Assembly (NCBI GenBank): GCA_016938135.1
Contig: JAFGVD010000040.1
Span: 1 to 48,441, forward strand
Source of the DNA: Coriobacteriia bacterium
GTDB taxonomy: Bacteria; Actinomycetota; Coriobacteriia; Anaerosomatales; Anaerosomataceae
Direction: 5' to 3'
Length of the DNA: 48,441 bases
The notes under the pieces are model-generated. The model did not search any database. It was not told the origin of the DNA and worked only from the letters and a program-made list of their open reading frames with translations. A program made the position numbers and the translations under genes. Positions 1 through 48,441 of this stretch are shown piece by piece. Position 1 is the first letter of the stretch. Each line of letters opens with the position of its first letter.

Positions 1-29
1 GCCGGGGAGAGGGCGCCCCGCGAACCCGG

Positions 30-58
30 CCCCCCCCCAGCCCCCCCCCCCCCCCCCC
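30..58. repeat. C-homopolymer tract at window edge
   Basis: Nine C residues (30-38), then AG, then eighteen C residues (41-58). This lies at the very start of the window, just downstream of the stop codon of the AEC transporter gene, which is read on the other strand as poly-G. Such runs are typical of sequencing or assembly artefacts at contig ends, though a real homopolymer cannot be excluded. The preceding bases carry a small dyad, GCCGGG at 1-6 and CCCGGC at 25-30, that could have been part of a terminator stem. Confidence 0.85.
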
Positions 59-70
59 GACGGAGGCAGG

Positions 71-979
71 TCAGGTGAACAGCTGCATGAGCGGGACTGT
101 CAGCACCGAGGCAACCGTCGTCACAAGAATCGCCGACGCCAGGAAATCGACATCGAGCTTGAACCGCATCCCGATCACAAGGCCCAACATCATCGAGGGC
201 ATTCCCGCCTGCAGGACCAGGAGCCGCACCAGGCCCGCATCAGAGACCACAAGGCCGCCAAGCAGCAGGGCCACGGCCGGCAGCACCAGCAGCTTGATGA
301 TGGCCACCCCGCCAACAAGACCCAACCTGTCCCGGATCCCATGCGGCTTGAGCGAGAGCCCCACCGAAATCATGATGAGCGGCACGACTATCTTAGACAG
401 ATCAACCAACCAGTCGCTTACCAGGACTGGAACACTCACTGACCGCAGCGCGAGCGCGATAAGCAGCGCGATGAACGGCGGGAACGTGAACAGCTCTTTG
501 AGGGGATTCACGCGAGCCTGGTGCTCGCCCATCTCTCCCGCGACGACAATCCCCACCGTGAGGACGGCGGCAACGGTACCGAACACGTCGTAGAAGATAG
601 CGCGGACAAGCCCTGTGTCGCCGAGAAGCGCTGTGGCAAGCGGATACCCGATGTATCCCGTATTGCCGAATGCGGCAGCCAGGATGAAAGCGCCAGCAGT
701 GGGAGCGGGCAGCCTGAGGATCCGGGAGATCACCCATGCGAGAAGGACCGCCACAAGCGTGAAGCCCCATGCCATCAAGGGAACCTCCGCGAGATCCCAG
801 CTTACAGGCGCCGGTTGCACCGTGGTGAAGATGAGCGCAGGCAGACCCACGTAGATCAGCACGGTGTTAATGGGCCGCGCGTCATCGCTCTTCAAAAGCC
901 CCACTGTACGTAAGACTGTGCCAAGAGCCACGAGGGCGAGCATGCCCAGTATCACGCGCAGCAACTCGGCGACAGACAC
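71..979 (-). CDS. AEC (auxin efflux carrier) family transporter
   Basis: A 302-residue integral membrane protein made almost entirely of hydrophobic helices, about ten in two halves, as in the AEC/Mem_trans family. Visible marks are the N-terminal segment ending in LRTVGLL, a GNTGYIGYPLA stretch near residues 105-115 in the first half, and QAGMPSMM near 258-265 in the second half, a region that is glycine/proline-rich in this family. Bacterial members are thought to move organic acids or amino acids such as malate or malonate; the substrate cannot be read from the sequence. GTG start at 979, nine bases after the mtnA stop, so it is probably the last gene of the mtnA-ahcY transcript. That context weakly suggests a substrate linked to methionine salvage, which is inference only. 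Confidence 0.85.
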   Translation of the reverse strand: MSVAELLRVILGMLALVALGTVLRTVGLLKSDDARPINTVLIYVGLPALIFTTVQPAPVSWDLAEVPLMAWGFTLVAVLLAWVISRILRLPAPTAGAFILAAAFGNTGYIGYPLATALLGDTGLVRAIFYDVFGTVAAVLTVGIVVAGEMGEHQARVNPLKELFTFPPFIALLIALALRSVSVPVLVSDWLVDLSKIVVPLIMISVGLSLKPHGIRDRLGLVGGVAIIKLLVLPAVALLLGGLVVSDAGLVRLLVLQAGMPSMMLGLVIGMRFKLDVDFLASAILVTTVASVLTVPLMQLFT

Positions 980-988
980 CCGGCTCGC

Positions 989-2215
989 CTAGCCCAGCTC
1001 GTGGATGGCGCCCGATCCAGAACACAGCCCGGCAAGTGACTCTTTGTATGAGGCTCTCGCAACACCTCGCTCGGTGATGATCGCCGAGACGTACTCGGCG
1101 GGCGTCACGTCGAACGCAGGGTTGTATACCTCGACGCCGGGAGGCGCGATGCGGAACCACCCGTCGAACTGGAAACCTCCACCCTTGCGGGCGATCTCCA
1201 GCTGATGGCCCTTCTTCATTCCCATAGAGTACGAGCCTTGCCGCGTGAGCGCGTCCAACGCGTTGGATTCCCGGGTGCTCTGGGGCTCGATGATGCCCGA
1301 GACCGTGAAGCCCGTCACTTCGCGAGGATCCCTCTCCTCGATGGTGATGTCGTCGCCCGACTCAAGAGTCAGGTCGACCGTGGACGTGGGCGCAGCGACA
1401 TAGAATGGGATGCCGTGCTCTTTGGCAAGCACCGCAAGTCCATACGTGCCGATCTTGTTGGCGACGTCGCCGTTGGCCGCGATCCGGTCAGCGCCCACTA
1501 TCACCGCATGCACGAGACCCTGACGCATCACGCTGGCAGCCATATTGTCAGTGATGAGCCGATGAGTGATCCCCGCGGTACGTAGCTCCCACGCAGTCAA
1601 GCGAGCACCCTGCAGCACAGGACGCGTCTCATCAACCCACACGCCGGCGATCTTTCCTTGCTCGGCAGCCGCGAAGATGACTCCCAGCGCGGTACCGTAG
1701 TAGGCAGTGGCCAACGAGCCGGCGTTGCAGTGCGTCAGCACCAGACTGCCCTCTTCCAGCAGCTCCGCACCGTGCACGCCGATAGCCCTGTTACGCTCCT
1801 CGTCCTCAGCAGCGATCGCCTGTGCCTCCTGCACGATGAGCGAGCGCAGCTCCTCAAGGGAGACGTCAGCGTTGTCGCGGGCGAACGCCTTCATCCGCTC
1901 GGCACCCCACGACAGGTTGACCGCCGTAGGACGAGTGGCAGCGATCTCTGCTGCCACTTCGTCGAGTCGAGCGAGGAACTTCTCGTAGTCCTCGATATCC
2001 GCGCCGTCAGTGACCGCCCACAGGGCAATGGCCAGCGCAGCCGCTACTCCCAAAGCAGGAGCACCCCTGACCGCCATGCCACTGATCGCGGTACAGACGC
2101 CTTCGTAGGTGTTGCAGGCGAGCAGATCGCCCACAAGCGGGAGGCGGGACTGGTCGATGAGTACGACCTTGCCGTCCTCCCACCATATGGTGCGGGGGAT
2201 ATCCGAGACTGCCAT
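989..2215 (-). CDS. mtnA: S-methyl-5-thioribose-1-phosphate isomerase (aldose-ketose isomerase, eIF2B-like)
   Basis: Converts methylthioribose-1-phosphate to methylthioribulose-1-phosphate in the cytosol, a step of methionine salvage or of the methylthio-DHAP shunt. The MtnA-type eIF2B alpha/beta/delta fold is clear: RGAPALG near 50-56, THCNAGSLAT with the catalytic Cys163, VDETRPVLQGARLTAWEL near 194-211, GADRIAANGD with the catalytic Asp243, and VYNPAFDVTP near 363-372. It has 408 residues where 340-350 is usual. The excess is a block of roughly 45-50 residues (about 306-356) between the EERDPREV segment and PPGVEVYNPAFDVTP. ATG at 2215, 18 bases after the ahcY stop, with a weak GGGG-type ribosome site. 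Very likely co-transcribed with ahcY and the nucleoside phosphorylase that would make its substrate. Confidence 0.95.
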   Translation of the reverse strand: MAVSDIPRTIWWEDGKVVLIDQSRLPLVGDLLACNTYEGVCTAISGMAVRGAPALGVAAALAIALWAVTDGADIEDYEKFLARLDEVAAEIAATRPTAVNLSWGAERMKAFARDNADVSLEELRSLIVQEAQAIAAEDEERNRAIGVHGAELLEEGSLVLTHCNAGSLATAYYGTALGVIFAAAEQGKIAGVWVDETRPVLQGARLTAWELRTAGITHRLITDNMAASVMRQGLVHAVIVGADRIAANGDVANKIGTYGLAVLAKEHGIPFYVAAPTSTVDLTLESGDDITIEERDPREVTGFTVSGIIEPQSTRESNALDALTRQGSYSMGMKKGHQLEIARKGGGFQFDGWFRIAPPGVEVYNPAFDVTPAEYVSAIITERGVARASYKESLAGLCSGSGAIHELG

Positions 2216-2233
2216 GACGCCCCTATCTGTGGA

Positions 2234-3544
<1,311 letters not shown>

Positions 3545-4357
3545 TCACAGCCTTCGCAGTATAGCAAGGGAAAGCGCCCGCAGTTGAACCTCGGCGTTCT
3601 TTCCTGCCTCAAGGACCTCTTCATGCGACAGATCCTCGCCTGCGGCAACGTTGGTGACCAGCGAGAAACCCAGGACGCGAAGGCCCAATGCGCGTGCAGC
3701 GATCACCTCAGGGACGGTGGACATCCCGACGACATCCGCACCAAGCGTACGCAACATGCGTACCTCAGCAGGAGTCTCATAGTTCGGTCCGAGCAGCCCG
3801 GCGTAGACACCCTCCTTGAGGCTCAGCCCGATCTCATCGGCGGCGGCATGTGCTACTGAACGCAACGCTGGATCGTATGCGTCACGCATAGGGATGAACG
3901 GCGTGCCGCCTGAGGGTCCGGGCCAGCCGCTGAGGGGGTTGGTGCCCATAAGGTTGATATGGTCCGAGAGGAGCAGCACATCGCCGGTGTGCAGGCCATC
4001 GCCTACGCCACCGGCAGCATTTGTGACGATGAGGGTCTGAACGCCCAGCGCGGCCGCGAGCCTGGCGGGATATGCCGCATCATGCGCCGTAGCGCCCTGA
4101 TACTGATGGGCTCTTCCTTTGAAGAGCACCGCGGGCACTCCTGCTATGCGCCCAACCACGAGCTGTCCTGCGTGTCCCGCGACAGCGCCCACCGCAGGAA
4201 AGCCCTCAAGCTCGTCGTACGGAATGAACGAAGCACCTTCTACTTCGTCCGCCAGCCCGGAGAGACCAGAGCCTAAGACGAACGCCACGCTGGGAGACTC
4301 GTCGGTTTCGCGCGAGACCCTGGAGACGTCGCTTGCGGGCACGCCAAGAGAGACCAT
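3545..4357 (-). CDS. Purine nucleoside phosphorylase / methylthio-nucleoside phosphorylase family (PNP-MTAP class)
   Basis: A 270-residue member of the trimeric PNP/MTAP family, which cleaves purine nucleosides with phosphate. Visible: phosphate-binding VLGSGL at 27-32 and GHAG at 61-64, GRAHQYQG at 81-88, VTNAAGG at 111-117, GPNYETPAEVRMLR at 190-203 with purine-binding Glu194, and FSLVTNVAAG at 231-240 with Asn236. Asn at this site goes with 6-oxopurines in PNPs, whereas MTA phosphorylases carry Asp. The substrate is therefore more likely inosine/guanosine or methylthioinosine than methylthioadenosine. Two in-frame ATGs lie at 4363 and 4357; the second is chosen because the GAGGAGGT site is nine bases from it and only three from the first. 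Its position before ahcY and mtnA points to a nucleoside salvage role. Confidence 0.88.
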   Translation of the reverse strand: MVSLGVPASDVSRVSRETDESPSVAFVLGSGLSGLADEVEGASFIPYDELEGFPAVGAVAGHAGQLVVGRIAGVPAVLFKGRAHQYQGATAHDAAYPARLAAALGVQTLIVTNAAGGVGDGLHTGDVLLLSDHINLMGTNPLSGWPGPSGGTPFIPMRDAYDPALRSVAHAAADEIGLSLKEGVYAGLLGPNYETPAEVRMLRTLGADVVGMSTVPEVIAARALGLRVLGFSLVTNVAAGEDLSHEEVLEAGKNAEVQLRALSLAILRRL

Positions 4358-4366
4358 GGACATCGT

Positions 4367-4374
4367 ACCTCCTC
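4367..4374 (-). promoter_or_regulatory. Ribosome binding site deciding the start of the nucleoside phosphorylase
   Basis: GAGGAGGT on the minus strand. Three bases separate it from the ATG at 4363, too close for initiation, and nine from the ATG at 4357. The later codon is therefore taken as the start. Confidence 0.75.
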
Positions 4375-4392
4375 AGAAGAGCAACATGGCGC

Positions 4393-6612
4393 CTAGTCCA
4401 TCATCACCGAATCAAGCGCCTGGAGACCTTCTTCGGATATTGCCCCTGTTCCGCCAAGAAGCCACAACTGGCTTATCGCAAGCTTCTTCTCGCGAAGGAA
4501 GGTCGCCGTGCCGGTAGGGCAGACATCACTGTGTGTAAGGATGAGAGGCTTACCATTGGCTCCAGCAAGCATGCCGCCCACCAATGCGTCAGCAAAATCA
4601 AGACCCGTCGCCAGGTACACATCCGTGTAGGTGAAGGTCTCTCCGTTGGTCACTAGGCCAGAGTAACGGGCCACCTCCGCTGACGTCGCATAGCGATCGG
4701 TTCCCTGGAGACGAACCACAGCGCCTCCCGTGAGTCCAGCCAGACGAGCGTCGGTGGTCGTGGAAATGACAGCCGAACCCCCGGCGATGATCGTGGTCTC
4801 TGGCCGGACGGTCTTCAGATAGGCATCTGTCTGCGAACTCGTCCCGGAGGCAGAGACCAGGAGTATCGGATAGTCTTTGGCATACGCGAGCGCGGACACC
4901 GAGGCCGCATCTGCCCAGGAGGTAGAGCTCACCACGAACACCTTCGACGATGGTGTGAGCTCGTGGGCTTTCTCGGCAGCAAGGCGCGCTGTCTCATATC
5001 GATTAGCACCGGCGATTCGAACGACGGTTGCCGAGGGAGCAGCAGTCTTCACGGCGCTCTCAACGCTCGACGAAATCGCCGACTTGCCACCCATGATATA
5101 AACGGTCTTGGGAGCGAGCGCCACGATCGTGCTCTTGACGATGTCCGGCAGCGAGCCGCTCTTCGTCAGCAGCAGCGCACCGTCCGCCGCACCGGCAAGT
5201 CCCGCGCCAGTCAGGGCGTCCGGGAAGTCCTCACCGCTGGCGAGGACGACGCTATCGGCAGTGCCAGGGAACGCGAGACGTGCTGCCTGGACAGCGGTGT
5301 CGTAGCGCGACTCGCCTTCTATCCGCTTGATGGGAAACCCGCTGAAGTAAAAGCGGGTGGACAGCATGCCTAGCTTGCTGCGAACGGTATCGCCGCTGAT
5401 CTTAACACTAACACCGTTGCTGAATGCCAGGGTCACGTACCTGACGTGACCGCTGTCGACACGCTCCACACTCACACCGGTGACCCACGTGGGGCTCGCC
5501 GGTACTCCAGAGACGCTTCTCAGCTTGTCTGCGAGCTGGAGGCCCGTGAGCGACTGTTCCTTCGATGAGGGCCATGGAGCGTAGCCAGGTGACGCGAGGT
5601 ACTCATACGAATCGGAGACGCCACGCAGGTAGGGATAGAGGGCTGCCTTTGCAGCGAAATCACCATCGCTGGGCACCCAGACATCCTCGACATTGGCAGT
5701 ATGGCCACCCGAAGTGGAGAAGAAGAACGTCTGGACGACCTTCGAGTCGTACTTCACTACCATGCCCTGGGTCGCAGCGACCGCGTTGTTGGTGGTCGTA
5801 GCCTCGCCCACCCACACGCCGTTGGAGTTGTAGGCCCCGTAGCCCTGATAGGCCTGACTGGAAGTGGTGCAGTACAGCGTGGCGTCCGTATCAACGTAAG
5901 CATACGAGCGCGCAACGATCGACTGCGCCTTGAGAGCCTCCGCCTTCCAGCTGGACGGCATCTCTCGTGGCACGACACCCTTGAGGTAGTCCTCGATGTC
6001 GAGTTCATTCAGGAGTTGGATCTTGCTGCTACTGGCACGCAATACCAGCTTGCCCCGGTACTTGCCGTTCGCAAAGCCGTAGATACCGGTCGCCTCTTTC
6101 ACCGAGAGGAGAGCAGGGCTCCCCGAGGTGGGAATGACTGTGACCGAGCCCGTCAGAACCAGCGGCGTGCTCAGATTCGCACCCGTCACGGTGACCACGG
6201 ACCCACTGGCAGTGAACACGTAGGTACCAGCCGCATAGCTCACGCCGTTGATGCTGAGCCCGGCACCGGTCTGTCCGTTTGAGATCGTCCAGAACTGCCG
6301 CGTATACGACGTAGGCGAGGACGCATCAGGGTCGAGGTTGACCTTCAAGTTCTTCGTCGCGGCGGTGCCGAGCGTCACGCCCGTGTAATAGTGCTTGATG
6401 ATCCAACTGTAGTCCTTACCGGCGATGGCTGAGCCCTGCGCGCCGTACTGACTCAGACCGATACCGTGACCGTACCCCGTCCCCGTGATAGAGAACGTAG
6501 GGATGGCAGCGGTCGAAACATCGCTCGCCGTGGCCGGCGCGACTGTCATCGGCAGGGAGATGAGCGCGGCAAGACACGCGCCAAGAATTTGGATGTACGG
6601 ACTGCGATTCAC
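4393..6612 (-). CDS. Secreted SpoIID/LytB-domain protein with three C-terminal CWB2 repeats
   Basis: A 739-residue exported protein. Residues 1-30 form a signal peptide ending near ATAS. The GYGHGIGLSQYGAQG motif at 46-60, usually near the C-terminus of SpoIID domains, stands at the N-terminus here. The main SpoIID domain covers about 185-345, with LNELDIEDYLKGVVPREMP carrying the likely catalytic Glu217 and FFFSTSGGHTANVEDVW at 296-312. SpoIID proteins are peptidoglycan lytic transglycosylases acting on denuded glycan strands. Three CWB2 repeats follow (about 427-525, 529-625, 630-736), each with an R-Y-[ED/AT]-T start and an I-[MA/LL]-GG core; such repeats anchor S-layer and wall proteins to an anionic wall polymer. 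GTG start with a GGAG site seven bases upstream. It ends 29 bases before the phosphorylase gene. Likely a wall-remodelling enzyme held at the surface; it does not imply sporulation. Confidence 0.9.
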   Translation of the reverse strand: MNRSPYIQILGACLAALISLPMTVAPATASDVSTAAIPTFSITGTGYGHGIGLSQYGAQGSAIAGKDYSWIIKHYYTGVTLGTAATKNLKVNLDPDASSPTSYTRQFWTISNGQTGAGLSINGVSYAAGTYVFTASGSVVTVTGANLSTPLVLTGSVTVIPTSGSPALLSVKEATGIYGFANGKYRGKLVLRASSSKIQLLNELDIEDYLKGVVPREMPSSWKAEALKAQSIVARSYAYVDTDATLYCTTSSQAYQGYGAYNSNGVWVGEATTTNNAVAATQGMVVKYDSKVVQTFFFSTSGGHTANVEDVWVPSDGDFAAKAALYPYLRGVSDSYEYLASPGYAPWPSSKEQSLTGLQLADKLRSVSGVPASPTWVTGVSVERVDSGHVRYVTLAFSNGVSVKISGDTVRSKLGMLSTRFYFSGFPIKRIEGESRYDTAVQAARLAFPGTADSVVLASGEDFPDALTGAGLAGAADGALLLTKSGSLPDIVKSTIVALAPKTVYIMGGKSAISSSVESAVKTAAPSATVVRIAGANRYETARLAAEKAHELTPSSKVFVVSSTSWADAASVSALAYAKDYPILLVSASGTSSQTDAYLKTVRPETTIIAGGSAVISTTTDARLAGLTGGAVVRLQGTDRYATSAEVARYSGLVTNGETFTYTDVYLATGLDFADALVGGMLAGANGKPLILTHSDVCPTGTATFLREKKLAISQLWLLGGTGAISEEGLQALDSVMMD

Positions 6613-6655
6613 GACACTACTCCGTCTAAGCTACAACGTACCATCCTGGGCTAGT

Positions 6656-6664
6656 ATTGTAACA
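6656..6664 (-). promoter_or_regulatory. Extended -10 promoter element before the SpoIID/CWB2 gene
   Basis: On the minus strand the sequence reads TGTTACAAT: a TGn extension plus a TACAAT -10 box, about 44 bases before the GTG at 6612. No good -35 hexamer stands 16-18 bases further upstream, which fits an extended -10 promoter. It lies in the 83-base gap after the glycosyltransferase operon, so the wall protein could be transcribed independently of it. Confidence 0.45.
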
Positions 6665-6695
6665 TCCGCGAACGCAAGGCACCACCGCGTGCATG

Positions 6696-7889
6696 TCACT
6701 CCAGATCCCTGACGCCGACCTCCGCACCACCATCGGGGTTCGCCATCTCGGAAAGAACATCGGCGTATGTGGCACGCAGCTTAACCGTGACGCTTTGCCA
6801 GTTGAGCCCGTCCTCAACGATACGAAGGCCCTTCTCGCCCATCTTCCTGCAAAGCTCAGGGTTATTCGCCAACGAAGTCAGCGCTTCAGCGAGTCGTCCG
6901 GGATCCCCGGAGGACACGGCCAAGCCAATGCCGTGTTCGGCGACATAGTCGCCGATCCATGTGCCTGACGCAACGACAACCGGAAGGCCGCAGGCCATGG
7001 CCTCCATCACTTTCACGGGAAACAGCGTCCGGACATTGCCCAAAACGACATCGTAGACTGCGTATACGACATCACACTGCGCGTAGAGACCCGGCAGCAT
7101 GTCGTAGGTGAATCGACCGGAAACCGTCACGTGATCCAGATTCCTGGCCCGCTCCGAGATGACCTGCTCGGCGGTACCGCCTCCGGCCAGTATCGCTCGC
7201 ATGGATGGATCAGCCTGAACAACGTCCATGAGGAGGCTCAAGCCGTCCGGGTAACGCTTCTGGCCGAAGTAACCGACTGTGAACGGTCGGTCAATGGGAC
7301 GCTCATGTGGGCGAAACAACCCGGCATCCGGAGCATTCTCCACCAGCGCGACTTTGTGGGCAAAACCAAGTTTGTCGTAGTAATCGATCGTCCCGGGATT
7401 GGCGACTAGTATCTTCTCGGAGGCAGCGAAAACCCGACGCTCGAGGCGCCTGACTGCGGTGCGTGCAGCGAAGCCCGCGGCTCCCCGCTGTGGGACCATT
7501 CGGCTGTCGCGATACAGCTCGTGCATATCCAACACCAATCGAGGACGCGAGTCCCCGGCGAGCCTGAGCACACGCATACCGGCAGGTGCGGTATCAAGAT
7601 CGTGACAGTGTACGACGTCGGGCTGCAGCTCCAGCGCTCTTTGAGATGCCAGACGCCAGAATCGCCTGAACAGACCAATACTGCGGATACCGCCGCCGTA
7701 TGATGCCCGGGGTCCGATTCGCTCGTAGCGCACCGGGCCACACTGTTCCACAACTGGAGCCTGCCCCGCTCGATCCCAGGCAAGAACCGTGACTGTGTAC
7801 CCCGCTTCTGAAAGCGCTGCTGCCTCTTTGTTCACGCGAGGATCTGATACGGCATCGTTCGTCACGAACATGACCACGGACGGCATCAT
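6696..7889 (-). CDS. Glycosyltransferase, GT4-type
   Basis: A 397-residue GT-B fold enzyme that should transfer a sugar from a nucleotide donor to a growing polysaccharide unit on the cytoplasmic face. N-terminal acceptor domain: FVTNDAVSDPRVNKEAAAL at 8-26, then VVHCHDLDTAPAG near 92-104 and VLDMHELYRDSR near 119-130. C-terminal donor domain: FTVGYFGQ near 203-210 and the E-x7-E-like stretch VKVMEAMACGLPVV at 292-305. Sugar specificity cannot be told. Last gene of the exopolysaccharide operon. ATG codons at 7889 and 7886 overlap the preceding stop (ATGATG), with GGGGAGG just upstream, indicating translational coupling. Confidence 0.88.
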   Translation of the reverse strand: MMPSVVMFVTNDAVSDPRVNKEAAALSEAGYTVTVLAWDRAGQAPVVEQCGPVRYERIGPRASYGGGIRSIGLFRRFWRLASQRALELQPDVVHCHDLDTAPAGMRVLRLAGDSRPRLVLDMHELYRDSRMVPQRGAAGFAARTAVRRLERRVFAASEKILVANPGTIDYYDKLGFAHKVALVENAPDAGLFRPHERPIDRPFTVGYFGQKRYPDGLSLLMDVVQADPSMRAILAGGGTAEQVISERARNLDHVTVSGRFTYDMLPGLYAQCDVVYAVYDVVLGNVRTLFPVKVMEAMACGLPVVVASGTWIGDYVAEHGIGLAVSSGDPGRLAEALTSLANNPELCRKMGEKGLRIVEDGLNWQSVTVKLRATYADVLSEMANPDGGAEVGVRDLE

Positions 7890-9079
7890 GCATCCTCCCC
7901 GAGCTGAGCGGCCGAAACCACCTGTTCGTACACGTGTACCAGACGAGCTGCGACAACTTCCGGTGCGAACGTGGAGTGCGCACGCCTGGATATCGCTGCG
8001 GAGTCGAGGCCATCAAGGCGGTTCGAGACTGCTTCTATCCCGTCGGCGAGGGCTGCTGCATTCCCAACGACAACAAGCACTCCATCTTCAGGGCCCACAA
8101 AATCCTCTGGCCCGCCCGCACGCGTGGCGACCACAGGAAGCCCCGTGGCAAGCGCTTCAAGGATGGCAACCCCAAAACCTTCTCTGCGTGAAGACGAGAC
8201 GAAGATATCCGCGTCCCTCAGGCACTCGACGAGACGCTCATCGCCTTGACTGCCCACCAAACGGACTCTGGCCTCAAGCCCCAACTCAGCTACGAGTTCA
8301 CGTAGCGCCCTTTCCTCTGCCCCTGCTCCCACCAACACGAGTGACACATCCATGCCCCTCTTGACCAGCATTGATACAGCCTCAAGCAGAAGATCGAATC
8401 CCTTTTCGGGAACCAGTCGGCCCACGCTCACAAGACGCAAGGTGGGAATACGACGCCGCTCTAGAAGATGAAAACGCGCGGTGTCGAACGTGTTGGGCAC
8501 CACGGTGACTCGACGAGGGTCGGCACCCGCAAGCGCGATCACATCGCGGGCCAAAGAACCACTAACGCACACAATCGCTTCCGCCGCGGCGACAGTTGTC
8601 CTGACCTCCGCAGCCCAAGAATCCCTCGCAAGATTGGAGTAGAGATCAGAGCCATGGACCGACAGGACCAGCGGCAAATCATGCTCGGCACACAGGCTGC
8701 GCGCAGCCGAGCCACTGGGATAGATACCGTGGGCATGAACGAACATGGGGGCGACCTCTGTCACCATCCGAGAGAACGCTGGTCCAGCGAATCGGGCCAT
8801 AGCAGGCGCCACGGCACGGTACAACAACCTCCGCGGAAGAACTGGATAGCGTGGTCGCTCGATACGAGCATCCCCCAGGCTGTCCGCACCTCGGACATAC
8901 GGCCGCTTAAGCACGGGAGCCAGCCAGCGCGGCACCCACGGCACCGGCGCTATGACACCCCACCTGACGCGAGCACTTGTAGCGAGCATCTGCTGCGCGA
9001 CGAACGTCCCTCGCAGCGGCTCTACAGCGCCTGGGAACTGCTTGGAGAACGTGATCCCGGCCAGACCTTCATCAACCAT
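7886..9079 (-). CDS. Glycosyltransferase, GT4-type
   Basis: About 397 residues in two Rossmann-like halves of the GT-B fold. The N-terminal half holds FVHAHGIYPSGSAAR and LSVHGSDLYSNLARD. The C-terminal half has the classic GT4 marks VSVGRLVPEKGFDLLLEA, LVLVGAGAEE and EGFGVAILEALATGLPVVAT, where the spaced glutamates bind the donor. The start is set at the ATG at 9079, two bases after the stop of the Wzz-like gene. A GTG at 9109 is possible but would overlap that gene and has no ribosome site. Role: assembly of the polysaccharide repeat unit with its operon neighbours; donor and acceptor unknown. Confidence 0.87.
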   Translation of the reverse strand: MVDEGLAGITFSKQFPGAVEPLRGTFVAQQMLATSARVRWGVIAPVPWVPRWLAPVLKRPYVRGADSLGDARIERPRYPVLPRRLLYRAVAPAMARFAGPAFSRMVTEVAPMFVHAHGIYPSGSAARSLCAEHDLPLVLSVHGSDLYSNLARDSWAAEVRTTVAAAEAIVCVSGSLARDVIALAGADPRRVTVVPNTFDTARFHLLERRRIPTLRLVSVGRLVPEKGFDLLLEAVSMLVKRGMDVSLVLVGAGAEERALRELVAELGLEARVRLVGSQGDERLVECLRDADIFVSSSRREGFGVAILEALATGLPVVATRAGGPEDFVGPEDGVLVVVGNAAALADGIEAVSNRLDGLDSAAISRRAHSTFAPEVVAARLVHVYEQVVSAAQLGEDA

Positions 9080-9081
9080 GA

Positions 9082-9816
9082 TCAGTCGCCTGAACGGCTC
9101 AGCCACCACTCGCGAACAAGACCGAGCACAACGCCCACAAACAGGCCGAGGAAGCCAGCGCCGGCCGCAGTCTGAGACTGACTGGCAAGCGCGCTGACTG
9201 ACTGGATATCGACCCCATCTTCGTAGACATATGCGTCGTCATACGAAGAATACAGGACCTGGAACTCAGAGAGTCGGGACTGGAGTTCCCAGCGCTTGTA
9301 GGCGATGTCGGCGTCTTCCCAGGTGGTTGTCTCACCCTCGGCTTCGGACACGGCGATGGTCGCTTCAGTCAATGCGATCTTCTCCTCAAGCGACGCCACG
9401 TCCGAGGCGGCGAACTCAGACGCCGCCTCCACGACCATCTCGGCACCCTTCTGCGCGGTTCGACGCGCCAGATCCTCACTCTCGGCGTCAACCGAGACCA
9501 CGAGGCTTTCTACGGTGGCACCAACTGTGTACGTACGTATATCGCGAAGCTCCGAGCGCGACGTGCCGACGGCGTCCATCACGGCGTTGATGAACTCCTG
9601 CGAGCCCGTAGCGGTGCTCATCTGTTCCGGGCTAGGCAGTCCTGTTGCTTTGGCGATCGTCTTCACATCGACGTGCACCACCGCTTCCGCGCGATACACA
9701 TCAGGAGTGCGTCCGACCAAAGCTATACCAACAGCCACCGCGGCCACCGTGGTGATCACTACGAGCCACCACTCGCGGCGCACATACCCAATCACACGCT
9801 CAACAAACTGACTCAT
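9082..9816 (-). CDS. Wzz-type polysaccharide chain-length determinant protein
   Basis: A 244-residue membrane protein with the Wzz/polysaccharide co-polymerase layout: a helix near 17-35 (WWLVVITTVAAVAVGIAL), a mostly extracytoplasmic helical domain (DVYRAEAVVHVDVKT, then a long segment rich in Glu and Ala), and a second membrane helix near 216-235 (GAGFLGLFVGVVLGLV). There is no fused tyrosine kinase; it ends in REWWLSRSGD. Such proteins set the length of chains made by Wzy polymerases. The ATG at 9816 is chosen because a full AAGGAGGT lies nine bases upstream; longer readings to 9885 lack this. The start overlaps the stop of the polymerase/ligase gene by four bases (ATGA), so the two are probably coupled in translation as well as in function. 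Confidence 0.83.
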   Translation of the reverse strand: MSQFVERVIGYVRREWWLVVITTVAAVAVGIALVGRTPDVYRAEAVVHVDVKTIAKATGLPSPEQMSTATGSQEFINAVMDAVGTSRSELRDIRTYTVGATVESLVVSVDAESEDLARRTAQKGAEMVVEAASEFAASDVASLEEKIALTEATIAVSEAEGETTTWEDADIAYKRWELQSRLSEFQVLYSSYDDAYVYEDGVDIQSVSALASQSQTAAGAGFLGLFVGVVLGLVREWWLSRSGD

Positions 9817-11210
9817 GATGCTGTGACCTCCTTGCGTGACTGCTCGAACCGTGCCGCGGCGACTGAAAGCGCCAGCGACAGCCACAGGTACTCAAAGTAT
9901 AGATAGTATTGGAACAACGACTGTACCAGCACCGCCACAAGCGCGGCGACACCAATTGCCTGATACACACCCCAGCGAACTCGTCTCCGACGCCAGAGCA
10001 TGGCCGCGAGAGCACACACTATCACCACCTCGGCAACCAGCGCAGGAATCCCCATCTCCGCCCACATCGCCAGCGGAAGCTGATGCGGCTTCGTGATGGG
10101 TATCAGTGCCCCTGGCTGTCGATAGCGTGGGTAAGCTTGGTCAAACGCTCCCAGCCCCGTGCCGAAGACCCAATTGTCAGCGATCATGTCCTGGGTTGAA
10201 CCGATCATGAGGTATCTCGTCCTGACAGAGGCGTCACTGTTGACATCCGTTATCGAACTGAATCGAGACGTGATCATCTCAGGTGATATCAAGACCACAG
10301 CTACCACGAGCACTCCTACCACGGCCATGAATACGCGACGACGAGCTGGCGCTGCGGACAGTATAAGGACGCCCGCACCCGCGATCACGCCGACCCACCC
10401 GGTCCGCGAGAAGGTCATGACGAGGCCGACGGCGGACAGTCCTGCGGCACCGACCCAAAGCGCGGATCCACGGAGTCGCTTCGCGTGCACAGCCATACCT
10501 AACGCTGCGATAACTCCCACCGAAAGGAAGGTCGCCAGATAGTTGGGATCGTCGAACAGGGCCTCTGGTCGGATGACGCTTCCGCCTCCGGACGTGAACT
10601 GTGTATGAACGTTTCCAATGCCCAGCCCAGGGATAGAGTACTGCGCGATGGCAAGTACCGAGGATGCAACCGCAGTCAGAACCAAGGCAAGAATGACTCG
10701 GCGGGCCACTCGCTCGTCTCGGATAAGAACCGCAAAGGCAGCGTAGAACAGTCCCAAGAACATGATGCGCAGAACAGAGACGGCTGTAGTCGCAGGCGCG
10801 AGAGACCCCGGAAGCGACCAGAGCGCTGCGAAGACAAGCAACAGGACGCCTACTCCAACAGGAGAGAGCGCTCGCTCAATGCGGCGGTCGCCTTTCAGGA
10901 GCAAGCGCCCCCACGAGAACAGCGTCAGCAGCAACACGACATGGAACACAGTCACGCTCGTAGGACGAGTGATGATCCTGCCGAAGGTATCCAAAGGCAA
11001 CGCCGCCAACATGAACAGCAAGCCATGCTCCGGGGACCGCAAAACTAGGACGGCGGACGCGACGCTGACCGGAACCAAGACCACCAGATACAGTGCACGA
11101 AGGCCAAGTGCGCCCTCGAGCAAACCTGCGGCCACGCCGGCCAACAGCGCAACGACCGCCCATGCGGCCACGCGCATCCACGGAGCCGTCTGCGTGCTAC
11201 TGCGGATCAT
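9813..11210 (-). CDS. O-antigen polymerase/ligase family membrane protein (Wzy/WaaL-like)
   Basis: A 465-residue polytopic protein with about a dozen hydrophobic segments and a larger extracytoplasmic loop in the second half (FDQAYPRYRQPGALIPITKPHQLP). The stretch LVMTFSRTGWVGVIAGAG matches the signature region of the Wzy_C/O-antigen ligase family, which polymerises lipid-linked repeat units or transfers finished chains. With a Wzz-type gene directly after it, polymerase is the better guess, but ligase is possible. The ATG at 11210 is chosen because it starts 14 bases before the end of the upstream glycosyltransferase gene and follows a GGGCGGGC stretch; the reading can be extended to 11252. 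Acts at the outer face of the cytoplasmic membrane. Confidence 0.82.
   Translation of the reverse strand: MIRSSTQTAPWMRVAAWAVVALLAGVAAGLLEGALGLRALYLVVLVPVSVASAVLVLRSPEHGLLFMLAALPLDTFGRIITRPTSVTVFHVVLLLTLFSWGRLLLKGDRRIERALSPVGVGVLLLVFAALWSLPGSLAPATTAVSVLRIMFLGLFYAAFAVLIRDERVARRVILALVLTAVASSVLAIAQYSIPGLGIGNVHTQFTSGGGSVIRPEALFDDPNYLATFLSVGVIAALGMAVHAKRLRGSALWVGAAGLSAVGLVMTFSRTGWVGVIAGAGVLILSAAPARRRVFMAVVGVLVVAVVLISPEMITSRFSSITDVNSDASVRTRYLMIGSTQDMIADNWVFGTGLGAFDQAYPRYRQPGALIPITKPHQLPLAMWAEMGIPALVAEVVIVCALAAMLWRRRRVRWGVYQAIGVAALVAVLVQSLFQYYLYFEYLWLSLALSVAAARFEQSRKEVTAS
9826..9833 (-). promoter_or_regulatory. Strong ribosome binding site of the Wzz-like gene
   Basis: AAGGAGGT on the minus strand, nine bases before the ATG at 9816 and inside the end of the upstream polymerase/ligase gene. 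It fixes the start against a longer in-frame reading. Confidence 0.8.
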
Positions 11211-12315
11211 GCTGCCCGCCCATCTCGGCCGCCCTGGTGAGCATCCCCGCATATCGCGAGAGGTTGACCGTTCTATCCCCTACCCTGGCGATGACAGCAT
11301 GGTTCCGAGCGGCGAATCCACCTTCGGCTGCCCGCGAGAGCCCCTCAGACAGCGCTTCGCCCAACGCCCCCGGGGAGATATCGCTGACCAGTATGCCGCG
11401 ACTCTCATCAATTCCCTCGCGCATGGCTCGCAGATCCGTGGTGACAGGAAATGCACCGCACGCCATGGCCTCTTGGAGCGAGAGGGCGAATGAGTCCGAC
11501 GGCGGCACAGAGACCCAGACAGCGGCGCGCCTGAGTTCTGTTGCAACAGCTGCAGGCTCCAAGCGGCCGGTGAACTCCACGCGTCCGGTTAGACCTTCCC
11601 GGGAGATTGCAGCCTCTATCAGTTCCCGATCACCAGGCAGACCATCGCCCACAAGAACCAACTCCGCGTCGCTGTGGCGATCGCACACGACTCTCATAGC
11701 CTCGACGATCTCTGTGAGCCGATAGAACGGCCGGAGTCCCCGTGTGCAGACCACGCGCTGAGGCTCGCGCCGCTCGGGTCCGTCAGAAGTGAATACCGAC
11801 AGGTCGATACCATAGTTGAAGGTCTCGACGTCTTCTGGACGAGCCCCCATCGATATGACCTGTTCCGCGATCTGCTCACATGTGGCATGGACGAGCGTAG
11901 CGCGAGAGATGGCCCGAGACATCAGATACCGTATGTATGCGGGGCGGATATCAAGACGAAGGATGTCAGAACCCCAACATGTGGGCACGACGGGAACTGG
12001 GGAGAACAGGGTCGCGTACACCCCGTCGGGGGTCATCTGCTGAACGCTGACCACATCGTAGTCTCCAGAACGTAACTCCCGACGCATGCGCCAGGCGCGC
12101 ACTACCTCTCGGAATAGCCGCGGCACATATCGAATCAAGCGACTGTGCCGCGCGAAGTTCTTGACGGTCACAGGTATGTCCATCGAGGAGACGTTCGAGA
12201 TGACAGTGACATCGAATCCCTGAGCCAGCAGATAACTGACATACATCTTGAAATGAACATTGTTGGGCTGGATGCCAACCACAGCGATACGCACAGGCCG
12301 TCGAGTGCTGGACAC
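11197..12315 (-). CDS. Glycosyltransferase, GT4-type (copy 1 of a tandem pair)
   Basis: About 372 residues, GT-B fold. The beginning RIAVVGIQPNNVHFKMYV closely resembles KIAVVGIDPQNVHFTVYV in the next gene. Further shared blocks are VQQMTPDGVYA versus IQQVTPDGVYA, WGSDILRLD versus WGSDIHRLD, RGLRPFYRL in both, and LQEAMACGA versus LLEAMACGA. The two genes are tandem paralogues. Start placed at the GTG at 12315, one base after the previous stop and six bases from AGGTGG; a GTG at 12345 would overlap more. The acceptor half carries the paralogue-specific DPxNVHF-like region; the donor-binding glutamate lies in LQEAMACG. Sugar unknown; probably adds one residue of the repeat unit. Confidence 0.87.
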   Translation of the reverse strand: MSSTRRPVRIAVVGIQPNNVHFKMYVSYLLAQGFDVTVISNVSSMDIPVTVKNFARHSRLIRYVPRLFREVVRAWRMRRELRSGDYDVVSVQQMTPDGVYATLFSPVPVVPTCWGSDILRLDIRPAYIRYLMSRAISRATLVHATCEQIAEQVISMGARPEDVETFNYGIDLSVFTSDGPERREPQRVVCTRGLRPFYRLTEIVEAMRVVCDRHSDAELVLVGDGLPGDRELIEAAISREGLTGRVEFTGRLEPAAVATELRRAAVWVSVPPSDSFALSLQEAMACGAFPVTTDLRAMREGIDESRGILVSDISPGALGEALSEGLSRAAEGGFAARNHAVIARVGDRTVNLSRYAGMLTRAAEMGGQHDPQ

Positions 12316-12316
12316 G

Positions 12317-13417
12317 TCACCCCACCTGTCCCTCGGCAAGACCACGCGAAACCCGAACGAGCAGTCGCTCCCATCGCGGAAGATTCTCGGCCTGATCGCC
12401 GCGCTCCTTCACCATCTTGAGATTGAGGGCCCTGTGGCCCCCCTCGGCATATCGCGCAAACCCTTCCAACACGCCTCTGGCGACAGCCTCCGCGCATACA
12501 TCTTCTACGAAGACAGCGCTCGAGGTGTCTATCCATTCGCGGACAGCAGGGATGTCTAGTACCACAGGAACGGCCCCACATGCCATGGCCTCGAGCAGCG
12601 AGAGCGGCGCGCCATCCGTGGGCGGCAGCGACACCCATACCCTGGCGGACTGTAGGTACCCGGCAAGAACAGAAGGACTGACCACTCCAACGAAGTCCAC
12701 CGCGTGATCCACCCCCAACTCACTCGCTATCGCCCTCAATGGTTCTGATTCCCCCGCACCGGCCACCACGACACGTGCATCCGGTTCCTGGGACAAGATC
12801 AACGGCATCGCTCGAATCAGAGACTCAAGGCGGTAGAAGGGCCGCAGCCCACGTGACCAGGCGACCAGCGGACAGGGACGGGCCTCAGGGCCTGGAGCAA
12901 ACACGTCGAGGGCGATTCCGTACTGGAACGTCTCGATGCGTTCCGGACTCGCTCCAGCGGCGGCGAGAGCGGCGGTCATCTCCTGCGAGACTGAATGTAT
13001 CGCACTGGCACGCTGTATCGCTTTGGGCATCAGCCAACGGATGATCCATGGCCGCTGGTCCAAACGATGGATATCCGATCCCCAGAAATCGAGGACGAAG
13101 GGATCCTGACATAGGAGGGCAGCGTACACACCGTCGGGAGTCACCTGCTGGATATCGACCACATCGAATCCAGCGCTCAGACAACGCCGCAGTCGCCACA
13201 ATCGTGGTATCAATCGAAGGCCCCGTGGCAGGAACCGGGCCACCCGCGGGTCCGCCGTGAAGTCACACACCTTCACCGGCGCATCGACTGACGCACGATT
13301 GGTTATCACGGTCACATCGTGGCCCTGGCGTACAAGATGTCGTACGTACACCGTGAAGTGCACGTTCTGCGGGTCGATGCCAACCACGGCGATCTTCATT
13401 GAGGTTGTCGCAGTCAT
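12317..13417 (-). CDS. Glycosyltransferase, GT4-type (copy 2 of a tandem pair)
   Basis: About 366 residues, homologous along its whole length to the following gene (KIAVVGIDPQNVHF at the start, FWGSDIHRLD, RGLRPFYRLES, LLEAMACGAVPVV). Likely GT-B retaining transferase using a nucleotide sugar, cytoplasmic face of the membrane. The reading stays open to 13597, but that part overlaps the end of the previous gene and contains no family sequence. The ATG at 13417 gives the sequence MTATTSMKIAVVG; an ATG at 13399 starts exactly at the conserved strand but lacks a ribosome site. Being a diverged tandem copy, it may add the same sugar in a different linkage or a second sugar. Confidence 0.87.
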   Translation of the reverse strand: MTATTSMKIAVVGIDPQNVHFTVYVRHLVRQGHDVTVITNRASVDAPVKVCDFTADPRVARFLPRGLRLIPRLWRLRRCLSAGFDVVDIQQVTPDGVYAALLCQDPFVLDFWGSDIHRLDQRPWIIRWLMPKAIQRASAIHSVSQEMTAALAAAGASPERIETFQYGIALDVFAPGPEARPCPLVAWSRGLRPFYRLESLIRAMPLILSQEPDARVVVAGAGESEPLRAIASELGVDHAVDFVGVVSPSVLAGYLQSARVWVSLPPTDGAPLSLLEAMACGAVPVVLDIPAVREWIDTSSAVFVEDVCAEAVARGVLEGFARYAEGGHRALNLKMVKERGDQAENLPRWERLLVRVSRGLAEGQVG

Positions 13418-13457
13418 CCGGCAGGGCTCTCTGAAGCTCTCGGACTCGGTCCATGGC

Positions 13458-14813
13458 TCATCTTTGCACAACGGAATCAAGCACGGCAGCCAGTTGGCCC
13501 GCTTGAGCCTTACGTTCATAGCGGGAAACGACTTCTCTTCGCAGCCGGGCAAGGGATCTCCCGGAGGCCTTAGCGTCCGAAAAAGCCGTGAGGGCACCGG
13601 CTATCGCATGGCTATCGGAGTACGACACCACGACGCCCGCATCTGCCTCGGCGATCAGCGTTTGAGCATGACCGTGCGACGGTCCCGCGAACAAGACCGG
13701 TAGCCCCATCCCCAGGTATTCATAGAGCTTGGCCGGCGTACCATGTACGCACGGCAAGTCCGCGAGGACGATTAGCCCCACATCGGATGCCGAGACGAGC
13801 TGCAACGCCTGCTTGTGCGGCAAGTACTCGTGAAGCTCGACCGCATCATCCAAGCCCAACTCATGAATCACGCCTTCGACATACTCAGGCCAGCGACCCA
13901 CGATACGCAGACGGATATCCCGCGGCTGACCGTCAATGCCGTCCCGTGCTTGCTTGAGCGCTTGGAACATGGGCAGCGGATCGCGCGCACTATAGAAGAC
14001 ACCCATGAACACGACCGTAAGTGGTCCGCCGCTTTGCGGTGCCCACACCGGAAGATCAGAACTATCAAAACCGTTGGGTACGACCACGGGCTCCGGACCA
14101 CCAAGCTCGATGATCTCGCTGGTGATAGGATGCGCCGTTGTGACGGCAGCCGCGCTGGCAAGAACCTCGCGCTCTAGCGTGAGGGAGCGCTTCCGATGCC
14201 ATTCAGTGGGATACCACGTGTTGCCTGGGTTATCTCGCCATGCGTCCCTGTAGTCGACTACAAGTGGAACGCCGAGCTTGCGAGCGATTCTACGCCCGGC
14301 AATCAAGACGGAGAACGGCGGACCTGAAGCGAACACGACATCCGCACCGGTCTCCCGTCCCAGGCGCACTCCTGCTCTGACAGCGGGGGAAATCCACAGC
14401 ATGGCGCAATCCGGAATCGCTATCAGGCGGGTGATCTGCTCGGTCCGGCCAGCCCGGCCGGTCGCGGCGACACGCGTCGCGAACTGCACGGATGTCCCCT
14501 GCTGACCCGGGCGTTGGCCCCTGCGGAACAACGAATCCCTGATCGACCTCGCACGAGCCAGCGAACGCGACACCCAGGAGTTGACTGGGCGCGCAGGAGT
14601 CCTCACCACCTGCACGCCGGCGATCTCCTCGGCCAGTGTCTGGTCCATCGCCCTTCCGGGCACGTGTCGTGCAGCCAGGGCAACGGTACGCCAGTCATGG
14701 GCACAAAGATAGCGGGCGAACTTCGCGAGACGTTGCACTCCCGCCCCTGCGGTCGGAGGAAACTCATAGGTGACGAACAGGGCTGTGCGGGTTTCCGGCT
14801 TCTGTGCGTTCAT
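13458..14813 (-). CDS. Glycosyltransferase, GT4-type
   Basis: A 451-residue GT-B protein. It starts with FVTYEFPPTAGAGVQRLAKF, the glycine-rich N-terminal loop typical of exopolysaccharide GT4 enzymes, and has VVFASGPPFSVLIAGRRIAR and LVVDYRDAWRDNPG in the first half. The second half has PEPVVVPNGFDSSDL, TVVFMGVFYSARDPL and LYEYLGMGLPVLFAGP, where the usual donor-binding glutamate of E-x7-E proteins is in KLYEYLGMG. Not closely related to the tandem pair beside it. ATG at 14813, nine bases after the ABC exporter stop. Part of the same operon, specificity unknown. Confidence 0.88.
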   Translation of the reverse strand: MNAQKPETRTALFVTYEFPPTAGAGVQRLAKFARYLCAHDWRTVALAARHVPGRAMDQTLAEEIAGVQVVRTPARPVNSWVSRSLARARSIRDSLFRRGQRPGQQGTSVQFATRVAATGRAGRTEQITRLIAIPDCAMLWISPAVRAGVRLGRETGADVVFASGPPFSVLIAGRRIARKLGVPLVVDYRDAWRDNPGNTWYPTEWHRKRSLTLEREVLASAAAVTTAHPITSEIIELGGPEPVVVPNGFDSSDLPVWAPQSGGPLTVVFMGVFYSARDPLPMFQALKQARDGIDGQPRDIRLRIVGRWPEYVEGVIHELGLDDAVELHEYLPHKQALQLVSASDVGLIVLADLPCVHGTPAKLYEYLGMGLPVLFAGPSHGHAQTLIAEADAGVVVSYSDSHAIAGALTAFSDAKASGRSLARLRREVVSRYERKAQAGQLAAVLDSVVQR

Positions 14814-14822
14814 CCCTGCGCC

Positions 14823-16649
14823 CTAACCGTAGACCTGAAGGTCGAAGAGCTGTCGATAGACCCCATTCGACTCCAGCAGATCATCATGTCGGCCACTCTC
14901 GACGATCTTGCCGCCATCAAGCACCACGATGCTGTCCGATCGCTGGACCGTCGACAGCCGATGAGCGATGACGATAATCGTTTTTTCTCCATGCCATCCG
15001 CTGAGAGCACGCTGGATGTAGTCCTCAGACTCCGAGTCCAAAGCACTGGTCGGCTCATCCAAGATGAGGATATCGGGGTCTTGCAGGAACACCCTGGCGA
15101 GGGCCAGCCGTTGGCGCTGACCACCGGAGAGCCTCACGCCTCTGTCCCCGACTATCGTCTCAAGGCCATTGGGGAGCTTGTCAACGAAGTCCACGGCCCA
15201 CGATTTCGCCAGCGCCATCCTGACTTCGTCCTCCGTAGGCGTGCGCTCCAATCCATACGTGAGGTTGTACAGCACGCTCGCGTTGAAAAGAACCGCATCC
15301 TGGGTCATGAAACCGATAGACCTGCGAAGGCTTACCAAGTCGAACTCAGATGCAGGCACATCGTCGAAGAACACATCGCCGCCCGTAGGCTCTTTCAATC
15401 TAGGGAGAAGATCGACCAGAGTCGACTTACCCGCGCCTGAACGACCCACTATCGCCACCTGAGTCCCCGCAGGAACGGAAAGATCGATTCCTTTGAGGAC
15501 CCTCTCCTCTGACCCCTCGTCATGATAAGAGAAACTGACGTCCTTGAACTCGATACCCCGCGTGAGCCCCTCAAAGCGGCGTTCGCCACCCAGAATGACC
15601 CTGGATGCACGCGCCTGCTGGATCGTATCGTTAACCATCTCCAGGCTGTCGATGTTCGCCGAGAGGAGCTGCCGCCCCATGCTCAACTCCTTGGCCTTCT
15701 GGTTCAGGCGCAGAAGGATGAACAGGAACAGACCAAGACTCGACAGGCTAACGTGGAAGAACTCGACTCCCAGATACACCGTGCCGAACATCGCGAACAT
15801 CTGCGCCGGGTCCACGGTCACTTCGATGACTCCGCGAGAGATCGCGATCTTCACCTGCACTTCTTCAAGACGGCTGATCACATTGCTGACGCGATCAGTC
15901 TCCGCATCCTCTTGCCCCAGCATCTTGATCAGTCGAATCGCATCTATGCGTTCACCGATCACGGTATACGCTTCGTTGTTGCGCTCAGCGGTCTCCTGGC
16001 CCAGACGTCGCGACCTCTTGATACTGCCCTTCACCAGGAATGAGATAAAGACCACCATGATGATTGAAATAACAGTCAACGCTGGCTGCAAGATCAGGAG
16101 GACGGCCACGTACATAAAGACCAGAACACTCAGTGATATGAGCTGGACGAACTGATAGATAGCCTGTCCTCCGCGCTGCACCTGCGCGGTCAGGCAGCTG
16201 ACCAGGTTCCCGTGACCCTGCAACACGACATGAGCAAGATCGCCATGGACCAATGCCGAGAAACCCTGGACGCGAAGGCGCTTAGCCACACGCTGCTGAA
16301 TGCGAGCGCCGTAGTACGAATAAGCGAAATAGACGACCTGCCGGATCAAAATAGGCAGAAACGCCATAACGAGGAGGGTGAGCAGTGTGATCGGTATCCC
16401 GAGAGCATCCGTCACCGAACGCAACAGCTGCCAGATACCAGAATTCATACCAGACGTCTCTGCGCCGGTCTCGATGAACTGGAGAACCGGTGCAAGCATG
16501 CCGACGCCCACGCCCTCGAAGAGCGCGTAGAGCACGGCCAACAGAACGAGTAGGCCTATCTCCTTGCGCTTCAAAGACAGCATCGCGAGTATACGTCGAA
16601 CCTCGGATATGCCGCGCAGCGGCTGAAAACAACTCAATCGGATTCCCAA
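14823..16649 (-). CDS. ABC exporter, fused membrane and ATPase domains (MsbA/PglK-type, candidate lipid-linked oligosaccharide flippase)
   Basis: A 608-residue half-transporter. The membrane domain spans about 25-330 with six predicted helices. The ATPase domain (about 365-600) has Walker A GRSGAGKS at 402-409, signature LSGGQ at 507-511, Walker B ILILDE at 527-532, and the switch His563 in IAHRLSTV. Homologues of this build flip lipids or lipid-linked oligosaccharides, PglK being the model. First gene of the glycosyltransferase-Wzy-Wzz operon, and no Wzx-type flippase is seen, so flipping the lipid-linked repeat unit is the natural role. The start is uncertain: TTG at 16649 is the longest reading, with ATG at 16583 as an alternative; neither has a good ribosome site. 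Confidence 0.88.
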   Translation of the reverse strand: MGIRLSCFQPLRGISEVRRILAMLSLKRKEIGLLVLLAVLYALFEGVGVGMLAPVLQFIETGAETSGMNSGIWQLLRSVTDALGIPITLLTLLVMAFLPILIRQVVYFAYSYYGARIQQRVAKRLRVQGFSALVHGDLAHVVLQGHGNLVSCLTAQVQRGGQAIYQFVQLISLSVLVFMYVAVLLILQPALTVISIIMVVFISFLVKGSIKRSRRLGQETAERNNEAYTVIGERIDAIRLIKMLGQEDAETDRVSNVISRLEEVQVKIAISRGVIEVTVDPAQMFAMFGTVYLGVEFFHVSLSSLGLFLFILLRLNQKAKELSMGRQLLSANIDSLEMVNDTIQQARASRVILGGERRFEGLTRGIEFKDVSFSYHDEGSEERVLKGIDLSVPAGTQVAIVGRSGAGKSTLVDLLPRLKEPTGGDVFFDDVPASEFDLVSLRRSIGFMTQDAVLFNASVLYNLTYGLERTPTEDEVRMALAKSWAVDFVDKLPNGLETIVGDRGVRLSGGQRQRLALARVFLQDPDILILDEPTSALDSESEDYIQRALSGWHGEKTIIVIAHRLSTVQRSDSIVVLDGGKIVESGRHDDLLESNGVYRQLFDLQVYG

Positions 16650-16745
16650 CTCTCATACGTGAGCGCGGGCGTACACGCAGAATCAGTGTACCTTAGCCTA
16701 TGCCAGCCTACCCTGCATCAAGGCAATCACGCTGTTGCCCGGTCG

Positions 16746-19061
16746 TTACTCCGCCTCGACCGTATGCAGAAGCGCCGCTACCGAGTTCTCTACGCCCGGC
16801 TCGATGGCGACAGCACCGCCGAGTATGTAAGCCTCTATCACACGTGTCGCTTGCGCAAGAACCTCTGCCGAGGTCGACGGTATCCTGTCATGCTTGGTCA
16901 GCACTATGACCGTGTTGTAACGCGCCGCCAGTAGTCCACCAGGCACTGCGTCAGCGAAAACCTCGCCCGATGCTATGACGGGACGCGCAAGCGTCTGCCC
17001 CGCCTCAGGAATAAGGGACTTCTCGGCGACCCTAAGCGCGGTCTCATATCGATTCTGCCCCCACCAGCGCTCAAGCGCGGGAGCGAGCTCCCGGCATGCA
17101 TCCTCGATGGCGACACCCAGAGCAGACTCGCCGCCAACGATGACGACCCGCGTGGGCGACAGCGTTGCTATCTCACTCTCGATGGCCGCAGGAAGCGCGT
17201 TGGGTGCACTTAGAAGTACAGGGAATCCACCCCGTGCAGCATACGGAGACACGGAAAGCGCATCCGCGAATCCTACGCCTGAAGCCACGAGCACCGTCTC
17301 CGGCAGGCCGCGTCGCTCCGCAAGCGCGGTCGCTATCAAGGCGGAAGTCTCGTACCTGTCGGCTCCGGCAATCGTCTGGATCTCCGCCGAGGGCCGAATC
17401 GCCCGCACATCGGAATGGACTTTCACCGAGAGGCTCGCTTCGCCACCGAGAATAATTATCTTGCCGGGGCGAAGCCTTCGCAGTTCGGCCTCCAGAACTG
17501 CCGAGACACCCGTTGGCTTGCACAGGAGTACGGGCGCCCTATAGGACTGGGCCAGCGGGACGCCACACAAAGCGTCCGCATACTCCTCAGAGGAAGCGAG
17601 AACCACGACGTCAGACCCGACAGGAAACGCCTCCTGGGAGATCTTCACGGCTGTCTCGATACGGTTCGCACCTGCAAGACGCGTCAGTGCTGGCGTGAAC
17701 TCCTTCTGAACGTAGACTCCATCAACGAACAGAAACAGCTTGTGTATGAAGCTGGACATGTCATTGTTCCATTCGCAGAACAAAACGCCGCTCGTATCGC
17801 CATCGGAGCGCGCGACTATCTGCGGGTTGTTGTACCGCTCCGCAGCACCGGGAGACCTTCCGACAACCTCGTCGAGACGCCAGCCACCTGCCCCGTCGTC
17901 AGACACCCAGTGCTCGATATCGCCGCCGCGAGTAGCGCTCTCCTCCTCTTCGGGAAGGGCCTGTCCGTCGGGGGTACCGCCGGTTGTCAGGTAGACGTGA
18001 GCCGCGCCCGCTGAGTCGAACGCCAGATCAGCTGAGTCGAACAGGTTGTCCGTCTGCACGATACCGGCCGAACCGCCCCACGTCGTCCCGTTCCAGCGAC
18101 GATAACGCCATGTACACTCGGCCGACACTCCTCGTGTGCCCACCAGATACACGAGCGCAGGGGAGCCATCCGGCGCAACGCGAACGACCACCTGATTCGC
18201 GTACTCATCGGCAGTGTCCTCAACCAAAGCCAGAGCATTCATGGTCTCCAGATCGCGATCAGCGCCGATAGGGTCACCGGATACATTCACCCACTGCCCC
18301 GTGAGGTCACGCTTCATGTAGTACACGTTGCGTCGGACGAACCAGTCCAGGGCGCTCTGCTCAAGATCACGCAGCACGAACGCGACGTGCAGCTCGCCCG
18401 ATGGACCATGCGTGGAGTTCACATACCAGGCCTCGACACCCGGGGTCGAGTCAATCACGCACTCCCCGGCCGTCCAGGTACCTTCGGTCGACATACGTGC
18501 GACTTCCCAGTCCAACTTTCGCGCATCGCTTGAAGACGTCCCGTGATTTCGATAAAAGAGCTCGACGCCACCACCCGGCAATGCCCATGGCTGGGGGTAT
18601 GTCGCCATAAGATCCTCAGCGTCGCCATCAAGCCTAATAGTGTTATCGCTATCCCACGAATCGATCTCATGCGGAGCGAGCGACTTGGCGTACCTGAGGT
18701 TCTTGTTGTGGCCGCCGTAGAACACATACAGGTAGCCTTCGGCTTGGTCGATCACCAGGGACGGCCCACCGTGGACGTCTTCTGAGAGACGATTCTCGCC
18801 AACCCGGTATGTGGGAAGCCATGCGCCCTTGTTGTTGTCGTACGCGGTTATGTAGGGGTCAAGATCGGGCCCTTGAAAGACGATATATGTCATTCCGTTC
18901 ACCGGATCGTAGACAGCCTCGGGACTGATCGCCATGGCCTCGTATGACCCGTTCCCGGATGAATCCGCGAAGAAGAAATCCGCGAACCAGCCGTTCGCGG
19001 AGGCGACTCCGCTCAGCAACAACACCGGTACCAGTAGCAGAGTGATAGATAGTCTACGCAC
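16746..19061 (-). CDS. Secreted beta-propeller (BNR_4-like) protein with three C-terminal CWB2 repeats
   Basis: A 771-residue exported protein. Signal peptide 1-22, cut near SANG. Residues about 35-455 look like a bladed propeller of the BNR_4 type: VYDPVNGMTYIVFQG at 50-64, DVHGGPSLVID at 95-105, GYLYVFYGGHNKNLRYAKS at 109-127, then repeated WR/HV/VYL strands to 450. This family includes sugar-binding proteins and some polysaccharide lyases; catalysis here is unproven. Three CWB2 repeats follow (459-555, 562-660, 664-766), starting RLAGANRIET, TIAGADRYET and WWGQNRYET, and should anchor it to a wall polymer. GTG start six bases after AAAGG. It stands between the polysaccharide operon and the divergent UDP-glucose dehydrogenase gene, so it may recognise the polysaccharide made there. 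Confidence 0.85.
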   Translation of the reverse strand: MRRLSITLLLVPVLLLSGVASANGWFADFFFADSSGNGSYEAMAISPEAVYDPVNGMTYIVFQGPDLDPYITAYDNNKGAWLPTYRVGENRLSEDVHGGPSLVIDQAEGYLYVFYGGHNKNLRYAKSLAPHEIDSWDSDNTIRLDGDAEDLMATYPQPWALPGGGVELFYRNHGTSSSDARKLDWEVARMSTEGTWTAGECVIDSTPGVEAWYVNSTHGPSGELHVAFVLRDLEQSALDWFVRRNVYYMKRDLTGQWVNVSGDPIGADRDLETMNALALVEDTADEYANQVVVRVAPDGSPALVYLVGTRGVSAECTWRYRRWNGTTWGGSAGIVQTDNLFDSADLAFDSAGAAHVYLTTGGTPDGQALPEEEESATRGGDIEHWVSDDGAGGWRLDEVVGRSPGAAERYNNPQIVARSDGDTSGVLFCEWNNDMSSFIHKLFLFVDGVYVQKEFTPALTRLAGANRIETAVKISQEAFPVGSDVVVLASSEEYADALCGVPLAQSYRAPVLLCKPTGVSAVLEAELRRLRPGKIIILGGEASLSVKVHSDVRAIRPSAEIQTIAGADRYETSALIATALAERRGLPETVLVASGVGFADALSVSPYAARGGFPVLLSAPNALPAAIESEIATLSPTRVVIVGGESALGVAIEDACRELAPALERWWGQNRYETALRVAEKSLIPEAGQTLARPVIASGEVFADAVPGGLLAARYNTVIVLTKHDRIPSTSAEVLAQATRVIEAYILGGAVAIEPGVENSVAALLHTVEAE

Positions 19062-19108
19062 CAGAGACCTTTCAACTTACACCGACAACCCGCGCGAGGT
19101 ATCAGTGG

Positions 19109-19114
19109 ATTGTA
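19109..19114 (-). promoter_or_regulatory. Possible -10 box of the propeller/CWB2 gene
   Basis: TACAAT on the minus strand within TATACAAT, about 48 bases upstream of the GTG at 19061. It is the same -10 hexamer as before the SpoIID/CWB2 gene. No convincing -35 box is seen at normal spacing, so support is weak. Confidence 0.3.
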
Positions 19115-19159
19115 TACTGTGAGACCATGAAGACCGTTGAACCACACGACGTCAACGGA

Positions 19160-19176
19160 GCGACCCCGCTGGTCGC
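19160..19176. repeat. Inverted repeat in the divergent intergenic region
   Basis: GCGACC (19160-19165), five bases, GGTCGC (19171-19176): a perfect six-base dyad, 58 bases upstream of the UDP-glucose dehydrogenase start and 99 upstream of the divergent propeller gene. It could be an operator or a small leader hairpin. The 172-base region 19062-19233 contains no other gene. Confidence 0.4.
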
Positions 19177-19233
19177 CACCTATGATATCTTTCGGGGTCA
19201 ATGAAGTCTGTCCTTCCCGAACTGGAGGTCGCT

Positions 19234-20544
19234 ATGCCCCTCAATGTCACAGTAGTCGGAACCGGCTACGTCGGACTGGTCACCGGTGTGTGCCTGGCGC
19301 ACTCTGGTCACAACGTGACATGCGTCGATATCGAGCCCGCGAAGGTCGAAATGCTGCGGGCGGGACGAAGCACGATCTACGAGCCCGGGATCGAGGAGCT
19401 TCTCAAGGAGGGCCTCAAGAACGGCAACCTTCGATTCGAGACCCCTGAGGCGGGCTGGAACCCACTCATCGGTGACGTGACGTTCGTCGCGGTCGGCACA
19501 CCGATGGCCAGCAACGGTGCCGCAGATCTGAGCGCTGTGCATGCGGTCGTCGAGGATCTTGCCGAGGCCGCGGACCGCCCCTTCCTCATGGTCATGAAGT
19601 CCACCGTGCCCATGGGAACCGGCGAGACACTATGCCAGCGCCATTTGTCCAAGTCGGGGGTCTCGATCGGCTACGTGTCAAACCCTGAGTTCTTGCGGGA
19701 AGGCAAAGCGCTTGAGGACTGGTATCACACCGACCGCATCGTCCTCGGTTCCGCAAACAGCGCTGATCTCACCACAATGAAGTCATTGTACGCGGATATC
19801 GACGCAGCGATTGTGGAAACAGACATCGCCAGCGCCGAAACAATCAAATATGCTTCAAACGCCTTTCTTTCAACGAAGATCTCGTTCATCAACGAGATAG
19901 CCAACGTCTGTGACCTGGTCGGCGCGGATATCGACTCGGTTGCGAAAGGGATCGGCCTGGACAAGCGTATCGGCACCGAGTTCTTGAAAGCCGGCATCGG
20001 CTATGGTGGATCATGCTTCCCCAAAGACACGCGTGCGCTGGACTTCATCTCAACACTGCACGGCTACGATTTCACGCTGCTGAAGGCGGTCATCGACGTG
20101 AATAACCGTCAGTATCAGCTTCCGGCTGTGCACCTCATGGATGCCCTAGGCGATCTGAACGACTGCCGAATCGCGGTTCTTGGCCTCGCATTCAAGCCTG
20201 ATACGGACGACGTGAGGGAATCCCCTGCTCTGGGCATCGTACCGCTGCTTGTTGGCGCAGGCGCTCGGGTTGCGATCTATGACCCCATCGCTGCTGATAC
20301 GCCGCTTGGTGGGGCAGAACGAACCACAACAATCTGGGAGGCCCTTGAGGGTGCCTGCGCTGCGGTGGTCGTGACTGAATGGGCAGAGGTCGTCAATCTT
20401 GATTGGTCACGAGCTGCTGACCTCATGCTTGACGACGCCATCGTGTTCGATGGGCGAAACTGCCTGGATCCTCGGACCGTCCAGGCCGCTGGAATGCGCT
20501 ATATGGCAGTAGGGCGTGCCGGGGCTCACCGCTCAGAGGCCTGA
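19234..20544 (+). CDS. ugd: UDP-glucose 6-dehydrogenase
   Basis: Oxidises UDP-glucose twice with NAD to UDP-glucuronate, a donor for acidic polysaccharides. In 436 residues: NAD-binding GTGYVGLVTG at 9-18, KSTVPMGTG at 122-130, SNPEFLREGKA at 149-159, and the catalytic loop GIGYGGSCFPKDTRAL with Cys261. The C-terminal UDP-binding domain has LGLAFKPDTDDVRESPAL. The family's UDP-glucose and UDP-N-acetylmannosamine enzymes resemble each other; GIGYGGSCFPKD and the length favour UDP-glucose. An in-frame ATG at 19201 is possible, but the ATG at 19234 follows GGAGG by five bases and starts exactly at the dinucleotide-binding strand. Nine bases before the next glycosyltransferase gene, with which it should form an operon divergent from the main polysaccharide cluster. 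Confidence 0.93.
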   Translation: MPLNVTVVGTGYVGLVTGVCLAHSGHNVTCVDIEPAKVEMLRAGRSTIYEPGIEELLKEGLKNGNLRFETPEAGWNPLIGDVTFVAVGTPMASNGAADLSAVHAVVEDLAEAADRPFLMVMKSTVPMGTGETLCQRHLSKSGVSIGYVSNPEFLREGKALEDWYHTDRIVLGSANSADLTTMKSLYADIDAAIVETDIASAETIKYASNAFLSTKISFINEIANVCDLVGADIDSVAKGIGLDKRIGTEFLKAGIGYGGSCFPKDTRALDFISTLHGYDFTLLKAVIDVNNRQYQLPAVHLMDALGDLNDCRIAVLGLAFKPDTDDVRESPALGIVPLLVGAGARVAIYDPIAADTPLGGAERTTTIWEALEGACAAVVVTEWAEVVNLDWSRAADLMLDDAIVFDGRNCLDPRTVQAAGMRYMAVGRAGAHRSEA

Positions 20545-20553
20545 CGAGGCATC

Positions 20554-21780
20554 TTGAAGATCCTCTACATCCACCAGTTCTTCGCGACGAGGGAGTCATC
20601 GCTCGGCCTCATTCGCAGCTACGAGTTTGCACGTCGCTGGGTTGACGACGGCCATCAGGTGACCATGATAACGAGCAGCTCGCGTCTCCCGGAAGAGTAC
20701 TCGGACTCGATCTTCTGCCGAGGAGAGATCGATGGCATAGATATCCGCACTGTCCGGGTAAGGTACTCCAACTACATGAGTTACTCTCGCCGTATGCTCT
20801 CGTTCCTTCAGTTCACGCTCGGCGCTACATGGCTGGCAATCTCCGCCGGCAAGCACGATGTCGTCTTCGCTACCTCGACGCCGCTCACTGTTGGCATCCC
20901 GGGATGGATTGCCGCTTTCGTGCGAAACACGCCATTCGTCTTTGAGGTACGAGACCTATGGCCCGAGGCCGCAATTCAAATGGGAGCATTCTCGCGAACA
21001 GGAGTACTTGGACGCAGTACCAAGGTTCTCGAGCGATTCTTATACCATCGCTCCCGCGAGATCATCGCACTCTCTCCGGGAATGACGGAAGGCGTAATCG
21101 CCGAGAATATCGAGGCCGCACACGTGCACACCATTCCCAACTGCTCCGACCTTGACCTCTTCCATCCCGGGCCTAAGGACAACGAACTCTCAGCGGAGTT
21201 GGGACTTGAGGGTAGATTCGTCGTCGGATATGCAGGCGCGATCGGCCCGACGAACGCCGTAGAGGCAATCGTTCCAGAAGCGGCCCGATTGCTGATGGAG
21301 CGAGGGCGCGACGACATCGCATTCGTGATCGCGGGTGACGGGAGTCACCTGCCACTGCTTGAAGACCAGATCGACAAGCTGGGACTCAACAACGTGCATC
21401 TTCTTGGACGGGTTCCTAAACACGTGGTTCCCTCGATCACCCGTTCCTCGGATGTCTTGATGACGCTATTTGCGGATGTCCCGGTCCTTGCGATGAACTC
21501 ACCCAACAAATTCTTCGATGGCATCGCTTCAGGTCGCCCTATGCTCGTAAACTCACCGGGCTGGACAAAGGATGTTGTCGAACAGCACGAGATAGGGATC
21601 TACGTTCCTGCAACCGACAGCATGGCAATGGCCGATGCCATCATGCGACTGGCCGATGACAACGAGCTCAGGGAGCGCATGGGGCACAACGCTCGCCGAC
21701 TCGCCGAGACGGAATTCGGACGCGACCAGCTCGCAAATCGCGTGTTGGGAGTCCTAGAGCACGCCGCACACATCAGCTAG
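20554..21780 (+). CDS. Glycosyltransferase, GT4-type (WbuB-like)
   Basis: A 408-residue GT-B enzyme beginning MKILYIHQFFATRESS. The block STPLTVGIPGWIAAF followed by FVFEVRDLWPEAAIQMGAF (near 108-150) is characteristic of the WbuB/WcaI-like transferases that add N-acetylfucosamine and related sugars in O-antigen clusters. The second half has VVGYAGAIGPTNAVEAI and a donor region NKFFDGIASGRPMLV. TTG start at 20554 with GAGG four to five bases upstream, nine bases after the dehydrogenase stop. Its stop codon overlaps that of the convergent LCP gene inside one CTAG. Sugar specificity is inferred from family only. Confidence 0.87.
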   Translation: MKILYIHQFFATRESSLGLIRSYEFARRWVDDGHQVTMITSSSRLPEEYSDSIFCRGEIDGIDIRTVRVRYSNYMSYSRRMLSFLQFTLGATWLAISAGKHDVVFATSTPLTVGIPGWIAAFVRNTPFVFEVRDLWPEAAIQMGAFSRTGVLGRSTKVLERFLYHRSREIIALSPGMTEGVIAENIEAAHVHTIPNCSDLDLFHPGPKDNELSAELGLEGRFVVGYAGAIGPTNAVEAIVPEAARLLMERGRDDIAFVIAGDGSHLPLLEDQIDKLGLNNVHLLGRVPKHVVPSITRSSDVLMTLFADVPVLAMNSPNKFFDGIASGRPMLVNSPGWTKDVVEQHEIGIYVPATDSMAMADAIMRLADDNELRERMGHNARRLAETEFGRDQLANRVLGVLEHAAHIS

Positions 21781-23177
21781 GAAGAGGGCACCGTGGTGAC
21801 GTCGGTCTTCTCGGCCCAGTCCTTGCCTACTACCACCAAGATCCTAGACGTGAACGAATACATGCCCCTGCTTGCGACTATATCGACATTCGGAAGGTCA
21901 ACTGCTACCCGCTCTGCGGCAGCCTTATCGTCTCCGTCATACACGACGAGCGTCCTGTCGTAGACGAACTGGTTGGCATTGCCGACCTCGCTGATGATGT
22001 AGCCGCGCGACTCGAGAATACCCGAACACTCGGCGGCCACTCCGGAGAGTCCTGCCCCGTTTCGAACAGTGACGCTTATGTCGGCCGGATCGAGCACTGA
22101 ATCGGCTGCAGCCGAGGCGTCAAAGGATCCGCCGTCATTGAACGCCTTGAGGAGCCGCGCTTTCTCCGACTCATCAGTCCATACGTACGGCGACTTCCAT
22201 TCTCCAGCGATTGTCGCAGTCTGGACGTCATCTCCGCCGATACCCTTCAAGGCCTGAATGACCTCGAGAATCTCACCGACACCCATGCTTGTCGACATGT
22301 AGCCTGAAATCGACCGCGCTATCGAAGGCAACTTGGGGAGGTTCTCGATCTTGGCGGACTGCTCGGCAAGCGCCTTGAAGAACGTCTGCTGGTGACGCAT
22401 GCGGGTAAAATCAGCGTCAGCGAAATCACGACTCCGGACATAGGTGAGAGCATACTCTCCGTCAAGCAGCTGGTAGCCTGGGTCGATATGAGATGCAGCA
22501 TGGCCCGGACTATGGCTTGCAGCCTTCCAGTCATCGATTTCGACATCGACGTCGATCCATACACCGCCAAGAGCATCGACCGCGGCTTGAAAGCCAGTGA
22601 AGTCGATCTCCATGTAGTGATTGATCTCTATGTCCAGAAAGCCCTCGACTGTCTCGATCATGAGAGCCGGGCCACCCTCGGCACCACCATAGTAGTTAGC
22701 GGCGTTTATCTTGGATATTCCGTGACCGGGAATCTCCACCCTGGTGTCACGAGGAATCGAAAGCATCCAGACCTTCTTGAGCTCAGGGTCGACCCTGGCC
22801 ACGATGATGGTATCGGCGCGCGCTGCCTCTTCACCTTCGCGGATATCGCTACCCATGAGGAGGATATTGAACGGCTCCTGCGGAGCAGCTTCGGTCAAGG
22901 CCTCCTGCGTCATAGCGTTGTTCGCCGCTCCGGACTGCATGGACTTCTCGATGTCCTTATACGTGTAGTAGCCCCACGCCGCTCCTCCGAGCACCACGAC
23001 TGCAAACACAGCCAAGGTCACGTAGGCGACCCGCTTGATTCTCTGTTTGCGACGCTCCTGGTGGATTCGCATCTTTGGAGCGGATTCGACCACAGCGGAG
23101 GGACGCCGATTGTGAGTCGGTTTTGGCGGATCCAACCGACGCTTCAAACGGCGCCGTGATGCAGAGTGCTTGCCCAT
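21777..23177 (-). CDS. LytR-CpsA-Psr (LCP) family glycopolymer transferase with LytR_C domain
   Basis: LCP proteins move lipid-linked glycopolymers (wall teichoic acid, capsule, arabinogalactan) onto peptidoglycan outside the cell. In 466 residues: a basic cytoplasmic tail 1-49, a membrane helix near 50-71, and the LCP domain about 102-295 with LLMGSDIREG at 106-115, ARADTIIVARVD at 119-130, SIPRDTRVEIPG at 140-151 and RSRDFADADFTRMRHQQ at 248-264. These carry the arginines and aspartates that bind lipid pyrophosphate and metal. A LytR_C domain covers about 366-455. ATG with AAGGGA eight bases upstream. Converges on the WbuB-like gene. Most likely attaches the polysaccharide made by the neighbouring genes to the wall. 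Confidence 0.92.
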   Translation of the reverse strand: MGKHSASRRRLKRRLDPPKPTHNRRPSAVVESAPKMRIHQERRKQRIKRVAYVTLAVFAVVVLGGAAWGYYTYKDIEKSMQSGAANNAMTQEALTEAAPQEPFNILLMGSDIREGEEAARADTIIVARVDPELKKVWMLSIPRDTRVEIPGHGISKINAANYYGGAEGGPALMIETVEGFLDIEINHYMEIDFTGFQAAVDALGGVWIDVDVEIDDWKAASHSPGHAASHIDPGYQLLDGEYALTYVRSRDFADADFTRMRHQQTFFKALAEQSAKIENLPKLPSIARSISGYMSTSMGVGEILEVIQALKGIGGDDVQTATIAGEWKSPYVWTDESEKARLLKAFNDGGSFDASAAADSVLDPADISVTVRNGAGLSGVAAECSGILESRGYIISEVGNANQFVYDRTLVVYDGDDKAAAERVAVDLPNVDIVASRGMYSFTSRILVVVGKDWAEKTDVTTVPSS

Positions 23178-23231
23178 TTCACTTCCCTTTTCACGACCGC
23201 AACGACTGGCTCACGTTGTCAGGTCATATGT

Positions 23232-23480
23232 CTAAAGACTCACTATGGTGCTCTCATTGAACGACTTGAGAGCGTTACGAGTGTCCAGTATCAACGGCGC
23301 GTTACGAACGACCGCATCGTAGTTCACATTCTGGTGGTCGGTCACAACGAGCACGATGTCAGTGTCCCGGAGCATCTGGTCATCAAGCGTGACGCTAACC
23401 CTTGCCTCAGAGACAGGCACATACAGGTCGTGGAAGCTCTTGCGGTGCGTGTTCAAATCATCCATCAGGCATCGATCCAC
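23232..23480 (-). pseudogene. C-terminal remnant of a nucleotide-sugar dehydrogenase (UDP-HexNAc dehydrogenase type)
   Basis: An 82-codon open frame resembling only the last part, the UDP-binding domain, of enzymes such as WecC, WbpA and TviB. DLYVPVSEARV matches their YHDPYVP region, DIVLVVTDHQNVNYDAV their ATDH-x-x-F/Y-D-Y segment, and LILDTRNAL their near-terminal VDTRN. The NAD-binding and catalytic domains are absent, and upstream sequence runs directly into fabZ. No ribosome site precedes the GTG at 23480. The same frame remains open upstream without homology, so the boundary near 23480-23530 is not sharp. It is best read as debris of a lost gene in the 356-base gap between the LCP gene and fabZ; the rest of that gap shows nothing else. 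Confidence 0.7.
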
Positions 23481-23533
23481 GTAAGATCCCTCAACTAGAG
23501 CCGCTCTTGCGGCAGCAGACGACTTAGAACCAC

Positions 23534-23959
23534 TTACTTTATCGCAAACATGAGTTCGCCGGTGCAGGCCAACTCTTCTCCTACGTAGGCCCTTGCTTCA
23601 CCAAAGCCTAGAGCACCTCGTGACTTCGTGATCACCACTTGCATGCGAAGCGTGTCGCCGGGCGTGACCTGACGCTTGAAACGCACCTTGTCGATACCTG
23701 CGAAAAACGCGATCTTACCCTTGTTCTCGGGAAGCGAAAGAAGTGCCACAGCCCCCACCTGCGCCATCGCCTCCACGATAAGAACACCCGGCATGACCGG
23801 ATAGTCGGGAAAGTGGCCGGGGACCCAGAAGGCGGTCTCAACAACATCCAGGTAGCCGATGGCGCTCTGACCGGGAACCACATCTTCCGCCCGATCGACA
23901 AGCAAGAACGGATCCCTGTGAGGGATGATCGACTTGATCTCTTCTCGATTCAGCATCAT
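23534..23959 (-). CDS. fabZ: 3-hydroxyacyl-ACP dehydratase
   Basis: Removes water from 3-hydroxyacyl-ACP in type II fatty acid synthesis. About 141 residues, hot-dog fold. [20 protein letters not shown] at 3-22 is the standard N-terminus, and [20 protein letters not shown] at 48-67 carries the catalytic His49 and Glu63. Two ATGs (23959 and 23956) follow GAGAGGG closely; either may be used. A GTG at 23971 is less likely. The start lies 12 bases after the murA stop, so the two are probably co-transcribed, a pairing seen in other bacteria where lipid and wall precursor synthesis are kept together. Confidence 0.95.
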
Positions 23960-23971
23960 TGACCCTCTCAC

Positions 23972-25228
23972 TCAGTCGTCCGTCATGACCACGTCAGCGC
24001 CCAGAGCCGAGAGCTTGGGGACGAACGCCTCATAGCCGCGCTGGATGTGCTGCACGTCCTGAACGAAGGTGCGCCCATCGGCGATGAGGCCCGCCAGGAC
24101 CAACGCCGCGCCACCCCGGAGATCCGGGCATCGCACAGGCGCGCCGGAGAGCTGAGAGACTCCGCGAACGAGGGCACGGTGACCCTCGATGACGATCTCG
24201 GCACCCATACGTCGCAGCTCATCGGCGAACATGAAGCGATTCTCAAAGACGTTCTCTGTGATCACGGAGGCTCCCTCGGCGATTGCCATCAGGGCCATGA
24301 ACTGCGCCTGCATGTCGGTTGGAAAGCCGGGATATGGCAGGGTGGCTACATCGGTGGGCACGACCGCACCGGCACGCCTTACCGTAGCGCCGTCTTCGTG
24401 CATCTCGAACTCGCAGCCAACCGCCTCCATTTTGACAAGGACGAGCTCGAGGTGCGAAGGGTCGAACCCGCGAACGGACACCGGCCCGCCGGAGAGTGCA
24501 CCCGCAACCAGGAAAGTGCCCGCTTCAACGCGGTCCCCCACGGTACGATGTGTGACGGGCGCCAGGCTCTCGACGCCCTCGACCACGAGCGTCGAAGACC
24601 CTCGTCCACCTATGCGCGCGCCCATTCCCACCAAGAAGTCCACCAGGTCGCCGATCTCGGGTTCGCGCGCGGCGTTCTCGATGGTGGTCACGCCGTGCGC
24701 CAACACCGCGGCCATGAGAAGGTTCTCGGTTGCGCCCACGCTTGGGAAGTCAAGGATCACATGGGCGCCATGCAGCCCCGCGGGTGCCTCGGCATGTATG
24801 TAGCCATGTCCGAGCGTGATATCCACGCCAAGCTCTGTGAGTCCGCGTATGTGCATATCGACCTTGCGCGACCCGATGTTGCATCCTCCCGGCATCGCGA
24901 CACGCGCATGACCGAGTCGTGCGACCAAAGGACCGAGCACAACGATAGAGGCGCGCATCTGCGCGACGAACTCATACGGTGCCTCGAAAGAGGTCAACTC
25001 GGCGGCATCGATGCGCAAGGTGTGCTCCTCGCGCGATACCCGGGCGCCAAGCCCTCGCAAGACGTCGGCCATGATGTGCACGTCGCTGATGTCCGGAACG
25101 TTGGTGATCGTCGATTCACCGGCAGCAAGCAGCGACGCGGCCATGAGCTTCAGGGCCGAGTTCTTGGCGCCACCGACGGTAACGGTGCCGGACAATCTGT
25201 TTCCGCCTGTTACAACGATAGATGCCAT
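23972..25228 (-). CDS. murA: UDP-N-acetylglucosamine 1-carboxyvinyltransferase
   Basis: First committed step of peptidoglycan synthesis: transfers enolpyruvate from PEP to UDP-GlcNAc in the cytosol. 418 residues, matching the family. GGAKNSALKLMAASLLA at 19-35 carries the conserved Lys22-Asn23, and MPGGCNIGSRKVDMH at 112-126 carries Cys116, equivalent to Cys115 of the E. coli enzyme. The Cys (rather than Asp) predicts fosfomycin sensitivity of the enzyme. The frame is open upstream to 25510, but MASIVVTGG at 25228 is the true family start and GGAGG stands eleven bases before it. Follows the ATP synthase operon, separated by a strong hairpin, and precedes fabZ. Confidence 0.96.
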   Translation of the reverse strand: MASIVVTGGNRLSGTVTVGGAKNSALKLMAASLLAAGESTITNVPDISDVHIMADVLRGLGARVSREEHTLRIDAAELTSFEAPYEFVAQMRASIVVLGPLVARLGHARVAMPGGCNIGSRKVDMHIRGLTELGVDITLGHGYIHAEAPAGLHGAHVILDFPSVGATENLLMAAVLAHGVTTIENAAREPEIGDLVDFLVGMGARIGGRGSSTLVVEGVESLAPVTHRTVGDRVEAGTFLVAGALSGGPVSVRGFDPSHLELVLVKMEAVGCEFEMHEDGATVRRAGAVVPTDVATLPYPGFPTDMQAQFMALMAIAEGASVITENVFENRFMFADELRRMGAEIVIEGHRALVRGVSQLSGAPVRCPDLRGGAALVLAGLIADGRTFVQDVQHIQRGYEAFVPKLSALGADVVMTDD

Positions 25229-25295
25229 GAGGGCGAATGCCTCCGAGGAATAGGGTACAGCCTGAACAGCGTAGCTGACCGATGCGACCAGGGGC

Positions 25296-25315
25296 AACGC
25301 TGAACGCCAAGCGTT
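25296..25315. repeat. Small inverted repeat upstream of murA
   Basis: AACGCT (25296-25301) and AGCGTT (25310-25315) with an eight-base loop, about 70 bases upstream of the murA ATG. It lies between the post-atpC hairpin and murA, where a murA promoter is expected. On the minus strand TTGCCC (near 25295) stands 18 bases before TACGCT, a weak promoter at best. The 196-base gap 25229-25424 holds only this and the hairpin. Confidence 0.3.
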
Positions 25316-25371
25316 ACGGTCCTGATATGAGAGAACGCGTCTGCAGAAGTCCTGACACAGCGCTGGATACG

Positions 25372-25403
25372 CAACGCGGCGGGTCCGAAGACCCGCCGCG
25401 TTG
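25372..25403 (-). terminator. Strong hairpin after atpC, UUCG loop, no U-run
   Basis: A perfect 14-base stem (25372-25385 with 25390-25403, CAACGCGGCGGGTC pairing) around a four-base loop. On the minus strand the loop reads TTCG closed by C-G, the very stable C(UUCG)G tetraloop. It begins 21 bases after the atpC stop, where the ATP synthase transcript should end. The bases that follow are GCGTATCC, not a U-tract, so it is not a textbook intrinsic terminator; it may act with Rho, or as an mRNA-stabilising end. Confidence 0.65.
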
Positions 25404-25424
25404 AAAGCTCTCGTTCTATTGAAG

Positions 25425-25847
25425 CTAGCGTCGCTCGGCGACAGCCACCTGGGCCTGACACCATTTGAGATCGCGCTCGCAATCCTCAAGGATGCCATCT
25501 TCGGCCGCATCTTGCTTGAGCTGTGCCATTCGCTCCTCTAGCTTGGACATGCCCTCTCGGGCACGACCCACATCGATCTGCGACGCGAGCGCCGCATTGT
25601 CGGCCAACACGATGACCTTGTCCTCGTGCACCTGCAGATATCCGCCCGAGATCGCGAACCAATCGACGTCTTTGCCGTCGTTGTAGCGAACACGGAGCTC
25701 ACCTGGCTTGAGCACGGTCACGAGCGGCACGTGCAACGGCAGGATGCCGATCTCACCTTCGAGCGTGGGAGCCACGACCATCTCCACCTCATTGGTGTAG
25801 AGGACTCTCTCCGGTGTCACTATCTCGCACAGTAGTGTGCGTGCCAT
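25425..25847 (-). CDS. atpC: F-type ATP synthase epsilon subunit
   Basis: Part of the central rotor stalk of F1, coupling rotation to catalysis and able to inhibit ATP hydrolysis. 140 residues: a beta-sandwich beginning TLLCEIVTPERVLYTNEVEMVV, with EGEIGILPLHVPLVTVLKPGE, the usual conserved core, and a helical C-terminal arm from about 90 to the end (DVGRAREGMSKLEERMAQL...). ATG at 25847 with AAGGAG seven bases upstream; longer readings to 25946 fall inside atpD. Sixteen bases after the atpD stop; last gene of the operon. Confidence 0.96.
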   Translation of the reverse strand: MARTLLCEIVTPERVLYTNEVEMVVAPTLEGEIGILPLHVPLVTVLKPGELRVRYNDGKDVDWFAISGGYLQVHEDKVIVLADNAALASQIDVGRAREGMSKLEERMAQLKQDAAEDGILEDCERDLKWCQAQVAVAERR

Positions 25848-25863
25848 AAGACCGCTCCTTCTT

Positions 25864-28189
<2,326 letters not shown>

Positions 28190-28193
28190 GCGT

Positions 28194-29756
<1,563 letters not shown>

Positions 29757-30314
29757 TTACGCCTCACCTCCCTGATGTGCAGTAGAAAGGACCGTACGCA
29801 GGCTCCGCAGCTGCGTCGAAACGCTGCCGTCCAGAACCTTGCCGGCCACACTGATGCGGACACCGCCGATGATCGACTCGTCCACACGCTCGCGGAGCGA
29901 GACGGAACGGCCGAGAGAGGCGGACAGTTTCTCAACGAGCTTGGCACGAAGATCATCATCGAGCGGGATCGCCGTCGTGACCTCAGCCACCACAACGCCA
30001 CTCTCTCGCTCTGATATCTCCGAATAGACACGCTTGAGCTCGCCGAGCTGATCGGTCATGCCACGCTCTACCATGAGTGTCACGATGGAAAGAGCCTCAG
30101 GCGACACGGTGCCTCCGAAGATGTCGCGCAGTACGTCGCGCTTCTTCTCCACAGGGATACCCGTGTCAGTGAGAGCCTGGCGCAGGTCCATATGACCTCG
30201 CACTGCCGTCACAACGCTTGCGAGGTCCCCGTCGACGGCCTCTGTGGCGTCGGCGAGCGACGCGAGGTCGAAGAGGACCCGGGCAAGGGTCTCCACCGTC
30301 TCGCTAGTTCTCAT
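29757..30314 (-). CDS. atpH: F-type ATP synthase delta subunit
   Basis: Stator protein tying the peripheral stalk (b subunits) to the crown of alpha. 185 residues with the OSCP/delta layout: helical N-terminal domain (YARVLFDLA-type TLARVLFDLASLADA near 9-23), then VVVAEVTTAIPLDDDLRAKL and the conserved C-terminal DESIIGGVRISVAGKVLDGSV. ATG at 30314 overlaps the end of atpF by eleven bases, with GGGGAG just upstream, so translation is likely coupled. Confidence 0.96.
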   Translation of the reverse strand: MRTSETVETLARVLFDLASLADATEAVDGDLASVVTAVRGHMDLRQALTDTGIPVEKKRDVLRDIFGGTVSPEALSIVTLMVERGMTDQLGELKRVYSEISERESGVVVAEVTTAIPLDDDLRAKLVEKLSASLGRSVSLRERVDESIIGGVRISVAGKVLDGSVSTQLRSLRTVLSTAHQGGEA

Positions 30315-30804
30315 TCAAGCTCCCCACCTCGGCCACGTACCGCTCGATGAGCGCCGCGTGGTCCTCCTTCTTCAGGGAGGTGCCGATGATCTTGCCGGCG
30401 ACGTCGACCGAAAGGTCTGCCACCTGCTTCTGGAGCTCGGCCATCGCTGCTGCCCTCTCGGACTTGATGGCCTCGATTGCCTTGACCTTCTCGGCCTCGG
30501 CCTCTTCTTTGGCCTTGGCCACGATCTCGGACTTCATGCTCTCCGCGATCGTGCGGCCCTGCTCGATGACCTTGGCCGCTTCTCCGCGGGCCTCGGCCAT
30601 CTGCACCCGATACTCCTCAAGCAGGCGCTCGGCCTCAACGCGAGTGTCCTCGGCCTTCTCAAGGGACTCGCGAATCTTGTCCGCGCGCTCGTCGAGCATC
30701 TTGGTGACCGGCGGGAATGCGAACTTTCCCAGAACAACCAACAGGATCAGGAACGAGATCAGCGAAACGATGACCTCAGGAACCTTGGGGATCAATGCTT
30801 CCAT
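30304..30804 (-). CDS. atpF: F-type ATP synthase b subunit
   Basis: Peripheral stalk subunit of Fo. 166 residues: one membrane helix near 10-30 (VIVSLISFLILLVVLGKFAF), then PPVTKMLDERADKIRESLEKAED and a long highly charged helix to the end, which dimerises as a right-handed coiled coil. ATG with GGAGGT eight bases upstream. Only one b gene is present, so a homodimer is expected. Confidence 0.96.
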   Translation of the reverse strand: MEALIPKVPEVIVSLISFLILLVVLGKFAFPPVTKMLDERADKIRESLEKAEDTRVEAERLLEEYRVQMAEARGEAAKVIEQGRTIAESMKSEIVAKAKEEAEAEKVKAIEAIKSERAAAMAELQKQVADLSVDVAGKIIGTSLKKEDHAALIERYVAEVGSLNEN

Positions 30805-30838
30805 GCCTACCTACCTCCGAACGTCGGCATCGTGTGGC

Positions 30839-31108
<270 letters not shown>

Positions 31109-31154
31109 TTACCATTACGACACCGACCGCTGTTCGGCCGGCGTGGTGACCCTA

Positions 31155-31928
31155 CTAGTGCGAACCCAACGCGCCGTTGATGTATACCGCCGTGAGCACG
31201 GCGAAGATGTACGCCTGGATGACAGCGACGAAGAGCTCCAGAGCATAAAGCGCTACCTGCAGTGCGATGGGGAGTATCGCCACGACCTTCATCACACCGG
31301 ACGCTTCGAACATCAGCGCCGCGAAGATCGAGAAGATGCCGAGCATGATATGGCCGGCATACATGTTGGCGAACAGTCGCACGGAGAGCGTCAGCGGACG
31401 GATGAAGTCACTGATGACCTCAAGGAGTGCAACGAACGCTGCGAGCGGTGCCCATACGCCTTTGGGCCAGTAGTGCTTCAGGTAGCCGAAAAACCCGTGC
31501 TTCTTGATGCCGATGGCGTGGTACGTGACGAACACGACAAGTGCCCAGGTCACCGTGGTACCCATCGTCCCTGTGCCCGGCTTCGAACCGGGGATCAGTC
31601 CGATCAGGTTGTTGAAGAGCACGAAGAAGAACACGGTTCCAACGAAGGTCAGATACTTCTGACCCGCCTTGCCCATGATGTCGCCGATAAGATTGTCCCG
31701 GACGAACTCGACGCCGGCTTCGACAAGACTGCCGTAGCGGCTGTCGGGACGCAGTTTCACTCGACGAGCGCCTAACACGAAGAACGTGAGCGTCACGAGC
31801 GACGCAATGATCAGGAAGAACCCATAGTTCGTAAGCACGAACCCGCTGCTTGGGACCTCATGACCGTTGATCGAAAGAACCGACAGCTCGTGAAGCAGGT
31901 GTTCTACACCCTCACCGATCTTGTCCAC
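31155..31928 (-). CDS. atpB: F-type ATP synthase a subunit
   Basis: Fo subunit holding the two half-channels. 257 residues, five to six membrane helices. LSVRLFANMYAGHIML at 181-196 contains the essential Arg184 of helix 4, and ALELFVAVIQAYIFAVLTAVYI at 229-250 is the conserved last helix with Gln238. GTG start, with GGAGGG about nine to ten bases upstream. An 85-base gap (31070-31154) separates it from atpE and contains only the atpE ribosome site. Confidence 0.97.
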   Translation of the reverse strand: MDKIGEGVEHLLHELSVLSINGHEVPSSGFVLTNYGFFLIIASLVTLTFFVLGARRVKLRPDSRYGSLVEAGVEFVRDNLIGDIMGKAGQKYLTFVGTVFFFVLFNNLIGLIPGSKPGTGTMGTTVTWALVVFVTYHAIGIKKHGFFGYLKHYWPKGVWAPLAAFVALLEVISDFIRPLTLSVRLFANMYAGHIMLGIFSIFAALMFEASGVMKVVAILPIALQVALYALELFVAVIQAYIFAVLTAVYINGALGSH

Positions 31929-31945
31929 GTAACGTGACTCCCTCC

Positions 31946-32275
31946 TCAGTCAGAGATCCGGACCGCGCCGGAACTCCGTACGAATTGGACAACAGCTGTG
32001 CCGATGAATCCGAACATCAGACCAATACCGAACGGCGCAAGCGCCGCCCGTAGATACACGAAAAGGATGCCAAGAACCGAAACAGCCAGAAGCATGCAGA
32101 GCGCATTGACTGCGAGGAGGCGGACCATGCCGCCGAGGGGATCTTCAGGGATGACGAGCCTGGCGCTCTTCCTTACAAGGATGATGAACGCGGCACCGAA
32201 AAACACGCCGGCAAGAAGAGACGCGAGCGGCAACCCGATGAAGGCTGAGACAGTGTTGTCGACGTTTGCAGGCAG
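31946..32275 (-). CDS. atpI: Putative ATP synthase protein I (small membrane protein)
   Basis: A small protein with three membrane helices (LASLLAGVFFGAAFIILVR; LLAVNALCMLLAVSVLGILFVYL; GIGLMFGFIGTAVVQFV), in the place where UncI/AtpI, a c-ring assembly helper, is encoded in many atp operons. Sequence identity to AtpI is not obvious, so the call leans on position. The start is unusual. The in-frame stop is TAG at about 32288, no ATG or GTG follows, and a TTG at 32233 has no ribosome site. A CTG at 32275 stands seven bases after GAAGGG and would add a soluble N-terminus of about a dozen residues (LPANVDNTVSAF). I take CTG as the likelier start with low certainty. Confidence 0.6.
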   Translation of the reverse strand: MPANVDNTVSAFIGLPLASLLAGVFFGAAFIILVRKSARLVIPEDPLGGMVRLLAVNALCMLLAVSVLGILFVYLRAALAPFGIGLMFGFIGTAVVQFVRSSGAVRISD

Positions 32276-32313
32276 TGTGCGACCCTTCTATCATGCGAAC
32301 CCGTGCACCGCTT

Positions 32314-32380
32314 GAGCGCGCTTGGCGCTCTTCCCCCGGGGTGTACGCTCAACATGGACACAGGACAGCGAGCGCTGTCC
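32314..32380 (-). promoter_or_regulatory. Structured 5' leader of the ATP synthase operon
   Basis: The roughly 150-base leader between the promoter (32433-32461) and the first gene holds two perfect dyads. GAGCGC (32314-32319) and GCGCTC (32325-32330) have a five-base loop; GGACAGCG (32363-32370) and CGCTGTCC (32373-32380) form a near-continuous palindrome. Neither is followed by a U-run. They may be mRNA-stabilising or regulatory elements. No known riboswitch pattern was recognised. The 229-base gap 32276-32504 holds only these and the promoter. Confidence 0.45.
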
Positions 32381-32432
32381 AGCGGGCCACTGGTGATCGC
32401 TCTCCGACCGGGGGGTCTCGGAAAGCGTGCCC

Positions 32433-32461
32433 ACTATACAACAAGCCCGAGTCTTCAACAA
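32433..32461 (-). promoter_or_regulatory. Promoter of the ATP synthase operon
   Basis: On the minus strand, TTGTTG (32461-32456), a 17-base spacer and TATAGT (32438-32433). The -10 box matches five of six consensus bases and the spacing is ideal. It lies just downstream of the WecA-like gene and would start the atp transcript about 150 bases before atpI. Confidence 0.6.
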
Positions 32462-32504
32462 GGAATACGGAGCCCGACGCCGACGGTGAAACGGACCGGG
32501 ATGC

Positions 32505-33581
32505 TCAGTCGTCTCCGTCATGATGCGCAGCCTCGAACAGACCGAGCCAGTAGGCCATGAGTCCGGACAGTGCAGCCAAGATGACGAAGGTTGCCAGGCG
32601 CAACCAGGGGGGTGCCCAGCGCATCGCATAGCCGCCTACTGCCAGCGCCACCGACCAGGCATAGATGATCAACACCGTCTGGCGCTGGTTGAACCCGCGA
32701 CCCAGCAAGCGATGGTGGATGTGGCCCTTATCGGCCTCCTGGATCGGACGTCCGAAGCGCCGCCGGCGCACGATAGCAGAGAAGGTGTCGAACACGGGGA
32801 CTCCGATGATGAGCAAAGGCACCACCAATGTGATGGCGGCAACCGACTTCATCACACCCAGCAAGGAGATCACAGCGAGCGTAAAACCCAGAAACAAAGA
32901 CCCCGAATCTCCCATGAAGATGGATGCGGGGTTGAAGTTGAAGCGCAAGAAGCCCACGCACGCACCGAGAAGCGCAGCCGCCAGGACCGCGGATACCGGC
33001 TGATTGCTCTGCTGCGCCAGCACAAGAAGGCTGACCGCCGCTATCGCACTGACTCCCGCCGCCAGACCGTCGAGCCCGTCGATCAGATTGATGACATTGG
33101 CAAAACCGACGATCCAAAGAAGCGTAAGGGGGATAGAAAGGACCCCGAGCAAGATGAGTCCCCCACCGAATGGATTGCCCACAAAGGAGATGCCGACACC
33201 GGAGTAGATGACGATCCCTGCAGCCAGCACCTGACCTGCGAGCTTCTGACCGGGCTTGATGTCGATGATGTCATCGATCACCCCGACCAGGAACATGAGC
33301 GTGATACCTCCGAACACTCCCCAGAATCTCTGGTCCGGCCGAGTCAACACGGCAGGCCAGTCCCAGAGACGTTCCCCGAGATATCGCACCAGCACCGCTG
33401 TGAGAAAACCGATGAACATCGCAACGCCACCGATACGCGGAATGGCGCCCTTGTGAATATGCCGTCCACCGGAATGGGCGACGATACCCAGTCGCTTGCC
33501 GATCAGGCGGACGACAGGGGTGCAAGCCCATGTCGTCACAAGCGCTGCCGCAACGACGATGAGGTGCTGCAAGAGAGCCAC
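32505..33581 (-). CDS. Undecaprenyl-phosphate sugar-1-phosphate transferase (TagO/WecA family)
   Basis: Transfers a HexNAc-1-phosphate, usually GlcNAc-1-P, to undecaprenyl phosphate, starting wall teichoic acid, O-antigen or related polymers. 358 residues, about eleven membrane helices. Active-site marks are VIDDIIDIKPGQKL at 101-114 with the metal-binding Asp pair 103-104, NLIDGLDGLAAG at 165-176, FNPASIFMGDSGSLF at 216-230 and DKGHIHHRLLGRG at 284-296; the HIHHRLL form marks WecA/TagO rather than MraY. GTG follows the deaminase TAG directly (TAGGTG). It is the only initiating transferase in the window and could feed the polysaccharide cluster 16 kb away, though that link is inference. Confidence 0.93.
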   Translation of the reverse strand: MALLQHLIVVAAALVTTWACTPVVRLIGKRLGIVAHSGGRHIHKGAIPRIGGVAMFIGFLTAVLVRYLGERLWDWPAVLTRPDQRFWGVFGGITLMFLVGVIDDIIDIKPGQKLAGQVLAAGIVIYSGVGISFVGNPFGGGLILLGVLSIPLTLLWIVGFANVINLIDGLDGLAAGVSAIAAVSLLVLAQQSNQPVSAVLAAALLGACVGFLRFNFNPASIFMGDSGSLFLGFTLAVISLLGVMKSVAAITLVVPLLIIGVPVFDTFSAIVRRRRFGRPIQEADKGHIHHRLLGRGFNQRQTVLIIYAWSVALAVGGYAMRWAPPWLRLATFVILAALSGLMAYWLGLFEAAHHDGDD

Positions 33582-34034
33582 CTACAGCGCCCCCACGAGC
33601 CTGCGAGGCACAAGACCCGCCTCGGCCAGCAGCTCCTCCGACAGCGGGTCGGGATACGGTTCGCGAAAGACGATATCGGCAACACCGGCGTTGAGCAGGA
33701 TCTTCGCGCACAGCACGCACGGCTGATGGGTGCAGTAGATCGTCGAACCGTTGATAGCGATGCCATGCTTGGCCGCCTGGATGACCGCGTTCTGCTCGGC
33801 ATGGATCCCGCGGCACAGTTCATGATGCGAGCCTGAAGCGATACCCCGCTGCTCTCGCAAGCAGCCGACGTCCTCGCAGTGGGACAGGCCCGCAGGCACA
33901 CCGTTGTAGCCGGTGGCCAGTATGCGCTTGTCCATCACCAGCACGGCGCCCGTATGGCGACGAAGGCATGTGGAACGGCCCGAGACCAGCTCGGCTATGG
34001 ACATGAAGTACTCGTCCCAGGATGGGCGAGGCAT
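33582..34034 (-). CDS. comEB: Deoxycytidylate (dCMP) deaminase, ComEB-like
   Basis: Zinc enzyme converting dCMP to dUMP, feeding thymidylate synthesis; ThyX is in the same gene run. 150 residues, cytidine deaminase fold. GIHAEQNAV with His78 and Glu80 and [10 protein letters not shown] with Cys106 and Cys109 form the catalytic zinc site. Cys53, Cys58 and His71 ([10 protein letters not shown]...SGSHHELC) resemble the second structural zinc site of dCMP deaminases. ATG at 34034 with AGGGGAG a few bases upstream. Twenty-two bases after upp. Confidence 0.93.
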
Positions 34035-34056
34035 GCGACTCCCCTTCCGGGCCGGT

Positions 34057-34704
34057 CTACTTGGTTCCAAACAGGCGATCGCCCGCGTCTCCCAGACCAG
34101 GGACGATGTAGCCATGATCGTTGAGGTGGCTGTCGATGGCGCACGTGTAGATGTTGACGTCGTCACAACACGAGCGCACTTCCTCAATACCCTCCGGTGC
34201 GGCGATCAGCACCAGCAGGTTGATCTCCTTGGCGCCGCGCTCACGCAAGAACTGTACGGCCGCGCACGCCGAACCGCCGGTAGCGAGCATGGGGTCGACG
34301 ATCAGGACGTCACGCTCACCGATGTCCTCGGGAAGCTTGCAGTAGTACTCGACAGGACGAAGCGTCTCAGGGTCGCGATACAAGCCGACATGGCCCACCT
34401 TGGCCGCTGGGATGAGCTCAAGGATGCCGTCGACCATACCCAGGCCGGCACGCAGGATCGGGATCACCGCGACCTTCTTGCCCGCAAGCACCTTCGTGGT
34501 CGTCTCGGTGACCGGTGTCTGCACGACGGTGTCGACCAGCTGGAAGCTGCGAGTGGCCTCGTATGCCATGAGCATGGCGAGCTCTTTAACCAGTTCGCGG
34601 AACTCCTTGGCCCCGGTCTTCTCGTCACGCATGATGGAGAGCTTGTGCTGCACCAGAGGGTGATCGACAACAGTGACATTGTCCCAGGCGGTCTTAGCGG
34701 TCAT
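34057..34704 (-). CDS. upp: Uracil phosphoribosyltransferase
   Basis: Makes UMP from uracil and PRPP (pyrimidine salvage). 215 residues: [13 protein letters not shown] at 15-27, [12 protein letters not shown] at 31-42, PRPP loop [11 protein letters not shown] at 136-146, and the uracil-binding end [16 protein letters not shown] at 199-214. ATG with GAGGAGG five bases upstream, 15 bases after glyA. Closely spaced with the dCMP deaminase gene, a common pairing in Gram-positive bacteria. Confidence 0.97.
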
Positions 34705-34719
34705 GTGTTCCTCCTCGGC

Positions 34720-35964
34720 CTAGAGCTCAGGATAGAGCGGGTGCGAATCTATGAGCGCGCGCACTTCGGCACGGATCTTCTCCAGCTTGGCGGCATCGCC
34801 GCGATTGAAGATGGTCTCGGCCACAAGACGGCCTACCGTGTACGCATCTTCCTCGTCGAACCCACGGGTCGTCATGGCAGCGGAACCCACGCGGATACCG
34901 CTTGTGACGAACGGGCTTTCCGGGTCGTTGGGGATGGCGTTCTTGTTGACCGTGAAGCCGATCTCCTCAACCAGCTTCTCGGCGTCCTTGCCCGTGATCG
35001 ATGCGGGCCGCAGGTCGACGAGCATCAGGTGATTGTCGGTGCCGCCCGAGACAAGGCGCAGACCGCCCTCCACCATGGCCTCGCCCATCCTCCGGGCGTT
35101 GAGGACGACCTGGTCGATATAGGTGGTGAACTCAGGCTGCATGGCTTCGCCGAACGCCACGGCCTTCGCCGCGATGATGTGCTCGAGCGGCCCACCCTGC
35201 AGTCCAGGGAACACCGCCTTGTCGATCGCCTTGGCGTGCTCCTCTTTGCACAGGATGAAACCCGAGCGCGGACCGCGCAGCGTCTTGTGCGAGGTGGAGG
35301 TCACGACGTCGGCCCACGGGACCGGTGAAGGATGAGCGCCTGTGGCGACAAGTCCCGCGATGTGTGCCATGTCCACCATCAGGATGGCGCCGACCTCTTT
35401 GGCGATGGCCGAGAAACGCTCGAAGTCGATGGTCCGCGGGTAGGCGCTCGCGCCGGCCAAGATCATCTTGGGCTTGTTCTCTTTGGCGAGGCGCTCGACC
35501 TCGTCGTAGTCGATGCGCTCATCGGCACCCAGGCCGTAAGGCACCACGTTGAACCACTTGCCCGAGAAGTTCACCGGCGAGCCGTGAGTGAGGTGACCGC
35601 CCATAGCAAGGTTCATCCCAAGAAACGTGTCCCCAGGGTTCATCATCGCGTAGTAGACAGCGAGGTTGGCCGGGGCGCCCGCATGCGGCTGCACGTTGGC
35701 GTGCTCCGCGCCGAACAGCTTCTTGGCGCGATCGCGGGCGAGGTCCTCGACGACGTCGACCTTCTCGCATCCGCCGTAGTAGCGCTTGCCGGGAAGCCCC
35801 TCGGCGTACTTGTTGGTAAGAACCGTACCGGCGGCCTCCAGCACCGACATCGACACGAAGTTCTCCGAAGCTATCAACTCGATGGTACCGCGCTGACGGT
35901 CAAGCTCGGCATCGATCGCCGCAGCGACCTCGGGATCGGTCTGGGAGATGTATCGAAGTGACAT
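34720..35964 (-). CDS. glyA: Serine hydroxymethyltransferase
   Basis: PLP enzyme interconverting serine and glycine with transfer of a one-carbon unit to tetrahydrofolate, the source of methylene-THF for ThyX and methionine synthesis. 414 residues: [10 protein letters not shown] at 29-38, [15 protein letters not shown] at 51-65, [13 protein letters not shown] at 197-209, and [14 protein letters not shown] with the PLP lysine Lys227. ATG with GAGAGGGA upstream. Thirty-three bases after rpiB. Confidence 0.98.
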
Positions 35965-35997
35965 GCTGTGGGTCCCTCTCTCTTACGGTGGTGGAAT

Positions 35998-36444
35998 CTA
36001 CTGACGCTCGCTCTCAAGAGCGGTGATCTTGTCTACGCGTCGCTGATGGCGACCGCCCTCGAACTCTGTGGCAAGGAACACGTCGAGAATCGATTCTGCT
36101 CTGGCGATCCCGATGTATCGACCAGCAAGGCCGACAACGTTCGCGTCGTTGTGTCTGCGGGCCATCTCGGCCATCTCGGGATCCATGACCTGGACGGCCC
36201 TGACGCCTGCGACCTTGTTGGCAGCAATCGAGATACCCAGCCCCGACCCGCACACCACGACTCCCTTGTCTACATCGGAGGAGGCCACGAGCCTGCCCAC
36301 TGCGGCACCGAAGTCCGGGTAGTCACACGATTCCTCGTTGTAAGTCCCCACATCGACCACATCATGACCCTGGCCGGCCAGATACCCACGAACGTACTCC
36401 TTGAGCAAGAAACCGGCATGGTCACTGCCGAGAGCGATGCGCAT
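35998..36444 (-). CDS. rpiB: Ribose-5-phosphate isomerase B
   Basis: Interconverts ribose-5-phosphate and ribulose-5-phosphate in the non-oxidative pentose phosphate pathway. 148 residues: MRIALGSDHAGFLLKE at 1-16, VVVCGSGLGISIAANK at 62-77 with active-site Cys65, and ARRHNDANVVGLAGR with His98. The ATG at 36444 starts exactly at the family N-terminus with GGAGGGG upstream; an upstream ATG at 36468 is rejected. A transaldolase is encoded about 7 kb away in the same direction. Confidence 0.96.
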   Translation of the reverse strand: MRIALGSDHAGFLLKEYVRGYLAGQGHDVVDVGTYNEESCDYPDFGAAVGRLVASSDVDKGVVVCGSGLGISIAANKVAGVRAVQVMDPEMAEMARRHNDANVVGLAGRYIGIARAESILDVFLATEFEGGRHQRRVDKITALESERQ

Positions 36445-36465
36445 CAAACCCCTCCGTCTAGACGG

Positions 36466-36501
36466 CACGGAAGGCGTCCCGGGTCCGGGCCGCCTTCCGT
36501 G
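36466..36501 (-). terminator. Hairpin between tsaC and rpiB
   Basis: CACGGAAGGCG (36466-36476) and CGCCTTCCGTG (36491-36501) form a perfect eleven-base stem with a 14-base loop, in the 78-base gap after the tsaC stop. No U-run follows; instead comes a second palindrome, CCGTCTAGACGG (36454-36465), just before the rpiB ribosome site. It may partly terminate transcription or mark an RNA-processing site. Confidence 0.45.
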
Positions 36502-36522
36502 GATTGTACCAGTATCGCGCGC

Positions 36523-37167
36523 CTAGTTCGCCAATGTGTGGGCGACTTCCATGACACGCTCAGCCGAGATGGCTCCTTCGCGGCTGACAACGGGCTCGGG
36601 GCCGGTGCAGTCGACCACGGTGGACGCGGTCTTGTGCAGCGTGTCGCCTCCGTCAAGAGTAAGGTCCGCAGAAGCGATGATCCGCTCCTCAAGCTCAGCG
36701 AACGTACCCGCGGCAGGCTGACCCGAAGTATTGGCCGAAGTAGTGATGATCGCGTTGCCTGAAGCACGGATGAGCTCCTGGACCAGTTCATGGTCGGGAC
36801 AGCGGAGCGCCACGGTTCCCCTGTCGTCAGTGAACTCAGGGGCGACCAGGTCCGCAGCCTTCACCACGATGGTCAGCGCGCCCGGCCAGAACGCTTTGGC
36901 AAGCCGATGGGCGTATTCAGGCACGTCGACGCCGTACACATCGAGGGCGTTCTCGTCCTCGACCAACCAGGGTAACGGCTTGTTCTCAGGACGCATCTTG
37001 ATATCGATGATCTCCTGAGGCCCGAAACACGATGTAGCGGAAGCGCCTATCCCGTACACGGTCTCCGTGGGGAAGACCACGATGCCGCCTTCACGCAGCA
37101 CCGTTGCAGCGAGATTCACCGCTTCCGCCGAGGGGTTGTCCGGGTCGATGTGAATCACCTTGCTCAT
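36523..37167 (-). CDS. tsaC: L-threonylcarbamoyladenylate synthase (Sua5/YrdC family)
   Basis: Makes threonylcarbamoyl-AMP from threonine, bicarbonate and ATP for the t6A37 modification of ANN-reading tRNAs. 214 residues, so the short form without a Sua5 C-terminal domain. FPTETVYGIG at 32-41, IKMRPENKPLPWLV at 56-69 with the usual R/K-P-x-N-K-P-L motif, and TTSANTSGQPAAG near 141-153 line the ATP and threonine pocket. ATG overlaps the prmC stop (ATGA), implying coupling. The prfA-prmC-tsaC order is widespread. Confidence 0.95.
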   Translation of the reverse strand: MSKVIHIDPDNPSAEAVNLAATVLREGGIVVFPTETVYGIGASATSCFGPQEIIDIKMRPENKPLPWLVEDENALDVYGVDVPEYAHRLAKAFWPGALTIVVKAADLVAPEFTDDRGTVALRCPDHELVQELIRASGNAIITTSANTSGQPAAGTFAELEERIIASADLTLDGGDTLHKTASTVVDCTGPEPVVSREGAISAERVMEVAHTLAN

Positions 37168-38042
37168 AACTCCATCGCCTCCCCATTCCTTGCAACGACG
37201 ATCCGGTCCTTACCAGTCAGGTCCCGCAGGACCTCGATACCAACGTAGTCGGCGCGAAGCGCCTCAGCGGCAGCCTGGACCCGCCCGGAGTCCAGCTCCA
37301 TGACAAGCACTCCCCCGGGCTTGAGCCAGGTGCGGGCTTCTGCCCAGATGCGACGGGCGACATCGAGTCCGTCAGGTCCCCCGTCAAGGGCAAGATGTGG
37401 TTCGAAGCCGAGGACTTCACCTGGCAGGTCTTGGATGTCCGCGCTAGGGATGTAAGGCGGATTCGAGACAACGATGTCGACGCGACCCTGGAGATCGGCC
37501 GATAGTGGCGAGAAAAGGTCTCCATGGATTACTTGTACCCTCTGGGACACCTCGGCGTACAGGGCATTCCGACGAGCGGCCTCAACCGATACCTCACCCA
37601 GCTCGGTGGCGTACACGGTCGCATCAGGGCATTCGTGGGCGATCGATACGGCGACGCACCCCGAGCCGGTGCACAGGTCGACGACGAGCGGCGCCCGGGG
37701 TACCCGCGACAGGACCGCGTCCACGAGTATCTCGGTCTCGGGACGGGGGATGAACACACCCGGCTCAACATGCATGACCAGGTGCCGGAAGGGCATCTCG
37801 CCGCTCACGTACTGCAGCGGCATACCCTGCGCGCGTCGCTCGATCAACTCGCGAAAACGACTGCGCTCCTCGGGTGAGAGCGGACGGTCGAAAAACGCGT
37901 ATATCTCAACGCGGGAAAGCCCGGTAGCCGCCGAGAGAAGCCACTCCGCTGAACGACGCGGAGTCTCATCCCCCTTGCGCCCGAGATACTCGATGGTCCA
38001 CTCCAGCGCGTCTTTGCAGTTCCAGACACGCTCGGCGGCCAC
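37164..38042 (-). CDS. prmC: Release factor glutamine methyltransferase
   Basis: SAM-dependent methylation of the GGQ glutamine in RF1 and RF2. 292 residues: helical N-terminal domain (1-90), FIPRPETEILVDAVL at 97-111, SAM motif I DLCTGSGCVAVSIA at 122-135, and catalytic NPPYIP at 194-199. GTG start placed immediately after the prfA TAA (TAAGTG). Its substrate RF1 is encoded by the gene before it. Confidence 0.95.
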   Translation of the reverse strand: MAAERVWNCKDALEWTIEYLGRKGDETPRRSAEWLLSAATGLSRVEIYAFFDRPLSPEERSRFRELIERRAQGMPLQYVSGEMPFRHLVMHVEPGVFIPRPETEILVDAVLSRVPRAPLVVDLCTGSGCVAVSIAHECPDATVYATELGEVSVEAARRNALYAEVSQRVQVIHGDLFSPLSADLQGRVDIVVSNPPYIPSADIQDLPGEVLGFEPHLALDGGPDGLDVARRIWAEARTWLKPGGVLVMELDSGRVQAAAEALRADYVGIEVLRDLTGKDRIVVARNGEAMEL

Positions 38043-39116
38043 TTAGACCACCGCCGCCAACCGCGCGGCCCGGTCTGCTGCGACCAGCCCCTCGATGAGC
38101 TCGTCGATCTCCCCCATGAGCACTGCAGGGAGGTTGTGGATCGTGATGCCCACCCGATGATCGGTGACCCGATCTTGGGGGAAGTTGTACGTCCGGATCT
38201 TCTCGGAACGGTCGCCTGACCCGATCTGACTGCGTCGCGTAGCCCCCAGTTCGGCCTGCTGACGCTCCAGCTCCGCCTCATAGATGCGCGCGCGCAAGAC
38301 CCGCATCGCAGCTTCACGGTTCTGCAGCTGCGACTTCTGGTTCTGCGACTGCACGACGACACCTGTTGGGATGTGCGTGATGCGGACTGCCGAGTCAGTG
38401 GTGTTGACCGACTGGCCGCCAGGGCCGCTTGACCGATACACATCGATCCTGAGATCGCTCTGGTTGATCTCGATCTCGATATCCTCGGCCTCCGGCATCA
38501 CGACAACGGTCGCCGTAGACGTATGGATCCGACCGCCGGACTCGGTGGCGGGCACGCGCTGCACGCGGTGGACGCCCGACTCGAACTTCATCTTCGAGTA
38601 GATGCCCTTGCCCTTGCCTTTGATCATGAAGGAGACCTCTTTAAAGCCACCGACTTCGTTCTCGCTGGCATCGATCTCCTCGACCTTCCAGCGCTGTGCC
38701 TCGGCATAACGCGTGTACATGCGGTAGAGGTCGCCGGCGAACAGTCCCGCCTCGTCTCCACCTGCGCCCGCCCGGATCTCCACAATGACGTTCTTGTCGT
38801 CATTGGGGTCCACGGGAAGCATCATGACCTTCAGCTCGTTCTCGAGCTCAGGCACACGGGCCTCTAGTTCGGTCAGCTCGTCTTTGGCGAGCTCCCGCAT
38901 CTCAGGGTCCTTCTCGGCGCGCATAATCTCCTGAGCGTCTTTGATCTCATCCAGCACGCTCAGATATTCGCGTATCTTGGTGACGAGAGGGACCTGCTCA
39001 GAATGCTCCTTGGCCAGACGCGCGTACTCTCTTTGGTCGTTCAGGACGGCCGGATCAGAGAGCTTGGCGGTCAGCTCGTCGTTGGTGATGAGTATGGATT
39101 CGAGTTTGTCTCGCAT
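38043..39116 (-). CDS. prfA: Peptide chain release factor 1
   Basis: Reads UAA and UAG at the ribosome and triggers peptide release. 357 residues, family length. The codon-reading tripeptide P189-A190-T191 (RVPATESGG) is the RF1 type, and [17 protein letters not shown] holds the GGQ at 233-235, whose glutamine PrmC methylates. ATG at 39116. The 63-base gap before it (39117-39179) shows no clear signal. Confidence 0.98.
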
Positions 39117-39179
39117 GGTCTTCAGGTATCCGTTCTAGTCTGACAACAGCGTATCACGCGGGCGGTTCCGTAGCGGCAG

Positions 39180-40148
39180 TCAGTCGATGGCCGGGATGGC
39201 ATCCCCGGTGGGCTCAGCGCCTGTGGCCGCAGCCTCTTCACGCGCGATCACAAGCTCCATGGCGGCAACCGCGATCTCCACCATGCTGTCGTCCGGCTCG
39301 CCAGTGGTCATCCTTTGCAGCTGCAGCCCCGGCCACAGCAGCACCTTCACGAGCGGGTTGTTTGGGTTGTTGCCTGCCCACTTCACGGATATCTCGTACG
39401 CGATACCTGCTATGAGCGGCAATAGCACGATACGAACGCCGATATTGAACAGCAGTACCCAGACCTTCGCACTGACGCCCCATGCCGCCAGAATCGCTTT
39501 GCCGGGGACTATCGAGAAGACCAGAATGGCGACGACCATCACCATGAGCAGGAACGACGTACCGCAGCGCACGTGGAGAGTTCCGAACTTCTGGATGGCG
39601 TCAGTCTCCAGCGGCAGACCGGCCTCATAGGCATGGATGGTCTTGTGCTCGGCACCGTGATAGCGGAATACCCGCTGGATGTCTTTAACGCGACTGACCG
39701 CCCAGATGTAGGTGAAAAAGGCCACCAACCGCAGGACGCCGTCGACGATGTTCCACAAGAAGGGTTGGTCGACAGAGCTTCCGATGGCCAGGTTGGTGAG
39801 AACCGCGGGTAGCACGATGAACAGGCCGACAGCCAGACCAAGACCCAGCACCATGGTGAGTGCGATCTCTTTCTGGGAGAGCTTCTCTTCCTCGGTCTCG
39901 CCCGCGTGCTCGGCGGAGATGCCGAAAGCCTTGAGCGCCAGCACCATGGTCTCGTAGAAGCCCCACATGCCACGGATGATGGGCCACTTGAGCCAGGGAT
40001 GGTCCTTAGTAGCGCTGACCAGGTCATGCTGCTCGGTGTAGATGGAGCCATCGGGCTCACGCACCGCGATGGCCCAGTTGAGCTTCCCGCGCATCATGAT
40101 GCCCTCGAGCACGGCCTGACCACCGATATGCGTATGTCTCACAGGCAT
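39180..40148 (-). CDS. DUF1385-family membrane protein
   Basis: A 322-residue protein of unknown function from the family found next to rpmE and prfA in many Gram-positive genomes. The conserved start GGQAVLEGIMMRG at 9-21, FRYHGAEHKTIHAYE at 161-175 and RCGTSFLLMV at 194-203 are family marks, and helices near 97-120, 133-152, 197-215 and 226-252 should cross the membrane. The His and Glu in YHGAEHKT look like a possible metal or active site, which is a guess. ATG with GGAGG four to five bases upstream. The C-terminal tail is rich in Ala and Glu. Confidence 0.9.
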   Translation of the reverse strand: MPVRHTHIGGQAVLEGIMMRGKLNWAIAVREPDGSIYTEQHDLVSATKDHPWLKWPIIRGMWGFYETMVLALKAFGISAEHAGETEEEKLSQKEIALTMVLGLGLAVGLFIVLPAVLTNLAIGSSVDQPFLWNIVDGVLRLVAFFTYIWAVSRVKDIQRVFRYHGAEHKTIHAYEAGLPLETDAIQKFGTLHVRCGTSFLLMVMVVAILVFSIVPGKAILAAWGVSAKVWVLLFNIGVRIVLLPLIAGIAYEISVKWAGNNPNNPLVKVLLWPGLQLQRMTTGEPDDSMVEIAVAAMELVIAREEAAATGAEPTGDAIPAID

Positions 40149-40158
40149 GGTTCCTCCA

Positions 40159-40629
40159 TTATCGGCCGAGAAGCCGCTTCCATCCCTCGCGCACCTCGGC
40201 GGGGATCGTCGCGTATTGCGACGCCCAGATGAGATACACGATCACCGAGAGAAGCACTATCCAGGCTCGTGGTTGCTGATCGGTCCAAAACGGCGCACCA
40301 GGCAAAGGAAGTGCGTCGTATATCACGAGGCAGATCATGAAACCCGCCATGAAGCTCGTTCCTGCGGTCGCTGTACGGCGCTCACGGTACAGATCGCCGC
40401 GCTTGCCTGCGACGCCGTAGGCCCGCACGTTCCAGATAGCTGAACGTACCATGACCGCCGAAAGAAGGGTGAACGCGCCGTACGTCACCACATTGAATCC
40501 GAGTGTAAGCGCGAACGCTATCGCCGGACCCACCACAAGCGGCACCACGATGAAGGCCGCCGTAAGAACACGGTCCGGACCTTCCACGACCCGCGGCTCG
40601 CGCCTTCGTGGCGCAACGGTCTCATTCAC
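40159..40629 (-). CDS. Hypothetical four-helix membrane protein
   Basis: 156 residues. A charged N-terminus (MNETVAPRRREPR), then hydrophobic segments near 22-42, 45-65, 92-108 and 121-141, and a basic cytoplasmic-type end EGWKRLLGR. A basic loop GVAGKRGDLYRERR lies between helices two and three. I do not recognise a family. GTG at 40629 overlaps the thyX stop by eight bases, and the gene ends ten bases before the DUF1385 gene, so it belongs to this operon and may work with that protein. Confidence 0.75.
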   Translation of the reverse strand: MNETVAPRRREPRVVEGPDRVLTAAFIVVPLVVGPAIAFALTLGFNVVTYGAFTLLSAVMVRSAIWNVRAYGVAGKRGDLYRERRTATAGTSFMAGFMICLVIYDALPLPGAPFWTDQQPRAWIVLLSVIVYLIWASQYATIPAEVREGWKRLLGR

Positions 40630-41305
40630 GCCGGGGCGCCTTCGGATAGGGGTCTCCGCACGTCATCTTGCCCTCCGAACACGGCCCGCGGCGGCATGCC
40701 GCTCCTGCATCCATGAAGATATAGGGCGCTGTCTTCTCGGCCAGGTCCAACATGTGCAAGCTCAGCTCGCGAATCTCCCACTGCGCACGCTTGCAGCAGC
40801 GAAGCTCGAAGAAGTGGAGCAGCTCTCTGATGTTCATGGTGACCACGATCTTGGTCTCCATGGCGTTGGGCAACAGATACCGGGCGTCCTCGGCGGGTAC
40901 GCCGGCGTCCAGCAGCGCGCGGTACGCGGTAAAGAGCGCATCGGTGGCTGCCGAGAAGGTCTCCAGCGCTGCGGGCTGGTCTGCCACCGACGGCGGAATG
41001 ATGAAGTCCGGGTCCTCGGCATACGTGACGTAGCGCTGCGACTGCTGATTGTAGCTGGCAAGACGATGCCTCACGAGCTGATGTGTCAGCGCCCTGCTGA
41101 CGCCGTCGATAGCGAACGTGTAGCTGGCGTGCTCCAAAGTGGAGAGATGACCGGATGTGAGGACGGTCTTAAGGACACGCTTCACCGCGTCCTCAGACAT
41201 CGTCTCAAGCAGCTCCGCCGCACCTACCGGCGCGTAGCACAGCCGCGCGGCAGCCGCGATGGCTCGCTCGGGATCCGGTGTGTGGTAAAGCAGCCTTACA
41301 TCCAT
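40622..41305 (-). CDS. thyX: Flavin-dependent thymidylate synthase
   Basis: Makes dTMP from dUMP using methylene-THF, FAD and NADPH; replaces ThyA. 227 residues: the ThyX motif RHRLASYNQQSQR at 79-91, TLEHASYTFAIDGVSRA near 56-72, and IRELLHFFELRCCKRAQWEIR near 159-179 for the nucleotide and flavin sites. The Cys-rich tail (CRRGPCSEGKMTCG) resembles that of other ThyX proteins and could bind metal. ATG with GGAG nine bases upstream. The dCMP deaminase (dUMP source) and GlyA (methylene-THF source) are in the same run of genes. Confidence 0.96.
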   Translation of the reverse strand: MDVRLLYHTPDPERAIAAAARLCYAPVGAAELLETMSEDAVKRVLKTVLTSGHLSTLEHASYTFAIDGVSRALTHQLVRHRLASYNQQSQRYVTYAEDPDFIIPPSVADQPAALETFSAATDALFTAYRALLDAGVPAEDARYLLPNAMETKIVVTMNIRELLHFFELRCCKRAQWEIRELSLHMLDLAEKTAPYIFMDAGAACRRGPCSEGKMTCGDPYPKAPRRE

Positions 41306-41337
41306 TGCGGCGTTCTCCAGGGCTCTTCAAGACGAAA

Positions 41338-41361
41338 GGGAGGCGAGTCTCCTCGCCTCCC
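41338..41361 (-). terminator. Terminator after rpmE
   Basis: GGGAGGCGAG (41338-41347) and CTCGCCTCCC (41352-41361) form a perfect ten-base stem with a four-base loop. Read on the minus strand, the stem is followed by TTTCGTCTT, a short T-rich tail. It lies 27 bases after the rpmE stop and 32 before the thyX start. It is the best intrinsic terminator in the window, probably with some readthrough because no clear thyX promoter follows. Confidence 0.7.
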
Positions 41362-41388
41362 CATCATAGCAGCGTGACCGAGTGGCTG

Positions 41389-41805
41389 TTACTCCGCCTG
41401 ATCCCCGGTCTCAACCTCGGCAGTCTCAGTGACATCCGCAGTAGCGGAGCCGCTGGCGACAGCCTCGGTGACTTCGTACTTGGCCGCACGGCTTGCACGC
41501 TCGGCATCTTTCTTTGCCTTGGCCTCACGCGCAGCCTGAGCCGCCTCCTCGTGTGCTTTCTGACGTGCTTCGCGCTCCGCAGAGTTCTTCTCGATAACAG
41601 AAGTAGCGGCGCTACCGAACTTGTCAGAGAAGCGCTGGACGCGTCCACCGGTGTCAACGAACTTCTGCTTACCGGTGTAGAACGGGTGGCACTGCGAACA
41701 GAGCTCGATGTGGAGCTCGGGAACGGTCGCTCGCGTCTTGAACGTAGAACCGCACGAGCAATGCACCGTGCTCTCTACGTAGTCAGGGTGGATACCCTTC
41801 TTCAT
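41389..41805 (-). CDS. rpmE: 50S ribosomal protein L31 with long C-terminal extension
   Basis: Large-subunit protein at the bridge to the small subunit. Residues 1-66 are standard zinc-type L31: [20 protein letters not shown], then [26 protein letters not shown], with zinc-binding Cys16, Cys18, Cys36 and Cys39. After about residue 70 there is a tail of some 68 residues, first a charged helix ([25 protein letters not shown] region) and then an acidic, Thr/Ala-rich end. Ordinary L31 is 65-90 residues; here 138. The tail's role is unknown. ATG at 41805 with GGAGGT nine bases upstream. Confidence 0.95.
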
Positions 41806-41829
41806 TTCCGGTTCACCTCCGAGAAAGCC

Positions 41830-41846
41830 CCTGGTTTCCGACCAGG
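41830..41846 (-). repeat. Dyad in the rpmE leader
   Basis: CCTGGT (41830-41835), five bases, ACCAGG (41841-41846), ending ten bases upstream of the rpmE ribosome site at 41815-41820. A hairpin here could modulate L31 translation. The 125-base gap between rho and rpmE (41806-41930) shows no strong promoter; a TATAGG lies near 41922 on the minus strand, without a matching -35. Confidence 0.3.
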
Positions 41847-41930
41847 CGCCAGGACAGCCCTGCGATGATAGCACGGGGTAGGTCCGTCAGCAATGAGCAA
41901 TAACTCCGCCCTATACAGCGGACTTGTGCC

Positions 41931-43259
41931 CTAGTACCCGTTGGTCTTCGTCTTTGAGATGGCAGCCAGGAACTCGCGGTTGCTCTTCGTCTGACGCAAC
42001 TTGTCCAAGAGGAGCTCGATGGCTGGACCGGACTCCAGCGAGTGGAGCACTCGACGCAGCTTCCAGATGAACGGGGCCTCAACGGGGTCCAGCAGCAGTT
42101 CCTCTTTGCGGGTGCCGGAAGCGATGACGTCGATGGCCGGGAAGATACGCCTGTCCGCCAGCTTGCGGTCGAGACGGAGCTCCATGTTACCCGTGCCCTT
42201 GAACTCCTCGAAGATGACTTCATCCATCTTCGAACCCGTGTCGACCAAGGCCGTGGCAAGGATCGTGAGCGAGCCGCCGCCTTCGATGTTGCGCGCAGCA
42301 CCGAAGAACTTCTTGGGCGGGTAGAGCGCGGTGGAGTCGACACCACCGGACAGGATGCGTCCTGAGGCGGGAGTCGCCAGGTTGTAGGCGCGAGCGAGCC
42401 TCGTGATGGAGTCGAGCAAGATCACGACGTCGAAGCCGGCCTCGGTAAGGCGCTTGGCGCGCTCCATGACCAGTTCGGAGACCGCGATGTGGTTCTCGGA
42501 AGGCATATCGAACGTGGACGAGACGACCTCGCCTTTGATCGAACGCTCCATGTCGGTGACTTCCTCAGGGCGCTCATCGACGAGCAGGCACATGAGGTAG
42601 ACGCCAGGGTTGTTCTCGGCGATGGAAGCGGCGATGTCTTTCAGGATGGTCGTCTTACCTGCCTTAGGCGGCGAGACGATCAGGCCGCGCTGGCCCTTGC
42701 CGATGGGCGCGACCAGGTCGATGATCCGCGAGGTGAGCGCCTGCGGGTTGGTGCGCTCCAGGGTGAACTTATCATCCGGGTACACCGGGGTGAGGTCGCG
42801 GAAGTTCTTGCGCTTCTTGGCCTCTTCAGGCAGCTGCCCGTTGATGGTGATGACCTTGAGCAGCGCGGAGTACTTCTCGCTGTCTTTAGGAGGACGCACC
42901 TGCCCTTTGATCATGTCACCGCGGCGCAGCTCGAAACGGCGCACCTGCGACATGGAGCAGTAGACATCGGAATCTCCCGGCAGGTAACCGGTGGTGCGGA
43001 TGAAACCGTAGCCCTCGGGCAGGATGTCGAGGATACCGATCACTTCGACGAAGCCCTCGGCCTTGACCTTGGCGTCATAGACGGCCGAGACGATCTCGTC
43101 CTTCTTCTTGAGCGCCTTGATGTCCAGCTCGAGCTCGCCGGCCATCTGCCGCAGCTCGGCTACGGTCTTCTGTTCGAGCTCGGCGCGGTTGACCGAAGGG
43201 CCCTGCTGTTCTTGCTGACCGCCACCGCGACGGCCTCTCTTGCGTGGACGTGAACTCAT
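41931..43259 (-). CDS. rho: Transcription termination factor Rho
   Basis: Hexameric RNA helicase ending transcription at unstructured C-rich RNA. 442 residues: a short basic N-terminal segment RPRKRGRRGGG at 4-14, Rho_N helices at about 24-62, the RNA-binding cold-shock fold with EGYGFIRTTGYLPGDSDVY at 82-100, Walker A SPPKAGKTT at 196-204, VDERPEEVTDMERS at 227-240, and DSITRLARAYN in the motor. There is no long Arg/Gly-rich insertion of the type seen in Micrococcus or Mycobacterium Rho, only the short RGRRGGGQQEQQ-like start. ATG overlaps the transaldolase stop (ATGA). First of the rho-rpmE pair conserved in many Actinomycetota and Firmicutes. Confidence 0.97.
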   Translation of the reverse strand: MSSRPRKRGRRGGGQQEQQGPSVNRAELEQKTVAELRQMAGELELDIKALKKKDEIVSAVYDAKVKAEGFVEVIGILDILPEGYGFIRTTGYLPGDSDVYCSMSQVRRFELRRGDMIKGQVRPPKDSEKYSALLKVITINGQLPEEAKKRKNFRDLTPVYPDDKFTLERTNPQALTSRIIDLVAPIGKGQRGLIVSPPKAGKTTILKDIAASIAENNPGVYLMCLLVDERPEEVTDMERSIKGEVVSSTFDMPSENHIAVSELVMERAKRLTEAGFDVVILLDSITRLARAYNLATPASGRILSGGVDSTALYPPKKFFGAARNIEGGGSLTILATALVDTGSKMDEVIFEEFKGTGNMELRLDRKLADRRIFPAIDVIASGTRKEELLLDPVEAPFIWKLRRVLHSLESGPAIELLLDKLRQTKSNREFLAAISKTKTNGY

Positions 43260-43918
43260 GAATTCTTCACTTTCTCCCAATCAGCCAGGAACGATTCGAG
43301 TCCCCGGTCGGTGAGTGGGTGCTTAACGAGCTTCTCCAGCACATTGAACGGCACTGTTGCGATATCAGCGCCCATGAGCGAAGAAGCGACGACGTGCTGG
43401 TTGTGGCGGACAGATGCCGCAATGACCTCAACAGGATGACCGAAGTCGTAGTTGTTGAGTGCGACGATCATGTTGCCCAGGTGCTCGAGTCCATCTTCAG
43501 AGATGTCATCGAAGCGCCCGATAAACGGGCTTACGTAGCGGGCGCCGGCACGAGCTGCCATGAGCGCCTGGGGTACCGTGAAGCATAGCGTCATGTTAAC
43601 GTCGATGCCTTTCTCGAACAGCGCGCGGGTAGCCGCGAGCCCTTCGATCATCACGGGTACCTTCACCACGACGTTAGGGGCGAGCGCAGCGAGTTCAACG
43701 CCTTCGCGTACAATCTCGTCACGAGTCAGGCCGACCGTCTCGGCCGAAACAGGACCATCCACGATGTCACAGATGCGCTTGATGTGAGTGTGGAAGTCGG
43801 CGAGATTGCCGCCCTCACGGGCATACAGCGTCGGGTTCGTGGTCACACCGGCAACCACACCCCACGATGCAGCTTCCTCGATCTGGGCGATGTTCGCCGT
43901 GTCCAGAAAGAACTTCAT
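43256..43918 (-). CDS. tal: Transaldolase, small (TalC/FSA-like) type
   Basis: Moves a dihydroxyacetone unit between sugar phosphates in the non-oxidative pentose phosphate pathway; close relatives can be fructose-6-phosphate aldolases. 220 residues, TIM barrel: MKFFLDTANIAQIEEA at 1-16, GVTTNPTLYAREGG near 24-37, NVVVKVPVMIEGL with the Schiff-base Lys86, and GARYVSPFIGRFDD. The FIGRFDD segment favours transaldolase. ATG at 43918 with GGGGAG nine bases upstream, four bases after the 2-phosphoglycerate kinase-like gene. It is coupled to rho by a four-base overlap. Confidence 0.95.
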   Translation of the reverse strand: MKFFLDTANIAQIEEAASWGVVAGVTTNPTLYAREGGNLADFHTHIKRICDIVDGPVSAETVGLTRDEIVREGVELAALAPNVVVKVPVMIEGLAATRALFEKGIDVNMTLCFTVPQALMAARAGARYVSPFIGRFDDISEDGLEHLGNMIVALNNYDFGHPVEVIAASVRHNQHVVASSLMGADIATVPFNVLEKLVKHPLTDRGLESFLADWEKVKNS

Positions 43919-43922
43919 GCGG

Positions 43923-44870
43923 TCACTCTCCCCTTTCTGCAGGTTGGACCCGGCTGTCAGCCGATTCCTCGTCTTCACGTATGACTGTGTTCACAACAAG
44001 TTCCAGGACCTCTGCCACCGTACGATCCAGTTGGTGGCTGTATACCACCGGTATGCCGCGCTCCACGGCAAGATCCTCTATGTAGTTTCCAAGAAGCCTG
44101 ATGTTCCCGAAGTTGGCACGGTACTTCTCAAACGGACGCATCCCGTCAGTCTGGATCTCCCGGATGTAGAAGTGGCTCCGGTGCGCTTCCTCGTCTTCGA
44201 CGCCGATGAGCAACTGCACCACCGATGCGTTCTTGAACTGAGAAGGGTCTATGTAGCCCGGCACGAGGTGTACACCCTCGATGACCATACTGACGCCTTC
44301 CACCGCAGCACGTTCGATCAGCGACTTGATCCCGGTGGAGACAACAGCGGTCTGCTCGCGGAATCCAACGATGACAGGGTTCGCGCCGTGGGGTACGGGG
44401 ACCCGGAGTCCACGCCATGCGTTGAAGGAGCTTTCGTATATCGCAGGCATGAGGTCCCTTGCAAAGATACCACGCATTACCTCTCGGATGGAATCTGTAG
44501 ACACAATACGTGTGATTCCCAGGCGGTGAGCAACCTCTGTGGCGATCGTCGATTTGCCTACGCCGGTGGTTCCACCGACCAGGACGACGAGCGCCCTGTC
44601 GAATCTGCCTATCTCCTGAAGCTTCTCGAATCGACGCGCATAGTCAACGCCCGCTTGCTCCGAGAGAACCCGCACGGTCCGCTGCTGCAGGTCCTCCAGC
44701 CCAATCTCCCGGAGGCCTTCGGCGCGCATCTCGTCTTGAAGGCTCTGCGCCGCAAGATACGCGCGCGCAGGTGACAGACCCGCTGCCGTGAACGCCTGCG
44801 CGGTGAGGCCCTTTGAGTACGGGAGCCCATGGCGCTCGTCTTTGATGATGATCGGCTCGATGCGGGACAT
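43923..44870 (-). CDS. 2-phosphoglycerate kinase homologue with N-terminal ATP-cone
   Basis: In Methanothermus the homologous enzyme phosphorylates 2-phosphoglycerate to 2,3-diphosphoglycerate with ATP, the first step to cyclic 2,3-diphosphoglycerate. 315 residues: an ATP-cone-like domain at about 7-90 (IIIKDERHGLPYSKGLTAQA... VLSEQAGVDYARRF), then a P-loop kinase with LVGGTTGVGKST ending at about 108, IVSTDSIREVMRGI near 122-135, and MVIEGVHLVPGYID near 195-208. Plant LPA1-type proteins share this kinase domain, so a different small-molecule substrate is possible. The ATG at 44870 overlaps the cyclase stop (TGATG), with AGGAGG about eight bases upstream. Adjacency to the cyclase strongly supports the diphosphoglycerate role. 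Confidence 0.85.
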   Translation of the reverse strand: MSRIEPIIIKDERHGLPYSKGLTAQAFTAAGLSPARAYLAAQSLQDEMRAEGLREIGLEDLQQRTVRVLSEQAGVDYARRFEKLQEIGRFDRALVVLVGGTTGVGKSTIATEVAHRLGITRIVSTDSIREVMRGIFARDLMPAIYESSFNAWRGLRVPVPHGANPVIVGFREQTAVVSTGIKSLIERAAVEGVSMVIEGVHLVPGYIDPSQFKNASVVQLLIGVEDEEAHRSHFYIREIQTDGMRPFEKYRANFGNIRLLGNYIEDLAVERGIPVVYSHQLDRTVAEVLELVVNTVIREDEESADSRVQPAERGE

Positions 44871-46216
44871 CACTTCCCCCTCCTGGCCCGCTCGCGCAAC
44901 AGAGCGGTGTCGGTCACATAGTCGATCACGTCATCGATGCTGGTCCCACCGGTGGATACCGGAGCGTTGTCGCACAAGACCGTGGGGACGCCGGCCTCGG
45001 CGCCGGCGGCGGCAACAACGTCTATCGCTGCAGCCTTGAGCTCGGTCAACAGCACATCGAACCGACCCTGATACGCACGCATGTCTTCCCTGAGCAGGGT
45101 GCGATTGGAGAGATTCGGACTCGAAGCCACCACGCTGCAGCCGTACTCGATCTCAAGGTATTCGACCAACGTGGGCAAGACGCCTTCCGGAGCGGTAGTG
45201 GCGAAAAACACCCGCTTGCCACTGACGCTTCCGATCGGTCGGGGGCGGAGCGTGGTAACGGCGATCGGCACATCCTCGCGCTGCAGGCGTATAGCCGCCA
45301 CAAGCTCCTCGATGTCTGCCGGGGACGCAACGGGCTCCTCGGCATTGGCGATGATCACGGCGTCGGCCCGACCAAGCCGGTAGGGGCCGAAGAAGTCACG
45401 GACGTAGGTCACTCCGCGCCCTGCGCCCACGATGAGAATGGACGCGTCGGCTGCAACCGGCGGTATAGCGGCTCCTGAGCCCTCACAGACAATTAGCTCC
45501 TTGCCGAGCGAATCCGCAAGAGCAGCGCCCTGCGGGACGTTGCCAAAGAAGGTCTCCCCCGCCATGCCGCCGCCGCAACGGCGACATCCCACCGTGGTCA
45601 CCCTGCTCATCACGGCGTCTTCATAGTTATCCGACGACGCATGCTTGCCTTCTGCGGCCAGCACGAGCAGGTCTTCAGTCGTCAGTGACACCTCATCGCC
45701 CCTGATGAGTTCAGGCATGGCAGGACCGCCACGGCCCATGGCGAGGACCACGATGTCACGGCCTGCGGCCTTCAGCCTTCTGGCCACGTATGCCGAGACA
45801 GCCGTCTTGCCCACGCGCTTGCCTGTCCCGATGATCTCAAGCGCGGGGGTCCGGGTGATGAGCGCGGGCTTGGGCGGGTCGAAGCGGAAGTCCGCACCCC
45901 GGTAGGCGACCCCATAGCCGAGCGCGATACTGGCCAGCCTGAAGCGATCGGTCGCGCTCAAGACGGGTTCATCGGAAAGATCGACGACCTCATCGGGCCG
46001 ATACTGCAAGATGACGTCGCGCAACGCCTGGTGCGCGTCAGCGGCGAAGACGACGGGAACGCCGTACACGTCGGTTGCACCGTCCAAGTCGACCTTCTCG
46101 GTGCCGCCCATGAACGCGACGGCCAAGACCTCATGGTCTTCACGCAGGGAATCAAGCGCGAACCGTACCACCGGCGGGTAGTGCTCCCCGTCGATGAGTG
46201 CAACGACCCTGCTCAT
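44870..46216 (-). CDS. cpgS: Cyclic 2,3-diphosphoglycerate synthetase homologue
   Basis: In hyperthermophilic methanogens this enzyme closes 2,3-diphosphoglycerate into the cyclic pyrophosphate cDPG using ATP. 448 residues, close to the archaeal length of about 460. Starts MSRVVALIDGEHYPPVVRF, has LEIIGTGKRVGKTAVSAYVA with a P-loop at 130-138, VVLAMGRGGPAMPELI near 157-171, VGCRRCGGGMAGETFFGN near 209-226 with a Cys-x2-Cys pair, and ELIVCEGSGAAIPPV near 240-253. The second half resembles dethiobiotin-synthetase-like P-loop proteins. ATG at 46216 overlaps the phosphoesterase stop (TGATG), with GGAG ten bases upstream; an ATG at 46225 is too near that site. Reaction inferred from homology and from its neighbour. 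Confidence 0.87.
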   Translation of the reverse strand: MSRVVALIDGEHYPPVVRFALDSLREDHEVLAVAFMGGTEKVDLDGATDVYGVPVVFAADAHQALRDVILQYRPDEVVDLSDEPVLSATDRFRLASIALGYGVAYRGADFRFDPPKPALITRTPALEIIGTGKRVGKTAVSAYVARRLKAAGRDIVVLAMGRGGPAMPELIRGDEVSLTTEDLLVLAAEGKHASSDNYEDAVMSRVTTVGCRRCGGGMAGETFFGNVPQGAALADSLGKELIVCEGSGAAIPPVAADASILIVGAGRGVTYVRDFFGPYRLGRADAVIIANAEEPVASPADIEELVAAIRLQREDVPIAVTTLRPRPIGSVSGKRVFFATTAPEGVLPTLVEYLEIEYGCSVVASSPNLSNRTLLREDMRAYQGRFDVLLTELKAAAIDVVAAAGAEAGVPTVLCDNAPVSTGGTSIDDVIDYVTDTALLRERARRGK

Positions 46217-47037
46217 CACTCGCATGCTCCGTTCGAGTCGGGCCCGGGGGCCGGTGAATCCGCGGGATCCGGCTGCCATACGCACTCTCGTTTGATGACG
46301 CGGCTGAAGTCCGCAACCGTCTCCGGTTCATCGAAGGGGTGCTTGAGTATCACCTTCACCCTGTCAGAGTGGAGCTCCACCACGTTGTAGCTGGCACGCG
46401 TCTTGCCGCGCAGGCGATACGAGCACGCGGTTCCCGCATTCACGATGACCGTGGACTCAAGCCGCCAGACGTTGGGCACGTGCTTGTGCCCGCACAACAC
46501 GAGGTCGCATCCGCTTGCCGAGAGAACCCGCAACGCATCGCCGGCGTCATAGACGATGTTCCGTTCACGACCGGTACCGGGAACCGGGATCAGATGGTGG
46601 TGCAACGCCACGACCTTGAACTCCTCGGGCTCGCTGAAGCGCTCCTCGATCCACCGGTAGCGCTCGCGACCGATCCTGCCGCTGTCCAGGTCCGGCTCGG
46701 ATGAATCGAGGCCGAGGACGCGGACGCCATCGAAGCGCAGTTCGCTCGACCGGGCGCCGAAGAGCTCCTCGAAGTGCATGTCGCCGACGTTTCGCGCGTC
46801 GTGATTCCCGGGGAGCACCATGACCCGCTCGACCTCCATGCGCGAGATCAGCCGCTGTGCGGCAAGATACTCCTGACGGAAGCCCATGTCGGTGAGATCG
46901 CCGGTCACGATCAGGGCGTCAGGCTGGAGCTCGTTGATCTCATCGACCACACGGGTCGCCACACTCGGGATGTGGTACTGAGACCCGCAATGCAGGTCCG
47001 AGATGTGGGCGATGACGATGGGCTTCTCGCTGTTCAT
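46216..47037 (-). CDS. Calcineurin-like metallophosphoesterase
   Basis: A 273-residue two-metal phosphoesterase of the CpdA-like group, cytosolic (no signal peptide). All five metal-binding blocks are present: ISDLHCGS with Asp14 and His16, VTGDLTD at 44-50, LPGNHD at 75-80, ALHHHL near 145-149, and CGHKH at 182-186. The C-terminus is a poorly conserved tail (PDPADSPAPGPDS). Substrates in this family range from cyclic nucleotides to nucleotides and DNA. It is the first gene of the operon with the cyclic diphosphoglycerate enzymes, translationally coupled to the cyclase, so hydrolysis of the cyclic product or an intermediate is a fair hypothesis. ATG with GGAGG four bases upstream. Confidence 0.9.
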   Translation of the reverse strand: MNSEKPIVIAHISDLHCGSQYHIPSVATRVVDEINELQPDALIVTGDLTDMGFRQEYLAAQRLISRMEVERVMVLPGNHDARNVGDMHFEELFGARSSELRFDGVRVLGLDSSEPDLDSGRIGRERYRWIEERFSEPEEFKVVALHHHLIPVPGTGRERNIVYDAGDALRVLSASGCDLVLCGHKHVPNVWRLESTVIVNAGTACSYRLRGKTRASYNVVELHSDRVKVILKHPFDEPETVADFSRVIKRECVWQPDPADSPAPGPDSNGACE

Positions 47038-47050
47038 TACTCCTCCAGTG

Positions 47051-47064
47051 CCTACGGGCGTAGG
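47051..47064. repeat. Palindrome in the leader of the phosphoesterase operon
   Basis: CCTACG, two bases, CGTAGG: a twelve-base interrupted palindrome between the promoter (47109-47139) and the phosphoesterase start at 47037. It is close to the ribosome site, so it could be an operator or a small hairpin affecting initiation. Confidence 0.35.
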
Positions 47065-47108
47065 GAGTCAGCGTCCAAAGAAGGGGTCAGAAGTCGGGGA
47101 ACAAGACT

Positions 47109-47139
47109 ATTATTCCCAGAACGCAGACCAGTGGGTCAA
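47109..47139 (-). promoter_or_regulatory. Promoter of the phosphoesterase-cpgS-kinase-tal-rho operon
   Basis: On the minus strand: TTGACC (47139-47134), a 19-base spacer and AATAAT (47114-47109). Both hexamers match five of six consensus positions; the spacer is slightly long. It lies in the 113-base gap (47038-47150) after thrB, about 64 bases before the phosphoesterase ATG once transcription starts near 47101. Confidence 0.5.
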
Positions 47140-47150
47140 GACCCGGAACG

Positions 47151-48068
47151 CTATCTGATGAAAGCGCCTGCGCGATCCACGGCCACAGCATATACCACTG
47201 CGCGCCCCCCAAGGCGTCCCAACGGCTCCCGCGAGAGCACTGCGACCTTCTGCGCGACCTCAAGCGCGTGCGCATCATCGGGCGCCATCACCAGGCTGAT
47301 GACGCTGGGACCGGCACCGGAGAGCACGGCGCCATCGGCACCCGCCTCCACAAGAATGCGCCTCACGTCATCAAGATCGCGCACGACACCGCGACGGTAC
47401 TGCTCGTGGATGCGGTCGGCCAGCCCCTCTCGCAACAGCGTGACATCCCCGTTGGCGATGCCCATGACGAGCAGCGCCGAGCGACCCGCGTTGAACGCGG
47501 CGTCAGAATGAGGGACGACGTCGGGCAAGACGGCCCGGGCAGCGGAGGTGGAAAGCGGCGTGTCGCTCACCGAGATGACCGCCGCAAGTCCCCGCGCTGG
47601 CTCGATGCAAAGGGCATTGGGTCCTGATCCACCGCTCCAGCACACGGTCATACCGCCGAAGAGCGCGGCAGCGACGTTGTCCGGATGGCCTTCAAGCTCG
47701 GCCGCGAGTTCGAAGATGCGCTGCTGACCTATGCCTGCCTCGATAAGCGAGTCGGCCAGCATCAGCCCACCGACAATGGCGGAGGCCGAGGAACCAAGCC
47801 CCCTCCCGACCGGGATGGAGTTCTTACACGTCACCGATGCTGCCAGTCCCGGCTGACCGGCCTCTTCGAACAGCCGCACCATAGCGTCGACCACCTGGTT
47901 TCGGGCGTCTGCGGCCAGCAGTCCCTCGCCCTCCCCCTCGATAGTCACCGACCACTCGGAAGAAAGCTCCGCAGAGAACTCGTTACGCAGTCCCAGCGCG
48001 AGACCGAAGGAGTCATATCCCGGTCCGAGGTTCGCCGAAGTGGCAGGAACGCTCACCGTGCGGGACAT
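47151..48068 (-). CDS. thrB: Homoserine kinase
   Basis: Phosphorylates homoserine to O-phosphohomoserine for threonine synthesis. 305 residues, GHMP kinase fold: VSVPATSANLGPGYDSFGLAL at 5-25, ATP loop PVGRGLGSSASAIVGG at 86-101, and AVLSGAGPSVISLV in the C-terminal part. ATG at 48068, four bases after the homoserine dehydrogenase stop; a TTG at 48086 is possible. Forms the threonine branch operon with the gene before it. Confidence 0.96.
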   Translation of the reverse strand: MSRTVSVPATSANLGPGYDSFGLALGLRNEFSAELSSEWSVTIEGEGEGLLAADARNQVVDAMVRLFEEAGQPGLAASVTCKNSIPVGRGLGSSASAIVGGLMLADSLIEAGIGQQRIFELAAELEGHPDNVAAALFGGMTVCWSGGSGPNALCIEPARGLAAVISVSDTPLSTSAARAVLPDVVPHSDAAFNAGRSALLVMGIANGDVTLLREGLADRIHEQYRRGVVRDLDDVRRILVEAGADGAVLSGAGPSVISLVMAPDDAHALEVAQKVAVLSREPLGRLGGRAVVYAVAVDRAGAFIR

Positions 48069-48072
48069 CGCG

Positions 48073-48441
48073 CTACAGGTCTTCAACGCGGATGACCGAA
48101 CCGACCTCCTGTACCGCCTCCAAAGCGCGGATGGCGTCCAAAGCAGCCTGAACGTCGCGCTCCGATGCGCGATGCGTGACCCAGACTATCTCGGCGGCAC
48201 CGGATTCATCGGTCCGCTTCTGTATGACCGAGCCGAGCGAGACACCGTTCTCGCCGAAGATACCGGCGACGCGTGCAAGGACGCCAGGTTCATCGCTGAC
48301 CAGCAGGCGGACGTAGTACTGCGTAGTGAGCTCACCGATATCGCGCACCGCAAGCTCCTCGTTGCATGTGCATCCCACCAGGCCCAGACATCCGCTGCCG
48401 ATGTGACGGGCGACCTCGATGATGTCACCCACCACCGCTGA
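48073..48441 (-). CDS. hom: Homoserine dehydrogenase, C-terminal part with ACT domain (cut by window end)
   Basis: The last 122 codons of a gene that continues beyond the window. SAVVGDIIEVARHI is the conserved end of the catalytic domain of homoserine dehydrogenase, which reduces aspartate semialdehyde to homoserine. It is followed by an ACT domain, YYVRLLVSDEPGVLARVAGIF and VSLGSVIQKR, which usually mediates threonine feedback control. The frame is intact to the edge. It precedes thrB by four bases. Confidence 0.93.
   Translation of the reverse strand, partial: SAVVGDIIEVARHIGSGCLGLVGCTCNEELAVRDIGELTTQYYVRLLVSDEPGVLARVAGIFGENGVSLGSVIQKRTDESGAAEIVWVTHRASERDVQAALDAIRALEAVQEVGSVIRVEDL

Follow-up and report, generated by a model that had tools for sequence, protein, structure and literature searches.

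Cyclic 2,3-diphosphoglycerate (cDPG) was described in a 2023 paper as exclusive to hyperthermophilic methanogens (PMC10690619), and its synthetase (cDPGS) has been counted as a thermophily trait (PMC7554672). The closest described system is that of Methanothermus fervidus, in which cDPG is made by 2-phosphoglycerate kinase (2PGK) and cDPGS (PDB 8ORK/8ORU), and no known structure was reported to resemble the N-terminal domain of the synthetase. In Methanothermobacter, cDPG lies on a side branch of gluconeogenesis, turns over fast and has been tied to storage, and its hydrolase is membrane-bound. M. smithii accumulates the compound too (PMC1224877), so that protection from heat is not strictly its role. 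Our literature search found neither a sequence for an archaeal cDPG hydrolase nor a report of cDPG or cDPGS from a bacterium.

Here we describe three genes in the window (the whole analysed stretch of 48,441 nucleotides, contig JAFGVD010000040.1 of a Coriobacteriia bacterium), which probably constitute a bacterial cDPG module leading from 2-phosphoglycerate (2-PG) through 2,3-diphosphoglycerate (2,3-DPG) to cDPG and tied to gluconeogenesis. Both enzymes of M. fervidus have counterparts in it, with full-length homology, the P-loops and the residues of the 2,3-DPG/ATP site in common. Unlike in M. fervidus, the host group is bacterial and has yielded both mesophiles and thermophiles in culture, the pair is coupled with a metallophosphoesterase (MPE), and cDPG is a predicted product. 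The likeness to Methanothermobacter thermautotrophicus (PMC1224877) lies in the idea of a side branch of gluconeogenesis on which cDPG is both made and hydrolysed, but the hydrolase there is membrane-bound, whereas the MPE of the window has a soluble GpdQ-type fold and its action on cDPG is putative.

Table 1. Features of the locus, with positions in the window.
Feature	Coordinates	Strand	Remarks
MPE (calcineurin-like metallophosphoesterase, GpdQ/Rv0805 type)	46216..47037	-	273 aa; first gene of the trio
TGATG stop/start overlap, MPE to cDPGS	46214..46218	-	read in the sequence
cDPGS homologue (cyclic 2,3-diphosphoglycerate synthetase)	44870..46216	-	448 aa from ATG
TGATG stop/start overlap, cDPGS to 2PGK	44868..44872	-	read in the sequence
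2PGK homologue (2-phosphoglycerate kinase)	43923..44870	-	315 aa from ATG
2PGK homologue, architecture			N-terminal ATP-cone-like domain and P-loop kinase
Fructose-6-phosphate aldolase/transaldolase	43256..43918	-	220 aa; TIGR00875 258 bits, above cut-off
Transcription termination factor Rho	41931..43259	-	Pfam; ATGA overlap with transaldolase
Terminator-like hairpin, 11 pairs, after rpmE-like gene	41337..41362	-	consensus scan only

The initial annotation had read three genes joined by TGATG overlaps, with the P-loop GTGKRVGKT in cDPGS and GGTTGVGKST in 2PGK, and we found the genes on the minus strand and both junctions (46218-46214 and 44872-44868) and both P-loops as described (Table 1). 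Its three genes stand, but the end of the operon does not, as the gene string runs on into transaldolase and rho. The transaldolase starts 4 nt past the 2PGK stop and rho overlaps it in turn, so that the transcript is likely longer than the trio, and the hairpin after the rpmE-like gene may be its end. A GGAGGAG motif lies 3 nt ahead of the MPE ATG, and the mechanically longest ORF of cDPGS begins upstream of its ATG, at 46285. The third-position G+C of 0.69-0.82 across the trio genes fits coding sequence, and the G+C of the trio is level with that of its flanks. No RNA families or tRNAs were found within the window, and the promoter scan of the locus was uninformative.

For cDPGS, we ran phmmer against the solved structures. 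The best matches were 8ork and 8oru (both E about 3e-128), followed by 9sxb (E=2e-104), and all full-length matches were cDPGS entries. In the match to 8ork (E=3.2e-128), residues 25-461 of the 471-residue query are aligned to residues 5-452, and the full-length homology takes in the N-terminal domain. The identity is 48% over the full length to the crystallised M. fervidus enzyme and 42-48% to the solved enzymes. We checked the active-site residues that the crystal paper names (PMC10690619), and it turned out that the window, all 76 homologues from the order and 9sxb agree at E45, K46, K145, R146, K149, T150, D208, T353, E404 and K406. E305 is kept in 75 of the 76 aligned sequences, while P335 maps to another letter, the nearest invariant proline being at 337 in our numbering; the alignment has 90 invariant positions overall. 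The residues in contact with 2,3-DPG are all invariant, both K145 and R146 and the two that the other subunit contributes, E45 and K46. This conservation supports, and does not prove, that the product is the same as that of the archaeal enzyme. The Pfam and NCBIfam models gave no match to the cDPGS of the window, and annotation by these libraries alone would thus miss cDPGS in spite of its solved structures; bacterial cDPGS may well carry automatic names in the sequence databases.

For 2PGK, the best-scoring NCBIfam families were PRK12337 (308 bits, E=7e-92) and PRK04220 (294 bits, E=1e-87), both under their equivalog cut-offs (603 and 343 bits, respectively), and we therefore name the protein a 2PGK homologue. 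PRK04220 is like it in length and architecture, whereas the first about 180 positions of PRK12337 are missing from the window protein. Related models scored lower, such as PRK12338 (160 bits) and mevalonate-3-phosphate 5-kinase (84 bits). The Pfam ATP-cone model reached 17.7 bits against a cut-off of 25.8; the N-terminal domain is conserved all the same, and the protein has conserved motifs. Structure search returned only generic adenylate/shikimate kinase-like matches. The two families proposed by the initial annotation are hence upheld, with E-values far from chance: at full length cDPGS matches cDPGS structures only and its active-site residues are kept, and the two 2-phosphoglycerate kinase models score best for the kinase, well above the mevalonate-3-phosphate 5-kinase model.

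To describe the distribution, we searched 396 genomes of the phylum Actinomycetota, taking E <= 1e-20 as a strong match. It turned out that cDPGS was present in 200 of them: 195 contained both cDPGS and 2PGK, 5 only cDPGS, 6 only 2PGK and 190 neither, so that the two were apart in 11 genomes (Fisher p 4e-98, descriptive only, as the test ignores relatedness). In the order Anaerosomatales, 65 of 69 genomes carry cDPGS, which was found in no sampled Coriobacteriia genome from other orders. Throughout the order, cDPGS is followed by 2PGK wherever the contig runs on, and at least 27 families beyond the order keep this arrangement. In one family, probably Rubrobacteraceae, cDPGS stands with MPE and a class II fructose bisphosphatase (FBPase, by sequence resemblance) comes next, with 2PGK elsewhere in the same genome; in locus L119 the FBPase follows 2PGK. 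Such class II fructose bisphosphatase-like (GlpX) genes beside cDPGS or 2PGK (L114, 4846-5850; L119, 3909-4937) support a gluconeogenic context. The gene between thrB and MPE varies among relatives (SppA-like protease or O-antigen-ligase-like, by eye) and was rejected as a fourth member. Transfer of the module on plasmids was also rejected, since cDPGS had no match among 72,556 plasmids.

The named relatives are Coriobacteriia/Anaerosomatales and Actinobacteria MAGs, and the names of the isolates hint at sediment, groundwater and the like as sources. For instance, the trio is intact in a locus with the isolate name palsa_660 (L067), which suggests cold peat. Two cultured Anaerosomatales are a mesophile growing at 14-42 C and a thermophile growing at 25-77 C (PMC9686372). 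Two records deserve a remark for their titles. JADIIM010000008.1 (L063), titled Aeromicrobium sp., holds the whole gene string of the Anaerosomatales, with identities of 73-88%, and is probably a mislabelled MAG. DYIV01000001.1 (L072), titled Slackia heliotrinireducens and from a mine sample, differs from the Coriobacteriia sampled from other orders in having a trio, which is divergent (52-57%); either the title is doubtful or the record represents an early branch.

Four genomes of the order are without cDPGS; 2PGK is missing in all four (one has only a chance-level P-loop match) and MPE in three. In G059, G087 and G129, each belonging to a different family, the trio is missing while transaldolase and rho are retained, and neither 2PGK nor an MPE of the window type was found elsewhere in these genomes. 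Directly before the transaldolase stand hom, thrB and an SppA-like gene in G087, hom and an SppA-like gene in G059, and an SppA-like gene in G129 (SppA by eye in each case). G051 was not counted as a loss, because rho is missing there too and the absence is probably an assembly gap. That exactly three genes are missing while the flanks stay indicates that the module is the trio and not its neighbours. Co-occurrence, conserved order and block loss thus support the single module, phosphoesterase included, that the initial annotation had put forward; the spread over the phylum, the non-thermophilic settings and the neighbours transaldolase, rho and sometimes class II FBPase were not part of it.

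The MPE matched the Pfam family Metallophos (PF00149, E=1.6e-19) and has all metal-binding motifs of the DxH, GD, GNHD, H, GHxH pattern (DLH, GDLTD, GNHD, H and GHKH). Its AF2 model has a mean pLDDT of 86.6, and the nearest solved structures are GpdQ and Rv0805, which share its fold and metal-binding motifs. This resemblance raises another reading of the third gene, in which MPE has nothing to do with cDPG and takes cyclic nucleotides or glycerophosphodiesters as substrates, as Rv0805 or GpdQ do, a reading to which we give slightly less than an even chance and which is compatible with the other two genes making cDPG. In keeping with it, no MPE adjoins cDPGS in L034, L039, L073, L096 and L109, although one does in most loci. 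Most of the tested genomes of this kind carry a more distant MPE elsewhere (E about 1e-81 to 1e-87), and none of the window type was found in G299 (95% complete) or in the incomplete G147. Against it, the identity to GpdQ and Rv0805 is only about 18-23%, compared with 57-83% among the MPEs of the order, and a PGTGRERN segment past the HHH motif, invariant in the order, and the operon with cDPGS set MPE apart from both. Besides, MPE is translationally coupled to cDPGS and has gone together with cDPGS and 2PGK at the three empty sites.

Taking the trio as a cDPG module, the pathway would run as follows. Judging from its family, 2PGK would phosphorylate the 3-hydroxyl of 2-phosphoglycerate with ATP to 2,3-DPG, which cDPGS would turn into cDPG with a further ATP. 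More tentatively, the co-translated MPE might reopen the ring or dephosphorylate DPG and so feed phosphoglycerate back into gluconeogenesis. The likely role would be a store of carbon, phosphate and anhydride energy that is drawn down and refilled off the 2-PG/3-PG node, and cDPG could also act as a trianion for K+. The gluconeogenic link is drawn because fructose-6-phosphate aldolase/transaldolase adjoins the trio and class II fructose bisphosphatase does so in other lineages, and this bacterial setting fits a storage or overflow role. Some points speak against the module: 2PGK stays under the equivalog cut-offs, MPE does not always adjoin, and a study of solutes in Rubrobacter, probably of the cDPGS-bearing family named above, using HPAEC for chosen solutes, lists trehalose, mannosylglycerate and DIP with cDPG unmentioned (PMC3505630).

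Other readings concern the enzyme pair itself. The pair might make a different cyclic pyrophosphate, if the cDPGS of Actinomycetota had shifted to another bisphosphorylated acid supplied by the kinase. An identity of 42-48% to the solved enzymes leaves room for such a change, and the 2PGK superfamily includes kinases of other substrates, e.g. mevalonate-3-phosphate 5-kinase. We consider it unlikely, as the four 2,3-DPG contacts are invariant and the partner is nearest to 2PGK, with 308 bits against the 84 bits of the mevalonate-3-phosphate kinase model.

Still less probable, in our view, is that 2,3-DPG is the main product, as a cofactor or regulator, and that cDPGS merely buffers it. 2PGK alone would yield 2,3-DPG, and 2PGK models also match genomes such as Thermus, Deinobacterium and Sulfolobus, but cDPGS and 2PGK are almost never apart in Actinomycetota. 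Moreover, no cofactor-dependent phosphoglycerate mutase (dPGM) was found in the window's genome, so that 2,3-DPG is unneeded as a mutase cofactor and this role was rejected for that genome. An archaeal-type iPGM is present, in agreement with the report that Anaerosomatales isolates use iPGAM (PMC9686372). A second gene, with a weak match to an iPGM-family model, was seen at C38:42380-43567 in G000, besides the apgM-type gene at C42. Finally, the characterised enzymes are archaeal (PMC10690619, PMC1224877), which could mean that a methanogen recently donated the module and that it has no settled role, but the presence of cDPGS in half of the phylum sample and nearly all of the order (200 of 396 and 65 of 69), neighbours conserved across at least 27 other families and a G+C level with the flanks make this most improbable.

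With the cDPG module preferred over these readings, cDPG may be common among bacteria, although it has been regarded as peculiar to heat-loving methanogens. A pathway conserved in about half of the sampled actinobacterial genomes, one of them probably from palsa peat to judge by its record name, would alter the view of cDPG as confined to methanogens and to thermophily. The module would also supply mesophilic enzymes for making an industrially sought extremolyte, and MPE would be a gene candidate for cDPG breakdown. A bolder version, which we regard as speculative and rather doubtful, is that cDPG is old and common in deep-branching Actinomycetota, including those of cool habitats, as a phosphate/energy and carbon store at the 2-PG node, and that the coupled MPE is the previously unidentified cDPG hydrolase. 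Apart from the trio, the window encodes a 739-aa SpoIID/LytB-domain protein (4393-6612, minus strand); isolates of the lineage are reported not to form spores.
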